From an uncultured Candidatus Binatia bacterium (GTDB lineage: Bacteria > Desulfobacterota > Binatia > Bin18): a stretch of 64,000 nucleotides of DNA. The notes beneath the pieces were generated by a model. The model ran no database searches. It was not told the origin of the DNA and saw only the letters and a program-made list of their open reading frames with translations. The stretch is taken from assembly GCA_958296235.1 (NCBI GenBank), contig OY282457.1, forward strand, positions 4,273,338 through 4,337,337, given 5' to 3'. Shown piece by piece: positions 1 through 64,000 of the stretch; positions within the stretch are counted from its first letter, which is position 1, and the number at the start of each line of letters is the position of its first letter. The position numbers and the translations under genes are program-made.

Positions 1-126
1 GAGTTTCTGTTGGCAGAAGAGAGCACAGGAGAGGCCAAGCTTTCTCCCCAGCCACCCTTGACCCAGGCGGCTTCATCCGGCTCTGATTGAGGCAGGCGGT
101 GGGAAGCCGGCGGATGTCCGTATCCC

Positions 127-1296
127 TTACTCTACCGGCCGAAATGCAAAGCGTGGGTCTGCGGCCCGAATTTCGGCCTCCGGCAGGCCGAGTTCTCGAC
201 GGACCATATTCGTGCCTTGAACCAGAGCGATACATTTGTAAAAGGCAATCCGTCGCGAGAGGCCTTCACGCCCAAAGCCGCAGTCTGCGGTAATAATGAG
301 CCGTTCCGGCGGGACGTATTCGAGCGCTCGACGAATCAAATCGGCGATCATCTGGGGCGGCTCGACGGTGGTGACTGTGTGGTTGATGACGCCAATGGCG
401 ATTTTTTTGTCTGTCTTATAGTGCTTGAGCAGCGGCAGGTCGCGGCCTTGGTTGCTCGCTCCTTCCAGGGTGAGGATATCGGCATTGAGTTGGAGCAGGT
501 GCGGCAGTGAGCGTTCATAACTGGGTCGCTCCCAATAGAAGCTCTGCTGGTTGGGATTGCCCCAGCAGGTATGCGCCCAGACCTCCGTATTGACGCCCTC
601 GACTTCACGGTTGAACGCCTGGGTATAGGATTCCAGTTCTTTGTCTGTTGCCGGTGGGGTTGTGCAGCAGGCGAAATGATGGGGCGGTTCTTCGATCTGG
701 ATGACAGGGCAGCCCGCATCTGCCAACTCCCGTAACTCTTCATTCAGCGCCGCGGCCAGGTCCATGACCAGGGCGTGATCGGTTTTATAGTACTCATTCC
801 ACAGCATCATGGGCAGGCAGGTGGCGCTGATCGAGCCGAACTTCACCGGTTTGCTGGTCATCTTCTGCGCGGTTTTCCAGAGGGCGGAAAAGTGCAGGGG
901 ACCGCGCGTCACTTTGTCCGTGACCGCCGGCGGGTGGTAGGCTTCCTGGACCTCGTACAGGATATGGCCAGGCTTGATATCCGCATAGTCGAGAAAATGC
1001 GAAGAGTCGCGAAAGCCACTCACACCGTTGAGGCGTTCAATCGTATAAAAAAACCAGGAGCGTCCGCCCACTTCCAGATCAAAACGGGTGTCGCCATCGG
1101 TGAAGATATCAAGACCGGCCTGCTCTTGCTCGTTCATATAACAGGCCACCGCGTCAATATACTGCTCCCGATAGAGTGAGTCGCCCATCGCGACTTTGAA
1201 CGGTCGCCCTCGCAAGCTCTCGGTAAACCAGGTCGGCTTTGGAAATGATCCGACCATAGCCGTTGGCAGCTTTTTATCTTTTGTGGCGTTAAACAT
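127..1296 (-). CDS. MetE-like cobalamin-independent methionine synthase family protein
   Basis: This is a 389-residue protein of the MetE C-terminal/archaeal methionine synthase type, which transfers a methyl group to a thiol through a zinc-bound substrate. The zinc site is visible as AHTCWGN (His and Cys near residue 242) and TADCGFG (Cys near 337), with QIEEPPHH matching the family's IxxDEP loop. It lacks the N-terminal half of full MetE, so the methyl donor is uncertain. The start is the ATG at 1296, because AGGAGG lies 7 bases before it; a GTG at 1302 sits too close to that site. It is transcribed alone, divergent from the DapA-like gene. Confidence 0.85.
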   Translation of the reverse strand: MFNATKDKKLPTAMVGSFPKPTWFTESLRGRPFKVAMGDSLYREQYIDAVACYMNEQEQAGLDIFTDGDTRFDLEVGGRSWFFYTIERLNGVSGFRDSSHFLDYADIKPGHILYEVQEAYHPPAVTDKVTRGPLHFSALWKTAQKMTSKPVKFGSISATCLPMMLWNEYYKTDHALVMDLAAALNEELRELADAGCPVIQIEEPPHHFACCTTPPATDKELESYTQAFNREVEGVNTEVWAHTCWGNPNQQSFYWERPSYERSLPHLLQLNADILTLEGASNQGRDLPLLKHYKTDKKIAIGVINHTVTTVEPPQMIADLIRRALEYVPPERLIITADCGFGREGLSRRIAFYKCIALVQGTNMVRRELGLPEAEIRAADPRFAFRPVE

Positions 1297-1331
1297 CGTC
1301 ACTCCTCCTGCTTGAGCCGTAGCGCTGGCGA

Positions 1332-1362
1332 ATCATACACCCTGTGGCCGGGCGACTGTCAA
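1332..1362 (-). promoter_or_regulatory. Putative sigma-70 promoter of the MetE-like gene
   Basis: On the minus strand TTGACA is followed after 19 bases by an extended -10, TGTATGAT, about 35 bases upstream of the gene's ATG. The spacer is two bases longer than ideal, so the assignment is tentative. Confidence 0.45.
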
Positions 1363-1512
1363 GCGGGAGAGGCATGGTCGGGCCAAGCCCGGGAGCGCCG
1401 TCATCCGACGGCAAGTATCCATGCTGGGCGCTTGGTGTAAAGTGTGCTAGAGGCTGCTGGGAGACGAGCCTGGGATCGACACCACCGACCAAAATAAGAA
1501 AAGGAGTAGGCC

Positions 1513-2397
1513 ATGTTGCGCGGCATTTATTCGGCGCTGATTACGCCGTTTGATGAAAATGAAAACATTGATGAGCGCGGGTTAGAGGAACTTCTGGAAT
1601 GGTCAATCGGGAAGGGTCTTAACGGTGTGTTTATCGTCAGTAGCACTGGAGAATCCTGGGCGCTTAGTTTTGAGGAAAAAGTACGGCTCTTTCGACATAC
1701 GGTAGCAATCGTCAACAAGCGCATTGCCGTTATTGCTGGTGTTGGTGTTCCCTCAACGCGAGAAGCGGTGCGGCTGACAGAGGCAGCGCAAGCCGCCGGC
1801 GCGGACTCGGTCTGTGCCGTGCCACCGAGTTTTATTCGCCCAACCCAAGACGAGATGATCCAGCACTACGGCGCCATTGCTGAGGCCACGACGCTGCCCT
1901 TGCTGCTGTACAATATCCCGATGTTGGCCGGCAATGTCCTGGAACCGCCCGCAGTCCGAACATTGGCTGAACGCTACGCTCATATTCAGGGTATAAAAGA
2001 CAGCAGCGGGGATTTGACCCTGCTGAACAATCTGCTGTTGCGGCGACGGTCAGATTTCAGCGTCCTGACCGGCATCGATACCCTGCTCCTGCCCGGCCTG
2101 TTGGCCGGCAGTCAGGGCGCAATTTTAGGCAGTGCAAATGTGTGCCCTGAACTCTCGCTGGAAATCGTTCGTCTCTTTGACGCCGGTCAGCATGACCGCG
2201 CCTGGGAGGTACAGAATCGCCTGACGCGATTTTGGTTAGTCATGGGACTTGGCTCGTTTCCTGCGCCTATCAAAGCTGCCATGCAACTCCGCACTCTTCC
2301 GGCAGGCTCGACTCGGCAGCCGATTGCACCGCTGACCGCTACCGCTCGGGCTGAGCTGCAGCGAGAGTTGCAAGCTATGGGGGTATTGGACTCATAG
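1513..2397 (+). CDS. DapA/NanA-family class I aldolase (dihydrodipicolinate synthase-like)
   Basis: This is a 294-residue TIM-barrel aldolase of the DHDPS/N-acetylneuraminate lyase superfamily. The Schiff-base lysine is in GIKDSSGD (about residue 162) and the catalytic tyrosine in LLLYNIP. The carboxylate-binding loop reads SSTGES rather than the GTTGE of true DapA, and the gene is not next to lysine-biosynthesis genes. A pyruvate-type aldolase on another 2-oxo acid is therefore as likely as lysine synthesis. AAGGAG lies just before the ATG. The gene is followed closely by the XRE regulator promoter. Confidence 0.85.
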   Translation: MLRGIYSALITPFDENENIDERGLEELLEWSIGKGLNGVFIVSSTGESWALSFEEKVRLFRHTVAIVNKRIAVIAGVGVPSTREAVRLTEAAQAAGADSVCAVPPSFIRPTQDEMIQHYGAIAEATTLPLLLYNIPMLAGNVLEPPAVRTLAERYAHIQGIKDSSGDLTLLNNLLLRRRSDFSVLTGIDTLLLPGLLAGSQGAILGSANVCPELSLEIVRLFDAGQHDRAWEVQNRLTRFWLVMGLGSFPAPIKAAMQLRTLPAGSTRQPIAPLTATARAELQRELQAMGVLDS

Positions 2398-2441
2398 CGC
2401 CAACACCAGAAGAGTGGCTCAAAATATGCTGCGGGCTAAGC

Positions 2442-2473
2442 GCTTGCAAGAGTTAGCGTTTTTTGTTAGCATG
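2442..2473 (+). promoter_or_regulatory. Promoter/operator of the XRE regulator
   Basis: TTGCAA (2444-2449) and TAGCAT (2467-2472) are 17 bases apart, a good sigma-70 promoter. The spacer includes AGTTAGCG, which is repeated in the phasin promoter at 2893-2927 and is not needed for sigma-70 binding. It is probably an operator read by the adjacent XRE protein (inference). Confidence 0.6.
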
Positions 2474-2479
2474 CCGTAT

Positions 2480-2848
2480 ATGGCCCAGAAGCAACCGGAC
2501 CCATACGCCACACTTGGAGAATTTATTAAGCGCCAGCGTGAGTTATCGCAGCTTTCTCTGCGGCAGCTAGCGGACATATGCGGAATCTCCAATCCCTACC
2601 TCAGCCAGATTGAGCGCGGGCTGCGGACGCCGAGCAGCATGATCCTGCAGTCGCTGGCTAAGGGGCTGCGCATTTCAGCCGAAACCCTGTATACCCAAGC
2701 CGGCATCCTTGACCCGCAAGAAGCTGAGGAGAGCGATGTGATCAAAGCAGTTCTGCACGATCCCGACCTGTCCGCCCGCCAGCGTGAAATGATGATCGAT
2801 ATGTACCGGTCATTTCGACAGGTGAATGAAACCAGCAGCACGACTTAA
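2480..2848 (+). CDS. XRE-family transcriptional regulator
   Basis: This is a small DNA-binding protein of about 122 residues. The helix-turn-helix spans residues 10-65 of the chosen frame, with LSLRQLADICGISNPYLSQI as the core and RGLRTPSSMILQSLAKGL following. The short C-terminal tail ends in a helix (SARQREMMIDMYRSFRQ). The frame is open back to 2414, but the 5' part lies over a promoter shared with the phasin gene. The start is therefore placed at ATG 2480, exactly where transcription should begin, implying a leaderless message; ATG 2471 is an alternative. It probably regulates itself and the storage-granule genes downstream. Confidence 0.75.
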   Translation: MAQKQPDPYATLGEFIKRQRELSQLSLRQLADICGISNPYLSQIERGLRTPSSMILQSLAKGLRISAETLYTQAGILDPQEAEESDVIKAVLHDPDLSARQREMMIDMYRSFRQVNETSSTT

Positions 2849-2858
2849 AAAGAACAGG

Positions 2859-2878
2859 ATTGTCACGTAGGTGACATT
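2859..2878. promoter_or_regulatory. TGTCAC-N4-GTGACA operator upstream of the phasin
   Basis: ATTGTCACGTAGGTGACATT contains perfect 6-base arms (TGTCAC/GTGACA) around four bases. The geometry is that of a Crp/Fnr-family dimer site. It lies directly upstream of the phasin promoter, and a near-identical site precedes the Crp/Fnr gene at 4181-4200. Confidence 0.65.
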
Positions 2879-2892
2879 TTTTTACCCCAGGT

Positions 2893-2927
2893 GCTTGCAA
2901 AAGTTAGCGATTCTAGTTAGCATTAGA
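2893..2927 (+). promoter_or_regulatory. Promoter/operator of the phasin gene
   Basis: TTGCAA (2895-2900), 17 bases, then TAGCAT (2918-2923). The spacer begins AAGTTAGCG and the block closely matches the XRE promoter at 2442-2473 over about 30 bases. AGTTAGC occurs twice inside it, so a regulator site is likely superimposed on the promoter. Confidence 0.6.
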
Positions 2928-2985
2928 CCAGCTAGAAATGAGCCGACAGCGTCGGTAATCTCACAACCAAACAGGGAGGTTTCTC

Positions 2986-3324
2986 ATGACCGATAACGCA
3001 TGGAATTGCAGCGCTTTCAACAAGATGTTCGACGCCAGCGACAATCCGTTTGTCAAGATGATGAGCGGGATGAATATGCCGTTCAGCGAATCGATGAAGC
3101 AAATGGCCGCGCAGTCGCTTGAGTCCAGCGAAGAATGGGCCAGCCGAGCTTTTGAGATGAACGAAAAGGCGACGGAGTGGGCGAAGGACACGCCGTTTGC
3201 GTCAATTTTTGAAACCCAGCGATCATTCGCCCGTCAGATTTTTGACTCGTCAGCCGCACTGACCCGTCAGATCTGGCAGCTTGAGCCCAAGGCCGAAGGG
3301 GCTGCAACAGAAGCGAGCAACTAA
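2986..3324 (+). CDS. Phasin-like granule-associated protein
   Basis: This is a 112-residue protein without signal peptide or membrane segment. It is almost wholly helical and amphipathic, with the region around EEWASRAFEMNEKATEWAKD and QRSFARQIFDSS resembling phasin family repeats. Phasins coat polyhydroxyalkanoate or other lipid inclusions. GGGAGG lies 8 bases before the ATG. Two regulatory blocks lie upstream (Crp/Fnr-type palindrome and XRE-type promoter), and a hairpin follows. The family assignment rests on composition and context rather than a fixed motif. No PHA synthase is present in the window. Confidence 0.65.
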   Translation: MTDNAWNCSAFNKMFDASDNPFVKMMSGMNMPFSESMKQMAAQSLESSEEWASRAFEMNEKATEWAKDTPFASIFETQRSFARQIFDSSAALTRQIWQLEPKAEGAATEASN

Positions 3325-3342
3325 GGCGGTTCGCTCTCCTGC

Positions 3343-3377
3343 GCGGAGGATATCTCCATCTCTGTGATATCCTCTGC
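3343..3377. terminator. Bidirectional hairpin between convergent genes
   Basis: GAGGATATC (3346-3354) pairs with GATATCCTC (3366-3374), extended by GC pairs on the outside. It lies between the convergent phasin and Crp/Fnr genes. There is no clean T tract on either side. Confidence 0.5.
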
Positions 3378-3384
3378 CTTTCCT

Positions 3385-4098
3385 TCACTTTTCGTCCAAC
3401 AAGAGGCCGGCGACTTCTCGCAGACGGTCTGGCTGGACGATGAGCTTGCGCCCATCTCGGAGCAATACCTGCTGCCGTGCCAGCTCCTGCATATGCTCCG
3501 TCACTTTCTGGCGGGACGCCCCCACCAGGTCGGCGAGATCCTCATGGGTAAGCTGTAAGATCAGCATGGTCCCCCGGGCATCCTGAATCCCGAATTTTTG
3601 CGCCAATTCGAGCAGAGCCAAGGCCAGCTTTTGTCTCAGGCTGGAGCCCTGAAAATGCGTATAACGGTAGAGAAGGGCAAACCAACGGCCTACGGTTCCT
3701 TCCATCAGAGCGCTGAAATCCGTAAATGGAACGTTGAGCAGTGTCGTCACAAAAATATCTGGACGGACTGAACTGACCCAGCAGTCGCTAAACGCTTCTG
3801 AGCGAAAGGCGCGGTACATACCTGGCATCAGGGAGGTAATGCCAAATAACTCCCCAGGCGAGATGAGACTGACGAGAACGCGCTCTTCATCTGGACTGCG
3901 CAAGGAGAGTTTGACAACGCCAGAAATCAGGAAATACACCGAGTCTGAGGGCACTCCCTCGTTGAACAGGACGGTGCGTTTTTCGATGTGGTGTAGAGCC
4001 ATCTGACTCAGGAGCCGCTCCACTTGCTGATCTGAGGCCCAGGGAAATGCTTTCAGCCGCCGGATGGTTGTCACATTAAGGACCGGTATACGTGCCAT
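3385..4098 (-). CDS. Crp/Fnr-family transcriptional regulator
   Basis: This is a 237-residue protein with an N-terminal cyclic-nucleotide-binding-type beta-barrel (residues about 20-130, including FNEGVPSDSVYFLISGVVKL and SPGELFG). A long dimerisation helix and a C-terminal winged helix follow, with LTHEDLADLVGASRQKVTEHMQ split between positioning and recognition helices. No cysteine cluster for an iron-sulphur centre is seen, so it is not a classical oxygen-sensing Fnr. The start is ATG 4098; the open frame to 4251 would run over a perfect palindrome at 4181-4200 that is probably its own operator. The same core recurs four more times in this cluster. Confidence 0.85.
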   Translation of the reverse strand: MARIPVLNVTTIRRLKAFPWASDQQVERLLSQMALHHIEKRTVLFNEGVPSDSVYFLISGVVKLSLRSPDEERVLVSLISPGELFGITSLMPGMYRAFRSEAFSDCWVSSVRPDIFVTTLLNVPFTDFSALMEGTVGRWFALLYRYTHFQGSSLRQKLALALLELAQKFGIQDARGTMLILQLTHEDLADLVGASRQKVTEHMQELARQQVLLRDGRKLIVQPDRLREVAGLLLDEK

Positions 4099-4180
4099 AC
4101 GCGCTCTATCACAGCTTAGGCATAAGATGGCTTGATGGTTCACTACCCGGAGGGATACTATTTTTATCTGCTCTCCCCTT

Positions 4181-4200
4181 ATTGTCACCCAAGTGACAAT
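4181..4200. promoter_or_regulatory. Perfect palindromic operator upstream of the Crp/Fnr gene
   Basis: ATTGTCACCCAAGTGACAAT is a perfect inverted repeat with 8-base arms and a 4-base centre. It lies between the divergent Crp/Fnr gene (83 bases upstream of its ATG) and the lipoprotein gene, so it may control both. Confidence 0.75.
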
Positions 4201-4352
4201 AAAGCAAGTCGCCCTTCTGCGTACTCCACACGCCGCAGAGCAGAAAGGCATCCTGCCATCCGTAGACCCAAGCGTCTTTTCATTGTAGTATGCTACCCTA
4301 TAAAAAACACAGCGGGACGCTGAGCCTGCTATTCTGCGATGGAGGAGGGCGG

Positions 4353-4790
4353 ATGCGAAAAGTATACGCGTATCAGAAGCTATTTTCTTGCTTGCTCATG
4401 GCCAGTTGTCTTTTCCTCTGGGCATGTGGCGAACGGCCCATGGGACAGAAAGAAGAACTGGCGATTCAGATCATCAAAGGGTATGCGACTGAAGATGGGT
4501 TCAGTATTGTCTCCAATATAGAGAAACGGCGGGATATCGCCGGTCGGGCCGGGAACCCGTGGACTATGGGACCGTGGGAGGCTGGCTTACTCTCTCAGGG
4601 AGACCGGATCAATGACGAACTCAGTCAGTATTTCAATCTCTTCGAGGCTCCGGGAGGCCGGTGGGTTCGCTTCACCTACACAGACAAAGATGGGACCCAC
4701 GAGGCGCTCTGGGAGACGCATATCTATAAGAAGAATGTTGAAGGGAAGAACGACCTGGCAAAAGAGTTCATGACGTCGCCGTCTGAGTAA
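4353..4790 (+). CDS. Small exported lipoprotein of unknown function
   Basis: This is a 145-residue protein beginning with a basic n-region and hydrophobic core (LFSCLLMASCLFLW) ending in the lipobox LWAC (Cys about residue 26), a signal peptidase II site. The mature part is hydrophilic, with a GGRWVRFTYTDKDGTHEALWET strand-rich region; I recognise no family. GGAGG precedes the ATG at 4353. The gene is divergent from the Crp/Fnr regulator and shares its palindrome, so it may belong to the same regulon. Confidence 0.7.
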   Translation: MRKVYAYQKLFSCLLMASCLFLWACGERPMGQKEELAIQIIKGYATEDGFSIVSNIEKRRDIAGRAGNPWTMGPWEAGLLSQGDRINDELSQYFNLFEAPGGRWVRFTYTDKDGTHEALWETHIYKKNVEGKNDLAKEFMTSPSE

Positions 4791-4896
4791 GACGCCTGTC
4801 TCCTCTGACCAGTCGTTTTTTCATATCACAGCGGTAGCTTGGGGAAGGGTTGGGTTTTGCCCTGCCGCGCGTCCCCCTGCCTTCTCTGTTCGCTTT

Positions 4897-5736
4897 TCAG
4901 GTCTGCGCATCGCCTTGTGAAGACAAGGCAACGGTCAGATGGGGCTCCCGTTCTTGTTCTTGTAAGCGAGAGAGCACGTCTGCCAGAATACGGTAGACCT
5001 GCGTGTTCACAATCAGACCAATATGGCGTCCGGTGACTTCCCGGTTTTCGCGTTCAGGGTCAATACTCGCGTTCCACTCCACGACTTCGTCCTGTTTGGA
5101 GAAGACCGAGGTAAAGCCGACCTCTTCGGGCATGGATGAAATAACGCTGCGATTGAAGTGGCAGTTGCAGTGGAGCGTCCCGCACTCAGACGGAAGCTCT
5201 CCGCGCCAGCGCCGAAAGGGTTGCAGCACGCGTGAGGCAAACAGAACCAGCGGGCTCACATTATTCGTGCGTTGAATGGGCGAACCCATAGTGACGACGT
5301 GACGGACCTGGTCGGGGAAATTTGTCCCCAGAAAACGAGCGAGCATACCGCCGAGACTATGGCCAAAAACAATCAGCGGATAGCCTGTCTCCCGAATGAT
5401 TTGGTTGAGGCGCCAGCGGAGCAAATGGCCGGTTCGATTCGGACAATCGATATTCCAGTCCAGCCCGGAGAAATACGGATTATAACCCATGCGGCGCAGC
5501 CAACCAGCTAATACTTGTAAGGTCCAGTCGCCAGCCAGAAAGCCAGGGATCAGCAGAACGGGCTCTCCTGACGCCCGCGGGACCGGTGGACGGCGGTAGA
5601 TGTCGTCTCGGAGCAGGGCGCACAGTTGGCGGTATGAGTCTGGATAGGCCGCGGTTAATTGCCAGAAAAGCGTACTAAAACGCTCGGTGTCTTCCCGTTC
5701 AGCGTATGCGTCAGAAAGAAGATTAGCCGGTGCCAT
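4897..5736 (-). CDS. Alpha/beta-hydrolase, lipase/esterase-like
   Basis: This is a 279-residue serine hydrolase. The fold is marked by VLLIPGFLAGDW (oxyanion strand), the nucleophile elbow VFGHSLGGM, a candidate acid in SKQDEVVEW and a candidate histidine in GRHIGLIVN. This arrangement is typical of triacylglycerol lipases and PGAP1-like esterases. The start is set at ATG 5736 (GGGAGAG before it), because the longer frame to 5877 runs through a palindromic regulatory block at 5775-5803. It has no signal peptide from this start, so it probably acts in the cytoplasm, perhaps on stored lipid or polyester (inference from neighbours). Confidence 0.8.
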   Translation of the reverse strand: MAPANLLSDAYAEREDTERFSTLFWQLTAAYPDSYRQLCALLRDDIYRRPPVPRASGEPVLLIPGFLAGDWTLQVLAGWLRRMGYNPYFSGLDWNIDCPNRTGHLLRWRLNQIIRETGYPLIVFGHSLGGMLARFLGTNFPDQVRHVVTMGSPIQRTNNVSPLVLFASRVLQPFRRWRGELPSECGTLHCNCHFNRSVISSMPEEVGFTSVFSKQDEVVEWNASIDPERENREVTGRHIGLIVNTQVYRILADVLSRLQEQEREPHLTVALSSQGDAQT

Positions 5737-5774
5737 GCTGTCCGCTCTCCCTCGGAGCTGTCGTCTGCAATTCT

Positions 5775-5803
5775 GCTTGCAATAAGTGATAACTTTTGCA
5801 AGC
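5775..5803. promoter_or_regulatory. Palindromic element related to the XRE-type operator
   Basis: GCTTGCAA at 5775-5782 and TTGCAAGC at 5796-5803 form an inverted repeat. On the minus strand the block reads GCTTGCAAAAGTTA, identical to the first 14 bases of the phasin promoter/operator. It sits about 40 bases upstream of the hydrolase start. Confidence 0.5.
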
Positions 5804-5864
5804 GTAGCAAAAAGCTCGGGAGAAAGAAACCGGATGGTCCTCACCCCGGATACTGTTGATGCGA

Positions 5865-5914
5865 TTGGCTCTTGCACGGATATCTGCTAGCATCGCCCGC
5901 TCACTCTCGTGAGC
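5865..5914 (+). promoter_or_regulatory. Promoter and TCAC-N4-GTGA palindrome before the GNAT gene
   Basis: TTGGCT (5865-5870), 17 bases, then TAGCAT (5888-5893), the same -10 as the XRE and phasin promoters. Just downstream GCTCACTCTCGTGAGC (5899-5914) is a perfect palindrome with the TCAC-N4-GTGA core seen at the Crp/Fnr-type sites. Its position after the -10 would suit repression. Confidence 0.45.
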
Positions 5915-5952
5915 GCTCACGGCGCGATTTATGTGGCTTGAAGGGGGAGTCT

Positions 5953-6540
5953 ATGGCTGAAGCGCGGATGCACATCGAACGTCCTTATCCTCATACGATT
6001 ACTCTCCGTGACGGGTCAAGCGTGACGTTACGCTTAATGACCTCCTTTGATGCGGACCGCATTGTGAGTTTTGCGCATAGCTTACCCGCAGACGATCTCC
6101 TCCATTTGAGAATAGACATCACGGACCCTGAAGTCGTGAAGCAATGGGTGCGTAATCTTGAGGCCCGTAAGACCGTGACTATCATTGCTGAAAACGGGGA
6201 GGAGATGGCTGGCTATGCCATTCTGCACCATAATATGGTGACGTGGCAGCGTCATCTTGGAGAAATTCGTCTCTTGCTCACCCCGGAGTATCGCTCTCAG
6301 GGATTAGGTCGAACGCTGGCAGAGGAAATTATTGCCATTGCGCAGGATTTAGAGTTGAGCAAAGTGGTCGCTCAGATGATGCCGGACCAACCAGGGGCGC
6401 GTGCGCTCTTCCTCCGTCTCGGCTTCCAAACTGAGGCGCTCCTGCCGGATTTCGTCATTGACCGTTCTGGACAGACGCGGGATCTGATTATCATGGCCTA
6501 CGATATGACCGGCCTGTCCGGTCATGTGCATTCCGCCTAG
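5953..6540 (+). CDS. GNAT-family N-acetyltransferase
   Basis: This 195-residue protein has a GNAT fold. The acetyl-CoA pyrophosphate loop is RSQGLGRTLAEE (about residues 116-127), preceded by the strand HLGEIRLLLTPEY and followed by ARALFLRLGFQTEALL, the usual end of the domain. The substrate cannot be told from sequence. The start at 5953 has AGGGGGAG before it. It is divergent from the lipase-like hydrolase and runs towards the WS/DGAT-like gene on the other strand. Confidence 0.85.
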   Translation: MAEARMHIERPYPHTITLRDGSSVTLRLMTSFDADRIVSFAHSLPADDLLHLRIDITDPEVVKQWVRNLEARKTVTIIAENGEEMAGYAILHHNMVTWQRHLGEIRLLLTPEYRSQGLGRTLAEEIIAIAQDLELSKVVAQMMPDQPGARALFLRLGFQTEALLPDFVIDRSGQTRDLIIMAYDMTGLSGHVHSA

Positions 6541-6565
6541 GAGCCATTGAGCGGAGAGAGACTGC

Positions 6566-8035
6566 CTAGGCTGCACTCGTGCGGGTATCGGTCGGGCGTG
6601 CATCGGCACGAGCCGAGCGCTTTGAAAACCGCTCCGCCGCTTCCCGCAATTCGAGGAACGACGCCTTCAGACAATCGGCATACTCCCAGCCGTCCGGTAT
6701 GAGTTGCGGGTCAAGCGTGACGCCTATCGAGAGCTTCTTATTATAGCTGGCCACCGCATGGAACAGTCCCACTCGTGCCGCTAACGGGCCCATAGGAAAG
6801 AACGCCTGGCGTTTATGCCCAGCCAGGTACAGCGGTACCTGCGGACCAGGAATATTCATGACCACCGTATTCGCCAGCGCACTCATTGAAGGCGCTTGGC
6901 CGGCGAGCGCTTGCCAAGCTGGCGGGATACATATCGCCAGGGATTGCAGGGTATGGAAGACGCCAGCCTGATCCTGCTCGTACAGTTCCTCAACCGTCGC
7001 TTTTTGTGCGGACAGCCGTAAAATCGGGTCGGTGATTCCCACATACAATGGGATTAACATCGTCGCCGTCCGGTCCGTAGGTCGGCGTCCGCGTCTGCGG
7101 CGGGGCTCGTGTCGTTTGAGGTTGACGGGAGAAGCAACACGGAGCTCCAGACCGTCTGTCTTGTGTCCCTTGGCCCGTAAATAGCGCCCAATGCCCCCAG
7201 CAATAATTGCCAGCACAACATCGTTTACGGTTCCTCTCAGAACCGAACGAATGAAGCGCGCTTCAGCAAAAGAAAATTCGAGCCACGTCAACTGTCGCTG
7301 GCCTGACAGCGCGGCATTAAATGGGGTGCGCGGCACAGGTTGCATGAGGGTTGGCATAACACTCATCAGCGCGTTGCTTAACCGCGCTGGCCGCGCGCCG
7401 TGGAACGGAGAGCGCAAGACTTGGAAACTCTGATCGGCCCACCACTCGACAACCTCAGTCATGCGGTCTCGAACCGCTTCCTGCATAAGCGTCACAGCAT
7501 CGGGAATGGCTTCAGGCTCCCACAAAGCGCGCGGTGGTGAGCTGTGTCCACTCTCGGGTTTCAGGTCATGCAGGACAAGCATCAGATCAATGCCCGAGAC
7601 GCCTTCCAGCATCGCTTGGTGAACGCGAGCCAGGACCATGGTGTCGCCGTCCGGCCGTCCGTGGAGAAGCGTCAGTTTCCATAAGGGCCGGTTTCGGTCC
7701 AATGGAGCGCTAAACAGTTGACTGCATACCTGAGAAATCACCCGATCATCGGCAGGCGGAGGGAGGGTGACTTCGTCTACATGATAGTCAAGATCGAAAT
7801 CCGGATCGTCCTCCCAGGTCGGATGGGCAATGTTCAGAGGGGCGAAAACAGCCTTCTGACGATACTGGGGCAGGCGGTCGAAACGACTTCCAATTAATGA
7901 ACAGAGTTCATCTTTTGAAAGAGGACCGGCATACAGACTACAGCCCCCAATATGCATGGGAGCGTGTGGTTTCTCTCTGTAGAGAAATGCTGCCTCAGTC
8001 TGAGTGAGCCGTCTATGTGTCCTGTCTTGAGCCAT
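6566..8035 (-). CDS. WS/DGAT-family acyltransferase with degenerate active-site motif
   Basis: This 489-residue protein matches the wax ester synthase/diacylglycerol acyltransferase family along its length: APMHIGGCSLY near the N-terminus, NRPLWKLTLL, TVNDVVLAIIAGGIGRYL (the conserved ND motif), and NIPGPQVPLYLAGHK with SYNKKLSIGVTLD at the C-terminus. The catalytic HHxxxDG motif, expected near residue 140, reads VHQAMLEG. The second histidine is therefore Gln and the aspartate is Glu. The codons are CAC CAA GCG ATG CTG GAA GGC, so this is not a frame error. Either activity is altered or lost, or the protein has another acyl-transfer role. It lies just after the phasin-like gene. Confidence 0.85.
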   Translation of the reverse strand: MAQDRTHRRLTQTEAAFLYREKPHAPMHIGGCSLYAGPLSKDELCSLIGSRFDRLPQYRQKAVFAPLNIAHPTWEDDPDFDLDYHVDEVTLPPPADDRVISQVCSQLFSAPLDRNRPLWKLTLLHGRPDGDTMVLARVHQAMLEGVSGIDLMLVLHDLKPESGHSSPPRALWEPEAIPDAVTLMQEAVRDRMTEVVEWWADQSFQVLRSPFHGARPARLSNALMSVMPTLMQPVPRTPFNAALSGQRQLTWLEFSFAEARFIRSVLRGTVNDVVLAIIAGGIGRYLRAKGHKTDGLELRVASPVNLKRHEPRRRRGRRPTDRTATMLIPLYVGITDPILRLSAQKATVEELYEQDQAGVFHTLQSLAICIPPAWQALAGQAPSMSALANTVVMNIPGPQVPLYLAGHKRQAFFPMGPLAARVGLFHAVASYNKKLSIGVTLDPQLIPDGWEYADCLKASFLELREAAERFSKRSARADARPTDTRTSAA

Positions 8036-8063
8036 ATCTGACTTGTTAGAAGATATGCGGGTA

Positions 8064-8090
8064 GAAAAAAAGAGGGACCGCGGTCCCTCT
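8064..8090 (-). terminator. Intrinsic terminator after the phasin-like gene
   Basis: On the minus strand a perfect stem of AGAGGGACCG with its complement is followed at once by seven T. It ends the transcript of the 8124-8579 gene, so the WS/DGAT-like gene immediately beyond must rely on readthrough or a very short promoter region. Confidence 0.8.
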
Positions 8091-8123
8091 GCTGTACTAT
8101 TCCGGTGAGTGTAGGAAGCCGCC

Positions 8124-8579
8124 CTAGGCTGCGGCGCGTTTGAGCGGAGTTGTCGCGCGCTCGACCTGTGGAGATGCCGCTTTGCGCTCCGTAGTCCCCC
8201 GGAGAGCAGTCACTTCTTCCCTGAGTGCGCGAATTTCGGCTTGGAGTGCCCGAGTCTCGTTCGCTGACGGTAGCCCCGCCGCTTGGGTCAACCCAGTCAG
8301 AACGGTCCTGGTCAGGGCATTACTGACCTGCTGCCAGCGCAAAAACCCGTCCAGTGTACGCGCGGTCGCCTCTGCAAACTGTGGGGTGCGATACAAGTTA
8401 TCGATGCTCTGGGAGGTCAGCCGGACCATAGCATCATAGCCACCCCAGGCGCTGGTCGTTGTTTCATCATCTGCCAGGCCCAAACCCTGTCGTATGCCAG
8501 CCACAGGCAAGTCGAAGAATAGAGCCTTATATACTTTTATGGCATCCGTCATCATATGCGCGACATTATTCTCTGCCAT
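8124..8579 (-). CDS. Phasin-like protein with C-terminal leucine-zipper coiled coil
   Basis: This protein of about 151 residues has a helical body and a C-terminal heptad region (ALQAEIRALREEVTALRG), followed by a basic Ala-rich tail ending KRAAA. That layout resembles PhaF/PhaM/PhaE-type granule-associated proteins, in which the coiled coil oligomerises and the basic tail can contact DNA. The start is the ATG at 8579, 9 bases after AAGGAG; 8585 is an alternative. Two Crp/Fnr-type palindromes lie upstream and a strong terminator follows. The granule role is inferred from architecture and neighbours. Confidence 0.65.
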   Translation of the reverse strand: MAENNVAHMMTDAIKVYKALFFDLPVAGIRQGLGLADDETTTSAWGGYDAMVRLTSQSIDNLYRTPQFAEATARTLDGFLRWQQVSNALTRTVLTGLTQAAGLPSANETRALQAEIRALREEVTALRGTTERKAASPQVERATTPLKRAAA

Positions 8580-8658
8580 TGCCATTCTCTCCTTCATGTG
8601 TTTCGTGTGAACCTCTTCCACTCTAGGATGATTTCAGGACCCAACCAAGCAAGTCATC

Positions 8659-8672
8659 GTCACCTATGTGAC
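8659..8672. promoter_or_regulatory. TCAC-N4-GTGA operator, first of two before the phasin-like gene
   Basis: GTCACCTATGTGAC is a perfect 5-base-arm palindrome around four bases. It lies 80 bases upstream of the phasin-like start and matches the site in front of the Crp/Fnr gene. Confidence 0.6.
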
Positions 8673-8708
8673 CATCGTTTCTGTTTCTTTGAGATAAACC
8701 CTTCTTTT

Positions 8709-8724
8709 TGTCTCCTGGGTGACA
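8709..8724. promoter_or_regulatory. TGTCtC-N4-GTGACA operator, second of two
   Basis: TGTCTCCTGGGTGACA has one mismatch from the perfect TGTCAC-N4-GTGACA arms. It is 50 bases from the first site, about five helical turns, which would place two bound dimers on the same face. Confidence 0.5.
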
Positions 8725-8943
8725 TCGAAATGACCCTTGCATGAAAAGAGAAGTCAGAGGAATGACGGGGCAAATCAAATGCCAATTTTTGGGGTGGGAA
8801 AATTGTCCGTTTCCTGAGCACCGAGGTGTTGCCTGGGAAACAGAGACCTCCGAGGAGGGATGCGCGTTGCCGTTCGGGGAGCAACGCTTTATAGTGCCCT
8901 TCTCCGGCACGTCCCACGACTCAAGAAAAAAGGAGCAGGAGAA

Positions 8944-9417
8944 ATGACTCACGAGGAAATGGTTCAAGAACTCTGGGACCGGGAACACATCAAAGAGCTG
9001 ACCTACCAATACGGTTTGGCAATCGAGGCCCAGGATGAAGAAAAAATGGCCAATTTGTTCACCGCAGACGGCTCAGTGGATTTCAGTGCCATGGGCCGAG
9101 GTGTGATACAGGGGACAGATGCCATTCAGGAATTTTACCGCTCAACGTGGCCCCTCAAGGTCAAGCCATTTTTCACGAATCATGTCATACATATTCAGGG
9201 AGACTCCGCGACCGGCATCTGTTCGGTTGAGAACCGGGCCACCCGTGGCGACGAGAGCCTCATTGGCGCGGGTCGCCTGCATGACGAGTACGTCAAGGTG
9301 GACGGGCTGTGGAAGTTCAAATCCCGCCGGGTGGATATGTTCTACTTCACTCCCATATCCGAAGGTTGGGCCAAAGCGGATGGTCTCGGGAAATTGGAGG
9401 TCGGGCAAGAATCCTGA
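8944..9417 (+). CDS. SnoaL/NTF2-like domain protein
   Basis: This 157-residue protein has the cone-shaped NTF2-like fold. A helical start (LWDREHIKELTYQYGLAIEA) is followed by the signature KMANLFTADGSVDF, a VIQGTDAIQEFYR helix and later strands with DEYVKVDGLWKFKSRR. Members act as small-molecule isomerases, dehydratases or ring-hydroxylating subunits; none can be chosen here. The start at 8944 follows GGAGCAGGAG. It is divergent from the phasin-like gene. Confidence 0.8.
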   Translation: MTHEEMVQELWDREHIKELTYQYGLAIEAQDEEKMANLFTADGSVDFSAMGRGVIQGTDAIQEFYRSTWPLKVKPFFTNHVIHIQGDSATGICSVENRATRGDESLIGAGRLHDEYVKVDGLWKFKSRRVDMFYFTPISEGWAKADGLGKLEVGQES

Positions 9418-9513
9418 GAACAGCACAACAGAGTTGAATATCGTAGCTGAAGATGCTAGCGAAAAAGGGTAGAGGAAGTTTAGTGAGAGTAACTGTACGA
9501 AGGGAGGCTACAG

Positions 9514-9747
9514 ATGAAGCGTTGGACAATCGTGATGGCGTGCGCCTTGGCCATAGGTCTCGTGAGCGCTCCTGTCGGTGTGTATGCGGACCACCACGGG
9601 ACAGGAGGAACTTCTAGCGACAGCAGCGGTGGCGGCGATGGCGGTGGCGATGGCGGCGGCGACGGTGGCGGCGATGGCGGCGGCGATGGCAACGGTGGTG
9701 GTGCCTGTGGAGGCGATGGGATGGGTAAGAGTGAGGGCTCACACTAA
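9514..9747 (+). CDS. Small exported Gly-Asp repeat protein
   Basis: This 77-residue protein has a clear signal peptide (MKRWTIVMACALAIGLVSA, likely cut after YA near residue 26). The mature part of about 50 residues is His/Ser/Gly rich, with five consecutive GGGD units and one free Cys. The acidic glycine repeats might bind calcium or other cations, but no RTX nonapeptide consensus is present. GAAGGGAGG precedes the ATG and a strong terminator follows, so it is a real short transcription unit. I recognise no family. Confidence 0.6.
   Translation: MKRWTIVMACALAIGLVSAPVGVYADHHGTGGTSSDSSGGGDGGGDGGGDGGGDGGGDGNGGGACGGDGMGKSEGSH
9625..9705 (+). repeat. 12-base repeat encoding GGGD units
   Basis: Tandem copies of a GGCGGCGATGGC-like unit, mostly 12 bases with third-position variation, lie within the exported protein gene. 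Unit number could vary by slippage. Confidence 0.7.
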
Positions 9748-9790
9748 GCCCTTGGACCTTGCATCTCTCACATAAGTAGATAATTCGGAA

Positions 9791-9823
9791 CGGGGCGTTC
9801 TTCTGAAGAACGCCCCGTTTTTT
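9791..9823 (+). terminator. Intrinsic terminator
   Basis: CGGGGCGTTCTT pairs perfectly with AAGAACGCCCCG over a 3-base loop, followed by six T. It ends the transcript of the Gly-Asp repeat protein. Confidence 0.9.
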
Positions 9824-9911
9824 ATGCGGGAACCCCACCCATAGAAGATATCTTTTTCCAGCCCCATTCTAATGCTAGGCTAAGAAGCGTCTCCACGCTG
9901 GGAGAAGAACA

Positions 9912-10229
9912 ATGGGTCGGACCCCACTGAAGAGCGCTTTCTTTTCGGACACCACATCGGCCGATATCCAACGTGAAAAAAATCGGGCCCGTGAACTGCG
10001 CCGCTCAGCCTGGTGGAAGCGGAAACGCGCGAGTGGGGTGTGCTACTACTGTCAGCAGCAGTTTCCACCTGCGGAACTCACTATGGATCATCTTGTGCCT
10101 CTCGTCCGGGGTGGGAGGTCAACCAAAGGCAACCTTGTTGCTGCGTGTAAAGACTGCAATAGCAAAAAGAAGTATGCTCTCCCCTGGGAATGGGAAATCG
10201 AGCAAATGCAGTCTCCGCCTCATGAGTGA
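9912..10229 (+). CDS. HNH endonuclease
   Basis: This 105-residue protein has one HNH/McrA-type nuclease domain. CYYCQ and CKDCN supply the structural zinc cysteines, TMDHLVPLVRGG is the first active-site strand with the catalytic His, and KGNLVAACKDCNSKK provides the N and following helix. The length is that of stand-alone HNH proteins. It has no restriction or phage partner nearby. GGGAGAAG lies before the ATG. Confidence 0.9.
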   Translation: MGRTPLKSAFFSDTTSADIQREKNRARELRRSAWWKRKRASGVCYYCQQQFPPAELTMDHLVPLVRGGRSTKGNLVAACKDCNSKKKYALPWEWEIEQMQSPPHE

Positions 10230-10236
10230 GGAGTCA

Positions 10237-10620
10237 TCAGCGGACCTCGATTTCGAGGGCGTGGCCCGTTTGCCGCACAGCATAGGTCCGAACCGGCTTG
10301 CGAGCGGGGCCACGCAGGACTGCCCCGGTTTTCAGATCAAAGCGGGCGGCGTGGGCTCGGCATATAAGGGTGTGACCCGTCAGGCTTCCGCTCGACAGCG
10401 GAACCCGATTGTGCGGACAGGCATTATGCAGCGCATAGACCTCTTCGCCCAGCCGAAAAACCACAATTTTTCTTCCGGCGATGACCACCGGCTGACCCTG
10501 GCCGTCGGGAAAATCGTCCAACGCGCCGAGTGGAACCCAGACCGGCGGCGGTGGGGGCAGGGGAGCTGAGAACAGGGAGGGGAAGAGGCGGTGAAGAATT
10601 GTCTGACGCCGGCTCAACAT
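10237..10620 (-). CDS. Rieske [2Fe-2S] ferredoxin-like protein
   Basis: This 127-residue protein carries a single Rieske domain. The cluster ligands are Cys-x-His in NACPHNRVPL and Cys-x-x-His in LICRAHAARFD, with the usual GEEVYALHN before and KTGAVLRGP after. It is probably a soluble electron carrier for an oxygenase. It lies 42 bases downstream of the amidohydrolase on the same strand, so the two are likely co-transcribed. The N-terminus is basic and proline-rich without a convincing signal peptide. Confidence 0.9.
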   Translation of the reverse strand: MLSRRQTILHRLFPSLFSAPLPPPPPVWVPLGALDDFPDGQGQPVVIAGRKIVVFRLGEEVYALHNACPHNRVPLSSGSLTGHTLICRAHAARFDLKTGAVLRGPARKPVRTYAVRQTGHALEIEVR

Positions 10621-10662
10621 CGCCCCCAGTCCTTAACCCCGAGCCCCTACCTTCTCTCAGTT

Positions 10663-11787
10663 CTACTCCGCCGGAAAACCATACAGCCTGACACAGTTAT
10701 CGTGCACGATCCTGCGGGTATCGTCTTCTGGAATAGCCGCAAAATTATTCGCCACCTGCTGGCGCGAAAACGGCCACACCCCTTCGGTGTGCGGGTAATC
10801 CGAGCCCCACATCAGATTCTCGACGCCCATCAACTCGCGGGTGAGCACCCCGGCGCGATCGTCCTCAAACGTGGCATAAAACTGACGGTGGAAGTAGGTG
10901 CTTGGCCGCTCAGGCAAACGTGGCTCCATCCAGCCCTTATGGTCCTGCCACCAGTGATCCATAAAGCCTAGCGCCGCCCCAATCCAGCCGATCCCGCTTT
11001 CGACCAGGGCCCACTTCAGCTTGGGGAAGCGGACCGGAGCGCCTCCCCAAATAAGCTGCTGCAAGGTATCGTTCATCTCAAACTTCACAATACCGATAAT
11101 GATGCCACCGGCACCCGGACCGTGGGCCCGGCCAAACGGGTCGCGACCGCCAATGTGGATGCTGGCAATCAGGTTCATGTCCTGCAGCGCGGCCCACAGC
11201 GGATCCCAGTCGGGTAGATTATACGGACGGTCGTCCACCCAGGCCGGCAGCATTACGCTGACGAGACCCAATGCAGCGCAGCGTTCCGTTTCCGCAATGG
11301 CCCATTCAATCGGACCCCGACACGGCACCATGCCCACACCTTTGAGACGACCCGGATGGGCCGAACAATAGTCCGCCAGCCAGTCGTTATACGCCCGGCA
11401 GCAGGCGTACAGGTATTCGGCATCCGGGGCGCGCACGAGCGTCAGCCCCACCCCCGGATAGATGACCTCCCCGGCCACCCCATCCATGTCCTGGTCTTTC
11501 AGCCGTTCGTGCGGGTCCCAACTCCCCGGACGATTATCCGAGTACCGAAAGCCCTTCGGGGAAGGAATATCCATGCCCTGGGCCTTGAGGTCCTGCATCG
11601 GACCCTCAAAGGCCAGAGGCCGCGGCCGCAGGCCGTCAATGACAATATAATCGCCGCTCTCGTCCAGGGCCTCAATGCGCGGCGCGCGCTCCCGCCACTT
11701 TTTGTCCATCCGAGTCAGCCACAGGTCTGCCGGCTCCACAATATGAGAGTCGGCTGAGAGGAGGCGTTGCGTATACGGCTCGGTCAT
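10663..11787 (-). CDS. Amidohydrolase_2-family metal-dependent hydrolase
   Basis: This 374-residue TIM-barrel hydrolase is of the amidohydrolase_2 (ACMSD-like decarboxylase/hydrolase) family. SADSHIVEP is a shortened DxH metal motif at the N-terminus, SIHIGGRDPFG lies at the middle metal histidine, and LMWGSDYPHTEGVWPFS carries the final aspartate and the family's GSDYPH signature. Such enzymes act on ring-derived acids or amides. It sits between a glyoxalase-like gene and the Rieske gene on the same strand, which points to aromatic or cyclic compound breakdown (inference). Confidence 0.85.
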   Translation of the reverse strand: MTEPYTQRLLSADSHIVEPADLWLTRMDKKWRERAPRIEALDESGDYIVIDGLRPRPLAFEGPMQDLKAQGMDIPSPKGFRYSDNRPGSWDPHERLKDQDMDGVAGEVIYPGVGLTLVRAPDAEYLYACCRAYNDWLADYCSAHPGRLKGVGMVPCRGPIEWAIAETERCAALGLVSVMLPAWVDDRPYNLPDWDPLWAALQDMNLIASIHIGGRDPFGRAHGPGAGGIIIGIVKFEMNDTLQQLIWGGAPVRFPKLKWALVESGIGWIGAALGFMDHWWQDHKGWMEPRLPERPSTYFHRQFYATFEDDRAGVLTRELMGVENLMWGSDYPHTEGVWPFSRQQVANNFAAIPEDDTRRIVHDNCVRLYGFPAE

Positions 11788-11805
11788 ATCTTCACTCCGT
11801 CTGCC

Positions 11806-12354
11806 TTACTTCCTGGAAGCAGCCGACTTTTTCGCCGTCGTCCTCTTTTTTGCCGTCGTTCGCTGCTTGGCGGCCGTCCGTTTTGCCGATGCGGTTCGTT
11901 TTCTCGCGGGCTTAAGCGCAACCTTATTGCAGGTACACGTCCCGACCTGATGCAGCTCGATAATATTATCAAAGGGGTCGCGGACAAATACCTGATCCGA
12001 ATTCTGGCCGACGAGGCCCTGAATGCCCCAATACCAGATGCCGCGTTTATCGAGTTCTTGCCGCGCGGCCTGAATGTCTTTGACCGCCAGGGCCACGTGG
12101 GGCAGGGTCGGGTCTTCTTTTTTGGAGCGGGCCATCGGTGACTTGCCTTTGGCGCCCATCAGATGAATCTGGGTGGTGTTTTTCCCCTCACCCACATACA
12201 TCCAAAAACCGGGAATGGATGCAATATCCGGTCGAGCCGGGTCTGTGTCCAAACCCAGCACGCCGGCATAAAACTCCCGCGCTTTTTCCGCATCCTTTTG
12301 GGTGTTGCCAATCCGAATCCCGTGATGGTGGAGTTCAACAACTTCAATCGCCAT
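11806..12354 (-). CDS. Glyoxalase/VOC protein with histone H1-like basic tail
   Basis: This 182-residue protein has two parts. Residues 1-130 are a vicinal-oxygen-chelate domain: VVELHHHGIRIGN supplies the first metal His, TQIHLMG and PHVALAVKD follow, and FVRDPFDNIIELHQ carries the last Glu. From about residue 140 there is a tail of nearly 40 residues made of Lys/Arg, Ala and Thr (KRTASAKRTAAKQRTTAKK type), like histone H1-like tails. The tail is absent from ordinary glyoxalases. The start has AAGGAGGG before it. It leads the operon with the amidohydrolase and Rieske genes. Confidence 0.8.
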   Translation of the reverse strand: MAIEVVELHHHGIRIGNTQKDAEKAREFYAGVLGLDTDPARPDIASIPGFWMYVGEGKNTTQIHLMGAKGKSPMARSKKEDPTLPHVALAVKDIQAARQELDKRGIWYWGIQGLVGQNSDQVFVRDPFDNIIELHQVGTCTCNKVALKPARKRTASAKRTAAKQRTTAKKRTTAKKSAASRK

Positions 12355-12655
12355 GCTCAACCCTCCTTCTTTGAATGAGTAATAATTATTGCCTCTGCTA
12401 TAGCATAAGCGGCAGCACAAGGGAAAAGCGTATTCTCTCACTTGAATGAAGCGGGGAGCTTGAGGAGGCGTGACAACCGGCTAAGGAATAGTGTAGGGTG
12501 CGACTGGAGGGAAGAAGCACGCCTTGCCATATATCATACATAAGGAAACTCTATAAGCCTCGCTTCCCGGCCAGGGTATGACCGGAAGACTGGGGAGCGC
12601 AACAAGGCAAAAGAGTCCCTTTGCTTGTTGCGCGAAAAGGAATACCAAGCCGTCT
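12355..12655. other. Divergent intergenic region
   Basis: These 301 bases separate the VOC gene from the desaturase gene and must hold both promoters. AT-rich stretches near 12375-12410, including a GCTATAGC palindrome, are plausible core promoter parts, but I could not assign -35/-10 pairs with confidence. No RNA gene was seen. Confidence 0.4.
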
Positions 12656-13657
12656 ATGTCTGCACCATTACGCGCGCCACTGCCCGCCCGCCTGGAAATT
12701 GTGAAAAACCCCTGGACGCCGGCCGCAAAACAGCAAGCGCTTGAGCGAGAAGTGCTGGGGCATTATATCGACTATTTCAACCGGGCCATGAAAACGCGCA
12801 ATTGGTCACCGTGGCACGATTTCCCGCTGAAAGAAATGCGTCAGCTCGGGGACCGACTGAGCAAAGAAACGGTCAACCTGCTCGAAGGCTTCCTCGGCGT
12901 GGAAGAATACGTTGCCGACTATGTGATGGCAGGGCTTGAACTCTTTCGCCACAATCGTACCCGGCGGAATATGCAGTTACAGTGGGGGGCAGAAGAAGCG
13001 CGCCACGGCGTTGCCTGGGAAATTGTGTTGCAGCATTCCGGGGTCCGCACCGAGGCGGAAATCCAAGCCTATCTCACTAAGGTGCAGGCAGCGCGGTGGA
13101 AAGTCGAACAGCACCCCGGCCTCGATACGCCGCTCGGAAGCACGGTCTACGCCATGGTTCAGGAGCGTGCGACCTATTTCAATTATCAAGAAATGCGGGC
13201 GCGCATTCGTGAAGAATACAGCCTGCCGGTCGCGCCGACGCTGCAAGAGAAGAAACGTGGCGCTGAGATTGGGGCTTCGGAAGCCTTACGCGTGGTTGGT
13301 CAAGATGAGATCACCCATCATGGTCTCTTTCTGAAAATTGTACAAAGCCATATCAAATACTTCCCGTCGCTGGCGTTCGAGACTTTGAACACTGTCTTCC
13401 GCGGGTTTGAGATGCCGGCCCTGCGCTTTATTCCCAATGCCCGCAGTTATCTGCGTGCGATCTTGCGAACCAAGCTGTACAGCGGTGAGATCCACCGTCA
13501 AAAGGTCCATAACCCGGTCTTGAAAGCCTTAGGGCTGGAGGGCAACGACGCCTTTGAGAAGGCGGTTCAATCCGCCCGCCACCTCCCCGACGATCTGGGG
13601 CCGGATGGTATTACGCTTAGTCGAACAGGCGAGTGGATCGTCGCGTACAGCTCATAA
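12656..13657 (+). CDS. Acyl-ACP desaturase-like di-iron protein
   Basis: This 333-residue helical protein has the six ligands of a stearoyl-ACP desaturase-type di-iron centre: a first Glu in GVEEYVADY, the first ExxH in GAEEARHG, a third Glu in AMVQERATY and the second ExxH in GQDEITHHG. Such enzymes put a double bond into acyl chains using oxygen and ferredoxin. The size matches bacterial DesA-like members. ATG 12656 is chosen because upstream residues look non-coding. It is monocistronic, and the Rieske protein at 10237 is a possible but unproven electron donor. Confidence 0.85.
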   Translation: MSAPLRAPLPARLEIVKNPWTPAAKQQALEREVLGHYIDYFNRAMKTRNWSPWHDFPLKEMRQLGDRLSKETVNLLEGFLGVEEYVADYVMAGLELFRHNRTRRNMQLQWGAEEARHGVAWEIVLQHSGVRTEAEIQAYLTKVQAARWKVEQHPGLDTPLGSTVYAMVQERATYFNYQEMRARIREEYSLPVAPTLQEKKRGAEIGASEALRVVGQDEITHHGLFLKIVQSHIKYFPSLAFETLNTVFRGFEMPALRFIPNARSYLRAILRTKLYSGEIHRQKVHNPVLKALGLEGNDAFEKAVQSARHLPDDLGPDGITLSRTGEWIVAYSS

Positions 13658-13681
13658 TGGGGCAGCTGAAGCCGACGAGTC

Positions 13682-14576
13682 TTAGCGCCGTGCCGCCACT
13701 CCAACGCCAACCAGCACAATGAGCCCGCCAACCAGATGAGGCAACGTTAATGCCTCATCAAGAAAGACATAGGCAATCCCAATGGCCATGACTGGCACAA
13801 GATTGATAAACACGCCCGCCCGGCTCGGCCCCAGGATTGCAACCGCCTGGTAATACCAGAAGTGGGCAAACGTGCCGAGCGTGCTCTGATACGCCACCGC
13901 CAGCCAGGAATCCCAGCGCGTAGCCGCCACCTGCCAGCCCTCCCACTCGGTCAGCCAGCAGGCAATGAGTAAATACGTTGCGCCGGCAATATAGGCATAG
14001 GTCGTTGCCGCCAGTGGAGAAACCGTCTGCATGAGGTGGCGGCCGTAGGTCGTATAGATGCCCCAGGCAAACAGCGTGGCCACAATAATCAGATCGCCCG
14101 GGTTGTACGCGCTGGCGGTAATGACCTGCCACGAGCCCCGCGCAACAATCACCCCAACGCCAACAATGGAGATGACAATGCCCAGCAGCATCCTGGCCGA
14201 CATTCTCTCTCAGGAATAGGGCGGCCAGGAGCGCAATGGCAATCGGCGACGCCGCGTTGAGCAGGGCCGCATTCGTGGCCGTGGTTAAACGCAGCCCCTG
14301 ATAGCTGCCGCCCACAGCCAGCAGATAGCCGGTAAAACCGAGAAAAAGAAAACTGCCGACCAGGCGGGGTGTCCAGTTGACCGGCATTTCTTGCGCGTCG
14401 TTCTGGCGCTGGAGATAGAGAAAGAGAAGCGCCGCGCCAATAGTCAGACGAATGGCCGCAAACGGAAAGGGCGGGATGCTGCGCAGGGCGACTTTCCCGG
14501 TTGGAAACAGACCGGCCCACACCAGGGTCGTCAGAATCATCAGCAGCAGGGCGCGGCGTTGGGGGGATAGGGCCAT
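13682..14576 (-). pseudogene. EamA/DMT-family transporter, frameshifted
   Basis: Two overlapping reading frames together give one ten-helix drug/metabolite transporter. The first runs from ATG 14576 through LLLMILTTLVWAGLFPTGK to ALLAALFLREN. The second resumes as SARMLLGIVISIVGVGVIVA and ends in two EamA-type halves near 13682. The break falls at about 14203-14212 in an AG dinucleotide run (CTGAGAGAGAATG on the coding strand), where a one- or two-base slip would restore the frame. It may be a true recent mutation or an assembly error; the rest of the gene is well preserved. Confidence 0.75.
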
Positions 14577-14624
14577 GTGCGCGCGGAGAAAATTGCAGGT
14601 CGTGTCAAAGCGAGCGGCATGACA

Positions 14625-15647
14625 CTAGCGCAGGGCCGGCATGACCTCTGTGGCAAAGACACGCACGGCCTCTCGATCGTACAGGCCCGGACGCCGCAGA
14701 TTAATAATGAAGTGGGTGACGCCAATATCGATATACGCCTGGAGTTGTGCGCGGATTTCAGCCGGCGTGCCGGCGAGAATCGTCTGGCGTGCTTCCGCCT
14801 CAGTCAGACCTCGCATGGTCATCGCCCGTTGCAGCACCTGTTGGAGAGTTTCGGGGCTCGGATTGAGGTACATCGGGGTCAGATAGGAGCGTTCAATTTC
14901 GCTACAGTCTCGGTTGATGTCTGTACAGTATTGCTCCAGGACCTGATTCTTTTTGGCAAACTGGCTCGGCGAAAGAATCGGCACGTTCCACATTTGGGCA
15001 TAGCGGGCGACAATCGGCAGGGTCAGCTTTTCGCCGATGCCGCCAATCATAATCGGTGGCATCGGTTTTTGCACCGGCTTGGGGACAAACGGCGCGTCAA
15101 CCAGCGAATAATATGTGCCTGTATGTGACGCGGTTGGGTTGGCTTGCCAGAGCGCGGTAATCACCTGTAACGCCTCGTCCAGACGCTGGGAGCGGCCTCT
15201 CATCGTGGAGAACTCGATCCCATACGCTTCGTGCTCACGTTTGAACCAGCCCGAACCAATCCCGAAAATAAGCCGGCCGTTGCTCAGATGGTCAACCGTA
15301 GTCGCCATTTTTGCCAGGATGGAGGGATGGCGAAAGGTATTACTCGTCACCATACAGCCAATCTGGATTTGTGAGGTGGAGACCGCCATTGCCCCGAGCA
15401 GGGTCCAGGACTCCAGCATGGACCCGTCTGACGGACCCACGCTGGGCAGCAGGTGATCGTTCACCCACAAGGTATCGAAGCCCAAAGCTTCGGCTTCCCG
15501 CCACACGTCTTTGAGTTCTTCGACTGTGGTTTGCTGTTGCGCAACTTGCAGGCCAAAGCGAATTTTCGGCTGCTTGTCTTCGGCATGCGCCGGAACGCTC
15601 AAGAGTGCCAGACACGCAGTCACAAGCCAACACAGAGATGTACGCAT
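14625..15647 (-). CDS. Exported luciferase-like (LLM) F420/flavin-dependent oxidoreductase
   Basis: This 340-residue protein starts with a signal peptide (MRTSLCWLVTACLALLSVPA, probable cut after AHA). A complete LLM barrel follows: FDTLWVNDHLLP, TVDHLSNGRLIFGIGSGWFKREHEAYGI and PPIMIGGIGEKLTLPIVARYA. The family uses F420 or FMN. Export is unusual for it, since the cofactor would have to be present outside the cytoplasm. AGGGGG is 8 bases before the ATG at 15647. The EamA transporter lies just downstream on the same strand. Confidence 0.8.
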   Translation of the reverse strand: MRTSLCWLVTACLALLSVPAHAEDKQPKIRFGLQVAQQQTTVEELKDVWREAEALGFDTLWVNDHLLPSVGPSDGSMLESWTLLGAMAVSTSQIQIGCMVTSNTFRHPSILAKMATTVDHLSNGRLIFGIGSGWFKREHEAYGIEFSTMRGRSQRLDEALQVITALWQANPTASHTGTYYSLVDAPFVPKPVQKPMPPIMIGGIGEKLTLPIVARYAQMWNVPILSPSQFAKKNQVLEQYCTDINRDCSEIERSYLTPMYLNPSPETLQQVLQRAMTMRGLTEAEARQTILAGTPAEIRAQLQAYIDIGVTHFIINLRRPGLYDREAVRVFATEVMPALR

Positions 15648-15840
15648 AAGATATCCCCCTCCCTTGGCACGCCTACCAGCTATACCGAGACTGCTCAAGT
15701 TCCTGGCCGTAAGATGGAGGGCGGGGCGTAGCGCGACCTCGCAGGGTAGGATGGCATGTTCCCTGCGCTACGTTCCACGTATCAGGTGACGGCGGCGCTC
15801 TCAGGGCTCGTTTGAGGCGAAGGAGATGCAGGGGAAGAGC

Positions 15841-16851
15841 TTACACTCCGCCGGACGCAGAAGCGTTCGGCAGGGCTTCTTGCTCCACCTCAAACCCGGC
15901 GGCTTCAACGAGTTGATGGGCGTCCTGGGCCTGCTGGCCCGGAGTGGTGAGATAGCCTTCGACAAAAATCGAGTTCGCCGGATAGAAGGCCAGGCCCGAC
16001 CATTGGCCGAGATAGAGTTCGCGGCCCGCAGCCATACGGATTTCGCTGCGCGGATTCAGGAAGCGCATCAGGCAGAGGGCCTTAAGCCCGTGAACGGGAT
16101 TGAAGTCCTTACGCGAACCGAGCGGCGTGCCGTCAATGGGATACAGGAAATTGACCGGCACAGAGTCAATGTCCAGCGCCCGGACGGCGTAGGCTAACTC
16201 AACGATGTCCTCGTCTTTTTCACCCATGCCGATAATGCCGCCGCTACACGTGGACAGCCCGGCTCGCTTGACGTTTTTGACAGTCTCAACCCGGTCCTCA
16301 TAGGTATGCGTTGAGCAGACCTCCGCGTAAAACTCACGGCTGGTGTTGAGGTTATGGTTGACCCAGCCGACGCCCGAGTCTTTGAGCGCACGGGCCTGGG
16401 GTTCGCTCATGAGCCCTAGAGAGACACAAATCTCCAGGCCGGGAAACTCGACTTTGATCTGACGTGTCGCCGCGGTCAGATGGGCAATATCGCGCTCACT
16501 GGGGCCACGTCCGCTGGCGACCATGCAATAGCGACGGGCGCCCGCCTGAGCGGCCCGGCGTGCGCCGGCAAGGAGTTCGTCCGTTGAGAGCAGGCGGTAT
16601 TTGTCAATCGGAGCCTTGGCTATGGAGGACTGCGAACAGTAATTGCAATCTTCCGGGCATAAGCCGCTGCGGGCATTTTGTAAGACACAAATCTTGACCT
16701 TCCGCCCAAAGAATTTTTCTCGCACAGTGAAGGCCGCCTGCAACAGGTCGGATAACTCCTCGTCGGTCGTGCGTAAAACAGCGAAGGCGTCTTCACGCGC
16801 TAGTAACTCGCCGGCTAATGATTGGGTCGCGAAGTGCGAGAAATTGTCCAT
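15841..16851 (-). CDS. bioB: Biotin synthase
   Basis: This 336-residue radical-SAM enzyme inserts sulphur into dethiobiotin. The SAM cluster motif CPEDCNYCSQ is present, as are YCMVASGRGPSERD, GGIIGMGEKDED and PVNFLYPIDGTPL, all standard for BioB. It is the last gene of the bioF-A-D-B operon, 41 bases after bioD. The start is ATG 16851 with AAAGGGAA before it; the frame extends a few codons further to a TTG. Confidence 0.97.
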   Translation of the reverse strand: MDNFSHFATQSLAGELLAREDAFAVLRTTDEELSDLLQAAFTVREKFFGRKVKICVLQNARSGLCPEDCNYCSQSSIAKAPIDKYRLLSTDELLAGARRAAQAGARRYCMVASGRGPSERDIAHLTAATRQIKVEFPGLEICVSLGLMSEPQARALKDSGVGWVNHNLNTSREFYAEVCSTHTYEDRVETVKNVKRAGLSTCSGGIIGMGEKDEDIVELAYAVRALDIDSVPVNFLYPIDGTPLGSRKDFNPVHGLKALCLMRFLNPRSEIRMAAGRELYLGQWSGLAFYPANSIFVEGYLTTPGQQAQDAHQLVEAAGFEVEQEALPNASASGGV

Positions 16852-16892
16852 ACTTTCCCTTTCCGTCAAAACGTATTGAGCAGGACTCTGCT

Positions 16893-17600
16893 CTATCCGA
16901 GCAGTCCGGGAAGATCAACTGCTGTGGAGAACAGCGCGCTCAGCGCCGCGCGGTCCCGGTCGATATCTTCACTTAACGAAAGATGAGGAATACTACCCCG
17001 ACACCGGACATCGGTCAGGCCGGCCAGGGTTGCGGCGTTGGTTGTGATGGCGTCATCCGTGGTCGGGGTCGGATGGTTGAGGATATAGCCGGCCAGGGGT
17101 AACGCGCGGCTTTGAATACAATGCAGCGTCAGCAAAGTATGATTCAACGCGCCCAGCTTTGAGCCGACCACGACGAGAATCGGGATGCCGAGATCGCGGG
17201 CCAGGTCGGCAAATAAATAGCGACCCACGAGCGGAACCAACAAGCCGCCGGCGCCCTCTACCAGCGTCACATCGTGTTGGTCGGCAATCGTGTGAAACAC
17301 CTCGATAATTCGCTCCGGCTGAACAGTCACGCCTGCCTGCTCGGCCGCGACGCTCGGGGCGACCGGCGGGGAAAAACGGTAGGGGCACACGGTCTCAAGG
17401 GGGAGACTGCTCCGGGCATAGTCGGCCAGACGACAGGCGTCGGCCGGGTATAAGACCCCGGCTCGTCTGTCGCAGCCCGTTTCTGCCGGCTTGAGCACGC
17501 CCACCCGCTTGCCCTGGGCGGTCAGGGCCGCGGCAATGCCACAGCCGACCAGGGTCTTGCCGATGCCGGTATCCGTGCCGGTGATAAACAGGCTGGTCAT
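16893..17600 (-). CDS. bioD: Dethiobiotin synthetase
   Basis: This 235-residue ATP-dependent carboxylase forms the ureido ring of dethiobiotin. The P-loop is ITGTDTGIGKTLV, LKPAETGCDR carries the substrate lysine loop and VEGAGGLLVPL the conserved glycine-rich turn. The start overlaps the bioA stop as ATGA, showing translational coupling. Confidence 0.97.
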   Translation of the reverse strand: MTSLFITGTDTGIGKTLVGCGIAAALTAQGKRVGVLKPAETGCDRRAGVLYPADACRLADYARSSLPLETVCPYRFSPPVAPSVAAEQAGVTVQPERIIEVFHTIADQHDVTLVEGAGGLLVPLVGRYLFADLARDLGIPILVVVGSKLGALNHTLLTLHCIQSRALPLAGYILNHPTPTTDDAITTNAATLAGLTDVRCRGSIPHLSLSEDIDRDRAALSALFSTAVDLPGLLG

Positions 17601-18952
17601 GTAACGGTCCGAATGGCGGTGTGGACGACATCGAGCAGGTGTGACAACTCAGCCTCGGTAATGCTGAGCGGCGGCATGAGAATAATGATGCTGCCCAACG
17701 GCCGAATCATCACGCCGCGCTTGCGCGCTTCCCGGATAACCCGAATGCCGATCTTCTCGGCGGGATCATAGGCGATTTTTTTATCTGGATCGCGCATCAA
17801 TTCAATACCGACCATCAGGCCCCACTGTCGAATGTCGGCTACGTGGGGGAGGGCGGCAATATCGCCCTGGAGGCGTTGGGTCAGCAGGGCAATCTTGGGT
17901 TGTAAGCGCTCAAGGACCTGCTCTTCGGCAAAAACCTCCAGGCTGGCCAGGGCCGCGGCACAGGCCACGGGATTGCCGGTATACGTATGGCCATGAAAGA
18001 AAGTTTTGAACTCTTCATAGGGCGCGAGAAAGGCGGAAAAAATTTCCTCGGTGGCCAGGGTGGCCGCCAGCGGCAGATAGCCGCCGGTAATGCCCTTGGC
18101 CACACAGAACAAGTCCGGGTTGATAGCGGCATGTTCGCAGGCGAACATTTTCCCGGTGCGACCAAACCCGGTGGCCACCTCGTCACAGATGAAGAGAATG
18201 CCGTGCTGACGCGTGAGCTGTCGCAGGGTGCGTACATATTCGACCGAATGCGCCCACATCCCGGCCGCGCCCTGCATGAGAGGTTCTATAATCACGGCTG
18301 CCAGCTCGGCATGCTGCCGGGCGAGTGTGTGTTCGGCTTCTGCCTGGGCCGCGGCCAGCGCCTGCTCGGCCGACATGCCGCGCACAAAGCGAAACACATG
18401 CGGCGGGGTCAGCCGGACAGCGTCTGCCAAAAGGGGTCGATAAAAGTGGTGAAAGAGTTCGGAGTAGCCCACGCTGACCGCGCCCAGGGTATCGCCGTGG
18501 TAGGCTTCGACTAATGAGGCAAATTTCGTGCGTCGGGTTTCTCCGCGCAACTGCCAGTACTGAAACGCCAGTTTGAGCGCGATTTCCGTGGCGGTGGCCC
18601 CAGCGTCCGAATAGAACACGCGGGTCAGCCCGGACGGTGCCAGCTCAACCAGTTTTTTCGCCAGCAGGATGGATGGGATATTGGCCAGCCCGAGCATGGT
18701 CGAGTGCGATATCCGGTTGACCTGCTCGGTAACGGCCCTGTTGAGGCGGGGATGGGTATGGCCATGAACGTTGCACCATAACGACGAGACCCCATCCAGA
18801 TAGCGCCTGCCGTTGACATCAATCACATAATTGCCCTCACCTCTGGCAATAATAATCGGGTCTTCCTGCAACCAGTCTTGCATCTGGGTAAACGGATGCC
18901 ACACATAGGCATGATCCCAGGCTTTGAGGTCTGCGTACGAGGGGGCGCTCAT
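17597..18952 (-). CDS. bioA: Adenosylmethionine-8-amino-7-oxononanoate aminotransferase
   Basis: This 451-residue class III PLP aminotransferase makes 7,8-diaminopelargonate. HPFTQMQDW at the N-terminus is characteristic of BioA, the PLP aspartate is in FICDEVATGFGRTG and the Schiff-base lysine in VAKGITGGYLPL. The start is ATG 18952, overlapping the bioF stop; the open frame extends upstream only as antisense-like residues within bioF. Confidence 0.97.
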   Translation of the reverse strand: MSAPSYADLKAWDHAYVWHPFTQMQDWLQEDPIIIARGEGNYVIDVNGRRYLDGVSSLWCNVHGHTHPRLNRAVTEQVNRISHSTMLGLANIPSILLAKKLVELAPSGLTRVFYSDAGATATEIALKLAFQYWQLRGETRRTKFASLVEAYHGDTLGAVSVGYSELFHHFYRPLLADAVRLTPPHVFRFVRGMSAEQALAAAQAEAEHTLARQHAELAAVIIEPLMQGAAGMWAHSVEYVRTLRQLTRQHGILFICDEVATGFGRTGKMFACEHAAINPDLFCVAKGITGGYLPLAATLATEEIFSAFLAPYEEFKTFFHGHTYTGNPVACAAALASLEVFAEEQVLERLQPKIALLTQRLQGDIAALPHVADIRQWGLMVGIELMRDPDKKIAYDPAEKIGIRVIREARKRGVMIRPLGSIIILMPPLSITEAELSHLLDVVHTAIRTVT

Positions 18953-20121
18953 CGAATCCCGACCTCCTTGCCGGCCGCGGCAAACGCGTCCAGCGTGCGT
19001 GACAGATGGTCCTGGGTGTGGGTTGCCATCGGGGTCACGCGGATACGTGAAGTTCCTTCTGGAACGGTTGGCGGGCGGATGCCGTGGGCAAAGACGCCAC
19101 GCTGGAGGATGGCCTGGGCTACGGCCATAGTTGCACGCGCCTCGCCGATGATGACCGGCAGAATCTGCGAGCGGGTCGCGCCCAGCGTATAGCCGAGCGA
19201 GCAGAGACCGTCTGACAGAAACGTGGTGTTGTCCCACAACCGCTGCCGGCGTTCAGGCTCCTGCTCCACGATATCGAAGGCAGCGAGGACCGCCGCCGCA
19301 ATCGCGGGCGGAATCGCCGTGGTATAGATGAAGCTCCGCGCCCGATTCACCAGCCAGTCAATCAACTCGTGACTGCCGGCCACAAAGGCCCCCATACAGC
19401 CCAGGGCCTTGCCCAAGGTGCCCATCTGGATATCGACCTGTCCGGTCAGACCGAGTTCTTCAACCAGGCCACCGCCGTGCGGTCCGAACACGCCGGTTGC
19501 GTGGGCCTCATCAACCATCACCCAGGCGTCATACTGCCGGGCCAGGCCAACAATCTCCGCCAGTGGGGCCAGGTCACCGTCCATGCTGAACACGCTGTCC
19601 GTCACAATCAGGCGCTGGCCGGTCGGTGGACACTTCTTCAGCAATTCATCCAGATGCGCGGTGTCAGCGTGACGATAGACTCGGATATCGGCCCGCGACA
19701 GGCGGCAGCCGTCAATGATACTGGCGTGGTTCAGACTGTCGCTCAAGATCGTATCGTCCGGTCCCATCAGGGCCGACAGCACCCCGATATTGGCGTGATA
19801 ACCTGTGGGAAAAACCAGGGCAGCTTCTGTTTTTTTGAGTGTCGCAAGGCGGTGTTCCAACTCGTGATGAACATCCATTGAACCGGAAATCAGGCGCGAA
19901 GCGCCACTGCCGCAGCCATAGCGCTCAATCGCCTCTTGGGCCGCCTGCTTGAGGGCTGGGTGGTTGGCTAACCCCAGATAATTATTGGAAGAAAACAGCA
20001 ACACCTCTTGGCCTTCAAGGACAATGGCGGCGTCCTGCGCGCTCTCAACTGCACGCAAGCGGCGGTACAAGCCATTTTCTTTCACCTCGGCCAGACGGGC
20101 GGTGAGTATATCTTTACGCAT
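18949..20121 (-). CDS. bioF: 8-amino-7-oxononanoate synthase
   Basis: This 390-residue PLP enzyme condenses pimeloyl-ACP/CoA with alanine. Key motifs are FSSNNYLGLANHP, DSLNHASIIDGCRLS, VDEAHATGVFGPHGGG and the PLP lysine in GTLGKALGCMGAF. It is the first gene of the biotin operon. No bioC or bioH is present in the window, so pimeloyl supply must come from elsewhere. Confidence 0.97.
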   Translation of the reverse strand: MRKDILTARLAEVKENGLYRRLRAVESAQDAAIVLEGQEVLLFSSNNYLGLANHPALKQAAQEAIERYGCGSGASRLISGSMDVHHELEHRLATLKKTEAALVFPTGYHANIGVLSALMGPDDTILSDSLNHASIIDGCRLSRADIRVYRHADTAHLDELLKKCPPTGQRLIVTDSVFSMDGDLAPLAEIVGLARQYDAWVMVDEAHATGVFGPHGGGLVEELGLTGQVDIQMGTLGKALGCMGAFVAGSHELIDWLVNRARSFIYTTAIPPAIAAAVLAAFDIVEQEPERRQRLWDNTTFLSDGLCSLGYTLGATRSQILPVIIGEARATMAVAQAILQRGVFAHGIRPPTVPEGTSRIRVTPMATHTQDHLSRTLDAFAAAGKEVGIR

Positions 20122-20197
20122 GCGCGCTCATACTGCCGGAAATCACTTCGGGCGGCTACCCTTTTGAGAATACGGGCAAAAGGTGGTACGAGGAACT

Positions 20198-20635
20198 ATG
20201 CTTTCTCCTGTTGAAAAACTGAATGCGGCCCTGCGCGAAAACCGGCCTGAAGACTACATCACTCAGGCGCACCAAGAGATTGGTTTGCGGCCAGTGCGGT
20301 TTGGTCCTGGTACGTCCGAATGGGAATGGGACGCCAGCCTCCTGCGCGTGTTGAATCCGTTCGGCTATGTGGCCGGCGGTTATCTGAGTGTTTTTGCCGA
20401 CGAGTTGCTGAGCAGCGCAATCGGATCGGTCATGGACGAAGGCGAATTTGCCACGACCGCGGAGCTGAAAATCAGTTTTCTCAAGCCAGTCAAAAAGGGT
20501 CTGGTCAAGGGAGCCGGCAAGGTCCTGCGCAAGGGCCAGCGGGTCGCCTTTGTTGAAGCGACCATACGCAATGCGCAAGATGAAGTCGTTGCCACGGTGA
20601 GCAGTACGTGGACCGTGGTGGCAACAAAAGGGTAG
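20198..20635 (+). CDS. PaaI-type hotdog thioesterase
   Basis: This 145-residue protein has one hotdog fold. GYVAGGYLSVFADELLSSAIG is the central helix with the family's G-G-x-x-x-x-x-D/E pattern, and TAELKISFLKPVKKG and VAFVEATIRN are the following strands. Such proteins hydrolyse acyl-CoA thioesters. The start is ATG 20198 after GAGGAAC. It is divergent from bioF and may be read with the NTF2-like and oxidoreductase genes downstream. Confidence 0.85.
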   Translation: MLSPVEKLNAALRENRPEDYITQAHQEIGLRPVRFGPGTSEWEWDASLLRVLNPFGYVAGGYLSVFADELLSSAIGSVMDEGEFATTAELKISFLKPVKKGLVKGAGKVLRKGQRVAFVEATIRNAQDEVVATVSSTWTVVATKG

Positions 20636-20738
20636 GGGTTCCTCGTGTCATCTCGCTGAGTGGTGTGATACGGAGACAAAACCCCTCAACTCAAACGAAT
20701 GAGCCAAACTGACCTGAGAGCAAAAGGAGATCAGCGTT

Positions 20739-21185
20739 ATGGGTATTGTCGAACGGTTCCTGGAATATGCACAAGCCTTTGAAGATGCGTATGACAGCGA
20801 TGACTGGTCGCTGCTTGAGCCTTATTTCACCGAGGACGCGGTGTACGATTTCATTGCCGGGCCACCCCTGGGCGGACGACACGAAAGTCGGGCCACGATC
20901 CTGAGCGATTTTCAGGCTGCGGTGAATGGCTTCGACCGTCGCTTTACCTCGCGTCGCGTTGATCTCATTGAGGGGCCAATGGAAAGGAACGGCGAGGTCT
21001 GGATGCGCTGGGCGGCGACCTACACCCTGGACGGCGCGCCCGACTGCCGTATAGAGGGCGAGGAACGGGCCGTCTTTGAGGGCGACCGCATCAGTCTGCT
21101 GGAAGACAAAGTCTCTGACGAGGAATGCCAGCGTCTGGGCGCATACCTGGAAGCGCACGGCGGCAAGCTGAAACCAGTCGATTAA
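20739..21185 (+). CDS. SnoaL/NTF2-like protein
   Basis: This 148-residue protein has the NTF2-like fold, with ALFEDAYDSDDWSLLEPYFTEDAVYDF-type features at the N-terminus. The catalytic or ligand-contact residues cannot be assigned. AAAGGAG lies before the ATG. It ends 41 bases before the luciferase-like oxidoreductase gene, so the two are probably one transcript and may act on the same substrate. Confidence 0.75.
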   Translation: MGIVERFLEYAQAFEDAYDSDDWSLLEPYFTEDAVYDFIAGPPLGGRHESRATILSDFQAAVNGFDRRFTSRRVDLIEGPMERNGEVWMRWAATYTLDGAPDCRIEGEERAVFEGDRISLLEDKVSDEECQRLGAYLEAHGGKLKPVD

Positions 21186-21226
21186 GAAACGCCAGGTAGA
21201 ACCGCTACACAACAGGAGGGTGTGTT

Positions 21227-22315
21227 ATGCAAATCGGGACAATCGCGCTCTTTCAACGCTATGGCTATGACGACAGTGTGACGGACAGTCAGGTCTACCG
21301 GGAAGAATTGGCTCTGGCCGCGCAGTTAGAGGAACTCGGCTATGATTCGCACTGGTCTGTGGAGCATCATTTTGAGGACTACTCCTTTTGCCCCGATAAC
21401 GCCGTCTATCTGGGCCATCTGGCGGCCCTCACCACACGGCTCAAGCTGGCCACTGGCGCGGTAATCGTGCCGTGGAATACGCCGCTGCGTTCAGCCGAGA
21501 AGGTCGCGCTGTTGGACGAGCTGTCAAACGGCCGGGTGATTTTTGGTATGGGTCGCGGCTTGTCACGCCGTGAGTATGACCAGTTCGGTATTGATATGGA
21601 CACTTCGCGCGAGCGCTTCGACGAAGCCGTGCCCATGATTCTCAACGCCCTGGAGACCGGCATTATTGAGGGCAACGGCAAATACTATCAGCAACCGCGG
21701 GCGCCGATTCGTCCCAAGCCCACGCGGACGTTCAAGGGCCGCACGACCCAGGTGGCGATGTCGCCCGATTCGGCCCTGGAAGCGGCCAGGCACCGCGCCC
21801 AGATGATGGTCTTCACCCAAAAGTCGATTGAGGAGCACAACGCGGATTTTGAGCCCTATCGGGCACTGTTTCGTGAACTCCACGGCATTGATGCCCCTCC
21901 GCCCATGATGGCCGGCATGTCTGTCTGCCACGAAGACGCTGGTCGGGCCGAGGAACTGGCCCACAAGTATATCGCCGGCTATCTGCTGTCAGCCATGCAC
22001 CATTACGAGCTCATGGGCGACCACTTCAAAAATGCCAAAGGCTACGAAGCCTATGGCGACGCCGTGGATACGCTGCGTGAATTGGGCCTTGAGGGCATGG
22101 CCGAGATGTATGTCAACGCACAGGCCTGGGGCACTCCGCAGCAGATTCTGGATAAGCTGTCCCACTGGCGAGCGGTGGTCGGACGGTTTGATCTGATCTT
22201 CGGCTTTCGCGGAGCCGGGATGCCGTATGAAGACGCCGAGCGCTCCCAGCGTTTAATCGCGCAAAAGGTCATTCCCGAACTCCGGCAATGGGACGTTGAA
22301 GCAGAGGCGGCCTAG
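21227..22315 (+). CDS. LLM-class flavin-dependent oxidoreductase
   Basis: This 362-residue bacterial-luciferase-like monooxygenase contains EELGYDSHWSVEHHFEDYSFCPD near the N-terminus (typical of the alkanal monooxygenase-like group). KVALLDELSNGRVIFGMGRG and the C-terminal PQQILDKLSHWR follow. It needs reduced FMN or F420; the substrate is unknown. AGGAGGGTG lies before the ATG. Its 3' end marks the left edge of accessory island 1. Confidence 0.9.
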   Translation: MQIGTIALFQRYGYDDSVTDSQVYREELALAAQLEELGYDSHWSVEHHFEDYSFCPDNAVYLGHLAALTTRLKLATGAVIVPWNTPLRSAEKVALLDELSNGRVIFGMGRGLSRREYDQFGIDMDTSRERFDEAVPMILNALETGIIEGNGKYYQQPRAPIRPKPTRTFKGRTTQVAMSPDSALEAARHRAQMMVFTQKSIEEHNADFEPYRALFRELHGIDAPPPMMAGMSVCHEDAGRAEELAHKYIAGYLLSAMHHYELMGDHFKNAKGYEAYGDAVDTLRELGLEGMAEMYVNAQAWGTPQQILDKLSHWRAVVGRFDLIFGFRGAGMPYEDAERSQRLIAQKVIPELRQWDVEAEAA

Positions 22316-22319
22316 GCTG

Positions 22320-22490
22320 TTGAAGAAGAAAATCACATACACGGATGAGCCCTTGGGCGATATCCAGGTTGTGGAGGATTTTCTGCCCCCACCGGAGCAG
22401 TTCATTTTTAAGGAGGACGAATCCAAAGTCACAGACGACAAATGTGTGGAAAGAGAGTTGGCGAAACGAAGGAGCAGAAAGGTAAAGGCT
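22320..22490 (+). pseudogene. Truncated CopG-type antitoxin N-terminus
   Basis: Reading from TTG 22320, the first ~35 residues (KKKITYTDEPLGDIQVVEDF followed by LPPPEQFIFKEDESKVT) match the standard N-terminus of BrnA/CopG-like antitoxins. After KVT the expected ribbon-helix-helix sequence is replaced by unrelated residues. The frame then runs without a stop into the next gene, so this is either a broken antitoxin or an N-terminal extension captured by it. Confidence 0.5.
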
Positions 22491-23099
22491 ATGCGTCCTG
22501 GTGAAGTCAAATCAGACAAGCAAGCGTTTAGTCAAATCCTCCGCCGTCTTGAAGACGATGTTGGGACGATACTTCAGCTCGTCTCGAAGGGTAAGAAAGT
22601 AGGGCATTTTCCAGCCACTGCGCCTTTTTGGGCGCTCTTGCGTATGATGTTCCCGATTGCCGAAGCGGTGGGAGACTTGATCTATCGCGATAATAGCACG
22701 GTGCAGAATCTGCAATCCGTACTCGAAAATGAGTTTGAGGCGGTGCGATCTGGGTATCGAGGAAAGGCAGCTATCCTGACTCTTCTGTTTCGACACTCAT
22801 TGACCCATACAGATGAACTGCGGAGGCTGGTTATAGGACAGAGAGAAGTAGGATGGTCGGTTAGTTGGTCTGAACAAACAAGCCATCTGAGTCTGTTGAA
22901 CGTCCCTGGGATTGATGTCATTCGTTTCGATACCACAGCGTTCTACGAAGACCTCGTTGCTGTGTGCCACAGCGCAATGGGCAAGCCGTGGAATAATCAG
23001 GTTATGAAGAGGTATAACGGGTGGCTCACGTTTGACCTGGATCAGAAGGGAAAAACCAGAATCATCAAGAGTGCTATTGCCGAGCTAACCAATCTATAA
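22491..23099 (+). CDS. Hypothetical protein with HEPN-like RxxxxH motif
   Basis: This protein of about 202 residues is largely helical and of unrecognised family. ILTLLFRHSLTHTDELRRL contains Arg-x4-His in a helix followed by a charged residue, as in HEPN-domain RNases such as those of abortive-infection and toxin-antitoxin systems. ATG 22491 with AAAGG before it is the likely start, although the frame is open upstream through antitoxin-like sequence. The HEPN proposal needs a structure-level comparison; as a plain annotation it is a hypothetical protein. Confidence 0.5.
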   Translation: MRPGEVKSDKQAFSQILRRLEDDVGTILQLVSKGKKVGHFPATAPFWALLRMMFPIAEAVGDLIYRDNSTVQNLQSVLENEFEAVRSGYRGKAAILTLLFRHSLTHTDELRRLVIGQREVGWSVSWSEQTSHLSLLNVPGIDVIRFDTTAFYEDLVAVCHSAMGKPWNNQVMKRYNGWLTFDLDQKGKTRIIKSAIAELTNL

Positions 23100-23230
23100 A
23101 GACCGATACAGCCAACGTTCTTCGGCCCCTCCGTAATGAGCCGCACAGCGCCCTTACCTCCATAATCCCTCTCCGAGCCGGTCCATTCCGGGCCGATGCT
23201 TACTTGTCTCACCACAAAAAATCTAAGGTA

Positions 23231-23291
23231 TTGACAAGAAAAAATAAATCCTTTATTATGCTCCCATTGTAAGTTACCTTTGGGAGCATAA
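23231..23291 (+). promoter_or_regulatory. Strong promoter with a perfect 11-base inverted-repeat operator
   Basis: TTGACA (23231-23236), 17 bases, then TATTAT (23254-23259) is a near-consensus sigma-70 promoter. Overlapping the -10 and covering the start of transcription, TTATGCTCCCA (23256-23266) and TGGGAGCATAA (23281-23291) are perfect inverted arms 14 bases apart. The HTH gene starts four bases later, so autoregulation is likely; an RNA hairpin that hides the start is the alternative. Confidence 0.8.
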
Positions 23292-23294
23292 AGA

Positions 23295-23711
23295 ATGGAA
23301 AAAAGACAAGCGTCAGTAAAGGCGAAGCTGGAAGTCATCCAAAAGACGCTCTCGAAGCTTGGTCTGGAATCTGGACCAGCCCACTTAGCCAGGATTTTCG
23401 GCGTAGCGCAGTCTTCGATATTTCGTTGGCTCAACGATGAAGCGCAGCCAAGAGGGAAGCAGGCAGACCTTATTGATCTGTTGTACCGAACCGCCCGTGA
23501 AGCAAGAGCTGGGAACTTAAAAGCTGAGGAAATTCTGAAAAAACTTATCAGTCCAGATGGTCTTGGGATTATGGCTGGTGCCGCCGTCAGTAGACTAGTG
23601 CCCGGTATTAGTCTCTTGAGCTTCGGGCTCCTCGGAGTAGTCGCCGCGGCCGGCCTCAGCTGGCTCCTGTCTGGCTCCGACAAAGAATACGAAGATGCTG
23701 ATGAAGAGTAA
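23295..23711 (+). CDS. Small membrane-anchored HTH protein
   Basis: This 138-residue protein has an N-terminal helix-turn-helix (SGPAHLARIFGVAQSSIFRW, about residues 27-46) and a helical middle. A hydrophobic, glycine-rich segment of about 35 residues (MAGAAVSRLVPGISLLSFG and onward) ends near an acidic tail. A DNA-binding head on a membrane segment is unusual. It sits right behind a strong promoter carrying a perfect inverted repeat and may control the YaaW-like pair that follows. Codons are more AT-rich than in the flanking core genes. Confidence 0.7.
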   Translation: MEKRQASVKAKLEVIQKTLSKLGLESGPAHLARIFGVAQSSIFRWLNDEAQPRGKQADLIDLLYRTAREARAGNLKAEEILKKLISPDGLGIMAGAAVSRLVPGISLLSFGLLGVVAAAGLSWLLSGSDKEYEDADEE

Positions 23712-23729
23712 CCTGGATAGGGAGGGTGT

Positions 23730-23910
23730 ATGTACGCGGCTCACGCTAAAGTCCGCATGCAGCAGCAAGCGTGGTCGTCAGCGAATTTGCCGTTCAAAGG
23801 GGCAGACCGTATCTCGGCGTCTTGAAGGGCACTGGCGCGACTACGTGGTCGTGGCTGATGGTCAAGTAGTCACGTGTGGCAAGCGATACCGACGGATTCG
23901 TCGGGGTTGA
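23730..23910 (+). pseudogene. Probable frame-broken small gene
   Basis: GGGAGG precedes ATG 23730, but the frame stops after about 30 codons. Plausible protein sequence continues in other frames (ASVVVSEFAVQRGRPYLGVL, then HWRDYVVVADGQVVTCGKRY ending at 23910). The pieces read as one small protein of about 60 residues broken by two indels. I recognise no family; it could also be chance. Confidence 0.3.
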
Positions 23911-23945
23911 GGCAATGAGTCATCCGTAAGCAAAGGAGCAGTGAT

Positions 23946-24614
23946 ATGGAACTTGTTCGCGTACTGCGAGAATCGTCCAACGAAGATTTAGGGCCATTGG
24001 TATCATATTTGACAAAGCCCATTACAGAGACGCTTTCCAAGGAAGCAAAATATCAAAGATATTATCCCGATCATGCTAAATATGTAGACCAGATCGCCCA
24101 TGAGATAAGGCTTTTTGGTGGGAGTACTTTTGTCAATAAACCTCGCGGTGAAGGACCACCCTATAAAGAGATCGTGCAAGACGTAGCGACCAAACTGGGA
24201 GTGGATTGCGATTATGATTTGGTTGAACGAGTTGAGATGAAAATCATAGAGGAGATATTCGACCGGAGCTTAAAGGGGATGAGCGATAAAAAGAAAGAGG
24301 AAATAAAGAAAGAGGAAATCCAGAAGGCTTTTAAGGAAGAAGGGGCCAAAAATTTAGATTTTAGTGCTGGCTATCCTATGGCTCTTCTGGTGGCCAATGG
24401 TATAGCAAAAAAGGTATTGGGCCGCGTGATAGGCGGAATAGGTGGAAGAGTTATCACTAGCCTTGCTGGGCCTATCGGTTGGGTAATAACGGGGATATGG
24501 ACGGCGATCAGCATTGCTGGACCGGCATATCGAGTGACTATCCCTTGCGTCTGTCATGTGGCCTATCTGCGTCAAAAAATACAGGCCCGCAAGGACTTTG
24601 GAGACGGCGAATGA
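23946..24614 (+). CDS. YaaW-family (UPF0174/DUF3944-like) protein
   Basis: This 222-residue protein resembles E. coli YaaW. LFGGSTFVNKPRGEGPPYKE matches the HFGGDSIANKLRGHG region and PAYRVTIPCVCHVAYLRQ matches SAYRVTIPAVLQIACLRR. Between them lies a charged helical region and a glycine-zipper segment (RVIGGIGGRVITSLAGPIGW) that could insert in membranes. The biochemical function is not established. AAGGAGC precedes the ATG. Its stop overlaps the start of the next gene as ATGA, so the two products are made together. Confidence 0.8.
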   Translation: MELVRVLRESSNEDLGPLVSYLTKPITETLSKEAKYQRYYPDHAKYVDQIAHEIRLFGGSTFVNKPRGEGPPYKEIVQDVATKLGVDCDYDLVERVEMKIIEEIFDRSLKGMSDKKKEEIKKEEIQKAFKEEGAKNLDFSAGYPMALLVANGIAKKVLGRVIGGIGGRVITSLAGPIGWVITGIWTAISIAGPAYRVTIPCVCHVAYLRQKIQARKDFGDGE

Positions 24615-25561
24615 GCAGCGATTTTGTTGACGTCACGCTCAAACTGCCTGACTGGATCAAAAATGGGCTGGCAGATGGAATATTCACCCGTGAAGGCGGA
24701 GTTGTCAGAAACGGTAATGGTGAGATCGTAACGTTTCTGCGTGAGTCAAGCGGGCTCTCGCAAGAACTAGCCAAGGGAAATCTCCCATCTTCGCCCTTCC
24801 TGTCGTCTCAGATATCGAGCCTTCGTTCTCTGTCCACGGCGGCCTTGGGTATGCAGGTATTAAACCTTGGAGTCAGTGCAATTGGTTTTGCTGTTGTCAT
24901 CTCAAAGCTGAATAAGATACAGGCCGGTCTACAAGAGATTCACAAAAAGCTGGGCGAGGTTCTTGCAGAGGTGCAATGGATTTCACGGAAACAAGACCTG
25001 GAAATGGTCGGAAAAATGCAAGCCGCCCTTGAAATAGCCAGCACAGCCGTCCTCGCCTCCTCTACAGACCTTCGACGGCAAGGACTGAGTGACGCAAGGA
25101 ACAGGTTGATTGAATCGGCAAATCTTTCAAGGCTCTTTTTGGATGACTTGATTACCACGAAAAAATATTTATCAAGACCTGATCTTTTTGATCTCAGCTA
25201 TCGAACATGGGTGTGTAGTCGTATTGCCCTTGTGCAGTGTGAATTGTTTCTGGACGAGAATAATATAGCGGTACAAAGCGTGCAGAGGATGCGCAAGGAA
25301 AACGAAGAAATCCGCGAAGCGTATTTGTATCCTCTTCAACATTTCGACGAAAATCCAATCCCACTGATGCAGATGCCGAGAGAGACCAAGTGTCTACTGA
25401 AAGAGGTCAAGGAACTGATCCCGAATACGACATCTCAAATAGCGGGCTATCAGCAAGAGATTGATTTCGTACAGCGAAACGGGCTTTCATGGGAAGAATG
25501 GAACGATGTAGGTGATAGTGAGGAATCTAAGTTGATCTTTTTATTGCCAAAGGGAAGTTGA
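24611..25561 (+). CDS. Membrane coiled-coil protein paired with the YaaW-like gene
   Basis: This 316-residue protein has a hydrophilic N-terminal 75 residues and one membrane segment (MQVLNLGVSAIGFAVVISKL, about residues 77-96). A coiled coil with heptads (LNKIQAGLQEIHKKLGEVLA) follows directly, and then a long helical C-terminal region with no recognised domain. The start is ATG 24611, overlapping the YaaW-like stop. The layout (soluble head, membrane helix, coiled coil) recalls pore-forming or membrane-signalling effectors. The function is unknown. Confidence 0.7.
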   Translation: MSSDFVDVTLKLPDWIKNGLADGIFTREGGVVRNGNGEIVTFLRESSGLSQELAKGNLPSSPFLSSQISSLRSLSTAALGMQVLNLGVSAIGFAVVISKLNKIQAGLQEIHKKLGEVLAEVQWISRKQDLEMVGKMQAALEIASTAVLASSTDLRRQGLSDARNRLIESANLSRLFLDDLITTKKYLSRPDLFDLSYRTWVCSRIALVQCELFLDENNIAVQSVQRMRKENEEIREAYLYPLQHFDENPIPLMQMPRETKCLLKEVKELIPNTTSQIAGYQQEIDFVQRNGLSWEEWNDVGDSEESKLIFLLPKGS

Positions 25562-25598
25562 TTGGCCTTTGGTTAATTGTTCCTTGGAGGTTCTCCGA

Positions 25599-25739
25599 GT
25601 GGGATACGCGGCAACCGTTATAGAAATCATGATCGCCTCGCCCAGTGATGTCTCTAAAGAGCGAAATATCATTCGAGACGTGATTAGCGATTGGAACGTG
25701 ACCAGACAACGGTGGTGTTCAAAAAAGTCCCGGCCTTAA
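25599..25739 (+). pseudogene. 5' fragment of a DUF4062-domain gene
   Basis: GTG 25599, with GGAGG nine bases before it, opens a 46-codon frame. Its first ~30 residues (AATVIEIMIASPSDVSKERN, then IIRDVISDWN) are the conserved N-terminus of DUF4062 proteins found in NTPase/effector conflict systems. After that the frame reads unrelated sequence and stops. The rest of the gene is missing, and sequence from a YgiT antitoxin gene begins at about 25691. Confidence 0.7.
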
Positions 25740-25858
25740 TCTGCAACAATTGTGGTGAAGAATACGTTTCCGCAGAGGTGAATGAGGCATTGCTGAGCCA
25801 GGCTTATGCGGAGTGGGGGCGGGGTGTTACTCTCGAAATGCTCGACTTTGCCGCGTAG
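25691..25858 (+). pseudogene. 3' fragment of a YgiT/MqsA-type antitoxin gene
   Basis: From 25691 another frame reads LERDQTTVVFKKVPALICNN then CGEEYV and ends LEMLDFAA at a stop. This is the C-terminal part of the YgiT-type zinc-finger antitoxin family, with the second CxxC pair (CNNC) intact. The first CxxC pair, the start codon and the partner toxin (normally upstream) are absent. Its 5' end abuts the DUF4062 fragment in a different frame. Confidence 0.7.
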
Positions 25859-26106
25859 AAGAGACCGAATCCGGTGGATATTCGGAAGATGTCGGATTAC
25901 GTTGCGCTAATCTGACCTACGGCTACTACTGCTTCTCTCAGAAGTTGAAGATGGATAACGAACCCAAATTGAAGACCGCCGAGGAGAGCTTTCGCCAGAG
26001 ATGGCAGGAAGCATTACGAGGAGAGATATAGCCGGTAGCCTGTCTTTGGAACGAGGCCGAAGATGAGTCTTGATACGGCCATAGTATTCAGGAGGGGAGG
26101 ACTGCA
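25859..26106 (+). other. Remnant-rich gap
   Basis: No intact gene is seen. A short frame from ATG 25951 to 26031 reads MDNEPKLKTAEESFRQRWQE and ends ALRGEI. This resembles the SFRQxWxEA tail found on some small antitoxin-like proteins, but it is only 26 residues long. The stretch is best read as decay of toxin-antitoxin material. Confidence 0.3.
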
Positions 26107-26454
26107 ATGAACAGCCGGCCGGACAACATGAAAGCCGTGGCTCGGATACTTCTTGTCGCTGCATTCGCGCTCGTTCCCATCGCGCCCGAGTCCGTGTTCG
26201 CTGACCCACACAGCCGACCGTATTCCAACCCCTACCGTAGCCCGTCGTCTACAAGCCCAGCGTTGCCGGACTACACGTACAAATCGCAGAGCAAGAGCTA
26301 CAGCGTGGGTGATTACAGCCGCCACACCTACAAATACAAGGACAGTCTCGGCAACCGCCATAAGGGTACAATCGAAGTGTTCCCCGGTGGCGCGGTCCGG
26401 CATAAAGGCAAGGTCAACGGCAGGAAGTTCAAAGAGACGTATCGAAACAGGTGA
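26107..26454 (+). CDS. Exported hypothetical protein
   Basis: This 115-residue protein has a signal peptide (MKAVARILLVAAFALVPIAP, probable cut after FA near residue 32). The mature part starts with a Ser/Pro/Tyr-rich stretch and ends in a basic repeat-like segment (SVGDYSRHTYKYKDSLGNRH). I recognise no domain. GGGAGG lies before ATG 26107; ATG 26128 is a possible internal start nearer the signal-peptide core. Confidence 0.6.
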   Translation: MNSRPDNMKAVARILLVAAFALVPIAPESVFADPHSRPYSNPYRSPSSTSPALPDYTYKSQSKSYSVGDYSRHTYKYKDSLGNRHKGTIEVFPGGAVRHKGKVNGRKFKETYRNR

Positions 26455-26481
26455 TAAGCCGCCTTTCCCACCGATTAAGCT

Positions 26482-26718
26482 ATGAACCCACGAGTCAAAA
26501 CAGTCACCCCAACAGATGATTACAAACTATTGCTGACCTTCACGAATGGAGAGCACGGAATTTATGATTGCTCTCCGTTGCCTGACTTTGGTGTCTTCCA
26601 AGAATTCAGGGAAGAAGGTTATTTTCAGCAAGTCACAGTTGTGGCCGGTACGGTGGCATGGCCGCATAACCAGGATATCTGCCCGGATACGCTCTACCTG
26701 GAGGCAAGCAGATGTTAA
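26482..26718 (+). CDS. DUF2442-family protein
   Basis: This 78-residue protein has the DUF2442 pattern: DYKLLLTFTNGEHGIYDCSP, then GVFQEF, YFQQVTVVAGTVAWP and ICPDTLYLEA. Members are often paired with DUF4160 proteins in toxin-antitoxin-like loci. Here no partner remains next to it, in keeping with the decay seen to its left. Confidence 0.85.
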   Translation: MNPRVKTVTPTDDYKLLLTFTNGEHGIYDCSPLPDFGVFQEFREEGYFQQVTVVAGTVAWPHNQDICPDTLYLEASRC

Positions 26719-26757
26719 AAAGAAAATTTCACGCTGAACCACTACCCGGAGGTGCGT

Positions 26758-27213
26758 ATGGGTGAATATGAAACGGCTAGTCTCGCTATCCAGGAGGCGG
26801 CGCTGGCCCTCCAGCAGCAGGGGTTATGGGCAGCTTATATCCAAGCGGGCGCGGCGCTGCTGGTCGGACTGGCGCAGTGTGGTCTCATCGCATGGGGTAT
26901 AAAGAAGATGGATGCGAGCAATCAGCGGCGAGAACGCCAAGAAGTCCAGGCCGAAACGCGGCATGAAGAGACCATGCTGGCCTTGCAGCAGCAGGGGGAA
27001 TATCTGAAACAACAGGGGGAAGCCTTGCGGACGTCGAATGCCGAGACCATGCTGGCCTTACAGCAGCAGGGGGAATACCTGAAACAACAGGGGGAAGCCT
27101 TGCGGACGTCGAATGCCGAGACCATGCTGGCCTTACAGCAACAAGGAGAAGCCTTGAAACAACAAGGAGAAGCCTTGCGAACGCTGATTGAACGGACGGC
27201 GCCACAAAAATAA
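26758..27213 (+). CDS. Membrane-anchored tandem-repeat coiled-coil protein
   Basis: This 151-residue protein has a short N-terminal region, a membrane helix (AAYIQAGAALLVGLAQCGLI, about residues 23-42) and a basic stop-transfer stretch. Three tandem copies of a 25-residue unit follow, beginning ETMLALQQQGEYLKQQGEAL, the last shortened. The unit is Gln-rich and helical, so the protein should form a coiled-coil stalk. GGAGG is five bases before ATG 26758. The function is unknown; codon-level identity between units shows recent duplication. Confidence 0.65.
   Translation: MGEYETASLAIQEAALALQQQGLWAAYIQAGAALLVGLAQCGLIAWGIKKMDASNQRRERQEVQAETRHEETMLALQQQGEYLKQQGEALRTSNAETMLALQQQGEYLKQQGEALRTSNAETMLALQQQGEALKQQGEALRTLIERTAPQK
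26968..27183 (+). repeat. 75-base tandem repeat inside the coiled-coil gene
   Basis: Units start at 26968, 27043 and 27118, each opening GAGACCATGCTGGCCTT. Units one and two differ by only a few silent changes. The third loses nine bases in the middle, so it stays in frame. Confidence 0.85.
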
Positions 27214-27225
27214 ACCTGGGCCTTG

Positions 27226-27450
27226 ATGAGAAAGCGGCTAAAGACGATGGAAACAACAAAACTCGACCGCTCTGTCACGCGCCTGACACGCCTGGAAGCC
27301 GCGGATGACGGGTATGTCAAAGGCGACCCGGCAACCCGAATTTCCCTGGTTTGGCCGATTACTCGCGATACGTGGGCCTTCATGAGGCCGGCTGATGCTC
27401 AACGAAGATTACAAAGAAATATTACAACGCTTGTCAGACGCCGGCGTTGA
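27226..27450 (+). CDS. Small protein preceding a nucleotidyltransferase (candidate antitoxin)
   Basis: This protein of about 74 residues contains RISLVWPITRDTWAFM and ADAQRRLQRNITTLVRR. That pattern is familiar from short genes directly upstream of nucleotidyltransferase-type genes in many bacteria. It overlaps the following gene by 56 bases in another frame, which suggests coupling. ATG 27226 is used; ATG 27247 is also possible. The antitoxin role is inference from gene order. Confidence 0.5.
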   Translation: MRKRLKTMETTKLDRSVTRLTRLEAADDGYVKGDPATRISLVWPITRDTWAFMRPADAQRRLQRNITTLVRRRR

Positions 27451-27844
27451 GTTTCTTCTGGTTGGGGCCTATGCGCTTGCGGCTCATGGCCATCCGCGCG
27501 CAACAGGAGATATTGATATTTGGGTGCGTCCCTCGCCCGAGAATGCACACCGGGTCTACACCGCGCTTGCGGCGTTTGGCGCTCCCCTCCAGGATGTGAC
27601 ACCGCAGGATTTTTCACACCCCGACATGGTATTTCAGATTGGTATTGCTCCACGCCGGATTGATATTATGACCGGCATCAGTGGGCTAAAATTCGCTGAG
27701 GCCTCCCGAAACGCTTCACAAGTGGATATCGAAGCATTAACAATTCCGGTCTTATCCCGCGCAGATCTGATTACAAACAAAGAAGCCAGCGGAAGAGAAA
27801 AGGACCTGTTAGACGCGAGGATTCTCCGCCAACATGAGGAATAG
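27395..27844 (+). CDS. Nucleotidyltransferase (DUF6036/MNT-like)
   Basis: This 149-residue protein has a minimal nucleotidyltransferase core. FLLVGAYALAAHGHPRATGDIDIWV includes the G-x-Y/A loop and the metal-binding DxD (GDIDIW), followed by the third acidic strand in RRIDIMTG. Related proteins are toxins or modifiers in two-gene systems of the MNT/HEPN and AbiE type. It overlaps the small upstream gene. It closes accessory island 1. Confidence 0.8.
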   Translation: MLNEDYKEILQRLSDAGVEFLLVGAYALAAHGHPRATGDIDIWVRPSPENAHRVYTALAAFGAPLQDVTPQDFSHPDMVFQIGIAPRRIDIMTGISGLKFAEASRNASQVDIEALTIPVLSRADLITNKEASGREKDLLDARILRQHEE

Positions 27845-27901
27845 TCGGTTTGCATTTCCCCCTCACCCCGGCCCTCTTCCGCCAGGGGCGCGGGAGGAGA
27901 T

Positions 27902-29929
27902 TTACGCTCTCCCCATTGGCCGCGGCGTGTATTTATACAAATCCTTCCAATAGTGATCCAACACCGCATCGTCGGCGCAGTCGAGACACTCTAACTCCGG
28001 GTCGGATACGTCCAGCAGCCCCTTTTTGATTAACGTTTCGGCATACGGTCCGCGGTCGATCAGTTTGACCGGGCCGCGCTCTTCAGCCAGCCGATTGCGG
28101 AGCTGAGCCGTGGCCGATTGATCGACCGCGTGTGTGCCTGGGTCCAGGACGACTCCGTAATCCCGCTCGGCTCGCTCGGGCGAGACGAGCTTGCGGACCA
28201 CATCCATACGCACGGCGTCGATGTCGCGTTCCAGGGGGTCGCCCCAGCCGCCGCCGCCTGGGGTGGTGAGGCGAATAATGTCGCCCGCTTTGACTGGAAT
28301 GGCGTCCCGGCTGAAGTAGACCGCCTCTTCCTCCGGGGCGCCGGGGTTCTTGATGGACGAACTCGGCGCGCCCCACTTGCCGCCCTTGATGCCCGTGCAG
28401 GCAAAGGCGGTCCGCTCCGTGACCGTCAGATAATACCCGTCAACCAGGGTCCGTATCTCCTTCTCATAGCCCAGCCCGCCGCGATATTTCCCGGCTCCGC
28501 CCGAATCGGTCGCCAGACCAACGCGCAGGACTTCAACAGGGAAGCGCTGTTCAATGAACTCCGCCGGCAGGTTTTTGGAGTAGGGGACCAAATCCACGGC
28601 GTCAGTGCCATCCGCATACGGCCGCGCGCCCGAACCTGCCCCAAAAATTTCCCGCATCAGAAACAATCTGCCCTCAAAGTCCTGGCCGTACAGACCATAG
28701 ATTTGAATGTTCTGCATGTCGGCCACCACCTCGCCGTTAAAGGCTTTGGCCAGGGCAACGGTATAGGCGCTGATCATGCGCAGCATACAGGTCATGCGAC
28801 TCACCACCGGAGCCGGAAACTCCGGGCTCAGAATGGTCCCCTGTGGAATACGACAGCGGAAGACCTGGGTGACGCCTTCGTTAATGATGATGCCGGGAAT
28901 CTGCGCCTTAAAGAACGCGCCGAGCCATTTGGAGTAATGACGGCCATCGACCGGCCAGTTGATCGGCCCTTTGGCCTGGGGACTGGTGCCGGCGAAATCC
29001 AGCACCATCTTGTCGGGGTACTTACGCATGGTGATCTGGAGCTTGACCGGCTTGTCCAGGGTCAGGCCGTCGTTCTCAATAAAATCCTCTCCGGTGAACT
29101 CTCCCTCGGGGAACAATGGCAGACCCTTCTCGCGCACGACCTCGGCGCAGCGGTCGAGAATTTCATAAAACGCGGCTTCCACCTCATTGCCGCCAAAACG
29201 GTCGCATAATTCCGTCACCCGGCGGCGGATGACCTCATTCGCGCCTACAAAGGCATCAATGTCGCCCCGCAGGTCTTCAGGGAAACGACTGTTCCGCAGC
29301 AGGATATCGTACAGCCCCTCGTTGAGCTGACCCTTTTCGTACAACTTGACCGGCGGGCAGATGGTGCCCTCCTCAAAAATACTGGTCGAGGTATTCGGCC
29401 AGGAGCCAGCCATGCGGCCGCCCACATCGTTGACGTGACCGAAAATCTGCGCAAATCCAATCAGCCGCTCGTCCCAAAAAATGGGCGTGACCACACAGTA
29501 GTCCGGCAAATGACCGATCGTGCCGGCCGACTGATAGACATCGTTGTAGATAAACACATCGCCCTCAGAGATGCGCTCAACTGGAAACTTCATCCGAATC
29601 GGGTCGGCGGTGGCGGCCCAGGACACGCGCGAGACCGACAGACAGTCGAGCGTGTTGAGCGAGGCCCGGTAGTCGTGCTGTTCGCGGATAATGGTTGAGC
29701 GGGCGGTCCGCTCGACCGCGGCTTCGGCTTCCATAATGGCGGCTTCAATTCCACCGTCCACAATATCGACCAGGATGGGGTCCAGGTTTTTTCTCAGCGC
29801 ATTGATGTGGCTGACCGCGTCGGGGTCCTGGGCAACCCGGCCGTACCGAAATGGGGCGTAGTCCTGAAAGGCCACGGCCTCATCGGCTTTGTCATAATAG
29901 GTGTGTGAAAACTGCTGCTGGTCGGCCAT
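27902..29929 (-). CDS. hyuB: Hydantoinase B/oxoprolinase subunit
   Basis: This 675-residue protein matches the HyuB family. DGGIEAAIMEAEAAVERTARS and VFIYNDVYQSAGTIGHLPD form the N-terminal part, GHVNDVGGRMAG replaces the usual GHxxDxGG metal motif, and TPGGGGWGDPLERD lies near the C-terminus. It works with HyuA to open cyclic amides (hydantoins, 5-oxoproline) or, in related complexes, to carboxylate ketones. It lies 30 bases behind hyuA on the same strand. It is longer than the usual ~590 residues at both ends. Confidence 0.9.
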   Translation of the reverse strand: MADQQQFSHTYYDKADEAVAFQDYAPFRYGRVAQDPDAVSHINALRKNLDPILVDIVDGGIEAAIMEAEAAVERTARSTIIREQHDYRASLNTLDCLSVSRVSWAATADPIRMKFPVERISEGDVFIYNDVYQSAGTIGHLPDYCVVTPIFWDERLIGFAQIFGHVNDVGGRMAGSWPNTSTSIFEEGTICPPVKLYEKGQLNEGLYDILLRNSRFPEDLRGDIDAFVGANEVIRRRVTELCDRFGGNEVEAAFYEILDRCAEVVREKGLPLFPEGEFTGEDFIENDGLTLDKPVKLQITMRKYPDKMVLDFAGTSPQAKGPINWPVDGRHYSKWLGAFFKAQIPGIIINEGVTQVFRCRIPQGTILSPEFPAPVVSRMTCMLRMISAYTVALAKAFNGEVVADMQNIQIYGLYGQDFEGRLFLMREIFGAGSGARPYADGTDAVDLVPYSKNLPAEFIEQRFPVEVLRVGLATDSGGAGKYRGGLGYEKEIRTLVDGYYLTVTERTAFACTGIKGGKWGAPSSSIKNPGAPEEEAVYFSRDAIPVKAGDIIRLTTPGGGGWGDPLERDIDAVRMDVVRKLVSPERAERDYGVVLDPGTHAVDQSATAQLRNRLAEERGPVKLIDRGPYAETLIKKGLLDVSDPELECLDCADDAVLDHYWKDLYKYTPRPMGRA

Positions 29930-29959
29930 GCTGACACTCCGTATTCAGACTGTGTTTCT

Positions 29960-32023
29960 TTAGTGGGTGCGCTCAAGCCGGAGCGTCCCCCACTGGTCCA
30001 CTCGGCCACTCCAGCCCGGCTCCACAACCGTGGTGGCGTCGTACTGCTGGATGATGGCCGGGCCGCTCAGTTCGTTGCCCGTTTGCAAGGCCGACCGATC
30101 ATACACCGGAGTATCCAGCGTGCTTTTGGAGAAATAGACCGCGGTCTGACCCGTCCGGGCGCGCTCCGGACTCGTGCCTGCCGGTTGCGTTTGCGGCACG
30201 TGGGGGCGTGTGAGCAGCCCCAGCCCAGTGACGCCCAGGTTGACCAACTCGACCAGTTCCTTGCCGGCATAGGAATAGCCGTAGCGATCCTTATGGCTGG
30301 CGTGAAAAGCGACGATGGCGCGCTGAATATGGGTTTGGATGTCCGGTGTGGCCGGATCAATCGCGAGGGGAACCCGAATCTCGTAGGCCTGGCCGGCGTA
30401 ACGCATGTCCACAAAATGGTCGAGTCGGGTCGCCTGGGTGAGCAAACCTTCATCCTCCAGACGAGCGGTCACACGGCGTTCGAGGTCCTGAATTTCAGCT
30501 GTGATACGGTCCACATCCAGGCGGTCCTCACGCTGGACATCCGTATGCACGAGGTCCACGCGCACATCAGTCAGTAATAAGCCGTAGGCCGAAGTCACGC
30601 CTGGGTTGGGCGGGATAATGACGCGCTGCATACCGAGCCAGTCGGCCAGATAACAGGCGTGGAGCGGTCCTGCTCCGCCAAACGCCACTAGGGCATAGCT
30701 GCGCGGGTCGCGCCCGCGTTTCACGGAGACCGTCCGAATGCCGGCGGCAATATTTTCAACGGCAATGCGCAAAATGCCCTCTGCCGCGGCGATGGTACTG
30801 AGTTTGAGGCCGGCGGCAAGTTCGGCCACCACCTGGGTCGCCTGATCGAGATGCAGGGAAACGCTGCCCCCGGCGATGGTCGGTGTGATGCGTCCCAGCA
30901 CCAGATTGGCGTCCGTTACCGTCGGCTGAGCGCCGCCCCGACCATAGCAGGCAGGCCCCGGATTCGCGCCGGCGCTGTCCGGGCCCACTTTCAGGCTCCG
31001 CCCGCCTGCCAGCCAGGCAATCGACCCGCCGCCGGCCCCAACCGTATGCAGCTCGATCATGGGCGTTTTGAGGTCATAGATATCGACTTTGCCCTCTGTC
31101 AGCATGCGTGGCTGGCCGCCTTCGACCAGGCAAATATCAGCCGAGGTGCCACCCATATCAAAAGTAATAATGTCCTGGCTGCCGCTCAGCGTGCCAAAAT
31201 GGGTAGCGGCAATCACCCCTGCCGCCGGGCCGGAGAGGGCCGCGGCAATCGGCAGACGGGCGACCTCCTGGGCCTGAGCCAGTCCGCCGCTTGAGCGCAT
31301 GATGTAAAACGGCGCGCTGATATCCTGCTCGCGCAAGTGCTGTTCAATCCGGGTGTGATACGCAGACAGGAGGGGCATCAGGGCGGTGTTCAGGCAGGTC
31401 GTATTGGTCCGTTCGTATTCACGATACTCGCGTAAGATGTCCGACGAGATGGAAATAAAACAGTCTGGATACACCTCGTGAATAATGTGCCGGACTGCTT
31501 CCTCGTGCTCTGGATTGCGGTAGGAGTGTAATAACGAAACGGCCACGGCCTGAAGGCTACGCGCTTTGAAGTCCTCAGCAATGGCCGCCACTTCGTCCCG
31601 GTCCAGCTCCTGAGTGATCGTGCCCCGCACATCCATGCGGGCGCTGATTTCACGGATGCGTTCGAGCGGCACCACTCGCGGCGGTTTTATCCACCAGGTG
31701 ATATCCCCAAATTCTCCGGGGACGGTCTGGCGGGCGCACTCCAGGGCTTCCCGGTAGCCGGCGGTGATGATCAGACCAAGCTCTGAATACTTGCGCTCCA
31801 GAATGGCATTGGTGGCAACCGTCGTACCGTGAAAGACCGCGTTCACATCGTGAGCATCGATCTCCCCGTGCTGGGCGATATGCTCAAGGCCGTTCACAAA
31901 GCCTTGGGCCGGGTCGTCCGGCGTGCTGCGCACCTTTGCCAAATGCAGAGCCCCGCTGCTCTCCTCAAGCGCAACAACATCCGTAAACGTTCCCCCAATA
32001 TCTACCGCTAACCGCCAGGTCAT
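29960..32023 (-). CDS. hyuA: Hydantoinase A/oxoprolinase subunit
   Basis: This 687-residue ATP-binding subunit has the actin-like fold motifs VDIGGTFTDVVAL, VFHGTTVATNAILERK, FDMGGTSADICLVEGG, HTVGAGGGSIAW and VAFGGAGPLHACYLAD. It forms a two-gene operon with hyuB. GGGAGGGA lies before the ATG. The exact cyclic amide substrate cannot be read from the sequence. Confidence 0.93.
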   Translation of the reverse strand: MTWRLAVDIGGTFTDVVALEESSGALHLAKVRSTPDDPAQGFVNGLEHIAQHGEIDAHDVNAVFHGTTVATNAILERKYSELGLIITAGYREALECARQTVPGEFGDITWWIKPPRVVPLERIREISARMDVRGTITQELDRDEVAAIAEDFKARSLQAVAVSLLHSYRNPEHEEAVRHIIHEVYPDCFISISSDILREYREYERTNTTCLNTALMPLLSAYHTRIEQHLREQDISAPFYIMRSSGGLAQAQEVARLPIAAALSGPAAGVIAATHFGTLSGSQDIITFDMGGTSADICLVEGGQPRMLTEGKVDIYDLKTPMIELHTVGAGGGSIAWLAGGRSLKVGPDSAGANPGPACYGRGGAQPTVTDANLVLGRITPTIAGGSVSLHLDQATQVVAELAAGLKLSTIAAAEGILRIAVENIAAGIRTVSVKRGRDPRSYALVAFGGAGPLHACYLADWLGMQRVIIPPNPGVTSAYGLLLTDVRVDLVHTDVQREDRLDVDRITAEIQDLERRVTARLEDEGLLTQATRLDHFVDMRYAGQAYEIRVPLAIDPATPDIQTHIQRAIVAFHASHKDRYGYSYAGKELVELVNLGVTGLGLLTRPHVPQTQPAGTSPERARTGQTAVYFSKSTLDTPVYDRSALQTGNELSGPAIIQQYDATTVVEPGWSGRVDQWGTLRLERTH

Positions 32024-32068
32024 ACTGTCCCTCCCTGAGGCTAATGTAGGGTGCCTGGCCGGACCTGT

Positions 32069-33451
32069 CTACACAGAAACGGCGCTCTGTTGCGTCTTCG
32101 GCGCTGAACGTAGCGTCAAAATTGCAATCTCCGGCGGAATCCCCAATCGCATGGGATAGCCGTAAAACCCAACGCACCGAGTGACAAACATCTGCATACC
32201 CGCGCGACGATAGAGCCCCTGGTCAGGGATGCCGAGCAGGCCGACAACGCTCAGCGCCCGCTCTTTGCTCAACTGAATACCCGCGTGCCCACCGTGGGTA
32301 TGGCCGGACAACACCAGATCGGCGCAGCGCGCCGGCAGGGTGACAAAGGCGCGCGGGTCGTGGTTGAGCAGAATGCGCGGAACCGGCTGCCGCGGACCCC
32401 AGGAGTCGATGAGGCGACTGTAGAGCGCGGCCCACTCAAAGCGTTGGAAGAGGAAGTCCAGGCCGGCGAGTTCCAAAGGCTGGCCGTCAATCGAGAGGGT
32501 CGTTGCCCGATTGCGTAAGGTGGTCACGCCGGACTGGCGCAAATACCGGACGAGGCGCTGGGGCGCGTCAAAGTCATGGTTGCCCAGACAGGCCCACTGG
32601 CCGTACGGCGCTTTGATCCGAGCAAGCGCTTCGTATAAAGGCAGGTCAAAATCGCCGGTCCGATGCGTCAGAAAGTCTCCAGTATGCAGCACGATGTCGG
32701 GTCTGGCTGCATTCGTCAGCGCGGCAACGCGGAACAGCTTGGGACGATCCATTTCTCCACCAACATGGATGTCCGACAAATGGGCGACCCGCAGCCCGTC
32801 GAGCGCCGTGGGCCAGTCGGGCAGGACGAGGTCTCGCTCCTCAACCCGAAAATCATAGGTAAGCTTGACACTTGACAGCGAAAAGAGAAACGGCGCTCCC
32901 GCACCCAGCAGGCCGAGCTGCTGCATGAATTGGCGCCGCTCGGGGGAGGGCAGGCTATCGTGCTGGGCGTGCTGGGCGTGCCGGACCTGTTGCCGTATGC
33001 ACCACGCTCTCCCGCGCTGTGCCACTTGGAGCAAGCCTCGGAGAATGCCCAGGCCGGCATAGACAAACACCAGGATGCCATAGGCGCTATACCAAAGCGC
33101 GCCGGTCCATGAGATGCCAGGCGCGTGTAGGAACGGCAGCGGACTACCGGATCGAGCAGTCAGGATTTGCATCGCCATAATGGCATCGAAAACCATTCCG
33201 GCCACGCTGAAGAGTACGAGCGACAGGGAAGAAGGCCCGAGCAGGCTGACGCAATGAGCGTGCAAACGTTGCCGAGCATACGAGAAGGGCACGATGGCAA
33301 TTGGAACCATAGCGACCAAATATGCCGCCCGCCAGGTGACCCACAGCCACATGGCGCCGGCCGCCAGGAGCAGAAAGAGGTTGAGACCGATATGCCAGAC
33401 GTATTGGGCGCGGCGGCTGGCCAGGGTGTTGAGTCGAGTGTGAACAGACAT
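32069..33451 (-). CDS. Membrane-anchored metallophosphoesterase (YaeI-like)
   Basis: This 460-residue protein has about four hydrophobic helices in the first 150 residues and a calcineurin-like phosphoesterase domain from about 210. The metal motifs are HLSDIHVGG, HTGDFL, LGNHDFD, LLNHDPR and GHTHGGH in order. This layout matches the YaeI/YkuE group, some of which act on lipid-linked phosphates. It lies between the two HyuA genes on the same strand, with no obvious link to hydantoin metabolism. Confidence 0.9.
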   Translation of the reverse strand: MSVHTRLNTLASRRAQYVWHIGLNLFLLLAAGAMWLWVTWRAAYLVAMVPIAIVPFSYARQRLHAHCVSLLGPSSLSLVLFSVAGMVFDAIMAMQILTARSGSPLPFLHAPGISWTGALWYSAYGILVFVYAGLGILRGLLQVAQRGRAWCIRQQVRHAQHAQHDSLPSPERRQFMQQLGLLGAGAPFLFSLSSVKLTYDFRVEERDLVLPDWPTALDGLRVAHLSDIHVGGEMDRPKLFRVAALTNAARPDIVLHTGDFLTHRTGDFDLPLYEALARIKAPYGQWACLGNHDFDAPQRLVRYLRQSGVTTLRNRATTLSIDGQPLELAGLDFLFQRFEWAALYSRLIDSWGPRQPVPRILLNHDPRAFVTLPARCADLVLSGHTHGGHAGIQLSKERALSVVGLLGIPDQGLYRRAGMQMFVTRCVGFYGYPMRLGIPPEIAILTLRSAPKTQQSAVSV

Positions 33452-33468
33452 GAGATAAGCAGTTCAGT

Positions 33469-35508
33469 CTACCGGACAGTAGGCCGCCTCAAAATCAGCG
33501 CGCCAAACCGATCGACCCTGGCCTGACAGTCCGGCGGAATGAGCGTGGTGGCATCGTACTGTTCAACCACCGCCGGGCCAGTGAGAGTCGCCCCCGCTCC
33601 CAAGTGCGTCCGCGCATAGACCGGACAGGTCAGAAAGCCGCGCGTTTCAAAAAAGAAGACCGAGCGCGTGGCTATCGGCTGAACAGGGCCGGTCTGTTCG
33701 GCAATCGTGGAGAGCGCTGGTTTTGGCTGCGTTGCAATGGCGGTTATCCGCAAGGTGGACAGGCCGACATCTTTTCGACCCTGAAACGAAAAGCCGCAGA
33801 GCTGCTCGTGCTTATGGTGAAACTGGCTAACTGCCTGGTGGAGAAGCTCGCTGGTGAGCCCGCCCTGAGGAAGGTCGATAGTGAGCTGGGTTGACATATC
33901 AACATAGTGAAAATCCACTGACCGCCTGAACTGCCTGGGCGTGTCCGGCAGGTGTTGCTGGTTCAAGGCGGCCTGAGCCTGGTGTTCGAGCTGCGTAAAG
34001 AGGTGAGTCAGTTGTTGGGGATCAAGCGCAGCAGTGGCGGGCGGAGCCGGCGCGGCGCAATCCTCCCGGATATCGGCACAGAATAAGCCGAAGGGAGCGG
34101 CAAACCCCGGCTGAGCCGGAACCACGACCGTTGATATGCCGAGCAGCGCTGCAAGATCGGCGGCGTGTAACGGACCGGCTCCGCCTCCGGCCATCAAAGT
34201 CGTCTCCCTGGGATCGAGGCCGCGTTGCGTACACACCCGACGGATGGCTCCACACATGGTGTGATTCACCAATTGGACAATGTCCTGGGCGGTTTCTGCG
34301 GCGCTTTTGCGGCGCGACTGTCCAAAGGCAAAGAGCGCTTTTGCGGCTGCTTCCTTTGAAAGCGGCAGCGCCCCGTCAAGCAGAGAGGCGGGGAGACGAT
34401 GCAGCAGGAGATTGGCATCGGTGACTGTCGCCTGTGTCCCGCCTTTGCCGTAACAGACCGGACCGGGGTCGGCACCAGCGCTGAGCGGACCAACGCGCCA
34501 GCGTGTATCCGGGTCTACCTGGGCAATGGAACCACCGCCAGCTCCAATGGAGGTGATATCGACCATAGGCGTGCGGAGCGGATATCCGCGGACATGTCCG
34601 TGGGTAGTCAGTACCGGCTGGCCGGCTTGAACGAGGGCGATATCGGTTGAGGTGCCGCCCATGTCAAATGTGACCAAGTCGGAAAACCCGCTGGCGGCTC
34701 CAACGCGGGCCATAGCGACTGCCGCGGCACTGGGCCCAGAGAAAATGGTTGTCAAAGGCCGCTGACTGACACGCGCTCCGCTATGCAGGCCGCCGGACGA
34801 CTGCATAATCAGCGGCGGGCGGCGCAGACCCCTCTCCTGCATGGAGCGCCTCACCCGATTGAGATGCGTTCCCATTAATGACTGGAGGGCCGCGTTCAGA
34901 CAGGTGGCTGCGGTGCGCTCATACTCGCGCGCTGCGGGCAGGACATCGGACGAGAGCAGCACGTGTAGAGATGGGTCTTCCGCGAGCAGCAAGGCTCTCA
35001 GCCGCTTCTCCGGCTCAGGGTTGCGAGCGCTGTGTAAGAGCGAGATGGCAAGGGTCTTCAGGTTGCGGGTCTGACACCAGGCTGCTATTGCCGGGACCTC
35101 TTCTGCGACAATGGGTATGTGTATATTTCCTTGTGCATCAAGACGTTCGGTCACCTCGTGGATGTCCTCAAGCGGCAATACTGGCCGAGAAGGCAGGGGC
35201 GGAGAGGAGCCGTCGTCTGGCTCTTGTTGGGGCTGGTTCAACTCCAAAATATGGCGGAAGCCAGCGGTGATGAGCAGACCGATACGCGGGAGGCGGTGTT
35301 GGAGTAAGGCATTTGTGGCAAGTGTTGTGCTGTAAAAGAGCGCGCTCGGACGCAGATGCTGCGTGCGGAGGACAGAAAAAGCCGCCTGAAGACTCTCGGC
35401 TGGATCGGACGAGGACGGGATTTTCTTGTGAAAGCCGGAGCCGGAGCCGTTATAGACCAGGACATCGGTAAATGTCCCGCCAATATCGATGCCAACGGTT
35501 GTAGTCAT
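33469..35508 (-). CDS. Second hydantoinase A/oxoprolinase-type subunit
   Basis: This 679-residue protein has the full HyuA motif set: GIDIGGTFTDVLVYNGSG, FYSTTLATNALLQHR, FDMGGTSTDIALVQAG, TSIGAGGGSIAQ and MAGGGAGPLHAADLAA. It has no HyuB next to it; the neighbouring operon has its own A subunit. It may share HyuB 27902-29929 or act alone. It is a distinct paralogue, not a recent copy, judging by low local identity with the first. Confidence 0.88.
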   Translation of the reverse strand: MTTTVGIDIGGTFTDVLVYNGSGSGFHKKIPSSSDPAESLQAAFSVLRTQHLRPSALFYSTTLATNALLQHRLPRIGLLITAGFRHILELNQPQQEPDDGSSPPLPSRPVLPLEDIHEVTERLDAQGNIHIPIVAEEVPAIAAWCQTRNLKTLAISLLHSARNPEPEKRLRALLLAEDPSLHVLLSSDVLPAAREYERTAATCLNAALQSLMGTHLNRVRRSMQERGLRRPPLIMQSSGGLHSGARVSQRPLTTIFSGPSAAAVAMARVGAASGFSDLVTFDMGGTSTDIALVQAGQPVLTTHGHVRGYPLRTPMVDITSIGAGGGSIAQVDPDTRWRVGPLSAGADPGPVCYGKGGTQATVTDANLLLHRLPASLLDGALPLSKEAAAKALFAFGQSRRKSAAETAQDIVQLVNHTMCGAIRRVCTQRGLDPRETTLMAGGGAGPLHAADLAALLGISTVVVPAQPGFAAPFGLFCADIREDCAAPAPPATAALDPQQLTHLFTQLEHQAQAALNQQHLPDTPRQFRRSVDFHYVDMSTQLTIDLPQGGLTSELLHQAVSQFHHKHEQLCGFSFQGRKDVGLSTLRITAIATQPKPALSTIAEQTGPVQPIATRSVFFFETRGFLTCPVYARTHLGAGATLTGPAVVEQYDATTLIPPDCQARVDRFGALILRRPTVR

Positions 35509-35589
35509 TCGCGTCCGGGCTAGGCGCGCCGCGCGGTCCTCTGTAACCGCGCGGCATGAAAGAGGGCAGCCTGGGAAAACATGCGCACT

Positions 35590-36720
35590 CTAATCGGTAA
35601 AGCGAGGCATGACTTTGTTGGCGAACAGGTCAAGCGAGCTGAGCACCTGTTCACGCTCGTGAATCCCTTGCTGGATGAGGAGAAAGCACTCTTTGATAGG
35701 GAATTTCTTGCTCGCTTCTTCAATACGACGGGAAATCGTATCCGGGTCGCCAACCAATAACTCAGGATGTCCCTGGCCAAACGGGGTAAACCAGGTGTCC
35801 CACATCCACATGGGGTCGGTCAGCCATTCCTGCGCCGTCGCGGTGTTTTTATGGCAGATCATTGCGCCGCCCCAGGCGGCCTCGTCTCCGGGCTGAATAT
35901 CATGGCCGTGTTTCAGCGCCTCCTCGTGATAGCCGGACCACAGCCGTTGACAGAAATCGAGGTCTGAGGCCAGGACGATAGGCTTACCGCGGTAGCGTGC
36001 CCAGAAGAGCGCCGTACGCATACTATGGGTGAAACCGCCATAAATCGGCGGATGCGGGTTCTGATACGGTTTGGGCGCAATACCAATCTCGCGGATGCGC
36101 ATATCCGCATCCACGCCCGTTCCATATTGCGTATACACTCCCTGCTGGTGCGGGTTGACAAAGTCCTCGGGTGGAATCGTCCAGTATTTGCCCTGATAGC
36201 TGAAGGTCTCTTCTTTCAAAGCGGTGAGCACCACTTCGACGAACTCACGAAAATATTCGCGGTTCATATTGTCGTCTTCCGAATTTCGATTCCAGTCGCC
36301 GACCGCGTTCAGGTCAGGGCGGATACGAAAATTATGCACCCAGCGCGCCTGATAGCCCCGCACCATGCCGACTGCCAAACGGCCTTTGAGCATGTGGTCG
36401 AGGGTCGCAATATACTCTGCGGTGCGGACAGGATTATGCGTTGGCGCAACCCAGCCCACCATATTGACGCGGAGCTTTTTGCTGTGCTGGCCAATCCACA
36501 TGGACAACAGGCCCGGCTCGTTACTGGCTTCAAAGCCCTCGATTTGCAGATGATGTTCGGGATGCCCAAAGCCGGCGTAGCCCACCTCGTCCGCAAACTG
36601 GGCATACTCGGCCACTTCACTGAGCATGCGTTGGTAGAGTTCGGGCCGCTTGCCCGCCATGCCTGCTTCGAGTTCGTGACGACGGCCTAGGGTGGCATAG
36701 ATAAAAAGGTGAAATTTCAT
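35590..36720 (-). CDS. LLM-class flavin-dependent oxidoreductase
   Basis: This 376-residue luciferase-like enzyme begins MKFHLFIYATLGRRHELEAG. It contains VGYAGFGHPEHHLQIEGFE, KLRVNMVGWVAPTHNPVRTA and MLKGRLAVGMVRGYQARWV, and its C-terminus is PIKECFLLIQQGIHEREQVL. The start is ATG 36720 with ACGGGAG before it; the open frame to 37005 is not needed for the fold. It follows the sensor kinase on the same strand after a 199-base gap. The substrate is unknown. Confidence 0.88.
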   Translation of the reverse strand: MKFHLFIYATLGRRHELEAGMAGKRPELYQRMLSEVAEYAQFADEVGYAGFGHPEHHLQIEGFEASNEPGLLSMWIGQHSKKLRVNMVGWVAPTHNPVRTAEYIATLDHMLKGRLAVGMVRGYQARWVHNFRIRPDLNAVGDWNRNSEDDNMNREYFREFVEVVLTALKEETFSYQGKYWTIPPEDFVNPHQQGVYTQYGTGVDADMRIREIGIAPKPYQNPHPPIYGGFTHSMRTALFWARYRGKPIVLASDLDFCQRLWSGYHEEALKHGHDIQPGDEAAWGGAMICHKNTATAQEWLTDPMWMWDTWFTPFGQGHPELLVGDPDTISRRIEEASKKFPIKECFLLIQQGIHEREQVLSSLDLFANKVMPRFTD

Positions 36721-36919
36721 GCGATAAACTCCCGTCTCATCGAGTCGGCAACAGCCAGGGGTCGGAGCAGCCGCGCTTCCCATGCTCAATACACCATGCA
36801 TATCGGGTCTGCTGAGGAATGTGAAGGTCAAAGGGAATGGGTGTGACCCGCTCCGCTCCGCCACGGAGGGACACCAGGACTCCAGAGTGGAGACAGGACC
36901 GCAGGGAGGGGAGGTGCAA

Positions 36920-38740
36920 CTACGGCTCGGACAGGGATGTTGAGGCGGACGGCGCCAAGCCGGAGTCACCCGCATGTGTGGCAGAAGCCGGGGGAGCGTC
37001 TTCATTGATCGGGAGTTCTACCCGCACCTCGGTGCCGCGGCCGTGCTGGCTTTGCACTGAGAAACGTCCGCCACAGGAGACAGCCTGTTCTCGCATGTAG
37101 AGCAGACCGTAATGGCCGGGAAGGGACTGCTCCGGCTGAAAACCCTGTCCATCGTCTTTAATCATGAGCGACACACCCTGCTGCTCGAAGGTCAGAGCAA
37201 TCTGCACCCGGTTGGCCTTGGCATGTCGCTGGACATTGTGGAGGGCTTCTTGGGTAATGCGAAAAAGCGTACGGCTGGTTTGTGTCGGAAGGGGCCGGTC
37301 CCCGTCATCCGCTTGCATGACGACCTCAAAGGGCTCCTGCTCCTGCAGGTCGGTTACATAGGCGCGGAGTGCCTGAACAAGGCCGAAGTCTTCGAGCACG
37401 GGGGGTAACAATCCGTTGGTAAACTGGCGGGCGAGCACAGAAATCGTATCCAACTCAGAGGCCAGTTTGGTAAAACGCTCACGACCGGCCGGAGCATGTT
37501 GCAGGACGAATTCCTGAAAGCCGTGAAAGTCCTGGAAGACACGAAAGAGTCGTTCTCCTATCTGCTGATGCCATTCGCTGACAATGCGCTGGCGTTCTTC
37601 TTCTTGCGCATTGAGCACGGTGTGGAGGAGACCGCGTAGCTCCGTCACCGACCGATGGGCCTCAGCAAGTGTGTAGGCCCGCTGCACGGCAGGGAGCGCA
37701 TACTGCGCAATATCGGCGAGGACCTTGATGTCTTGCGGACAAAAGCCTTCACGATGCTTTCTATCCGCCAAGAGCAAGCAGCCGAGTAACGAATCATCGC
37801 CAAGTTGATGGATGAGGAGATGGCGCTGGGCCAGTTCTTTTTCAGAGAGCGCTTGCAAACGAGCATAAATATCCTGCGAGGTATTGAGGACTTTGAGCCC
37901 AAGGGTGAGCGCTACCTGCAGAGCGCCCCATGCAGCAAAGGAATGATCCCAGGCAGAAGGGGTAAGCGTCGGAAAAGCTCCCGCGGTTTTGACCTTGACG
38001 CAAGCGCGGGTGTCGGGGTCGAGGAGGATAACGCACACACCGCGGCAGGGAATACGCCGTAACACTTCATCGACAAGCTGTTGGAGGAGGGGGTCAATTT
38101 CCAAGAGCGCGAGTTTCTCTTGAAGGGGCTCGATTTGATTTGCTTGCAGGGAGCCTGGAGCCGTTTTCGGAGCGCTATCCTGCGAGAGGCGCTGTGCAGA
38201 AAAAAGACCGGCCAGACCGGCAATGCCAAGCAGCAGAGCACAGCGCAGGGCGAGGCTGGGGTAGAGTTCCGGGATTGAGGCGGATGAGGGTGGAGCAAGG
38301 AAGAGCAGCAGAACTGAGGCGAGACTCGCAACAAGTGCCATACCAAAGCCAGCCTGCCAGCCAAAGCGGAGCGTTGCGATCAGGGTGAGTCCATACAAAT
38401 AGACGGATAACGGGCTCAACAGCCCGCCGCTGACTCCACACAGCACAGCGGCAAAGACCACGTCACTCAGCCCGATGGGAAAGGGCAGCGGCGTCCCTTT
38501 ATAGTGACGGTAGGCAAAATATTGACCGAAGAAACAGTACACGACGCTCCCAAGAAGACAGTATGGCGTGGCGGCCTGGTAGAGAACGGGCGGATTGAAC
38601 CAGAGCAACCCTGCTCCGACCCCTAAGGCGAGCCAGCGCAGCCGCGCCAGAATTTTCTCGCTTGGCGTGTGGTGGGCTACCGCCCCTTGTAGGGGAGGAG
38701 CCCAGAACGCACTAGATATTGTTGCCATAAGGATACACAC
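36920..38740 (-). CDS. Membrane sensor histidine kinase (NarL-type) with GAF domain
   Basis: This 606-residue kinase has about six membrane helices (residues 20-190), a GAF-like domain (about 215-370) and a HisKA_3 dimerisation helix. There EEERQRIVSEWHQQIGERLF has the phospho-accepting His but lacks the usual ELHD motif (EWHQ instead). The HATPase domain shows the N box (QEALHNVQRHAKAN) and the G1 box (KDDGQGF). No response regulator lies beside it, so it is an orphan here. The signal is unknown. Confidence 0.88.
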   Translation of the reverse strand: MCILMATISSAFWAPPLQGAVAHHTPSEKILARLRWLALGVGAGLLWFNPPVLYQAATPYCLLGSVVYCFFGQYFAYRHYKGTPLPFPIGLSDVVFAAVLCGVSGGLLSPLSVYLYGLTLIATLRFGWQAGFGMALVASLASVLLLFLAPPSSASIPELYPSLALRCALLLGIAGLAGLFSAQRLSQDSAPKTAPGSLQANQIEPLQEKLALLEIDPLLQQLVDEVLRRIPCRGVCVILLDPDTRACVKVKTAGAFPTLTPSAWDHSFAAWGALQVALTLGLKVLNTSQDIYARLQALSEKELAQRHLLIHQLGDDSLLGCLLLADRKHREGFCPQDIKVLADIAQYALPAVQRAYTLAEAHRSVTELRGLLHTVLNAQEEERQRIVSEWHQQIGERLFRVFQDFHGFQEFVLQHAPAGRERFTKLASELDTISVLARQFTNGLLPPVLEDFGLVQALRAYVTDLQEQEPFEVVMQADDGDRPLPTQTSRTLFRITQEALHNVQRHAKANRVQIALTFEQQGVSLMIKDDGQGFQPEQSLPGHYGLLYMREQAVSCGGRFSVQSQHGRGTEVRVELPINEDAPPASATHAGDSGLAPSASTSLSEP

Positions 38741-38886
38741 ACCATATCTGATCCCCCTTCACTTTTCCACTGTTCGCGGAAAATATGGGCTCATGTGAGA
38801 GCGTTGGGTGAGATATATTTGACGAACGCGGAGCAGGTCGGTATAGGTCGTGTCAGCGTATTGCACACGACAGAAAGGAGACCGTT

Positions 38887-39207
38887 ATGCTGCTGATGTT
38901 CAAGGCGAGGATTAACAAACCCGCTGATATGTCAAATAAAGACTTTTATACCGTCTGGCGGAAGGAGTCCGAAGCTGCCCTGGGAGCGAAGGAAGCCGGT
39001 GTCATTAAAGGGATTTGGAAGGTTGCGGGTCAACCCGAAGTGGTGGTGATTATGGATGTGGAGTCAGGCGATATGCTTGACCAGGCGATCAATGGGTTGC
39101 CGATCTGGCAGCTCGGCTATGCGCATATTGTTTCAGACGTTGAAGTGCTTCCTCTGCGTCCGTACGAGAACTGGGCCGAAGACCTGAAGACCTTGTCCCA
39201 AGGCTAG
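38887..39207 (+). CDS. Muconolactone-isomerase-like ferredoxin-fold protein
   Basis: This 106-residue protein has the single dimeric alpha-beta barrel of muconolactone delta-isomerases and related YciI-like proteins. MLLMFKARINKPADMSNKDF is the first strand and helix, and VVVIMDVESGDMLDQAINGLP the middle part. True catechol-pathway partners are absent, so the isomerase role is not certain. GAAAGGAGA lies before the ATG. A strong hairpin follows. Confidence 0.75.
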   Translation: MLLMFKARINKPADMSNKDFYTVWRKESEAALGAKEAGVIKGIWKVAGQPEVVVIMDVESGDMLDQAINGLPIWQLGYAHIVSDVEVLPLRPYENWAEDLKTLSQG

Positions 39208-39219
39208 ACTGTGCAAAGG

Positions 39220-39260
39220 GAAGAGCAGGGCGGGCTCTCTCAGCCATCGCTCTGCTCTTC
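39220..39260 (+). terminator. Hairpin after the isomerase-like gene
   Basis: GAAGAGCAGGGCG pairs with CGCTCTGCTCTTC over 13 bases with one G-T pair. It starts 13 bases after the stop codon. The T tract is weak, but the stem is long enough to stop transcription or protect the 3' end. Confidence 0.65.
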
Positions 39261-39353
39261 TCTGGCGGGCTTCCTGCTCTTTTTGCTTAGCCCTCTTGTT
39301 TCACCTCAACTCCACCGAGCTGTTCCAAGACCTTGACTAAGAGAAGCCTGTAC

Positions 39354-39387
39354 AAAAAAAGGACACCCACTTCAGAGTATCCTTTTT
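39354..39387. terminator. Bidirectional A/T-flanked hairpin
   Basis: AAAAAGGA (39356-39363) pairs with TCCTTTTT (39380-39387), with extra pairs inside. A's on the left and T's on the right make it a terminator for either strand. It should end the transcript of the histone-like gene on the minus strand. Confidence 0.7.
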
Positions 39388-39413
39388 CCTCACTTGTCGC
39401 GTGCGCTGAGGCG

Positions 39414-40037
39414 TCAGTCTGACGAAACGTCCGGTGTTCCCTCAACGTCTGCCAGCTCATCAATCAGTTCCTCTTCGTTGTTTGCCGCCTGCTCCGTAGC
39501 TTGTGCGGCCGCGGGCCGTTTTGCGCGGCCCCGTATCGGCATCCGATTGCGGACTTCACGCCAGTGAAAACTACTCGGTGGACTCTGGAGACGTTCAAAG
39601 CTGGCAAGCAGCAGGTCCTTGCTGTCTGCCCGCCCAAAGCAATGGTCGCCAATCCACATTTCCCAGCCGGGACGGGTGCTTCCGTCCGGTCCAGTCAGGT
39701 CTCGCTTCACAAAAACCGGAGACGTGGCGGCCGGCGAGGATTCCTCTTCGATTTCCTGGTCAGAAGCTGGGGGAGGGGTAACTGGGGGAGGGACTGGCTC
39801 TGGTGGGGGAGGAGGAGGGGGAGGCGCGGTTTTCACTTCAGCCGGCTCTGGAGGGGGTATCCCGGCGGCGGCTTTGGCTGGTGTTTTTTTCTTGGCTGCC
39901 GTTGTGACTTTTTTCGCGGCTGTTTCTTTCTTGGCAGAGGCTCTGACCGACTTTTTTACTTGTTTTTTTACGGATTTTGCCGCCGTCGTACTTTTTGTCT
40001 TTTTCTTGGCGGGCTTTTCAGACGTGCGGCTCTTCAT
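39414..40037 (-). CDS. Histone H1-like basic protein with Pro-rich linker
   Basis: This 207-residue protein has three zones. Residues 1-60 are mainly Lys, Ala and Thr (AKKETAAKKVTTAAKKKTPA type), like bacterial histone H1-like proteins. Residues 60-95 are a proline-rich linker with a run of eight prolines. The C-terminal 110 residues contain a compact segment (GWEMWIGDHCFGRADSKDLL) of unknown family and an acidic end. It is probably a nucleoid-binding protein with an extra module. The same basic repeat style occurs on the glyoxalase at 11806. Confidence 0.65.
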   Translation of the reverse strand: MKSRTSEKPAKKKTKSTTAAKSVKKQVKKSVRASAKKETAAKKVTTAAKKKTPAKAAAGIPPPEPAEVKTAPPPPPPPPEPVPPPVTPPPASDQEIEEESSPAATSPVFVKRDLTGPDGSTRPGWEMWIGDHCFGRADSKDLLLASFERLQSPPSSFHWREVRNRMPIRGRAKRPAAAQATEQAANNEEELIDELADVEGTPDVSSD

Positions 40038-40148
40038 AGTGGGGTCCCTCTCAGCTTCCGACCCAGAGTTCCATTTTTCCCGAATAAATTCAATCCCCTC
40101 CTTGCACTGAGAGCCCTTTATCGAAGGGGTTTTCTTGATTGAGAGGGG

Positions 40149-40646
40149 TCATTCCGGTCGCTGTGAACGGGCCGCTCTGACGTAGGTTCCGCTTTTTCCG
40201 CCACTCTTGTGCTTGAGACTGATGTCTGAGATGACGATGTCTTTTTCCACGGCCTTACACATGTCGTAAACGGTCAGTGCAGCAACGGAAACCGCGGTCA
40301 GGGCTTCCATTTCCACTCCGGTTTGTCCGTTGACTTTGACACGCGCTTCAATGTCAATGCGGCCCCTTTCTTCGTCCGGCGTACACTCAACAGCAACCGA
40401 GGAAATGGGAAGCGGGTGGCACAGCGGGATGAGTTCCGGCGTTTTCTTGGCCGCCATGATACCGGCGACACGAGCGACCGCGAGCGTATCGCCTTTGGGC
40501 ATCTGACCGGAGGTAATGAGTCGCAGCGTATCCGGGCGCATACGGATAGTCCCGGTCGCGATGGCCTCCCGCTCAGTTGCGGATTTCGCTCCCACATCAA
40601 CCATCCGGGCGCGACCCTGGAAGTCGGTATGACTCAATTTTTTCAT
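40149..40646 (-). CDS. moaC: Cyclic pyranopterin monophosphate synthase
   Basis: This 165-residue enzyme forms cPMP in molybdenum cofactor biosynthesis. [55 protein letters not shown] and [10 protein letters not shown] are the family blocks, with the catalytic lysines present. The start is ATG 40646, 8 bases after the stop of the aldo/keto reductase gene, so they are co-transcribed. No other moa gene is in the window. Confidence 0.96.
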
Positions 40647-40654
40647 GCTGGTGC

Positions 40655-41950
40655 CTACACGAATTGGAGCATCTGGTCTGCTCGGAGCAGTTTGGCCTGA
40701 ATCGGAATCTGATGTGGACACGCGCTTTCGCACGGGGCTCGACAGTCGATACACTGGGAGGCGTTCCGGGCGAGTGGCAGCCGGGCATATTCTTCCATCC
40801 CCACCCGCTGCTGGCCGTAGTTTTCATAATACATGGCGTAGCGCAGGATATCATCGACCGGAACATCGGACGGACAGGAAGACAAGCAGTCGCCACAGCC
40901 CGGCGGACAATAGTCGTTCGCAACAAGCCGATCATATTTTTCGAGCAGCTCAAGGTCGGCCTGCTGAAACGGCTGCCCGGAGGCGTGCAGGTACTCGTCG
41001 ATGTGGTGGAAGGAGCCGATCGTGACCACAAGCCCGCTCACGTCAGGATTGGACAGCACCCACTTAAAGGCGGCCTGTGAGAACGACTCCCGTTCGGTTG
41101 GGGTAAAATCCGACAACGCGCTATGGCGGGCTCCCTTGAGGGTCTTCATGGCCACCACCCCGACCCCCTTCCGTTTGGCATCGTGGAAAATATTCGTCAA
41201 CTCGGGCCAGTTGCGGAAATTATAGGCAACCATGATGACATCAAAGCGGTCGCTGTCCACGGCGTGACGCATGACGGCTTCGAGCCGCGGGGTATGGGAC
41301 GAGACACCGAGAAACCGGAGTTTTCCCTGCTCTTTGAGTCGATCGAAGGCTTCGTGGATGTTCGGGTTCATGAGGCGCTCAATGGAATTGCAGGCATGAA
41401 TGTGGGCCAGATCAAGATAGTCGGTGCCGATTCTCTGCAGACTGGCTTCAACCGCAGCCATGACATCTTTGACTGAGGTCGTATCGCTCAGATGGCCGCG
41501 TGTCGTGCAAAACTTGGAGACGATAAAGAGCTTGTCGCGCGGATAGCCTTGAATGCCCTGGCCTAATGTTTTTTCCGATCCGGCCCGCGAATAATCCGGC
41601 GAGGTATCAAAATAATTGATGCCTCGATCAATGGCCCGTCGCACGACATCCGCGTTGTCGAGCCCTGAGCAGCCGAACGAGATATCTGATATTTCCATTC
41701 CGGTGCGGCCCAATGGTCGATAGCTGCGAATGCGAGCCTGCTGCCAGTCCGGGCTTTTTTCCTCTGCTTCGGTTTCAGGCTGGCTCAACAGAAACAGCTG
41801 GGTTTTATACTCACAGCCGGCTGCCAGCGCCGCGCCGCCGCCGACCGCGCCCAGCGCGGCCTTTCTCAGAAACGCGCGCCGGCTCGTCGGTGTCCTGAGC
41901 TGGTCATCCTGCTGGGGAAAGGGGTGAGCCTTGGACTGTTGCTTCTGCAT
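40655..41950 (-). CDS. Tat-exported aldo/keto reductase with ferredoxin domain
   Basis: This 431-residue protein starts with a twin-arginine signal ([20 protein letters not shown]). An aldo/keto reductase barrel follows (about residues 75-330: [43 protein letters not shown]). The C-terminal region carries two cysteine clusters ([13 protein letters not shown] and [13 protein letters not shown]) that should hold [4Fe-4S] centres. This AKR-ferredoxin fusion is known in anaerobes and some Proteobacteria. It is co-transcribed with moaC. Confidence 0.88.
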
Positions 41951-42030
41951 GGCAGCCGATCTCCTTTTTTCGTGTGGTTATGGACAGGCGTCGCCGGAGT
42001 GCCTGGACCCGGACAAAAGCACCCCCGGAT

Positions 42031-42609
42031 TCAGGTCAGCTCCACCCGATGAATCGTTCCTTCTCTCGTCTGGGTATCAAATAACGCATAGGCTCCCCGC
42101 CGGTCCTGGTCGCGCGGCTGCGAGCACGAGCCCGGGTTAATGACCACCACGTCGCCGGCCTGGTGGACCAACGGAACATGGGTGTGCCCGAAGCAGACCA
42201 TATCATAGGGCAGGGTGGCGAACTCGTCCAAGCGCTTGCTGCCCGGATAAATATATTCCTCATAGGGTTCCCACGGGCTGGCATGGATCATGAGAACCCG
42301 CAGGCCGTCGCACTCAAACTCCTGGCTGAGTGGGGCGTTTGCCAGAAAGGCGAGCGATGCTGCCGGAAATTTCTCCTGACATTTTTTCAGGTAGGCGGGG
42401 TTCCGGCCACCAAAAAGAACGACCTCATGATTGCCCTGAATGCAGCGCGCGCCGGCCTCTTGCAGCAGAGAGACCGTGTCCGGGCAGAAACGGTATTCAC
42501 TCACCGCGTCTCCGGGACATAATAATAAATCAGTCGCCGGCATGTGGTTGAGCACGCGCTGGAGGGCCTGCGCGTCGGCGTGGATATCGGAGACGAGTCC
42601 AATTTTCAT
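42031..42609 (-). CDS. YfcE/MJ0936-type metallophosphoesterase
   Basis: This 192-residue calcineurin-like phosphoesterase of the compact YfcE group has the motifs LVSDIHADAQAL, CPGDAVSEY, IQGNHEVVLFGG, VCFGHTHVPL and NPGSCSQPRD in order. It is a predicted cytoplasmic phosphodiesterase. The start is ATG 42609. It follows the CinA-like gene on the same strand after a 90-base gap. Confidence 0.92.
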   Translation of the reverse strand: MKIGLVSDIHADAQALQRVLNHMPATDLLLCPGDAVSEYRFCPDTVSLLQEAGARCIQGNHEVVLFGGRNPAYLKKCQEKFPAASLAFLANAPLSQEFECDGLRVLMIHASPWEPYEEYIYPGSKRLDEFATLPYDMVCFGHTHVPLVHQAGDVVVINPGSCSQPRDQDRRGAYALFDTQTREGTIHRVELT

Positions 42610-42699
42610 AGTGACAGTCGCAGTCTTTCGGGTCGTCGAGTCGTTGATTCAATGTGTATTGTTTGCTCGGCGCTCATGCAAGAGGGACAACGCTGCTCG

Positions 42700-43242
42700 C
42701 TACTCTACGCTCTGCTCCTCTATAGACTCATCGGCCCGCAGGAGTCCGTCACATGTCAGGCGCAGACCGCACGCCCGTGCCAGGAGCGTCAGCAGAAGGT
42801 CGCTGACGACCCGTTCTTCACTCTGCCGGTCTCGCGCGCCCTTGGTCAGCGTGCACGAATAGACGCGGGTTCCCTCAGCGCTACTGAGGCCGATGTGCGC
42901 GCGGTGTTCCCCTTTTTTGAGTCGGTCCGTCGCCAGCGCAGCCGTGCAGGCAACGCCAACCAACGGTCCCCCCGCAGGGTGTAATACGCCGGCACGCTTA
43001 TAGGCGGCTCTGGCCAGGGCCGCGGCGGTTTCCACGCTCACGGCCCGGTCTGGATTGGCTCCCAGAAATTCGGCGAGCGCCGCTTCACTATAGGGGACGA
43101 CCACTTCAAGCACGGTCCGTGAGGCGCCCGGAACAGCCAGCAGGTCTGCGATTGCCTGCGTCCCACCGCCGGTCACCACCAGCATGGCCCTGCAAGAGCT
43201 GGCATGGATCCGGGCGATGCTGGTGGTGTGGGCGGCTGCCAT
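42700..43242 (-). CDS. CinA-like protein
   Basis: This 180-residue protein resembles the CinA C-terminal (nicotinamide-nucleotide amidase-like) fold. VVTGGGTQAIADLLAVPGAS and TVLEVVVPYSEAALAEFLG are typical, followed by VGVACTAALATDRLKKGEHR. The group also occurs fused to nucleotidyltransferase-like domains in eukaryotes. Activity is not assured. It starts 2 bases after the stop of the BKACE gene and is co-transcribed with it. Confidence 0.75.
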   Translation of the reverse strand: MAAAHTTSIARIHASSCRAMLVVTGGGTQAIADLLAVPGASRTVLEVVVPYSEAALAEFLGANPDRAVSVETAAALARAAYKRAGVLHPAGGPLVGVACTAALATDRLKKGEHRAHIGLSSAEGTRVYSCTLTKGARDRQSEERVVSDLLLTLLARACGLRLTCDGLLRADESIEEQSVE

Positions 43243-43244
43243 GT

Positions 43245-44111
43245 TCAGGCTTCCAGCATGGCCCGCGCCTCGTCCGGCGTCGCAACCTCGTGCCCCATAG
43301 CGGTAATGGTTGCCACGGCGCGCTCGACGAGTTGTGGGTTTGTGGGCTGTCCCTCCTGCGCATAATGGTGGTCTTCCAGGCCAAGCCGGACGTGGCCACC
43401 CAGGCTGACGGTCTGCGGGATAAACGGCAGATTATCTCCGCCGAGCGTGGCCGCAAACCAATTGCAGCGCACGCCGTGGAGCATGTCCAAATAGGCTTCC
43501 AGGCTCTTCAGGGAAGGGGGCAGGCCAAACGGCAACTCCGGTCCGCCAAAATAGAACTTGAGCAGCAAGGGTTCGGTCAGCAAGCCCTGGTCAAGAAAGA
43601 CCAGCACCGCCCGCAGAAAGCTGGGGTCAAAAATCTGGAGGGTGGGTCTCACACCGCACGCCCGCGACTGTTCCAGAAAATACCGATTGGCATCATGCGA
43701 ATTCTGATAAATGAAATTTCCGCCCGAGAGCGTTTTGGTGCGCGCGTCATACGAAACCAGGTTGACCGAGCCGGGGTCAGCCCAGCCGAGGTCCGGCTTT
43801 GTGGCCGGGTCTTTGGCGAGTTCCAGAAAATGGGCAAACCGTTCCACCGGGTCACCGCCAAACGGGAACGTGGGCCAGAGAATAGGATTGCACTGCGCGC
43901 GCGTCCGCCTGAACACCTCGCTATAATACCCGACGTCCTGCACCCATTCGCCCGTGTCAGGCTCCCTGACATGAAAATGAACCGCGGCCGCCCCGGCCTG
44001 ACAGGTCGCGATGGCATCGTTGGCGATGTCCTCCGGGCTATAGGCAATATGAGGATTCCGGGCTTTATCGGAATTCCCGTTGATGGCTGCCTCAATCATG
44101 ATCTTGGCCAT
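43245..44111 (-). CDS. BKACE-family beta-keto acid cleavage enzyme
   Basis: This 288-residue zinc enzyme is of the 3-keto-5-aminohexanoate cleavage (Kce/BKACE) family, which splits beta-keto acids with acetyl-CoA. IEAAINGNSDKARNPHIAYS is the N-terminal block, AVHFHVREPDTGEW supplies two zinc histidines and GHVRLGLEDHHYA the last active-site block. The substrate is not fixed by sequence. It precedes the CinA-like gene in one operon and lies just after hisF on the same strand. Confidence 0.92.
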   Translation of the reverse strand: MAKIMIEAAINGNSDKARNPHIAYSPEDIANDAIATCQAGAAAVHFHVREPDTGEWVQDVGYYSEVFRRTRAQCNPILWPTFPFGGDPVERFAHFLELAKDPATKPDLGWADPGSVNLVSYDARTKTLSGGNFIYQNSHDANRYFLEQSRACGVRPTLQIFDPSFLRAVLVFLDQGLLTEPLLLKFYFGGPELPFGLPPSLKSLEAYLDMLHGVRCNWFAATLGGDNLPFIPQTVSLGGHVRLGLEDHHYAQEGQPTNPQLVERAVATITAMGHEVATPDEARAMLEA

Positions 44112-44135
44112 ACTTCCTCCTTTGGATCGTCTGAT

Positions 44136-44918
44136 TCACCCCTGAGGGTCTGAGAGCCGCACGCGGACCCCGCGCGCGGCCAGGAAACGCTTGCACTCCT
44201 GGATGGAGTGTTCCTGGTAATGGAAGATCGAGGCGGCCAGCGCGGCGTCGGCTTTGCCGGCGGTAAGGCCCTCGTAAATATGCTGTAAATTCCCAACGCC
44301 GCCCGAAGCAATGACCGGAACCGGAACCGCTTCGGCTATCGCGCAGGTGAGCTCAATATCATAGCCGGCCCTGGTTCCGTCCCGATCCATACTCGTCAGC
44401 AGGAGTTCGCCCGAGCCAGAGGCTGCCATCCGTTGGGCCCATTCGATGGCGTCGATGCCGGTCGGGGTGCGGCCACCATGAATAAAGACCTCCCAAGCGG
44501 CCGGCTCGGACGCTGGCTTGCGCTTGGCATCAATCGCCACCACAATGCACTGGCTCCCGAAGCGCTCGGCCGCTTCCTGGACAAACTCGGGCCGGTTGAC
44601 TGCCGCGGTGTTGATGGAGACCTTATCCGCGCCGGCGTTGAGCAGGTCGCGAATATCCTGGTTCTCACGCACGCCGCCGCCAACAGTCAGCGGCATAAAA
44701 ACGGTTTCCGCGGTTTTCTGGACGACCTCGAGAATAATCCGCCGCCGTTCGTGCGAGGCCGTAATATCGAGAAAAGTCAGCTCATCCGCGCCTTCTGCAT
44801 CATAGCGTTGCGCGACTTCTACTGGGTCGCCGGCATCGCGCAAATCCACAAAATTCACGCCTTTCACCACCCGGCCTTCTTTGACGTCCAGGCACGGAAT
44901 AATGCGTTTGCTCAGCAT
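44136..44918 (-). CDS. hisF: Imidazole glycerol phosphate synthase cyclase subunit
   Basis: This 260-residue TIM-barrel cyclase makes IGP and AICAR from PRFAR with His[21 protein letters not shown] contains the catalytic Asp near the N-terminus, [10 protein letters not shown] and [13 protein letters not shown] the second half with the other Asp. It lies 1.6 kb downstream of hisA, separated by a YiiX-like gene and a CBS gene, so it is not in a compact his operon. Confidence 0.97.
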
Positions 44919-44968
44919 GAGCGCAGTGTCAGGCGTTTCCGGAAAACTGTCAAGAGAGGCACCCGCGC

Positions 44969-45934
44969 TCAACTGGCTCGACCCTGGACAGACGGCGTCG
45001 GGGAGGCCGGGGAAGCGGCGAGGTCCAACTGGGCTGACGGGGGAGACTGTGCAGGGCGCGCCTGCTCTGTGTCGGCATCTTCGGCCCAGATGATATTCCG
45101 ATAGTCGAGCCGCTGTGAGGCGATGGTATTGAATTTGATCACGCTGAAATAGGGCGACAGATCGAAATCGCGCGGGGTAATCAGGGTGGGATGTCGCCGC
45201 CGAAAGACGGGCCGTCCGCGGGTGTCATACTCCTTGGCAAAGAAACGGCGGTAAAAGGACGGCTGCTTTGCCTGAGCGTCAGGGGTGGACTCGACGTGGG
45301 GTAGAATAGGAAATCTGACTTTGCCAAAGGCCGAGGCCAGCATACTGGAGCAGATGACCTGGGTGGGCAGCCCGCTCCCAAAATGGAGCGCCTGCTGGCG
45401 AAATCGACGCGGGACCAGACTGACCGGCAGAAAATAGCGTCCCAGGTCAAGGATATTCTGAAGATCATAGCTATAACCGAGCTGACTGATCACATCGTCC
45501 AAAATCACCTGGAGATCATCCGCTTGCAGATTGTACGGGCGGCACAGGCGGATGTTGTACTCGGTGTACTTCGACAGGGAGGACAGCACGACCCCTCCGT
45601 CAACCAGGGCTTCCACCAAGAGGAAGCGCGCGTCGTCCTTAAAAACGGCCCGGGCCTGCCCCGCCAGCGGATGGTTGCCTCGAAGCAGTTCATCACCGAT
45701 GTATATGGCCGAGTGCGACCAGGAACTCTGGGTGAGATACTTAATGACCTCGCTAATACGCTGAGAGCCTTCCACAAGCAGGACATCCCCCTTGCGTATC
45801 TGGCTCTTGAGCGCGTCCAGGTTGTTCGGGAAACGAACCGCATAGTTCTTGAGGGGTTTGGTCAGCAGGGCAGCGAACTGCTTGATAATCGCCTGGCGGA
45901 GGCGTCGAAGTGGGTGAAATATCGCTTGTGCCAT
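44969..45934 (-). CDS. YiiX/YebB-like permuted NlpC/P60 hydrolase
   Basis: This 321-residue protein has a circularly permuted papain-like fold. The catalytic His comes first, in [15 protein letters not shown] (about residue 74), and the Cys later, in [13 protein letters not shown] (about residue 195). The intervening region has [14 protein letters not shown], typical of YiiX-like proteins. These enzymes are thought to act on lipids or amides near the membrane. The C-terminal 40 residues are Ala/Ser/Pro-rich. It lies directly upstream of hisF. Confidence 0.8.
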
Positions 45935-46064
45935 CCCCTGCGTTCCCTGTCTTCATTGTAGAGGAAACGAGCCGGAGGCGACAAGGGAAGAATGCGTATG
46001 CCCGGCGCTTCGATTGTATGCTAGGATCGCACAGTGTGAAAACGCTCAGACGGAGTAGAGTCGC

Positions 46065-46508
46065 ATGGCAGCTCAGAAAACCTATCCGCAGCAGGTCAAA
46101 GAGGTGATGACCCGAGATGTTGTGGCGCTCAGGCCGCAGCAACCGTTTGCCCAGGCATTAGCCCTCCTGGCCCAGCATCGGTTCCGGCATTTGCTGGTGA
46201 TTGAGGCCGATGCCCGCCTGGCCGGCGTGATTTCTGACCGTGACCTGCTCCGCTGCATGAGCCGGGAGTCAGACCTTGAACGGGTCACAGTCGCCAATAT
46301 CATGGGGTCTGCCGTGGTGACGGTGCGACCGGACACCTTGCTGTCTGAAGCCGCGGCCCAGATGCTGGGCCATCGCATTAACTGCCTGCCGGTGGTCGAG
46401 AACGACCGGGTCTGCGGGATTCTGACTTCGACCGACCTGCTTCAGGCTTTCCAAACCATCCAAACCCATATTGAACAGGGGGCTGTCTCGGAAGTGCCAC
46501 AGGAATGA
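46065..46508 (+). CDS. Two-CBS-domain protein
   Basis: This 147-residue protein is almost entirely a CBS pair (VKEVMTRDVVALRPQQPFAQ to ISDRDLLRCM; NIMGSAVVTVRPDTLLSEAA to ILTSTDLLQAF). Such pairs sense adenine nucleotides. It has no effector domain. It is the only plus-strand gene among the his genes and converges on hisA. Confidence 0.92.
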   Translation: MAAQKTYPQQVKEVMTRDVVALRPQQPFAQALALLAQHRFRHLLVIEADARLAGVISDRDLLRCMSRESDLERVTVANIMGSAVVTVRPDTLLSEAAAQMLGHRINCLPVVENDRVCGILTSTDLLQAFQTIQTHIEQGAVSEVPQE

Positions 46509-46520
46509 GAGCGCGGATCG

Positions 46521-47267
46521 CTATGGAGAAGAGTCTTCTCTGTGGGAGCTGCCCAGCCGAATCGCTTCCCCCAGCTGCACCCCGCCGGTATAGAGCGCCC
46601 GCCCGATAATCACCCCGATCACCCCGGATGATTCAAAAGGCAGGAGCCGCTGAATGTCGGCGGCACTCGCCACCCCGCCCGAGGCAATGACCGGGACGGA
46701 GACCGACTCGGCCAGCGCTGCTGTCGCCCCATGATTCACGCCCTGCTGGGTCCCGTCGCGGCTGATATCCGTATAGACGATTTCACTCACCCCCTGGTCC
46801 TGACAGCGGAGCGCCAGGTCCGTGGCCTCCAGCTCGGTCGTTTCTGTCCAGCCTTGCACGGCAACCCGACCGGCCCGGGTGTCAATGCCGACCGTAATGC
46901 GACCGGGGAAACGGGCGCAGGCTTCCGCCACAAAAGCCGGCTGACGATGAGCCACCGTCCCCAGAATCGCGCGACTGACACCGAGCGAGAGCAGGCGTTC
47001 GAGCGTGGCGAGGCTGCGGATGCCGCCCCCGACCTGAACCGGAATGCTCAGGGCCTGACAGATGCGCTCAATCGCGCTGGTATTGACCGCGGTCCCGCTG
47101 ACCGCGGCGTCAAGGTCTACCACGTGCAGCCGTGGCGCTCCTTCCCGCTGCCAGCGCAGCGCGGTTTCAACCGGGTCGTCCGAGTAGACCGTCGCCCGGT
47201 CCATCTCCCCCTGGTAGAGGCGGACACACTGCCCGGCTTTCAGGTCAATGGCCGGAATAATCAGCAT
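46521..47267 (-). CDS. hisA: ProFAR isomerase
   Basis: This 248-residue TIM barrel converts ProFAR to PRFAR. LIIPAIDLKAGQCVRL with the first catalytic Asp, QVGGGIRSLATLE, YTDISRDGTQQGVN with the second Asp and [14 protein letters not shown] are present. The start, ATG 47267, lies inside the last codons of hisH, so the two are coupled. Confidence 0.97.
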   Translation of the reverse strand: MLIIPAIDLKAGQCVRLYQGEMDRATVYSDDPVETALRWQREGAPRLHVVDLDAAVSGTAVNTSAIERICQALSIPVQVGGGIRSLATLERLLSLGVSRAILGTVAHRQPAFVAEACARFPGRITVGIDTRAGRVAVQGWTETTELEATDLALRCQDQGVSEIVYTDISRDGTQQGVNHGATAALAESVSVPVIASGGVASAADIQRLLPFESSGVIGVIIGRALYTGGVQLGEAIRLGSSHREDSSP

Positions 47268-47932
47268 GGCGACACTGAGACAGATGAGGGATGGGACGGG
47301 CTGCCGGCGCGCTGTTCGCGGACGAGCTGGCCGAAATTGGCCAGAATTCTCAGGCCAATCGCCTGGCTTTTTTCCGGGTGAAACTGGGTGGCAAAGATAT
47401 TGCCCGACCATACACTGGAGGCAAACGGCAACCCATACTCTGTGGTAGTGGCAATAATCGCCGCGTCATCCGGGAGCGGATAATACGAATGTACGAAATA
47501 CACGCTTGCGCCCTCGGCCACGCCGTCGAGATGGGGGGGGCGGTGTTGCACCTGGAGCTGATTCCAGCCCATATGCGGAATTTTCTGCCCGGCCAGGGTA
47601 GTTGGATCAAACCGAACGATCTTGCCTTTCAGAATATCCAGCCCGCGAACCCGGCCAAACTCAATACTTTCCGAAAACAGAATCTGCATCCCCACGCAGA
47701 TGCCCAGAAACGGCGTGCCCCGCTCAACCACCCGATAGACAGTATCGACCAGGCCGCACGCGGCCAGGCCATCCATGCACGCCCCAAACGCGCCCACCCC
47801 CGGCAGGACAACGCCGGCGGCAGACTCAATCTGCACGGCGTCCCGGGTGACGGTGGCGGCGTGGCCCGTTTTTTCAAAGCCCTTTTGGACGCTGCGCAGA
47901 TTGCCCATGCCGTAATCAATAATCGCGATCAT
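47261..47932 (-). CDS. hisH: Imidazole glycerol phosphate synthase glutaminase subunit
   Basis: This 223-residue class I glutamine amidotransferase has the nucleophile Cys in FLGICVGMQILF and the His-Glu pair in TQFHPEKSQAIG. IAIIDYGMGNLRSV is the N-terminal block. The C-terminus extends about 15 residues beyond the usual length over the hisA start. hisB, its usual upstream partner, is 10 kb away. Confidence 0.97.
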   Translation of the reverse strand: MIAIIDYGMGNLRSVQKGFEKTGHAATVTRDAVQIESAAGVVLPGVGAFGACMDGLAACGLVDTVYRVVERGTPFLGICVGMQILFSESIEFGRVRGLDILKGKIVRFDPTTLAGQKIPHMGWNQLQVQHRPPHLDGVAEGASVYFVHSYYPLPDDAAIIATTTEYGLPFASSVWSGNIFATQFHPEKSQAIGLRILANFGQLVREQRAGSPSHPSSVSVSPC

Positions 47933-48056
47933 AGTGGACGGCCATTATTCCCGCCGGACGAACGGGAATCAAGGGAGCGCGAGGTCATTGAGACTAACGG
48001 CGGGACGTAGCCGACGGCGTATGGAACAGAGCGGCTGGACGAGTTCTGTTTTCTAT

Positions 48057-48073
48057 TGATTGCAATGCAATCA
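48057..48073. promoter_or_regulatory. Palindromic operator of the toxin-antitoxin pair
   Basis: TGATTGCA and TGCAATCA are perfect 8-base arms around one base. The palindrome lies 38 bases upstream of the antitoxin ATG, as expected for autoregulation by a FitAB/VapBC complex. Confidence 0.7.
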
Positions 48074-48111
48074 TAGCGTAATCTCCTGCTATACGAGATG
48101 GAGAGATATCT

Positions 48112-48357
48112 ATGGCCAGCATCACGATCCGCAATCTCGAAGACGGGCTGAAACGCCAACTCAGAATCCGGGCCGCGCAGCATGGTCAATCAATGGAAGA
48201 GGAGGCGCGGCAAATTCTGCGGGTTGCGCTGAGTCCGAATTCCAGAGACCCGGTCAATCTTGCGAGGGCGATACGCGCCCGCTTTGCCCCATTGGGCGGC
48301 GTAGACCTTGATCTTCCCCCACGCGAGCCGATGCGTGAGCCGCCCCGTTTCGATTGA
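48112..48357 (+). CDS. FitA/VapB-type antitoxin
   Basis: This 81-residue protein has an N-terminal Arc-like ribbon-helix-helix (ASITIRNLEDGLKRQLRIRA then HGQSMEEEARQILRVAL). The Arg/Pro-rich C-terminal tail (LPPREPMREPPRFD) would wrap the toxin active site. It is followed 12 bases later by the PIN-domain gene. Confidence 0.93.
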   Translation: MASITIRNLEDGLKRQLRIRAAQHGQSMEEEARQILRVALSPNSRDPVNLARAIRARFAPLGGVDLDLPPREPMREPPRFD

Positions 48358-48369
48358 GTTGTTCGTCTC

Positions 48370-48792
48370 GTGATTCTTCTCGACACAAATGTCGTTTCGG
48401 AGCTGATCCGTCCCAAGCCCGATCCACGGGTTGAAACGTGGCTCTCCAGACAGGTTGCCAGCAGTATCTTTCTGTCTGTCATTAGTGAGGCCGAGCTCCG
48501 TTACGGTGTTGCGCTCCTCCCGATGGGGCGACGACGCGATAGGCTGACTGCCGAAATTGAAAATATGCTTCGGGAAGACTTCGCGGGACGCCTACTGCTG
48601 TTCGACCGGGAAGCTGCCCGCGCCTATGCCGAAATTGGAGCCGCCCGGCGTGCCGCCGGCTTGCCGATCCACCATGCGGACTGCCAGATAGCTGCCATTG
48701 CCCGCTCGCGAAATGCCGATATTGCGACCAGGAATGTGAAAGATTTCGAAGGGTGTGGGATTGACGTGATCAACCCATGGCGAACGAGTTGA
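48370..48792 (+). CDS. FitB/VapC-type PIN-domain toxin
   Basis: This 140-residue PIN nuclease has the acidic residues in MILLDTNVVSELIRP, SVISEAELRYGV, HHADCQIAAIA and IATRNVKDFEGCG, so the metal site is complete. The start is GTG 48370. It forms a type II toxin-antitoxin operon with the gene before it and marks the left edge of accessory island 2. Confidence 0.93.
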   Translation: MILLDTNVVSELIRPKPDPRVETWLSRQVASSIFLSVISEAELRYGVALLPMGRRRDRLTAEIENMLREDFAGRLLLFDREAARAYAEIGAARRAAGLPIHHADCQIAAIARSRNADIATRNVKDFEGCGIDVINPWRTS

Positions 48793-48802
48793 AGGGGTCG
48801 CC

Positions 48803-48868
48803 ATGGCCAAGCGACGATTGTCCAGCGGCATTCATATCTTCTGCGCGATTCGGGAGCAGGACCGTTAA
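48803..48868 (+). pseudogene. N-terminal remnant of an AAA-ATPase-like/PD-(D/E)xK family gene
   Basis: ATG 48803, with AAGGGG six bases before it, opens a 21-codon frame (AKRRLSSGIHIFCAIREQDR) that stops at 48866. The pattern S-G-I-x-x-F-x-x-I-R-E is the conserved start of the AAA-ATPase-like (DUF1703-associated) family, where YxxDKT normally follows. The rest is absent and the SLOG gene's 3' end occupies the place. It may mark an insertion boundary. Confidence 0.4.
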
Positions 48869-49737
48869 TGCGCTGCCTGAGCCGCTCCGAATTTTCGACC
48901 TAAGCCAAGGCTGATTAAGGCAGCAATTTCGCTTGGGCGGTGTGAAGCCGCCAGCCTCCGATTTTCCTCGTCGTTCAACCCATTATCCAGACCCGTCCAA
49001 TCTTTACGCTTAGGGAAATCGGTAAGCATATTCAGGCCCTTGAGCGTCCTCTCGTCCTGTGGGTCTCCATCGGACATTTCGGGCAGCCATGAACCATCAT
49101 CCACGTCAAGGGCCTGAATGATTCCCGTCGTAACTCCGCCAAATCCTCCAGCCAAATAGATGGGCTGCTTGTATTTCAACGTGATCAATGCCTCTTCCAC
49201 AACGCCAGGCAAATCGCCCTGGAATCCTTGACGCTTCCCCCCAATGAAAACCCGCGCGTCCGTATTGTCCGCCATGTAAAATCGCATCGCAGTCAGACTT
49301 GCCTTGCACGCTTGCTCATTGGTTTCCGGAGTGGACTCTTCCGCCCTGTTTTCATACGGATCAATCACCTGTCCAGTTTGGTCAAGAAAATCAAATTTCC
49401 CGTATAGGCCCAAAGCCTTTTGCTGCTCTTTTATAGCGCTCACGGAAAGTTTGCGGTGCTCCGGCCACGCCAGACATATCCGTAACGGGCGATCTCTGCG
49501 GCTGTATCTATACAACTCGTGGATCAGAAAGACTGTATAACCGTCGGGCTGCAAGTGTCCGCCATAGGTCAGGTGTCCCCCAGACACCAAGACGCAGCGT
49601 GCGATCTCGCCCAGAGCTAAACAAAAATGTGTCTCCAGAAGGCCTAGACGAGCCAAATCGGGGCTGTCCGAAACGGATATGCCCAACCGAATTCCCGTCA
49701 GGGCGTTTGGTGGAAGAATCTCTGTTGTTTGTTGCAT
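48865..49737 (-). CDS. SLOG-domain protein
   Basis: This 290-residue protein is of the SLOG (SMF/DprA-LOG-like Rossmann) superfamily, which binds nucleotide-derived ligands. RLGISVSDSPDLARLGL and CVLVSGGHLTYGGHLQPDGY form the N-terminal half. RVFIGGKRQGFQGDLPGVVE, IYLAGGFGGVTTGI and the helix after it form the second half. SLOG domains sense cyclic ADP-ribose species in Thoeris ThsA. AGGGGGA is nine bases before the ATG. It is 12 bases downstream of a TIR gene, so the two form an operon. Confidence 0.75.
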   Translation of the reverse strand: MQQTTEILPPNALTGIRLGISVSDSPDLARLGLLETHFCLALGEIARCVLVSGGHLTYGGHLQPDGYTVFLIHELYRYSRRDRPLRICLAWPEHRKLSVSAIKEQQKALGLYGKFDFLDQTGQVIDPYENRAEESTPETNEQACKASLTAMRFYMADNTDARVFIGGKRQGFQGDLPGVVEEALITLKYKQPIYLAGGFGGVTTGIIQALDVDDGSWLPEMSDGDPQDERTLKGLNMLTDFPKRKDWTGLDNGLNDEENRRLAASHRPSEIAALISLGLGRKFGAAQAAH

Positions 49738-49749
49738 CCGATTTTCCCC

Positions 49750-50997
49750 CTATCCACCCCGAGCTGCGAGGAGCCGCGGAGTCATGAGATCCAACGCTCC
49801 TTTTCGCCGACATAGGGACAATAGTTGTTGCAGCACAAGTTTTTCATCTGGACCAAGCGGCGGAGCAGGATGAAGAATACGAATATTAGTATCCTCTTCA
49901 GGAAGAATTCCAGCCTTCTCAGCCTCTTCTAGCCAGTGCACCAGTGTCAGCGGTTCTGGGGCATGCGGGGCCCACCATGCGATATCCAGCCCAGGAGTGT
50001 TGCGCGGGAATGCTTCCTGGTGAATCCATAGCACCCGTTTAAGACATTCATCAACAAGACGATTGAGTGCCTGATAGATGTGCTGTTTGCTCCACCCGTC
50101 TTGCGTCGTACGGACTGGGATGCGGGGAACGTGATCCATTAAAAATGACCCTCTTTCTTCTCCGATCTGAAGGGCATCCATAGTAACGATGGGCATTCCT
50201 GCATTCTTAGCAAGTAGAACCTCTCGCTGGCACCATTCGCGGCTGGAATATAGGTCAGTCCTGATTGCGAGTAGCGCACTGGTCGCTGCTTTGGACTGCA
50301 ATTCGGTCTCCCAGTCACAACCCGGTTGGAAATCGCTTGCATCGAAGAACTCCCGGAGATGAGTATTTGCAATAACTTGCCGTACTAGCGTTATCAATTC
50401 AGCCGTTTCTTCTGTAGGGGCCGGAAGGTCGCGCTTTGTGTGGCTAATGAAAACCGTGAGCCGACCTTCCTCCTTAGAGAGTAGCTGCACAACACCCTGT
50501 GCAAGATCCCGACAGCGTAGAGTTTTCTCTGATTCTCCATCCGGGTCTGGCCGGGAGGTAGCAATTCGCTGGTAGGGATTCAGCAGAGACCCAAGGACTG
50601 TACCGTCGACTGCTCTAGGATTGAGCAAATATGGAAAGAGACCGACACGCTCGGGCATCTCTCCAGCCGACTGGACCATTTTCTCAATATAGCCGTGCCA
50701 GGGCCCCGCGCTGCTTTCGACCCCTGCCGCCATCCCCGTTCCCATCAATGGCACGATTGCTACGAACTGGGCAGGCTCAACTCCATTCGGAAGAGGGTCT
50801 TGTTCAGACGGAATGGGCCTTGGGGCATCGTCATTCGAGCGCCAGCCTTGGCTACGAACAAAAACCTCAACGGCCTCTCCGATGAGACCGGTAAACGCGG
50901 AACCGTGAAAGTGTTCAAAGAATTCCTTAGCGATTTCAGCTCCTTTGCTATCGCTGGGGTGCCACACGACATAGAGTTCTAAGACTGGTGGTAACAT
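49750..50997 (-). CDS. TIR-domain protein
   Basis: This 415-residue protein has an N-terminal TIR-like or Rossmann segment (LELYVVWHPSDSKGAEIAKE, residues 6-110). A full TIR domain follows at about 178-330: RLTVFISHTKRD, the BB-loop-like FFDASDFQPGCDWETEL and SSREWCQREVLLA with the candidate catalytic Glu at 259 in the WCxxE motif. The C-terminal 90 residues (PHAPEPLTLVHWLEEAEKAG) resemble an effector-linked domain without a clear family. It probably degrades NAD or makes a signal from it. It leads the TIR-SLOG operon. Confidence 0.8.
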   Translation of the reverse strand: MLPPVLELYVVWHPSDSKGAEIAKEFFEHFHGSAFTGLIGEAVEVFVRSQGWRSNDDAPRPIPSEQDPLPNGVEPAQFVAIVPLMGTGMAAGVESSAGPWHGYIEKMVQSAGEMPERVGLFPYLLNPRAVDGTVLGSLLNPYQRIATSRPDPDGESEKTLRCRDLAQGVVQLLSKEEGRLTVFISHTKRDLPAPTEETAELITLVRQVIANTHLREFFDASDFQPGCDWETELQSKAATSALLAIRTDLYSSREWCQREVLLAKNAGMPIVTMDALQIGEERGSFLMDHVPRIPVRTTQDGWSKQHIYQALNRLVDECLKRVLWIHQEAFPRNTPGLDIAWWAPHAPEPLTLVHWLEEAEKAGILPEEDTNIRILHPAPPLGPDEKLVLQQLLSLCRRKGALDLMTPRLLAARGG

Positions 50998-51111
50998 TCG
51001 GTTTTCCTGACTTACGGTTACTCAACCTTTACTTTGTAGCATATCGGACCCATAACTATGTTTACTGAAACGGTCCAGATTCATTCTTTGCACAGGAAGG
51101 AGCTGCGGTTC

Positions 51112-51585
51112 ATGGCTGAGGAAACAAAGAACGTGTTCATAAGTCACATTCATGAAGATGACGAGGGTCTGGGCAAACTCAAGGGTTTGCTGAAAGACAA
51201 TGGGATGACGGTCAGGGACTATTCAATCACTGCGGATAATCCCAACAACGCGCATTCAGAAGACTACATTAAATCTGAAATTCTCGCTCCTCGCATTCAA
51301 CAATCGAGCACATTGGTTGTTTATATCTCACCCGAAACCAGAGAGAGCGAGTGGGTCAACTGGGAAATTGAGTACGCGCAGAAGCGGGACAAGCGGATTG
51401 TAGGGGTTTGGGAGTATGGGAAAAAGGATTGTGAGGTTCCCGATGCCTTGGATAAGTACGCCGACACCATAGTTGGCTGGACCGGTAACAGCATCATCGA
51501 CGCTATAAACGGAAAGATCAACGGCTGGGAAGGATCAGACGGTACACCGGGCGCTCCACGTAATATCGACCGGCATGGGTGCTAG
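51112..51585 (+). CDS. ThsB-like TIR protein (MTH538/DUF1863 type)
   Basis: This 157-residue protein is entirely a TIR-like domain: NVFISHIHEDDEGLGKLKGL, VRDYSI, SEDYIKSEILAPRI and LVVYISPETRESEWVNWEIE with the candidate catalytic Glu near residues 85-87. The group includes ThsB of Thoeris, which makes a cyclic ADP-ribose signal on infection. The start is ATG 51112 with AAGGAG nine bases before it. It is divergent from the TIR-SLOG operon across about 115 bases and is followed at once by the Nmad2 gene. Confidence 0.82.
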   Translation: MAEETKNVFISHIHEDDEGLGKLKGLLKDNGMTVRDYSITADNPNNAHSEDYIKSEILAPRIQQSSTLVVYISPETRESEWVNWEIEYAQKRDKRIVGVWEYGKKDCEVPDALDKYADTIVGWTGNSIIDAINGKINGWEGSDGTPGAPRNIDRHGC

Positions 51586-51595
51586 GAGAGGTACG

Positions 51596-52207
51596 TTGAG
51601 ATTATTCTCTTATGTTGTTGCCCGCGACTATGGTTTTGCCCCTAATCCTTTTTTCGGAGTCTGCACCTTAGCTACTTGTAAGCCGAAAATTCGGAGTGCT
51701 GCCTCTATCGGTGACTGGATTGTCGGCACTGGTAGTGCCTCACAACAGAGACAAGGATACCTCGTTTACGTAATGCAGGTAACTGAGGTCATGTCATTCG
51801 ATGAATACTGGAACGATGAGCGATTTCGCCAGAAAAGACCGAACTTGCGAGGGAGTAAGAAGCAAGCCTTTGGTGATAACATCTATTGCAGGGACGATGT
51901 CGGGAGGTGGAATCAGCAGGATTCCCATCACAGCCTTAAGGACGGTAGTCCTAACGAGGAAAATATCAAGCATGATACAAAGACGAACAGAATTCTGCTC
52001 AGTATGGACTACGCTTATTGGGGCAGTTCGGGACCGGAAATTTCCTTAAAATTTAGGAGTGACTACGGAATTGATATTTGCTGCGCACGATTAGGGCATA
52101 AGAGTCGTTTTCCAGAAGACATGGTTAATGATTTTGTTGGCTGGTTCCGTTCTCTGGGCATAAACGGTTATCGGGGCGAGCCGCTGGACTGGTCGAAAAC
52201 TCCATGA
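51596..52207 (+). CDS. Nmad2-family nucleotide-modification-associated protein
   Basis: This 203-residue protein has the family pattern RLFSYVVARDYGFAPNPFFG, CTLATCKPKIR, GDWIVGTGS, FDEYWNDERFRQKRP, AFGDNIYCRDD and WNQQDSHHS. Nmad proteins were defined by association with modified DNA bases and their enzymes. TTG 51596, with AGGAGAGG before it, gives the usual N-terminus; ATG 51575 would overlap the TIR gene. The stop overlaps the next start as ATGA. Confidence 0.75.
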   Translation: MRLFSYVVARDYGFAPNPFFGVCTLATCKPKIRSAASIGDWIVGTGSASQQRQGYLVYVMQVTEVMSFDEYWNDERFRQKRPNLRGSKKQAFGDNIYCRDDVGRWNQQDSHHSLKDGSPNEENIKHDTKTNRILLSMDYAYWGSSGPEISLKFRSDYGIDICCARLGHKSRFPEDMVNDFVGWFRSLGINGYRGEPLDWSKTP

Positions 52208-53370
52208 CCAATGAGCTATCTTCCGTAGGCCAGCAAGAGAAAAAGACTTTGATGAGCTCAATTTCCCTGCGTGACTATATGCGGGAAATTGAGCTCACAG
52301 ATAAGCTACCTAAAGACGATGTGCGTCCAGTCCTTTTAGGGCTATTTGGTGAGGTCGGCGGTATTCTAGCAGCAGCAAAGAAACACCACCGGGAAAAAGA
52401 AGCATATGTTGGATATCAACAAGCATTAGAGGAAGAATTTGGCGATGTCCTGTGGTATTTCGCCACGTTGTGTCGGCGTTTGGGCGTTAACATTGAGACC
52501 ATCTTTTCCGATGTCGTACGGCAGGATGGATATAATCAAATCACCGCCGCAGGTGACATTCCAGAGGGTACAGTTTCTCATATCTCGTCCTTCGATAAAT
52601 TGTCTAACCATTCTGAAACACTTCTGAATCTCGGAGAGGCTACGGCGGCATTGCTGAGGGTCGAGGAGCTAAGCGAACAGACGCAGAAAAGGCTACTGAG
52701 CTTCTCAGATAATTACTTGCAGGCGCTTCAGGCGGCCAAGGTGAACTTTGCAAAAATTGTTCGCATGAATATCAGAAAGGCGCGAGGGCGGTTCCTTGAT
52801 CCGGTAAGGTCACGCCTGCCAACATTCGACAGCGCCTTCCCGGATGAAGAAAGACTGCCCCAGCATTTCGAGATTCGATTTAGACAGCGAAAAAGCGGAC
52901 AAAGTTATCTACAATGGAAGGGCGTATTTATTGGTGAACCGCTCACCGACAACATTCTTGCTCCCGACGGCTACCGATTCCACGACGTTTTCCATTTTGC
53001 GTACGCTGCCATACTCCATTGGTCACCTGTCTTTCGGGCATTGATAAAGCAGAAGCGTAAAAGTGATCCAAAAATTGATGAAGCACAGGACGGTGGCAGG
53101 GCGATTGCCATTGAGGAAGGACTGACAGCCTGGATATTTTCCTGCGCTAAGCATCTTAATTTTTTTGATGGGCCGAACCTAATCTCTTTTGATATGCTGA
53201 AGACAGTGCAGCAATTCGTTCAAGGCTACGAGGTGGAAGCCTGCCCTCTTAACCTGTGGGAGCGTGCTATCCTGGACGGATACAAGGTTTTTAGACAGGT
53301 TCGGGGAAATAACGGTGGGATCGTGGTCGGAAATCGCGCGGCTCGTACCATTGAATACAAGCTCATGTGA
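52204..53370 (+). CDS. MazG-like nucleotide pyrophosphohydrolase-domain protein
   Basis: This 388-residue protein has an N-terminal MazG-like domain. LLGLFGEVGGILAAAKKHHR carries Glu50, and ALEEEFGDVLWYFATLC carries the ExxD pair (Glu78/Asp81); the second Glu of the usual ExxE is Gly53. The C-terminal half (YRFHDVFHFAYAAILHWSPV; AIAIEEGLTAWIFSCAKHLN) is also helical and may be a second divergent MazG-like unit. Such enzymes hydrolyse (modified) NTPs. It is translationally coupled to Nmad2. Confidence 0.75.
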   Translation: MTNELSSVGQQEKKTLMSSISLRDYMREIELTDKLPKDDVRPVLLGLFGEVGGILAAAKKHHREKEAYVGYQQALEEEFGDVLWYFATLCRRLGVNIETIFSDVVRQDGYNQITAAGDIPEGTVSHISSFDKLSNHSETLLNLGEATAALLRVEELSEQTQKRLLSFSDNYLQALQAAKVNFAKIVRMNIRKARGRFLDPVRSRLPTFDSAFPDEERLPQHFEIRFRQRKSGQSYLQWKGVFIGEPLTDNILAPDGYRFHDVFHFAYAAILHWSPVFRALIKQKRKSDPKIDEAQDGGRAIAIEEGLTAWIFSCAKHLNFFDGPNLISFDMLKTVQQFVQGYEVEACPLNLWERAILDGYKVFRQVRGNNGGIVVGNRAARTIEYKLM

Positions 53371-53381
53371 GGAGGTTGGGG

Positions 53382-54017
53382 GTGACGACACCGGAGTCCT
53401 TTATCGAGGCGCTGAGAAAATTAAAATTCGAAGACACATTTAATCCGTATTCAGAGCGATGCACCGTTCATGACCATGATGACGCGCCGAGTATGCGATC
53501 AAAAACACTGCTGGCTATATTGGAAGCGGCGACACAGCGAGAAATCGATTCTCTGTGGGTGGGGCAGGAGCTTGGGTATAAGGGGGGACGACGGACAGGA
53601 CTTGCCTTTACAGACGATGTGCATCTTCAGGAACATGCTGAGCGATGGAGCGTACCATTTGAGCGGCCAACAAAAGGAAAGGAGGTCAAAGAGGGGACGG
53701 CTGCCGAAGTATGGGGCGTTCTCTCGCTGATTAAAGCTCCCGTTTTTCTCTGGAACGTCTTCCCCTTACACACGTATAAGTCTGACAACCCGTCCAGCAA
53801 TAGAGAACATAATGCGCATGAGCGTAGCGCCGGGAAAAAGCTCCTCTCGCAACTGATCTCGCTCTTGGAGCCGCATCGATTGATTACGGTTGGCAGAGTT
53901 GCCGAAAAAGTGGCCCATAGTCTGCGGGATGGGCATGAAGTGATATATGTACGACATCCTGCTTATGGTGGGCAGGACAAATTTCGAGCGAAAATGCGAG
54001 CCCTCTATTCTTTGTGA
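53382..54017 (+). CDS. Uracil-DNA-glycosylase-like protein
   Basis: This 211-residue protein of the UDG superfamily has SLWVGQELGYKGGRRTGLAF as motif 1, VFLWNVFPLHTYKSDNP and RHPAYGGQDKFRAKM as motif 3 region. The usual role is excision of uracil or another damaged or modified base. GTG 53382 is chosen, with AGGAGG six bases before it; GTG 53367 is upstream. It closes the TIR-Nmad2-MazG-UDG operon. Confidence 0.75.
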   Translation: MTTPESFIEALRKLKFEDTFNPYSERCTVHDHDDAPSMRSKTLLAILEAATQREIDSLWVGQELGYKGGRRTGLAFTDDVHLQEHAERWSVPFERPTKGKEVKEGTAAEVWGVLSLIKAPVFLWNVFPLHTYKSDNPSSNREHNAHERSAGKKLLSQLISLLEPHRLITVGRVAEKVAHSLRDGHEVIYVRHPAYGGQDKFRAKMRALYSL

Positions 54018-54115
54018 AAAAGGAAGACTGTGGAAACTCCCGGCCTTGAGGCTCCGGGCGAAAACCGATACGTGTTCACACAGCTCGCAGGAGCGGGAGC
54101 TGAAGGAGGAAGCCT

Positions 54116-55192
54116 ATGAAAGCCGGAGTCTTTATGATGCCCTCACACCCCCCCGAAAGGGATCTCTACGAGGGCCATGCCTGGGACCTGCAACATCTGG
54201 AGTTTGTTGATCGCGTCGGTTTTCACGAGGCATGGATAGGCGAACATTTCACCGCCCCCTGGGAACCCAACCCCGCCCCGGATTTGCTCATCGCCCAGGC
54301 GTTAATGCGCACCCAGCGCATGAAGCTCTGCCCCGGCGCCCACCTGCTGCCGTATCATCATCCGGTTGAGCTGGCCCACCGGGTGGCTTTTCTGGATCAT
54401 ATGGCGCAGGGCCGTTTCATGTTGGGGGTTGGCACGAGCGGCCTGCCAAGTGACTGGAAACTGTTCAATGTGGACGGCGCGGCCGGAGAAAATCGGCGCA
54501 TGACGCTGGAAGCGCTCAATATCATGCTCCGGCTGTGGCAGAGCGAAGAGCCGTTTGAATATCAGGGCGAGTTCTGGTCGTTTAACCGTATTGACACCAT
54601 GCTCGACAGCCTCAAGTTTCACCTCAAACCCTTTCAACAACCCCACCCGCCCATCGGCATCGCCGGCCTCACCCCCGGCTCGGATACGCTGAAGTTCGCG
54701 GGTGAGAACGGCTTCCTGCCTCTCAGCATTGCGCTGAGCAACAGCTATCTCAACACCCATTGGCAGGCCGTGGTTGAAGGCGCCGAGCGGTCCGGCGTCA
54801 CGCCCTCTCGGAGTGACTGGCGCATCTCGCGCGAGGTCTATATTGCCGAGACCGATCAGGAGGCTCGCGAGCAAGCCCTGAACGGGATGCTGGGCCGGGT
54901 ATGGGGCGAGTATCTGCTGCCGCTCTTCAAGTCGTTCGACATGATGAGTTTGTTCAAGCATCACCCTGAAGTCCCGGACTCCGACGTGACCCTGGAATAC
55001 CTGGCCGACTATGTGTGGCTGGTTGGCTCACCGCAAACCGTAACCCAAAAGCTGGGCGATATGTACGAACAAACCGGCGGTTTCGGTTGCCTGCTGGCCC
55101 TGACCTTTGATCAGTCGGAAAACAACGAGGCCTGGGAAAATTCACAGCGTATGCTGGTTGAAGAAGTGCTGCCCCACTTTGCAGACGCGTAG
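54116..55192 (+). CDS. LLM-class flavin monooxygenase
   Basis: This 358-residue luciferase-like protein begins MKAGVFMMPSHPPERDLYEG. It shows FHEAWIGEHFTAPWEPNPAP, LAHRVAFLDHMAQGRFMLGV and GTSGLPSDWKLFNVDG, as in the limonene/diketocamphane monooxygenase-like group. AAGGAGGAA lies before the ATG. It heads a four-gene plus-strand series with an amidohydrolase, GST and crotonase. Confidence 0.9.
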   Translation: MKAGVFMMPSHPPERDLYEGHAWDLQHLEFVDRVGFHEAWIGEHFTAPWEPNPAPDLLIAQALMRTQRMKLCPGAHLLPYHHPVELAHRVAFLDHMAQGRFMLGVGTSGLPSDWKLFNVDGAAGENRRMTLEALNIMLRLWQSEEPFEYQGEFWSFNRIDTMLDSLKFHLKPFQQPHPPIGIAGLTPGSDTLKFAGENGFLPLSIALSNSYLNTHWQAVVEGAERSGVTPSRSDWRISREVYIAETDQEAREQALNGMLGRVWGEYLLPLFKSFDMMSLFKHHPEVPDSDVTLEYLADYVWLVGSPQTVTQKLGDMYEQTGGFGCLLALTFDQSENNEAWENSQRMLVEEVLPHFADA

Positions 55193-55203
55193 GAACAAAA
55201 AGA

Positions 55204-56070
55204 ATGGCGGGCGCTTCGCAAACTGACCCGACCCCGACGATCGACTCGCAGGTCCACGCCTATGAACGCGACCACCCGGAGCGGCCATGGATTCGGACCT
55301 TGCCCGGCCCAGCCGAGGTCACGGGTGATGACATGGTTGCAGCGATGGATGCCGTTGGCATCGACGGGGCCCTGTTGGTCTCGCCGTGGACCATGTACCG
55401 CTTTGATGCGAGTTACGCGCTCGAAGTATATGCCAAGCATCCCGGCCGGTTCGGTCTGATCAAACCGTTCGATCCCCGGGGAGAAACCGTCAGCGACGAG
55501 ATTGCCGAATGGGCGGCAACGCCGGGCGTGGTCGGAGCGCGTATCATGCTGATGGGCGCTCCGACGGCCGACGATCCGGGGCTGAATCGGATAATGGCGG
55601 CTGGCGCACGCCACGGCCTGCCAGTGAACGTGCTGTGTTGGGGAAAACTCCCGCTTTTGGGTGAACTGGCGCGCAGGAACCCAAACACGCAGGTCGTCGT
55701 GGATCACGTGGGCCTCCGGCAACCCTTCGAGCCTCCTGCTCCGCCAGAGCCCTTTGCCGATCTCGGCAAGGTCATCGCCCTTGCCGAGCATGACAATATC
55801 GCCATCAAGATTTCCGGGGCATGCACCCTGTCGCGCGAGCCATTCCCCTACGCCGACATTTGGGAGCCCCTGGGACAGATATTTGAAGCGTACGGCTTTG
55901 AGCGCTGCCTGTGGGGCACGGACTGGACCCGGGCGGTCGGGTTGCTGACCTACGAGCAAGGTGTTGAGGCGTTCCGGGTCATTGATCAGTTGTCCGACTC
56001 CGAGCGAGCCGCGCTCATGGGCGGCAGCCTCGCCCGCATCTATAACTGGTCGCCCACAGTTGCGCGCTGA
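55204..56070 (+). CDS. Amidohydrolase-family (PDC lactonase-like) hydrolase
   Basis: This 288-residue TIM-barrel hydrolase has PTPTIDSQVHAYERDHPERP with a DxQxHxY N-terminal motif, DHVGLRQPF and RCLWGTDWTRAVGL near the C-terminus. It resembles 2-pyrone-4,6-dicarboxylate lactonase and related amidohydrolase_2 members, many of which are metal-free. It starts 11 bases after the monooxygenase stop and is co-transcribed with it. Confidence 0.85.
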   Translation: MAGASQTDPTPTIDSQVHAYERDHPERPWIRTLPGPAEVTGDDMVAAMDAVGIDGALLVSPWTMYRFDASYALEVYAKHPGRFGLIKPFDPRGETVSDEIAEWAATPGVVGARIMLMGAPTADDPGLNRIMAAGARHGLPVNVLCWGKLPLLGELARRNPNTQVVVDHVGLRQPFEPPAPPEPFADLGKVIALAEHDNIAIKISGACTLSREPFPYADIWEPLGQIFEAYGFERCLWGTDWTRAVGLLTYEQGVEAFRVIDQLSDSERAALMGGSLARIYNWSPTVAR

Positions 56071-56121
56071 TCAGCCCCATTGCGCCTGCTCTGGAAAACC
56101 ATTCCAAGAAAAGGAGAAGAT

Positions 56122-56976
56122 ATGGCAGAAAACAGTACATACACACCGCCGAAAGTCTGGCAGTGGGACAAAGAAAGTGGTGGTCGTTTTGCAAACATCA
56201 ATAGACCTATCGCCGGCGCGACGCACGACAAAGAACTCCCGGTCGGCGAGCATGACCTGCAGCTCTATTCTCTTGCCACGCCCAATGGCATCAAGGTGAC
56301 CGTCCTGCTGGAGGAACTGCTCGAACTCGGCATCACAGCGGCCGAGTACGATGCCTACCTGATCGACATCAGCGAGGGAGATCAATTCGGCAGTGGCTTT
56401 GTGGCCATCAACCCAAATTCCAAAATCCCGGCGCTGCTTGACCGCAGCACGACCCCACCGACCCGAGTCTTTGAGTCAGGCGCCATGCTCGTCTATCTGG
56501 CGGAAAAATTCGGCGCCTTTCTGCCGACCGAGCCGTCAGCTCGCGCAGAATGCCTGTCGTGGCTGTTCTTTCAGATGGGCAGCGCTCCCTATATAGGCGG
56601 CGGATTTGGGCATTTTTATGCCTATGCGCCGGAAAAGTTCGAGTATCCCATCAATCGCTTCGCCATGGAGACGAAACGCCTCTTGGATGTGTTGAATCGT
56701 CATCTCAGCGACCGGCAGTATTTGTGTGGTGACGAGTACACCATCGCGGACATGGCGAACTACGCCTGGTATGGCGCCTTAGTCGGACAGAATATCTATG
56801 AAGCCGCCGAGTTTCTTGACGTTACATCGTACACGCATGTGATCCGGTGGGCCAAGGACATTGAAGCCCGGCCGGCCGTCCAACGCGGCCGCCGCGTGAA
56901 CAAGTCCTGGGGACCGGAGGAAGAGCGGCTCATCGAACGACACAGCGCCAGTGATTTCGATAGGCCGGCCAGCTAA
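56122..56976 (+). CDS. YghU/YfcG-type glutathione S-transferase
   Basis: This 284-residue GST is of the Nu class. The thioredoxin-like domain shows LQLYSLATPNGIKVTVLLEE and SKIPALLDRST, with FESGAMLVYLAEKFG for glutathione binding. The helical domain has CGDEYTIADMANYAWYG. Members act as disulphide-bond oxidoreductases using two glutathiones. AAGGAGAAG precedes ATG 56122. Confidence 0.93.
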   Translation: MAENSTYTPPKVWQWDKESGGRFANINRPIAGATHDKELPVGEHDLQLYSLATPNGIKVTVLLEELLELGITAAEYDAYLIDISEGDQFGSGFVAINPNSKIPALLDRSTTPPTRVFESGAMLVYLAEKFGAFLPTEPSARAECLSWLFFQMGSAPYIGGGFGHFYAYAPEKFEYPINRFAMETKRLLDVLNRHLSDRQYLCGDEYTIADMANYAWYGALVGQNIYEAAEFLDVTSYTHVIRWAKDIEARPAVQRGRRVNKSWGPEEERLIERHSASDFDRPAS

Positions 56977-56994
56977 TACTCAATCGCTACTCAA

Positions 56995-57019
56995 GGGTGC
57001 CCTGAGGGAGAGGGCACCC
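56995..57019 (+). terminator. Hairpin after the GST gene
   Basis: GGGTGCCCT pairs perfectly with AGGGCACCC over seven bases. No T tract follows; it may attenuate or stabilise the message rather than stop it, as the next gene runs the same way. Confidence 0.45.
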
Positions 57020-57063
57020 ACACCAGTCCTCAGGGCAGCGAACCGAGAAAAAGGGGGAGACGC

Positions 57064-57897
57064 ATGAGTACGCATACTGACGAACGGCCGAACGCGCGCG
57101 CACGGGAACAACGCCTGGGGTTTGTGAGCCGGCCGCGGTTCGAGGACTACCAGGAGAAATACGCCACATACTTTAACATGGAGCGCCGAAACGGCATCCT
57201 CCAGGTGCACATGCACACCGAGGGAGGGCCCGTCATTTACGGCCTGCCGATGCACAACGCCTGGTCCCAGCTATGGCTCGACATTGGGAACGACCCCGAC
57301 AACGAGGTGCTGATCTTCAGCGGCACAGGGGATAAATGGATCGCCGGGTTTGACCCGGAAATGTCCAAACCGCCCTTCCATGAGTTGCCCGCCGATGCGT
57401 TCTACGATCAGCTCTACGCGGACGCGACCAAGCTGCTGGAGGCATTCATCTTCAATATCGATATTCCCACGATTGCCTGCATCAACGGCTCAGGTCTGCA
57501 CACGGAATTCGCCCTGTTATGCGACATTACGCTATGCGCGGAGCACGCCGAGCTGTTCGATCCGCACTTCAAGTTTAACTTGGTGCCGGGAGACGGCCAG
57601 GGCTTGACGTTCCAGGAGTTGATGGGGCTGAAGCGCGCTGCGTACTTTCTGTACACCAGTGACACGATCGACGCGCAGATGGCCAAGGAACTGGGCCTCG
57701 TCAACGAGGTGCTCCCGCTTGACCGGCTGCTGGCACGGGCCTGGGAGATTGCCGAAAAGGTTATGCAGAAGCCGCGAGCCATCCGACGCATGACGAGCGC
57801 GGTGCTGCGACGCCAGTGGAAGCAACGGCTGGTGCAGGATTTGGGGTTCCATATTGCGCATGAGTTGCTCGGCATGCACCTCAACAAGTCGGAGTGA
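57064..57897 (+). CDS. Crotonase-superfamily hydrolase (6-oxocamphor hydrolase-like)
   Basis: This 277-residue crotonase-fold protein has NDPDNEVLIFSGTGDKWIAG with the first oxyanion segment. IPTIACINGSGLHTEFALLC and DPHFKFNLVPGDGQG are the second part, where the usual GGG is GSGLH. That His and the DP-H pattern recall 6-oxocamphor hydrolase, which cleaves a cyclic beta-diketone, more than enoyl-CoA hydratases. With the monooxygenase upstream this suggests breakdown of cyclic ketones or terpenoids (inference). Confidence 0.8.
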   Translation: MSTHTDERPNARAREQRLGFVSRPRFEDYQEKYATYFNMERRNGILQVHMHTEGGPVIYGLPMHNAWSQLWLDIGNDPDNEVLIFSGTGDKWIAGFDPEMSKPPFHELPADAFYDQLYADATKLLEAFIFNIDIPTIACINGSGLHTEFALLCDITLCAEHAELFDPHFKFNLVPGDGQGLTFQELMGLKRAAYFLYTSDTIDAQMAKELGLVNEVLPLDRLLARAWEIAEKVMQKPRAIRRMTSAVLRRQWKQRLVQDLGFHIAHELLGMHLNKSE

Positions 57898-57920
57898 CCC
57901 GCGTAACCCAGGTCCTTCGA

Positions 57921-57965
57921 GTACTGTCCCAATTTGACACTGAACTGCCCTAATTAAGACAGTAC
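57921..57965. repeat. Inverted repeat, possible insertion-element remnant
   Basis: GTACTGTC (57921-57928) and GACAGTAC (57958-57965) are perfect inverted arms 29 bases apart. The sequence between (CCAATTTGACACTGAACTGC) resembles transposon end sequence more than a terminator. It lies beside a truncated dehydrogenase gene; no transposase is present. Confidence 0.35.
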
Positions 57966-58071
57966 CCGAATTTTGTTAGGAGTTCCGCTAGAGGCATACG
58001 TAATGCTGTATGAAATCCGCAACGAATCTGGGGTTTTGTCGATGAAGGGGCGCTTAGTAGAGCGAGCCGCC

Positions 58072-58281
58072 TCAGAATTGGGAGTTGATGCCGGTGCCCT
58101 CATGACCCAGCACGGCTGGTGGCGCAGGCAGGGGAAGCGTTCCATTTATGTGTGACAGGTCGCTATGACAGACGCCACTGGCGGCAATTTTGACCAGCAC
58201 TTCGGTCCGCTTTGGGGCATCAATCTGGATCTCTTTAACGATCAGGGGCGCATGATGTTCGTAAAAGACGGCGGCTTTCAT
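58072..58281 (-). pseudogene. 5' fragment of a zinc alcohol dehydrogenase gene
   Basis: From ATG 58281 the minus strand reads MKAAVFYEHHAPLIVKEIQI then KIAASGVCHSDLSHINGTLP and AVLGHEGTGI. These are the first ~63 residues of a medium-chain zinc alcohol dehydrogenase, including the catalytic Cys (GVCHSD) and GHE. Homology stops at about 58090 and the frame ends a few codons later. The remaining ~300 residues are missing. It lies at the hisB-side edge of island 2. Confidence 0.8.
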
Positions 58282-58311
58282 GGGCCGGTTCTCTGTGACA
58301 ATTTTGCCTTT

Positions 58312-58902
58312 TTACAAAGAGCCTTTTGTGGATAAGACTCCCTGAACCCGCGGATCATATTCCACTGCGCTGCTGAGCGCCCGGGCAAAGGCTTTGAAGC
58401 CGGCTTCGATAATGTGATGGGGGTTGCGGCCCTGGGTCATATTCAGGTGCAGATTCATACCGACCTGATTCGTCAGGGCCAAAAAGAAGTCGTGGATCAG
58501 CTCCGTTGAAAAACTCCCCACCCGTTCCTGTCGAATATCCAGGTTGTAGGCCAGAAACGGTCGCCCGCTCAGGTCAACCACACACTCGACCAGGGCCTCA
58601 TCCAGCGGCACGCTGGCTGCGCCGAAGCGGCGGATGCCGTGTTTGTCGCCCAGGGCTTCGCGTAATGCCTGGCCGAGCGCCAGACCGACGTCTTCAACCG
58701 TATGATGATCGTCAATGGCAATATCACCGCTGGCCTGCACGCTGAGATTAAAGAAGCCGTGCCGGGCAAACAGTTCCAGCATATGGTCGAGAAAGGGGAC
58801 GCCGGTCGAGACCTCGTACTTCCCCTCGCCCTCGACCCGGATGCTCAGGTGGATATCGGTTTCAGTGGTCTGCCGATGGATATCAGCTTTGCGTGCGGCC
58901 AT
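58312..58902 (-). CDS. hisB: Imidazoleglycerol-phosphate dehydratase
   Basis: This 196-residue monofunctional HisB has FLDHMLELFARHG, DDHHTVEDVGLALGQAL and NPHHIIEAGFKAFARAL, which provide the two-manganese site. It has no phosphatase domain. Its start lies 20 bases inside the end of hisD, so translation is coupled. hisH, normally next, is displaced by accessory island 2. Confidence 0.97.
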   Translation of the reverse strand: MAARKADIHRQTTETDIHLSIRVEGEGKYEVSTGVPFLDHMLELFARHGFFNLSVQASGDIAIDDHHTVEDVGLALGQALREALGDKHGIRRFGAASVPLDEALVECVVDLSGRPFLAYNLDIRQERVGSFSTELIHDFFLALTNQVGMNLHLNMTQGRNPHHIIEAGFKAFARALSSAVEYDPRVQGVLSTKGSL

Positions 58903-60223
58903 GCCTGCCTCCGTCTAAACGATATTGCACGGCCCGCGCGTGGGCCTCAAGTCCCTCAAGTTTGGCCAGCCGTACCACCTCGGGGCCCAAGGCGGACAGG
59001 GCCTGTGCCGACGTCCGTATGACACTGGTGCGTTTCAAGAAATCGTAGACACCCAGGGGCGAGGAAAACCGGGCGGTGCCGCCGGTTGGCAGGACGTGAT
59101 TGGGCCCGGCCATATAATCGCCAAACGGTTCGGTCGAAAGATGGCCCAGAAATATCGCTCCGGTGTGACGAATATCTTTGATCCAGGTGTGCGGGTCTTT
59201 AACGGCCAGCTCCAGATGCTCGGGGGCAATCGCATTGGCCAACGCCACGACTTCCCGACGATGCCGGGCGATCATCACCGCGCCGAAGCGACGTAAGGAG
59301 GCTGACGCTATGGCGCGCCGGGGAAGCTGGGCGAGCTGTTCGGCGAGTTCGTGGACGACCGCCTGTCCCAGGCGGCGGGATGTCGTCAGACACAACGGGG
59401 CGGCCAGGGTGTCATGTTCCGCCTGGGAGAGCATGTCGGCCGCAATATAGTCGGGCTTGGCGGTCCGGTCGGCGATCACAAGAATCTCACTCGGCCCGGC
59501 AATCATATCGATATCAACCCGGCCAAAGACGAGCCGTTTGGCTGTGGCGACATAGATATTGCCCGGTCCGACGATTTTATCGACGCGCGGAATCGTTTGG
59601 GTGCCGTACGCCAAGGCGGCCACCGCCTGGGCCCCGCCGACCCGAAAAAAGGCGTCCGCGCCCGCAATGTGAGCCGCAGCCAGCAGGGCGGGATTATCTC
59701 CTTCGGGCGATGGCGGAGAGACCACGATGACCTCTTTGACCCCGGCAACTTTGGCCGGGATCACATTCATGAGCACCGAAGACGGATAGGCCGCGGTGCC
59801 GCCGGGAACATACACCCCGACCCGTTCAAGCGGCGCTATTTTTTGACCCAGCGTGACCCCAAGCTCGTCGCGGTAGGTCCAGGATGACTGACGCTGTTTG
59901 CGGTGAAAGCGACGGATACGTTGCGCCGCGGCCCGCAGTGCCTTTCTGATGGGGGCTGACAGGCTCTTGAGCGCGCGCTCCCGCTCGTCCTGGGTCGCGC
60001 CCAGTTCGTGAGACGCGAGTGACACCTGATCGAATTTTTTGGTGAGGGCTATCAGCGCTCGGTCGCCACGCTTGTGAATATCGTCCAGAATGGAGCGGAC
60101 CGCGGCTTCAACCTGAGCACTGGCGCTCTCACCACGCGACAGCAGCTTGTCGAGGTGACGCTGGCAAGCGGCGTCTGGCGTGGAGAGCAGCGGAACCGGA
60201 GCTTTCGTTGCAGAGCGTGTCAT
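58883..60223 (-). CDS. hisD: Histidinol dehydrogenase
   Basis: This 446-residue enzyme carries out the last two oxidations of histidine synthesis. VGVYVPGGTAAYPSSVLMNV, VGPGNIYVATAKRLVFG, DMIAGPSEILVIAD, SQAEHDTLAAPLCLT and AGPNHVLPTGGTARF are standard family blocks. Its start overlaps the murA stop by four bases. hisG, often before hisD in this cluster, is absent. Confidence 0.97.
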   Translation of the reverse strand: MTRSATKAPVPLLSTPDAACQRHLDKLLSRGESASAQVEAAVRSILDDIHKRGDRALIALTKKFDQVSLASHELGATQDERERALKSLSAPIRKALRAAAQRIRRFHRKQRQSSWTYRDELGVTLGQKIAPLERVGVYVPGGTAAYPSSVLMNVIPAKVAGVKEVIVVSPPSPEGDNPALLAAAHIAGADAFFRVGGAQAVAALAYGTQTIPRVDKIVGPGNIYVATAKRLVFGRVDIDMIAGPSEILVIADRTAKPDYIAADMLSQAEHDTLAAPLCLTTSRRLGQAVVHELAEQLAQLPRRAIASASLRRFGAVMIARHRREVVALANAIAPEHLELAVKDPHTWIKDIRHTGAIFLGHLSTEPFGDYMAGPNHVLPTGGTARFSSPLGVYDFLKRTSVIRTSAQALSALGPEVVRLAKLEGLEAHARAVQYRLDGGRHGRTQS

Positions 60224-61488
60224 TGGACGGGCCGAATTGTTTGCCGCTGGATTTTTGCCCCAAGCTGAGACAGCTTGGCTTCAATATGTTCATAGCCGCG
60301 ATCAAGATGGTAAATACGGGAAACCTCGGTTTCGCCGCGGGCCGCCAGTCCGGCCAGGATCAGCGACACGCTGGCCCGTAAGTCGGTCGCCATAACGGGC
60401 GCGCCGCTTAAAAACGCAACGCCCTGAATGGTCGCGGTATGGCCTTGGACATACACGTCTGCGCCTAAACGGACGAGTTCTTGCGCGTGCATGAAGCGAT
60501 TCTCGAAAATCGTTTCGGTGATGCTGCTCTGTTGCTCGCCCAGGGTCAGCAGGGCCATCATTTGCGCTTGCAGGTCGGTTGGAAAACCGGGGTAGGGCCG
60601 GGTGTTGAACTGAACGCCGGCCGGCCGGCCATTGCCCCGCACCCGAATCCCTTCCGGTTCGGGAGTAATAGTGACGCCGGCGCGTTGCAGGGTCTCCATA
60701 AAACTGGCGAGATGATCGGCGCGAGCCCCTCGGACAAGAATGTTGCCTGAGGTGATCGCGCCGGCGATAAGAAAGGTCCCGGCCTCGACGCGATCAGGAA
60801 TAACGCGGTGGCTGACGCCGTGCAGCGCTTCAACGCCCTCAATCACGATGGTCCGACTCCCCGCCCCATGAATACGGGCCCCCATCGCAATAAGCATGGC
60901 TGCCAAGTCTTCAATTTCGGGCTCACGCGCGGCATTGTCCAGGACGGTTGTGCCTGTGGCCAAGGTGGCCGCCATCAGCAAGTTCTCTGTCGCCCCGACA
61001 GAGGGAAAATCGAGCCTGATCCGCGCTCCCGTCAGCCGGCTGGCCCGCGCTTCGACATAGCCCTGCCGAATACGTATGGCTGCGCCGAGTTGCTGTAAGC
61101 CCGCCAAATGAATATTGACCGGACGGGCGCCAATGGCACAGCCGCCCGGGGTTGAGACACGGGCTCTGCCAAAGCGCGCCAACAGCGGTCCAAGCACCAG
61201 AAACGAGGCGCGCATGGTCTTGACCAGGGCATACGGCGCCTCAAATTGATCGACCCGCCTGGCGCTGAGCGTCACCTCATTCGCGCTCAGCCAATCGGCC
61301 TGCGCCCCGAGCTCGGTCAGCAATCCCAGGGCGGTCCGAATATCAACCAGACGCGGTACGCCGCGCAGGGTGCATTCATCCTGTGTCAAAAGAGAGGCAA
61401 AGAGCAGCGGTAAGGCGGCATTTTTTGCTCCGCTGAGCGTCACCTCCCCATGCAGGGGAACACCGCCCTGGATGAGAATCGTGTCCAT
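60220..61488 (-). CDS. murA: UDP-N-acetylglucosamine 1-carboxyvinyltransferase
   Basis: This 422-residue enzyme makes the first committed step of peptidoglycan synthesis. [20 protein letters not shown] is the N-terminal substrate loop and [19 protein letters not shown] carries the fosfomycin-target Cys. [16 protein letters not shown] and [17 protein letters not shown] end the protein. It is followed with overlap by hisD in the conserved prfA-prmC-murA-his arrangement. Confidence 0.98.
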
Positions 61489-61553
61489 TCAGAGAGTTCC
61501 GAAGAAGGTCTGTGAAACATGCATGCGCGTCCGTCCCGCTCCCTCACCCCTCG

Positions 61554-62504
61554 TTACGGCTCAACGTCAGCGGTCCTCTGGAAAACGACCACCCGGTCCC
61601 GGCCGGCATAGTCTGGCCTGCACATCTGGAAACGCAGGGGGCGCTGCGTTTGTCCGAGCCGTACCACGGCGTCTTTTTGCCTCTCCCCGATTTCCGCGAC
61701 GAGCCAGCCGCCGGGCCGCAGGTAGTCTGGACTGTCGTACAACAGGCGGCCGTAAAAATCGAGACCGTCCGCCCCGCCGTCCAGGGCGGCCCGCGGCTCC
61801 CATGCGCGGACTTCGGGCTGAAGCGTGTCGAGTACCTGCGGGTCAATATACGGAGGATTGGTCACGAGCAGGTCAAAGAATGGTGGGCCAGGCGACACCG
61901 GGGCGAGCAGGTCTCCGCAGGCAAACGTGATGCGATGACCGACCTGGTGGGTGTGGGCATTCTTTTGAGCAAGAGACAGGATTGCCCGCGTCCTGTCGAC
62001 CGCCCAGATATGGGCGTGCGGCAACTCAGTGGCGAGGGCAACGGCAATGCAGCCGCTGCCGGTCCCCATATCAAGGATGCGCGGGGCGGTTATCCGAGAC
62101 GCTGTCAGCAGACGGAGAGCCGTCTCAACCAGGACCTCCGTATCGGGACGCGGAATAAGCACGCGGGGGTTGACCTGAAACTCCAGAGACCAGAATTCCT
62201 GGCGGCCGGTGATGTAGGCAACCGGCTCACGCCGAGTGCGGCGGACCACGCACCGCTGGAAGTCATTTTTCTGAGAATCTGAAACCATCTCCTGAAGCCG
62301 CGTGTACAGGCAAGCCCTGCTGATATGGAGCGTATGCGCCAGCAGGACTTCCGCGTCCAACCGAGACGTATCTATCCCGCACGTCCTGAGTCTATCTTCA
62401 GCCCAGGTCACAAGCTGGGCAACCGTCTCAACACAGGCTAAGGAATCTGGCTGGAGACGTGGGGGTATTGCGAGCGGGGTAGGGAGAGTCTGGATGTTCT
62501 TCAC
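61554..62504 (-). CDS. prmC: Release factor glutamine methyltransferase
   Basis: This 316-residue methyltransferase modifies the GGQ glutamine of release factors. The SAM loop is ILDMGTGSGCIAVALA and the catalytic motif VTNPPYIDP. The N-terminal helical domain contains LDAEVLLAHTL. It lies 26 bases after prfA, its substrate gene. Confidence 0.97.
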   Translation of the reverse strand: MKNIQTLPTPLAIPPRLQPDSLACVETVAQLVTWAEDRLRTCGIDTSRLDAEVLLAHTLHISRACLYTRLQEMVSDSQKNDFQRCVVRRTRREPVAYITGRQEFWSLEFQVNPRVLIPRPDTEVLVETALRLLTASRITAPRILDMGTGSGCIAVALATELPHAHIWAVDRTRAILSLAQKNAHTHQVGHRITFACGDLLAPVSPGPPFFDLLVTNPPYIDPQVLDTLQPEVRAWEPRAALDGGADGLDFYGRLLYDSPDYLRPGGWLVAEIGERQKDAVVRLGQTQRPLRFQMCRPDYAGRDRVVVFQRTADVEP

Positions 62505-62530
62505 CGGAGAGCAAACCCGCAGGACTGGAT

Positions 62531-63616
62531 TCAGCCGGCTTCGGTGTGAAGCATTTCGGCTTGATGCGAAGTGACGAGAGCATCGACGACCGGGTCGAGT
62601 TCGCCATCGAGAATACGTTCCAGCGTGTGGAGCGTCATATTGATCCGATGGTCGGTCATGCGCGATTGGGGGAAATTATAAGTGCGTATCCGCTCGGACC
62701 GATCCCCCGAGCCGACCATGCTGCGTCTGGAAGCCGTGATTTCAGCGTGTTGTTCTTCTTGTGCCCGTTCGAGGAGTCGGGAACGCAGGATTTTGAGCGC
62801 CTTGGTTTTATTTTTGTGTTGTGACTTCTCATCCTGGCAGGAGACCACGAGGTTTGTTGGCAGATGCGTAATGCGGACGGCCGAATCCGTGGTATTGACA
62901 CTTTGTCCGCCCGGACCGGAAGACCGAAAAACATCGATACGGAGTTCTTTTTCGTCAATGGCGATATCGACCTCACCCGCTTCGGGCAGGACGGCGACGG
63001 TGACGGCCGAGGTGTGAATCCGGCCGGACGCTTCCGTCTCGGGGACGCGTTGGACGCGATGCACCCCGCCCTCGAATTTGAGACGACTGTACGCCTTCTT
63101 GCCCGTAATCATACTGATGATTTCCTTAAATCCACCCAGGCCGGTTGGGCTCGAACTCAGCACCTCCATGCGCCAGTGACGCTGTTCGGCATAATGCGAA
63201 TACATCCGAAACAAGTCTGCGGCAAACAAGCTGGCTTCCTCGCCGCCGGTACCGGCCCGGATTTCAAGGATGACGTTTTTCTCGTCAAGCGGGTCTGAGG
63301 GAAGGAGCAAGAGGTGGAGTTGGTCTTCAAGCTGGGTCGCCCGTTGGCTCAGACCCGCGATCTCTTCTTGTGCCAGGTCACGAACCTCCGGGTCGCTATC
63401 CTCCAGCAAGTCTTTACTGTCTTCGAGTTCGGCATGAACCTTCCGCCATTCCCGAAAACACGTCACCACCTCTTCCAGGGCGGCATGCTCTTTTGCCAGT
63501 TTCGCATATTCTTTGGCGTCACTGGCGACCTCGGGACGGCCCAGCGTGCGTTCCACTTCTTCGTAACGCTTCTCAACCTCGGAGAGTTTTTCGCGCAACG
63601 CAACGGCTTCGCTCAT
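62531..63616 (-). CDS. prfA: Peptide chain release factor 1
   Basis: This 361-residue class I release factor has the GGQ motif in [17 protein letters not shown] and the codon-recognition tripeptide PET in [15 protein letters not shown]. That PxT form makes it RF1 (UAA/UAG), not RF2. It starts the prfA-prmC-murA-hisD-hisB series. Confidence 0.98.
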
Positions 63617-63652
63617 AATCGTAACCGGGAGCTATAGCAAGAGCTACATACA

Positions 63653-63681
63653 CGGAGGGGCGGTAGAAAACCGCCCCTCCG
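63653..63681. terminator. Strong hairpin between rpmE and prfA
   Basis: CGGAGGGGCGGT pairs perfectly with ACCGCCCCTCCG over a short loop. No T tract follows on the minus strand, so it may be an attenuator or processing site between rpmE and prfA rather than a full terminator. Confidence 0.55.
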
Positions 63682-63713
63682 CTCGGTTTTGCTCTGCGTC
63701 TGTCCGACGCAGA

Positions 63714-63989
63714 CTAGGCGTCTTCTTTTTTCTGTGTTGGGTCCTGTAACCCATATTTCCGGCGGAAGCGCTCAACGCGGCCTGCAGTATCAACAATGCG
63801 CTGTTTCCCCGTGTAGAACGGATGGGACGCGCTCGAAATATCGAGTTTATACAACGGATAGGTCTTGCCGTCTTCCCACTCGATTGTTTCGTCCGTCTCG
63901 ATGCACGCCCGAGTGAGGAAGGCGAAGTTCGCCGCGGTGTCCTGAAAGACGACCTGCCGATAGGCTTGGGGATGAATTCCTGCTTTCAT
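63714..63989 (-). CDS. rpmE: Ribosomal protein L31, type B (zinc-independent)
   Basis: This 91-residue L31 of the C-minus (YkgM/type B) class has [40 protein letters not shown] and [20 protein letters not shown]. The CxxC zinc ligands of type A L31 are absent. ATG 63989 has GGAGG six bases before it. The C-terminus adds a charged tail of about 12 residues. Confidence 0.96.
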
Positions 63990-64000
63990 TCTCAACCTCC

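What the first reader, a model, noticed from the sequence alone, without database searches (positions are those of the whole stretch)
2442..2927. Duplicated promoter/operator shared by the XRE regulator and phasin
About 30 bases match closely between 2442-2473 and 2893-2927, including TTGCAA, AGTTAGCG and TAGCAT with a 17-base spacer. A partial copy (GCTTGCAAAAGTTA) lies at 5775-5803 before the lipase-like gene. Identity inside the spacer implies a protein site beyond sigma-70.
Basis: seen in the sequence. Interest (0 to 1): 0.62.

Follow-up and report, generated by a model that had tools for sequence, protein, structure and literature searches.

The report
Storage-granule regulator's conserved triple operator
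The repeated 31-letter motif is real: it is most likely the docking site of the neighbouring regulator protein, which uses it to control itself, a storage-granule coat protein and a lipase, and nearly the same site stands beside related regulators in distant bacterial phyla.

Summary
The duplicated box is real (26 of 31 identical). In the 4.62 Mb genome it occurs only three times at up to 2 mismatches, all in this locus: before the XRE gene, the phasin and the lipase (control 0). It is kept in 15 of 15 XRE, 15 of 15 phasin and 12 of 12 lipase promoters of the family. Its core GCTTGC-N4-GYTAGC resembles the experimentally defined box of MLDSR, an XRE regulator that Rhodococcus lipid droplets sequester (PMC5504291). 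It also stands before phaE-like genes in Acidobacteriota and before XRE genes followed by HbhA/MLDS-like genes in Actinomycetota, where two loci carry a core identical to the phasin one. Homologues with another recognition helix lack it (0 of 7 perfect cores). Best reading: an MLDSR-type, self-controlling storage-inclusion regulator acting on phasin and lipase in Binatota. Binding and granule sensing are inferred, not shown here.

The parts
2442..2472 (+). Box 1, XRE promoter: half-sites GCTTGC / GTTAGC / GTTAGCA at positions 1, 11, 24; overlaps TTGCAA (2444-2449) and TAGCAT (2467-2472)
   Evidence: conserved before 15 of 15 family XRE genes (L054 and L055 with 2 mismatches)
2893..2923 (+). 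Box 2, phasin promoter: same architecture; TTGCAA 2895-2900, TAGCAT 2918-2923
   Evidence: 15 of 15 family phasin promoters
5774..5803 (-). Box 3, upstream of the lipase-like gene: GCTTGCAAAAGTTATCACTTATTGCAAGCA
   Evidence: 12 of 12 family lipase genes found
2480..2848 (+). XRE regulator, 122 aa (HTH_3, recognition helix SNPYLSQIE); ATG 7 bases after the -10-like element, so probably a leaderless mRNA
2986..3324 (+). Phasin-like protein, 112 aa
   Evidence: Phasin_2 E 2e-4, 21.9 bits, below the 24.9 cut-off
4897..5736 (-). Alpha/beta hydrolase (lipase-like), start taken as ATG 5736
   Evidence: Abhydrolase_1 3.6e-8
2861..2876 (.). CRP/FNR-type palindrome TGTCACGTAGGTGACA, centre 61.5 bases before the predicted phasin start
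   Evidence: 15 of 15 family loci at -61.5 to -63.5
3385..4113 (-). CRP/FNR-family regulator gene (start uncertain; ORF extends to 4251)
   Evidence: cNMP_binding 1.6e-14, HTH_Crp_2 3.8e-12
4183..4198 (.). Palindrome TGTCACCCAAGTGACA upstream of the CRP/FNR gene: probable autoregulation
8658..8724 (.). Two CRP-type palindromes 51 bases apart, upstream of a weakly phasin-like gene (8124-8621, minus) followed by WS/DGAT (6566-8035, minus)
   Evidence: WS_DGAT_cat 3.7e-45

Best explanation
The box is the operator of the adjacent XRE regulator, an MLDSR-type protein. It binds GCTTGC-N4-GYTAGC over the -35-like element, probably with a further subunit on the GYTAGCA that covers the -10-like element. 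It thereby controls its own gene, the phasin gene and a lipase gene. By analogy with Rhodococcus MLDSR (shown there) and with PhaR of other bacteria, growing storage inclusions (PHA granules or neutral-lipid droplets) would draw the regulator off DNA and so raise phasin and lipase until the inclusion surface is covered. A CRP/FNR-family activator acts on the phasin promoter from about -61.5. Shown here: the repeat, its uniqueness in the genome, its conservation, its link to the regulator and to the regulator's recognition helix, and its likeness to the MLDSR box. Inferred: binding, sign of regulation, granule sensing, CRP activation.
For: Three sites in the genome, all local, control 0. Half-site columns have 0.93-0.97 majority-base frequency against 0.54-0.57 outside, in 6-8 representative loci. 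Published MLDSR box GNT(T/A)GCTNNTGCTANC and sequestration by droplets. Box once per genome beside the XRE in 6 of 10 genomes outside the family; the other 4 have none. In 30 Actinomycetota loci, 7 perfect cores GNTWGCN4GCWANC, all 37-171 bases upstream of XRE, none elsewhere in 95,898 bases; six altered control patterns gave 0, 1, 0, 0, 0, 0. Core identical to the window's phasin core in L126 and L143. Nocardia farcinica: GCTTGCAAGAGCTAGC upstream of XRE, next ORF overlapping it by 4 bases. Recognition helix SN[PA]YLSQ: 44 of 56 loci with a box; other helices: 0 of 7 with a perfect core.
Against: No binding data. 12 of 56 SN-helix loci show no box by the automatic score, among them L091, L094, L096 and L102. 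The 16-base core alone is not enriched genome-wide in 12 actinobacterial genomes: 48 hits against 98 in the reversed control. The window core departs from the published box at 2 of 12 specified positions on the better strand (compared by eye). The middle half-site is poor in L054 and L055. The phasin assignment is below Pfam's cut-off.
Confidence: 0.77

Rival explanations
1. The box is a promoter class of an alternative sigma factor shared by co-expressed storage genes, not an XRE operator.
For: Two hexamer-like blocks 17 bases apart; XRE ATG 7 bases after the second block; the third block reads TANNNT in many copies.
Against: A sigma factor would be expected to serve scattered genes; only 3 sites exist, all here. 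The box follows the XRE gene and its helix across phyla and resembles the published MLDSR box. The conserved middle block is not part of a known promoter layout.
Confidence: 0.08
2. The XRE protein binds the box, but senses something other than inclusions (for example copper, as reported for mycobacterial Rv0474, or a fatty-acid metabolite), and the phasin is one effector of a stress response.
For: Rv0474 is described as a copper-responsive, self-repressing regulator (reviews PMC10961391 and PMC10884836, passages). That Rv0474 lies next to hbhA is recalled, not tested here.
Against: Targets in the window are a coat protein and a lipase; MLDSR is titrated by droplets in vitro and in vivo. The copper-binding motif is reported to be absent from the M. 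smegmatis homologue.
Confidence: 0.2
3. The repeat is a chance likeness or a recent promoter duplication without function.
For: Two copies 451 bases apart in one locus.
Against: Score 19 against a control maximum of 11; kept in 15 of 15 loci while flanks diverge; third copy 3 kb away.
Confidence: 0.01

Closest known systems
MLDSR / MLDS of Rhodococcus jostii RHA1 (PMC5504291; passages and sections 8 and 9 read)
   Same: XRE regulator next to an inclusion-coat gene; palindromic half-sites GNTWGC with a 4-base gap; operator next to a promoter element; its own promoter as a target.
   Different: In the window each gene has its own box, a lipase carries a third box, the coat protein is phasin-like rather than HbhA/MLDS-like, and the phylum is Binatota. 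The passage seen names homologues in actinobacteria only.
PhaR, the PHA-responsive repressor of phaP and of itself (PMC6201568; passages read)
   Same: Works alike: self-repressing, represses phasin, leaves DNA for the growing granule.
   Different: Other DNA site (TGCRNYGCASMA); that PhaR belongs to another protein family is recalled, not tested.
SinR / DdrO type XRE repressors
   Same: Best Foldseek matches of the model: SinR E 5.7e-5, DdrO 1.8e-4.
   Different: Their functions (biofilm, DNA damage) are unrelated; the likeness is mainly in the HTH domain.
Mycobacterial Rv0474 (PMC10961391, PMC10884836; passages read)
   Same: XRE-type regulator that represses its own gene.
   Different: Described as copper-responsive and as acting on rpoB; its operator was not compared here.

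Membership tests
MLDSR-type regulator circuit | XRE helix-turn-helix N-terminus | tested here: met
   HTH_3 6.1e-13
MLDSR-type regulator circuit | Homology to actinobacterial XRE-MLDS/HbhA pairs | tested here: met
   50% identity over 111 residues to the Nocardia farcinica protein, E 2e-38. MLDSR itself was not held.
MLDSR-type regulator circuit | Box GNT(T/A)GCTNNTGCTANC at its own promoter | tested here: inconclusive
   Window core 10 of 12 specified positions (by eye); symmetric core GNTWGCN4GCWANC met fully in relatives L051, L052, L053, L057 and L058 but not in the window itself, where T replaces C
MLDSR-type regulator circuit | Adjacent gene for a major inclusion protein | tested here: inconclusive
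   Adjacent phasin-like gene, Phasin_2 E 2e-4 but below the cut-off
MLDSR-type regulator circuit | Regulator bound and titrated by storage inclusions | not testable with these tools
   needs biochemistry
PhaR family | PhaR-type site TGCRNYGCASMA | tested here: not met
   Boxes compared by eye with the consensus seen; no match
Phasin_2 (PF09361) | Score over Pfam's curated cut-off | tested here: not met
   21.9 bits against 24.9; called phasin-like for that reason
CRP class I promoter | Activator palindrome centred near -61.5 | tested here: met
   15 of 15 loci at -61.5 to -63.5 from a start assumed 7 bases after the -10-like hexamer; start not measured; the class I position is recalled

The most novel reading that the evidence does not exclude
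One ancient storage-inclusion sensor with one operator spans at least three phyla (Binatota, Acidobacteriota, Actinomycetota) and both kinds of inclusion (PHA granules and neutral-lipid droplets): an XRE counterpart of PhaR whose DNA site has hardly changed while the coat proteins it controls were exchanged for unrelated ones.
Probability: 0.55. Interest if true: 0.75.

Novelty: new variant of a known kind. Interest (0 to 1): 0.62.

Why it matters
It would join two separately studied controls, that of actinobacterial lipid droplets and that of PHA granules, under one regulator and one DNA site, and would give uncultured Binatota and Vicinamibacteria a directly testable storage-control circuit. 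The mycobacterial regulator now described as a copper sensor would gain a testable second reading.

Tried and rejected
Chance or idle promoter duplication: rejected. Sigma-factor promoter class: unlikely. PhaR operator: no match to TGCRNYGCASMA (consensus, compared by eye). Looking for the regulon with the 16-base core alone in 12 actinobacterial genomes was uninformative: 48 hits against 98 in the reversed control. The CRP-type palindrome before phasin was also considered as a terminator of the XRE gene: it has a T run in the window, but the same palindrome lies upstream of the CRP gene, of phaE-phaC-like genes, of a second PhaC-like gene and of the phasin-like/WS-DGAT genes, so a CRP site is preferred; both may hold. 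Literature: searches for XRE with phasin, Binatota with polyhydroxyalkanoate, Crp with phasin, MLDSR (4 papers listed) and a set of phrases (none) showed no report of this circuit outside actinobacteria in the listings; the library lacks most subscription journals.

Full report
OBSERVATION. The two upstream regions share an ungapped 31-base block, 2442-2472 and 2893-2923, 26 of 31 identical; local score 19, next best in the same pair 7; 394 random pairs of window fragments reached at most 11. Both copies hold TTGCAA and TAGCAT 17 bases apart. The third copy lies on the minus strand at 5803-5774. Written as three half-sites the box is GCTTGC-N4-GYWANC-N7-GYTAGCA.

UNIQUENESS. The genome is one contig of 4,624,001 bases. 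The three-part pattern has 3 hits at up to 2 mismatches, all in this locus, and 0 in the reversed control. The 29-mer has 2 hits at up to 3 mismatches. The shorter 16-mer with up to 2 mismatches gives 12 hits against 19 control hits: only the 3 exact ones stand out, all local.

CONSERVATION IN THE FAMILY. Of 16 genomes of the family including the window's (G000-G015), 15 hold a clear orthologue of the XRE; G010 has only a weak match. In these 15 loci the box, at up to 3 mismatches, stands before 15 of 15 XRE genes, 15 of 15 phasins and 12 of 12 lipases found in the stretches; in L053, L054 and L055 no lipase was found in the DNA held. The scan gave 46 hits: these 42, two reverse readings of the palindromic XRE boxes in L051 and L052, and one further 3-mismatch site upstream of the lipase in the window and in L046. 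Five column-shuffled patterns gave 1, 4, 1, 0, 0 hits on the same DNA. Among 8, 8 and 6 representatives the half-site columns have mean majority-base frequency 0.97, 0.93 and 0.93 (phasin, XRE, lipase), against 0.54, 0.54 and 0.57 outside. The seven genus members are close relatives and count little on their own. In the family the XRE ATG follows the third half-site by a few bases: 7 in the window, about 6 to 9 elsewhere by eye, so a leaderless mRNA is likely (inference).

WHO BINDS IT. Rhodococcus jostii MLDSR, an XRE protein, binds the experimentally defined 16-base box GNT(T/A)GCTNNTGCTANC at the operon that it shares with the droplet protein MLDS, and droplets compete with DNA for it (PMC5504291; passages, section 8, section 9). 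The window cores GCTTGCAAGAGTTAGC and GCTTGCAAAAGTTAGC have the same half-sites at the same gap; on the better strand 10 of the 12 specified positions agree (compared by eye). Family members L051, L052, L053, L057 and L058 fit the symmetric core GNTWGC-N4-GCWANC at all 10 positions before the XRE.

OTHER PHYLA. One scan of genome contigs gave 32 loci with organism names: the window's near relatives are Candidatus Binatia/Binatota. Five Acidobacteriota loci (L085, L086, L088, L089, L090) carry the box 378-423 bases after the XRE start, before a PhaE-like gene (PF09712 over the cut-off for L085, below it for L089, the two tested). Acidimicrobiia L100 has it before the XRE; Solirubrobacterales L098 has it between a small gene with no Pfam match and a DUF3141/PHB_depo_C hydrolase. 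Of 10 such genomes searched whole, 6 have the box (up to 2 mismatches) exactly once, each time beside the XRE; 4 have none. In Actinomycetota 97 of 296 sampled genomes hold a homologue at E up to 1e-15. I examined the 30 best-scoring loci of these: 7 perfect cores, all 37-171 bases upstream of XRE, none elsewhere in 95,898 bases; six altered control patterns gave 0, 1, 0, 0, 0, 0. By best upstream score 10 of 30 reach 9 or 10 of 10, against 1.6% of 1,277 control windows. L126 and L143 carry GCTTGCAAAAGTTAGC, identical to the core of box 2, and the next gene looks like mycobacterial HbhA (the HbhA likeness is recalled from its sequence features and was not tested). Nocardia farcinica (named record) has GCTTGCAAGAGCTAGC before XRE and a following ORF, with no Pfam family, that overlaps it by 4 bases, as the paper describes for MLDSR and MLDS. 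The 16-base core alone is too common to define a regulon: 48 hits against 98 control hits in 12 actinobacterial genomes.

RECOGNITION HELIX. Among 63 loci, 56 have the helix SN[PA]YLSQ; 44 of these have a core scoring 9 or more upstream or 10 within 900 bases downstream. The other 7 have different or unread helices and none has a perfect core; one (L092) scores 9, which I treated as chance. Control 250-base windows score 9 in 1.3% and 10 in 0 of 1,500; the 900-base downstream stretch had no control of its own length. The rows are related, so these counts are not independent: on the tree the label needs 7 changes against 16.6 when shuffled. L054 counts as 'no box' there although the three-part scan finds it.

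A SECOND OPERATOR. A palindrome TGTCAC-N4-GTGACA lies at 2861-2876, centred 61.5 bases before the start predicted for phasin, and at 61.5-63.5 in 15 of 15 family loci with up to 3 mismatches allowed. The same palindrome (up to 2 mismatches) stands before the CRP/FNR-family gene (4183-4198), twice before the phasin-like gene and WS/DGAT (8658, 8709), before a phasin/PhaE-like gene followed by PhaC (3,738,164) and before a second PhaC-like gene (4,595,083). The genome search also gave sites at 114,810, 2,386,716 and 2,595,482 whose targets are unclear. So storage genes appear to share a CRP/FNR-type regulator, and the phasin promoter takes both inputs. This is an inference from sites alone; the palindrome before phasin could also act as a terminator of the XRE gene.

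MECHANISM. Most likely the XRE protein occupies the box, over the -35-like and -10-like elements, and is titrated off by growing inclusions. In Rhodococcus this was shown, with both positive and negative effects by dose. PhaR of other bacteria works on the same principle with another DNA site (PMC6201568, passages). The model of the window protein has an HTH domain and a long C-terminal helix 99-119 (mean pLDDT 80.4, pTM 0.56); SinR and DdrO type repressors are among the best Foldseek matches. The promoter hexamers are weak (4 of 6 each; strict scan 0 hits).

NOVELTY. A known kind of circuit (MLDSR) in a new variant: other phyla, PHA-type target genes, a lipase as third target, a separate box per gene. 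My searches listed no report of it outside actinobacteria; the library is partial.

Noticed in passing
window 2861-2876, 4183-4198, 8658-8724; G000:C1 3738164 and 4595083: A probable CRP/FNR-family storage regulon: palindrome TGTCAC-N4-GTGACA before phasin, before its own gene, before the phasin-like/WS-DGAT genes, phaE-phaC-like genes and a second PhaC-like gene; in pairs 51 or 61 bases apart at three of these.
   Followed up: partly
window 2414-2848: The longest ORF of the XRE starts at GTG 2414 and runs through box 1; conservation and the box place the true start at ATG 2480.
   Followed up: yes
L059-L062, L092, L093, L095, L097, L099: A sister group of XRE proteins about 47-53% identical to the window's, with helices such as SAAVLREIE where read; no perfect box in those scored and no phasin neighbour seen; function not explored.
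   Followed up: partly
L082 (CAMBFS010000026.1): A record titled Klebsiella pneumoniae MAG encodes an XRE 81% identical to the Binatota one; the organism name looks wrong.
   Followed up: no
L175 1432-1447 (G105): In an actinobacterial genome with an HbhA-like neighbour of the XRE, a second perfect palindrome GCTTGCAATTGCAAGC lies close to an ORF that looks by eye like an aldehyde dehydrogenase.
   Followed up: no
L101 4950-4987: Three GCTTGC/GCAAGC-type palindrome readings in a row before the XRE of bacterium Ww353.
   Followed up: no

Follow-up and report, generated by a model that had tools for sequence, protein, structure and literature searches.

Storage genes and regulator at the locus

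The window analyzed here is a stretch of 64,000 nucleotides (C1:4273338-4337337) from a single-contig complete 4.62-Mb Binatia genome (G000). Within its first 9 kb, the gene for a Crp/Fnr-family regulator lies among storage genes:

2986..3324, + strand: phasin gene, Phasin_2-like (Pfam E 2e-4, below gathering score)
3385..4098, − strand: Crp/Fnr-family regulator, 237 aa, recognition helix GASRQKVTEH (Pfam cNMP_binding, HTH_Crp_2)
6566..8035, − strand: wax ester synthase/diacylglycerol acyltransferase (WS/DGAT), downstream of the phasin-like gene (TIGR02946 above cut-off; WS_DGAT_cat)
8124..8585, − strand: phasin-like gene; in other Binatia, the gene immediately 5' of phaC encodes a homologue

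The regulator joins a sensor domain to a Crp-type winged helix-turn-helix (PF00027, E 1e-14; PF13545, E 2.6e-12; both above gathering score), and orthologues were found in the genus, the family and Binataceae. Orthologues with 95-100% identity come from MAGs named Candidatus Binatia or Binatota and from Desulfurellaceae bacterium bin18. One MAG labelled Klebsiella pneumoniae (CAMBFS010000026, L074) also holds the Binatia regulator, so its public name looks wrong. The product of 8124-8585 gave no match in a Pfam search; with six proteins encoded next to phaC it shares 34 to 46% identity (lowest E 2e-39), and in several Binatia genomes outside the genus a stretch of a few kb holds the regulator, the phasin-like gene and phaC. 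Further along the window, positions 9590-9720 encode a small protein that looks secreted and contains a long repeat rich in Gly and Asp (GGGDGG).

A candidate palindromic operator and its predicted genomic targets

An earlier note on this DNA had grouped five palindromes into one Crp/Fnr regulon, and four of them hold as candidate operators of the form TGTCAC-N4-GTGACA:

2861-2876: operator TGTCACGTAGGTGACA, 5' of the phasin gene; exact match, kept in 6 same-genus relatives
4183-4198: operator TGTCACCCAAGTGACA, 5' of the regulator's own gene; exact match, arms reach 4179-4202
8658-8673: proximal operator CGTCACCTATGTGACC, 5' of the phasin-like-WS/DGAT operon; two mismatches, kept in six relatives
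8709-8724: distal operator TGTCTCCTGGGTGACA, 5' of the same operon; one mismatch, kept in six relatives; spaced 51 bp from the proximal site, with which it forms a pair

The fifth (5899-5914, GCTCAC-TCTC-GTGAGC), before the GNAT gene, was rejected as a member because its arms differ, with only TCAC/GTGA in common, and because the palindrome is not kept in six relatives of the same genus. The regulator's own site, previously described as a perfect 20-base palindrome at 4181-4200, has an unpaired central CCAA and arms longer than had been proposed, of 10 bp each (TTATTGTCAC/GTGACAATAA, 4179-4202). An alignment with six same-genus relatives shows operator arms with little or no change and central bases that vary; this is clearest at the regulator's own site, where the centre reads CCAA, TTGG or CTAA between invariant arms. 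The operator in Binataceae is often TGTCGC-N4-GCGACA.

At up to two mismatches, TGTCAC-N4-GTGACA has eight matches in the window against 1.9 expected, a number reached by 0 of 100 shuffles. Genome-wide, with the reversed pattern as the control for background, we observe two exact matches, both inside the window (one at the phasin, one at the regulator; control 0), and 13 matches at one mismatch or fewer (control 3). Counts at up to two mismatches are at background (124 versus 101 for the control), and the weight therefore rests on the sites with at most one mismatch and on their context.

Seven of these 13 sites precede the phasin gene, the Crp/Fnr gene, the phasin-like-WS/DGAT operon, phaE-phaC and phaC, where the reversed control puts the chance expectation among all sites of this stringency at about 3. 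The phasin-like-WS/DGAT operon contributes one of them (8709), its partner at 8658 having two mismatches. Two site pairs outside the window, one 5' of phaE-phaC-GNAT (L019) and one 5' of phaC (L020), extend the predicted regulon to both loci. The genome scan that had been suggested for clustering at PHA or lipid genes was thus positive, adding phaE-phaC and phaC to the phasins and WS/DGAT of the window. Both PhaC proteins carry the active-site box Gly-x-Cys-x-Gly-Gly (GYCFGG in L020, GYCLGG in L019), and their best family is TIGR01836, class III synthases, at scores below its cut-off (E 3e-84 and 2e-100). The GNAT encoded after phaE-phaC (L019:2786-3400) appears to resemble that of the window (5953-6540), and GNATs recur next to storage genes in the genus.

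The other six sites are found at korAB, in the region 5' of an elongation-factor gene, in or at gene starts (three sites) and at 27273. The korAB site, TGTCACCTAGGTTACA at L017:5001-5016 (G000 2595482), lies about 130 bp 5' of these genes for a 2-oxoacid:ferredoxin oxidoreductase and is the same in the same-genus genomes listed; since it is absent before korAB in 15 genomes of other genera, korAB is left as a tentative target. The site 5' of the translation elongation factor gene (L014) is present in several same-genus genomes. Sites in coding genes (L015, L016, L018) were taken as chance or coding conservation, and the one-mismatch site at 27273-27288 in the window, which does not lie at any evident promoter and was not seen in the listed relatives, was taken as chance. 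Among the targets first proposed, the phasin, Crp/Fnr and phasin-like genes are retained and the GNAT and the divergent lipoprotein (4338-4790) are not: the site lies about 100 bp upstream of the likely lipoprotein promoter (TAGACC-N17-TAGTAT, near 4263-4291), at a distance that varies across genera. No regulator orthologue was found in G008, and its phaC copies are without the site; the phaC paralogues L127, L131 and L132 also lack sites, although the regulator is present in their genomes.

Promoter geometry and the direction of control

The product of 3385-4098 is very probably a storage-dedicated Crp/Fnr activator, predicted to act as a dimer on TGTCRC-N4-GYGACA at granule-gene promoters. 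We searched for −35 and −10 elements downstream of the proximal site, leaving gap and spacer free and reading the hexamers from conserved sequence. Two predicted promoters lie in the window:

2895..2923, + strand: predicted phasin promoter TTGCAA-N17-TAGCAT; conserved block in six relatives
8620..8648, − strand: predicted promoter of the phasin-like gene TTGGTT-N17-TAGAGT; geometry like that of the phaC and phaEC promoters

The phasin operator (2861-2876) is centred near −61 of its predicted promoter. Across the promoters read, sites fall into two registers, one with 9 bp between the site and the predicted −35 and a centre at about −51.5 (the window's genus, g2, g6) and one with 18 to 20 bp and a centre at about −61.5 (the window phasin, g4, g7, Binataceae). 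The two differ by 10 bp, or one helical turn, and these predicted positions favour a class I-type activator. For the regulator gene itself, the site lies at a variable distance from the start codon, 38 to about 85 bp.

Alternatively, the same regulator might hold the storage genes repressed from the same sites, with release by a signal such as a granule intermediate. There is precedent in PhaR, a granule-responsive repressor of phasins (PMC9049629), Crp/Fnr proteins are able to repress, and some of the own-gene sites end 38 bp from the start codon, which is consistent with core-promoter overlap. Repressor sites, however, usually overlap the −35/−10 elements, whereas the storage sites keep upstream of the predicted −35 in two registers typical of class I activation, and repression of the storage genes seems unlikely to us.

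A second motif, TTGCAANAGTTAGC, touches the phasin promoter and is assigned to an XRE-type regulator encoded next to the phasin. At one mismatch or fewer it occurs at only three places genome-wide, all in the window (reversed control, 4 to 5 matches), and it is conserved in same-genus relatives:

2444-2457: before the XRE gene (~2480-2848)
2895-2908: at the phasin −35
5788-5801: in the hydrolase/GNAT divergent region

The three places suggest a local XRE regulon that overlaps with the Crp regulon, and the phasin promoter may combine Crp-type activation with local XRE control.

The palindrome co-segregates with the recognition helix

The palindrome TGTCRC-N4-GYGACA, with its two half-sites, is present within 160 bp upstream in 24 of 24 regulator orthologues with an SRQ(K/R) helix. 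At one mismatch or fewer, an upstream palindrome was found in 0 of 16 paralogues with an SRP-type or unmatched helix (one has a two-mismatch site); both sets are homologues from genome contigs and related sequences, and the count is no formal probability. The site thus co-segregates with the SRQ recognition helix, in an association that is complete at this stringency. Such an association fits, because in the Crp/Fnr superfamily these recognition-helix residues contact the half-site. Together with the genome scan, it strongly supports the claim of the earlier note that a Crp/Fnr dimer site defines a storage-gene regulon. In Binataceae (L092-L109) many Crp paralogues have an SRP helix, presumably with another operator, and some genomes hold several copies.

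Binding of the operator by the regulator is a prediction from sequence, and some other protein might recognize the palindromes. We consider this very improbable, given the co-segregation of site and helix, the three divergent layouts in which the site precedes the gene of the regulator itself, and the resemblance of the operator to that of CooA, another Crp/Fnr protein.

As for the signal of the proposed activator, none of the curated NCBIfam Crp/Fnr equivalogs was reached (the highest score was 56 bits, the cut-off being 274). Compared with the cAMP pocket of Mycobacterium tuberculosis CRP, FGEL..PRTSS has become FGIT..YRAFR, with the Glu and the Thr/Ser lost and the Arg kept. An FNR-type [4Fe-4S] Cys cluster is not found in the N-terminal part, the one Cys of the window protein being at position 106. 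The signal is thus probably neither cAMP nor an Fe-S cluster.

Paired sites 51 bp apart

At 13 of 15 representative storage promoters of the phasin/PHA-synthase type across Binatia, sites come in pairs exactly 51 bp apart, with a null expectation near 0: no other spacing was seen more than once, and no pair at 51 bp arose in Markov-shuffled sequences. The remaining two promoters have no recognizable 51-bp pair, and in a wider set the exceptions are spacings of 61 bp at phaEC of the window's genome (G000) and of 50 bp in two relatives. An independent scan for 51-bp pairs covered 35 genomes; among the matches listed, which come from nine genomes, pairs at one mismatch or fewer are found only at phaC, phasin-like and phaEC promoters, and at three mismatches the scan is at background.

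That some sites are terminators or chance repeats instead of operators is scarcely credible: 2861-2876 resembles a weak terminator hairpin, and scores as one, because T7 follows it right after the XRE stop codon, and two-mismatch sites occur at background frequency, but the other members have no T-run, and neither the promoter register nor the 51-bp spacing, absent from shuffled sequences, would be expected of such elements. The site at 2861-2876 may be both operator and weak terminator.

A predicted switch for carbon storage

In the activator model, a regulator dimer would bind TGTCRC-N4-GYGACA 5' of the −35, centred near −51.5 or −61.5, and would activate phasin, phasin-like-WS/DGAT, phaE-phaC and phaC, and in other genera phasin-phaC. 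A second dimer would usually occupy the same face of the DNA exactly 51 bp, or five helical turns, upstream of the first, a helical phasing that may reflect cooperation. The regulator would also bind before its own gene, probably as feedback control, possibly autorepression. More broadly, we lean towards the view that an undescribed Crp/Fnr clade is the master activator of PHA and TAG/wax ester granules throughout Binatia, using paired dimers and responding to a signal that is neither cAMP nor an Fe-S cluster.

Binatota have been reported from marine sponges (PMC9999580), and a literature search on PHA regulation in Binatota gave no paper on the subject. The model would supply an uncultured phylum with a predicted transcription-factor regulon whose operators, targets and promoter geometry are defined, and in which PHA and wax-ester/TAG storage are linked under one predicted switch. 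Given its operator, narrow set of targets and paired architecture, this regulon could be tested directly, either in vitro or in a surrogate host, and the missing cAMP and Fe-S determinants raise the question of which signal prompts carbon storage in these bacteria, many of them sponge symbionts.

Comparison with known regulators

The recognition helix of CooA starts with R-Q, as does that of the Binatia regulator. The earlier note had set the half-site apart from those of CRP and FNR; it does differ from both, and a precedent exists in the CooA operator, TGTCGGCNNGCCGACA (PMC545781), since the Binatia operator is likewise 16 bp long and its outer bases, TGTCR-N6-YGACA, are identical to the published consensus (PMC545781). 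In contrast, the inner arm base is C in Binatia and G in CooA, the sequence similarity of the two proteins is weak (PDB 1ft9, E 9e-4), and the Binatia targets are storage genes whereas the CooA regulon consists of CO dehydrogenase genes; no CO dehydrogenase was found near a site in the seven read loci outside the window.

The best solved relatives are of CRP/GlxR type (CRP of M. tuberculosis and actinobacterial regulators like it, E about 3e-17) and share the two-domain architecture. They differ in the operator (TGTGA-N6-TCACA for CRP against TGTCAC-N4-GTGACA), in the recognition helix (RET in CRP, RQK in Binatia) and, in the alignment, in the cAMP pocket, where I stands in place of E, and A/F in place of the T/S that follows the Arg.

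Control of PHA genes by the Crp/Fnr superfamily is itself known, FNR, Anr and CydR controlling phaC or other PHA genes in Herbaspirillum, Pseudomonas and Azotobacter (reviewed in PMC9049629). Those proteins, however, are global oxygen regulators with TTGAT-type sites, whereas the Binatia protein has no N-terminal Cys cluster, another operator and a narrow predicted storage regulon. Dedicated control of phasin and PHA genes is shared with PhaR/AniA, a PHA-responsive DNA-binding regulator (PMC9049629) whose protein family is not Crp/Fnr. What appears to be new is a dedicated, apparently non-cAMP, non-Fe-S member of Crp/Fnr that has paired operators and takes in PHA as well as WS/DGAT genes. We regard this as a well-supported new regulon, with binding and activation predicted, within a known regulator superfamily.

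Follow-up and report, generated by a model that had tools for sequence, protein, structure and literature searches.

Nmad2, MazG-like and UDG-like genes behind a ThsB-type TIR gene: a widespread operon and candidate Thoeris-family defence system

Gene organisation of the locus

We analysed a 64,000-nucleotide stretch (the window) of a genome from an uncultured Candidatus Binatia bacterium, in which an Nmad2 gene, a MazG-like gene and a gene of the UDG superfamily had originally been predicted to form a cassette for surveillance of modified bases. Pfam profiles bear out all three families, the coordinates were right, and the open reading frames are intact and translationally coupled (Table 1). 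The trio is not supported as a stand-alone cassette; it is the downstream part of an operon led by ThsB and accompanied by SLOG effectors, a four-gene arrangement that is widespread in bacteria and opens with a Thoeris-type immune signalling enzyme. The end of ThsB is separated by 10 bases from the TTG start of Nmad2, which lies behind AGGAGAGG in an open reading frame spanning 51575–52207. Nmad2 and MazG overlap by ATGA, as had been described, whereas the gap between MazG and UDG, given earlier as 12 bases, is 11 bases when counted to GTG 53382, a start preceded by GGAGG; the alternative GTG 53367 creates a GTGA overlap instead. The operon contains no base-modifying enzyme, in line with the original observation.

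A divergent TIR and SLOG pair (50997–48865) starts 114 bp upstream of the operon, and the whole block is flanked by hisH on one side and a luciferase-like gene on the other. Adjoining hisH is a VapBC pair (FitA-like antitoxin and PIN toxin, 48112–48792), copies or remnants of which occupy the same place in several congeners.

Table 1. Features of the operon and its divergent neighbours, in window coordinates
Feature	Position	Strand	Remarks
SLOG (LD_cluster2) protein	48865–49737	-	PF18163 E 6.6e-58; probable nucleotide-signal receptor
Long TIR protein, divergent from operon	49750–50997	-	PF13676 E 2e-5; probable effector or second TIR
Divergent intergenic region	50998–51111		114 bp, from gene coordinates; presumably holds both promoters (predicted)
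ThsB-type TIR, operon gene 1	51112–51585	+	157 aa from ATG 51112; alternative start 51058
Nmad2	51596–52207	+	203 aa, TTG start; PF18753
MazG-like NTP-PPase domain (~20–198) and MazG_C domain (~205–386)	52204–53370	+	PF18722
UDG-superfamily glycosylase-like protein	53382–54017	+	GTG 53382, alternative GTG 53367; PF03167

Recurrence of the operon

The operon was surveyed by one species-genome scan seeded with the MazG protein, together with plasmid hits, which is not an unbiased census. The survey gave 61 loci with Nmad2 adjoining MazG, including the window itself and a few near-duplicates. The order ThsB-Nmad2-MazG_C-UDG is common to most of them and spans at least six phyla. ThsB lies directly upstream of Nmad2 in 60 of the 61 loci, the exception beginning at Nmad2 on a contig edge, and UDG follows MazG in 56. 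Where UDG is missing, two loci (L003 and L073) are cut by the contig end, whereas L002/L020 (apparently one contig) and L042 are genuinely without it; UDG is thus not essential to the arrangement. Complete operons number 55, of which 45 are distinct at more than 3% MazG difference. Record titles place hosts in, among others, the Alpha-, Beta- and Gammaproteobacteria, Binatota, Acidobacteria (Bryobacterales), Chloroflexi, Gemmatimonadetes and Omnitrophota. Finding this order in dozens of distant loci puts the association far beyond chance.

Distribution is patchy at closer range. Within the window's phylum, only 9 of 395 genomes have Nmad2 and two have the close ThsB clade, one of these being the window's own genome. 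Over 2,900 bp the operon is identical in Stutzerimonas, Variovorax and Achromobacter. A search of 50,697 phage records with MazG, Nmad2 and UDG returned no match, and the idea of a phage-borne modification cassette was dropped on that ground. On viral contigs the operon is rare: the MazG scan gave almost only generic MazG domains, with Nmad2-MazG-UDG on one contig and the full ThsB operon on a second. A protein family of 390–530 aa (c28) with no Pfam or PADLOC match occurs near the operon in L035, L036, L045, L048 and L073 (~1600–4060).

Association with Thoeris-type effectors

The first gene of the operon matches PADLOC ThsB (PDLC00418) at E 1.5e-64 and PF08937 at E 1.6e-23, and its catalytic Glu (E103 counted from 51058) is kept in 31 of 31 sequences; the window thus holds the ThsB-type TIR of Thoeris type I. 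A C-terminal Cys (window 51576–51585) lies within the last three residues of the operon ThsB in 60 of 60 loci, and in 44 it ends the protein, usually as ...RHPC; among other TIRs in the same loci, 4 of 43 end in Cys. Elsewhere in the window's genome there is a second ThsB-type TIR (G000:C1:3649643-3649927, 99 bits).

The window's long TIR scores 25.4 bits with PF13676, just under the cut-off of 28, and carries the motif W255-C-Q-R-E259. Neither gene of the divergent pair reaches the ThcA or ThcB4 cut-offs (15.6 bits against 220 for the TIR with ThcB4, no match for SLOG), and no SIR2-SLOG ThsA was found in the window, where TIR plus SLOG takes its place. Among relatives, a SLOG-type effector set or its TIR lies within ~6 kb in 48 of the 61 loci, and nine of the 13 loci lacking a SLOG-type effector are short contigs. 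A TIR (c4) paired with SLOG cluster 3 (c5), of the ThcB4-ThcA type, is present in 24 loci; the pair tested, from L014, scored 417 bits for ThcB4 (cut-off 220) and 225 bits for ThcA (cut-off 110), above both type III thresholds. The window-type TIR-SLOG2 pair occurs in 14 related loci, SIR2-STALD in six of the 61 (the one tested, L043, is PADLOC ThsA at 5e-155) and patatin-SLOG in five. With these effector sets beside it, the operon is the ThsB side of several Thoeris-like systems. It shares with Thoeris types I and III a ThsB-type TIR and a SLOG receptor with a TIR or SIR2 effector, and relatives' neighbours score as ThcA, ThcB4 and ThsA. It differs in the three extra genes fixed behind ThsB and, in the window, by a TIR and SLOG below the type III cut-offs and the lack of SIR2-ThsA.

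Domain analysis of Nmad2, MazG and UDG

Nmad2 belongs to PF18753 (E 4.6e-70, 235.7 bits against a gathering cut-off of 26.1) and gave a confident AF2 model (pLDDT 93.6); the alignments behind the structure models were built without plasmid rows. Foldseek matches to this model are individually weak (best E 0.02), and most belong to the PUA superfamily, among them EVE, YTH, ASCH, the McrB N-domain bound to m5C DNA and VcaM4I. With VIA-align, all 50 among the matches listed were YTH or EVE, at Z 6.6–7.6, below Z 8, and with rmsd 3.2–4.0 over 116–136 residues. The models are thus suggestive of a resemblance to the modified-base readers YTH and EVE. Similarity of the predicted fold to such readers (VcaM4I, McrB N-domain) is moderate, and unlike them the operon has no nuclease and is coupled to a TIR gene instead.

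The MazG-like protein matches PF18722 (MazG_C) at E 2.2e-79 and 265.9 bits, whereas the MazG domain is weak on its own (PF03819, E 0.0012, 19.5 bits against a cut-off of 22). A fold search with the N-half found 2cic at Z 12.3 over 187 residues and 5myf at Z 11.8 over 146, with MazG entries filling the list, and the A3 profile matched MazG structures at E 1e-7. The N-half has the all-alpha NTP-PPase superfamily fold and, from the model comparison, falls with the dimeric dUTPases; this comparison rests on the N-half, the MazG_C domain being barely covered. MazG_C carries an invariant RFHDxFH...E set, and the phage family phrog_229 matches the protein by profile. The loss of the second Glu of ExxE, noted earlier for the window protein, proved to be family-wide: Gly or Ser takes its place in 36 of 36 operon MazGs and none has Glu, while E50, E78 and D81 are kept in all 36. 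The full ExxE...ExxD metal site of catalytic MazG is therefore incomplete, one Glu being replaced and the other acids present. With one metal-site Glu lost across the family, impaired hydrolysis and a binding role for this protein are plausible from its sequence.

The UDG-like protein falls in the UDG superfamily by PF03167 (28.4 bits against a cut-off of 24.3). The family motifs G-[R/Q]-[D/E]-L-G and RHP[S/A]YGG are kept, relatives having G-R-D-L-G-Y and RHPSYGG, and motifs I and III are conserved. We take these motifs to resemble those of family 5. The window protein (53565–53966) departs from its relatives at Q67, E68, K72, T136 and A199. It is the one exception among 42 aligned sequences, the other 41 having R, D, R, P and S at these sites, and the deviations may reflect altered specificity or decay. 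A single-sequence search of the PDB gave no match, and the UDG profile gave only chance-level PDB matches, type 4 UDGs among them at E 0.14–0.22; assignment to a particular UDG family was withheld for this reason.

Exchange of the Nmad2-MazG half between congeners

Comparison with congeners shows both an empty and an occupied site. In G003 and G006 hisH directly adjoins the luciferase-like gene, and G004 carries the same insertion as the window. Nucleotide identity between G004 and the window is 89% for SLOG, 95% for TIR and 94% for ThsB, similar to the flanking hisH (89%), and falls to 74% for Nmad2 and 80% at the start of MazG. Correspondingly, dS is 0.40, 0.11 and 0.17 for SLOG, TIR and ThsB, and 1.23 and 0.56 for Nmad2 and MazG. 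Because dS jumps to 1.23 and 0.56 while the other three genes stay at 0.11–0.40, the input half (Nmad2-MazG) has probably been exchanged against a constant signalling half, a reading of the sequences that rests on one genome pair and on NG86 estimates that are rough above 1. We rejected positive selection as the cause of the Nmad2 divergence: dS (1.23) rises together with dN, dN/dS is 0.15, and replacement by recombination fits better.

Outer relatives and base-modifying enzymes

A hydroxymethylase or thymidylate-synthase-like gene beside the operon would mark a base-modification cassette. Within ~6 kb, ThyA-like, HMUDK and dCTP deaminase genes are absent from all 61 Nmad2+MazG loci, and modifying enzymes of this kind appear only in outer relatives. 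There, ThsB-Nmad2 is the closest pair and the genes behind it vary: HMUDK and radical SAM in Parabacteroides; HMUDK-MazG_C with patatin in Gloeothece; thymidylate synthase-methyltransferase-HMUDK in Sinorhizobium; and MazG and HMUDK, with no UDG, in Rhodococcus. MazG-UDG pairs with no TIR also exist, partnered by a ThyA-like protein, a papain-type protease, an ImmA protease and an HTH protein, plasmid loci included. As the thymidylate-synthase homologue is confined to outer relatives, the surveillance idea is weakened and not removed.

Several further arrangements were seen. In L076, L077, L078, L099 and L101 (MazG at ~6000), often plasmids, MazG_C-UDG is convergent with ThyA-like, papain-type peptidase, ImmA/IrrE and HTH genes. 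L079–L098 hold a recurrent HTH-ImmA-ThyA-like-HMUDK-MazG_C operon (short MazG_C) with neither TIR nor UDG, whose ThyA-like protein has a conserved PCL motif resembling a catalytic Cys. A two-gene Nmad2 and Nmad3 unit with no TIR (L103, L104, L110, L245) suggests a second Nmad2 context. The HMUDK profile gave only chance matches in the PDB.

Discussion

Gene content, gene order, conservation, the association with effectors and a probable cassette exchange between congeners, as shown above, lead us to favour, at a rough probability of 0.55, a Thoeris-family anti-phage system in which a swappable module that senses modified bases or nucleotides would control the TIR signal. ThsB, a TIR enzyme, would make a nucleotide signal from NAD+, with Nmad2-MazG_C-UDG as its input module. 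Nmad2, with its YTH/EVE-like model, and UDG would detect base modifications in the DNA of an incoming phage, and the MazG-like protein might bind or trim the matching modified nucleotides, acting mainly as a sensor since its metal site lacks one ligand. Recognition would turn ThsB on; SLOG would receive the signal, the TIR partner would deplete NAD+ and infection would stop. The ligand, how ThsB is activated, the nature of the signal and the resulting phenotype are inferred. Because the module belongs to a TIR operon with SLOG effectors, its likely output is an alarm rather than base removal. The proposed surveillance against modified bases survives in part: it agrees with the lack of modifying enzymes in the 61 loci, with the YTH/EVE-like models of Nmad2 and with the existence of glycosylase defence against modified-base phages (Brig1, PMC11078745; Brig3, PMC13160076), but it missed the TIR output, and modifying enzymes do occur in outer relatives. 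Against our preferred reading stand fold matches below Z 8, the absence of UDG from L002/L020 and L042 and the occurrence of Nmad2 apart from ThsB, for example with Nmad3; the ThyA and HMUDK enzymes found in outer relatives would fit base modification or nucleotide synthesis as well.

A direct base-excision defence, close to the original proposal, in which UDG removes modified phage bases, MazG destroys modified dNTPs, Nmad2 guides and the TIRs merely share the island or act as backup, seems unlikely. Brig glycosylases act on their own or together with a helper (PMC11078745, PMC13160076), MazG-UDG pairs exist with no TIR, and the catalytic motifs of UDG are kept, yet ThsB almost invariably sits directly before Nmad2, UDG is missing in L020/L002 and L042, and none of the 36 operon MazGs compared retains all its metal ligands. 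The resemblance to Brig1 and Brig3 lies in a UDG-superfamily protein in a defence setting, which makes a modified-base target plausible; unlike them, the window UDG sits in an operon with TIR signalling, and its single sequence matches no PDB chain. All the partners act on nucleotides, the genes swapped in (HMUDK, radical SAM, ThyA and methyltransferase) look like a set for making nucleotides, and TIRs can make conjugates such as His-ADPR (PMC12948488), so that MazG and UDG might supply or process a modified base or nucleotide for the ThsB signal, or remove that signal, with no sensing of phage DNA modification. We consider this improbable: the exchange of Nmad2-MazG against constant ThsB, TIR and SLOG is easier to understand as a changed input, and the receptor must still read the signal. 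In a further reading, to which we give a slim chance, ThsB would join a modified phage base or nucleotide, excised by the glycosylase or released by MazG, to ADP-ribose, and the alarm molecule that SLOG reads would thereby contain part of the DNA chemistry of the phage. Modified phage DNA would then directly trigger TIR immunity, and Nmad2-MazG-UDG would be exchanged to track new modifications.

A self-modification cassette, producing a hypermodified base for the DNA of the host or a plasmid, could draw on the ThyA-like protein with its PCL motif and on HMUDK, but these belong to the outer relatives and not to the neighbourhoods of the 61 loci, and the TIR and SLOG effectors would be left unexplained; we hold it to be very improbable. 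Repair and clean-up enzymes of the MazG and UDG families are common, which would suit housekeeping nucleotide clean-up beside chance neighbours. This we find scarcely credible, given the scarcity of Nmad2 in the phylum, the empty site in congeners, the plasmid loci, the recent transfer and the fixed order with immune TIRs.

Among known systems, Kongming (KomABC) likewise places a nucleotide-binding protein beside an NAD+-consuming effector; its KomB, which is HAM1-like, binds dITP. The present operon differs in the all-alpha MazG fold, in that no KomA-type deaminase was seen and in the addition of Nmad2 and UDG. DefensePredictor (PMC13092281, 2026), in the part around its Fig. 6F, places MazG, MazG-C, NMAD and UDG among predicted, unvalidated defence domains and cites Burroughs 2015; that part of its text gives no gene order, TIR coupling, effectors or mechanism. 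To the extent of our checks, four points are new: the link of the trio to a TIR gene and to several kinds of Thoeris effector, the fold predicted for Nmad2, the family-wide loss of the MazG Glu, and the probable exchange of the cassette. An earlier mention of the exact operon is possible.

What triggers most TIR immune systems is little understood, and base modification lets many phages hide their DNA. A TIR protein, a putative modified-base reader, a MazG relative and a glycosylase-like protein in one operon suggest that the trigger may be the phage disguise itself, and exchange of the input half alone against constant signalling and effector genes is how a specificity cassette would be expected to look. 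Should this reading hold, Thoeris signalling, glycosylase defence and the sensing of unusual nucleotides would be connected.
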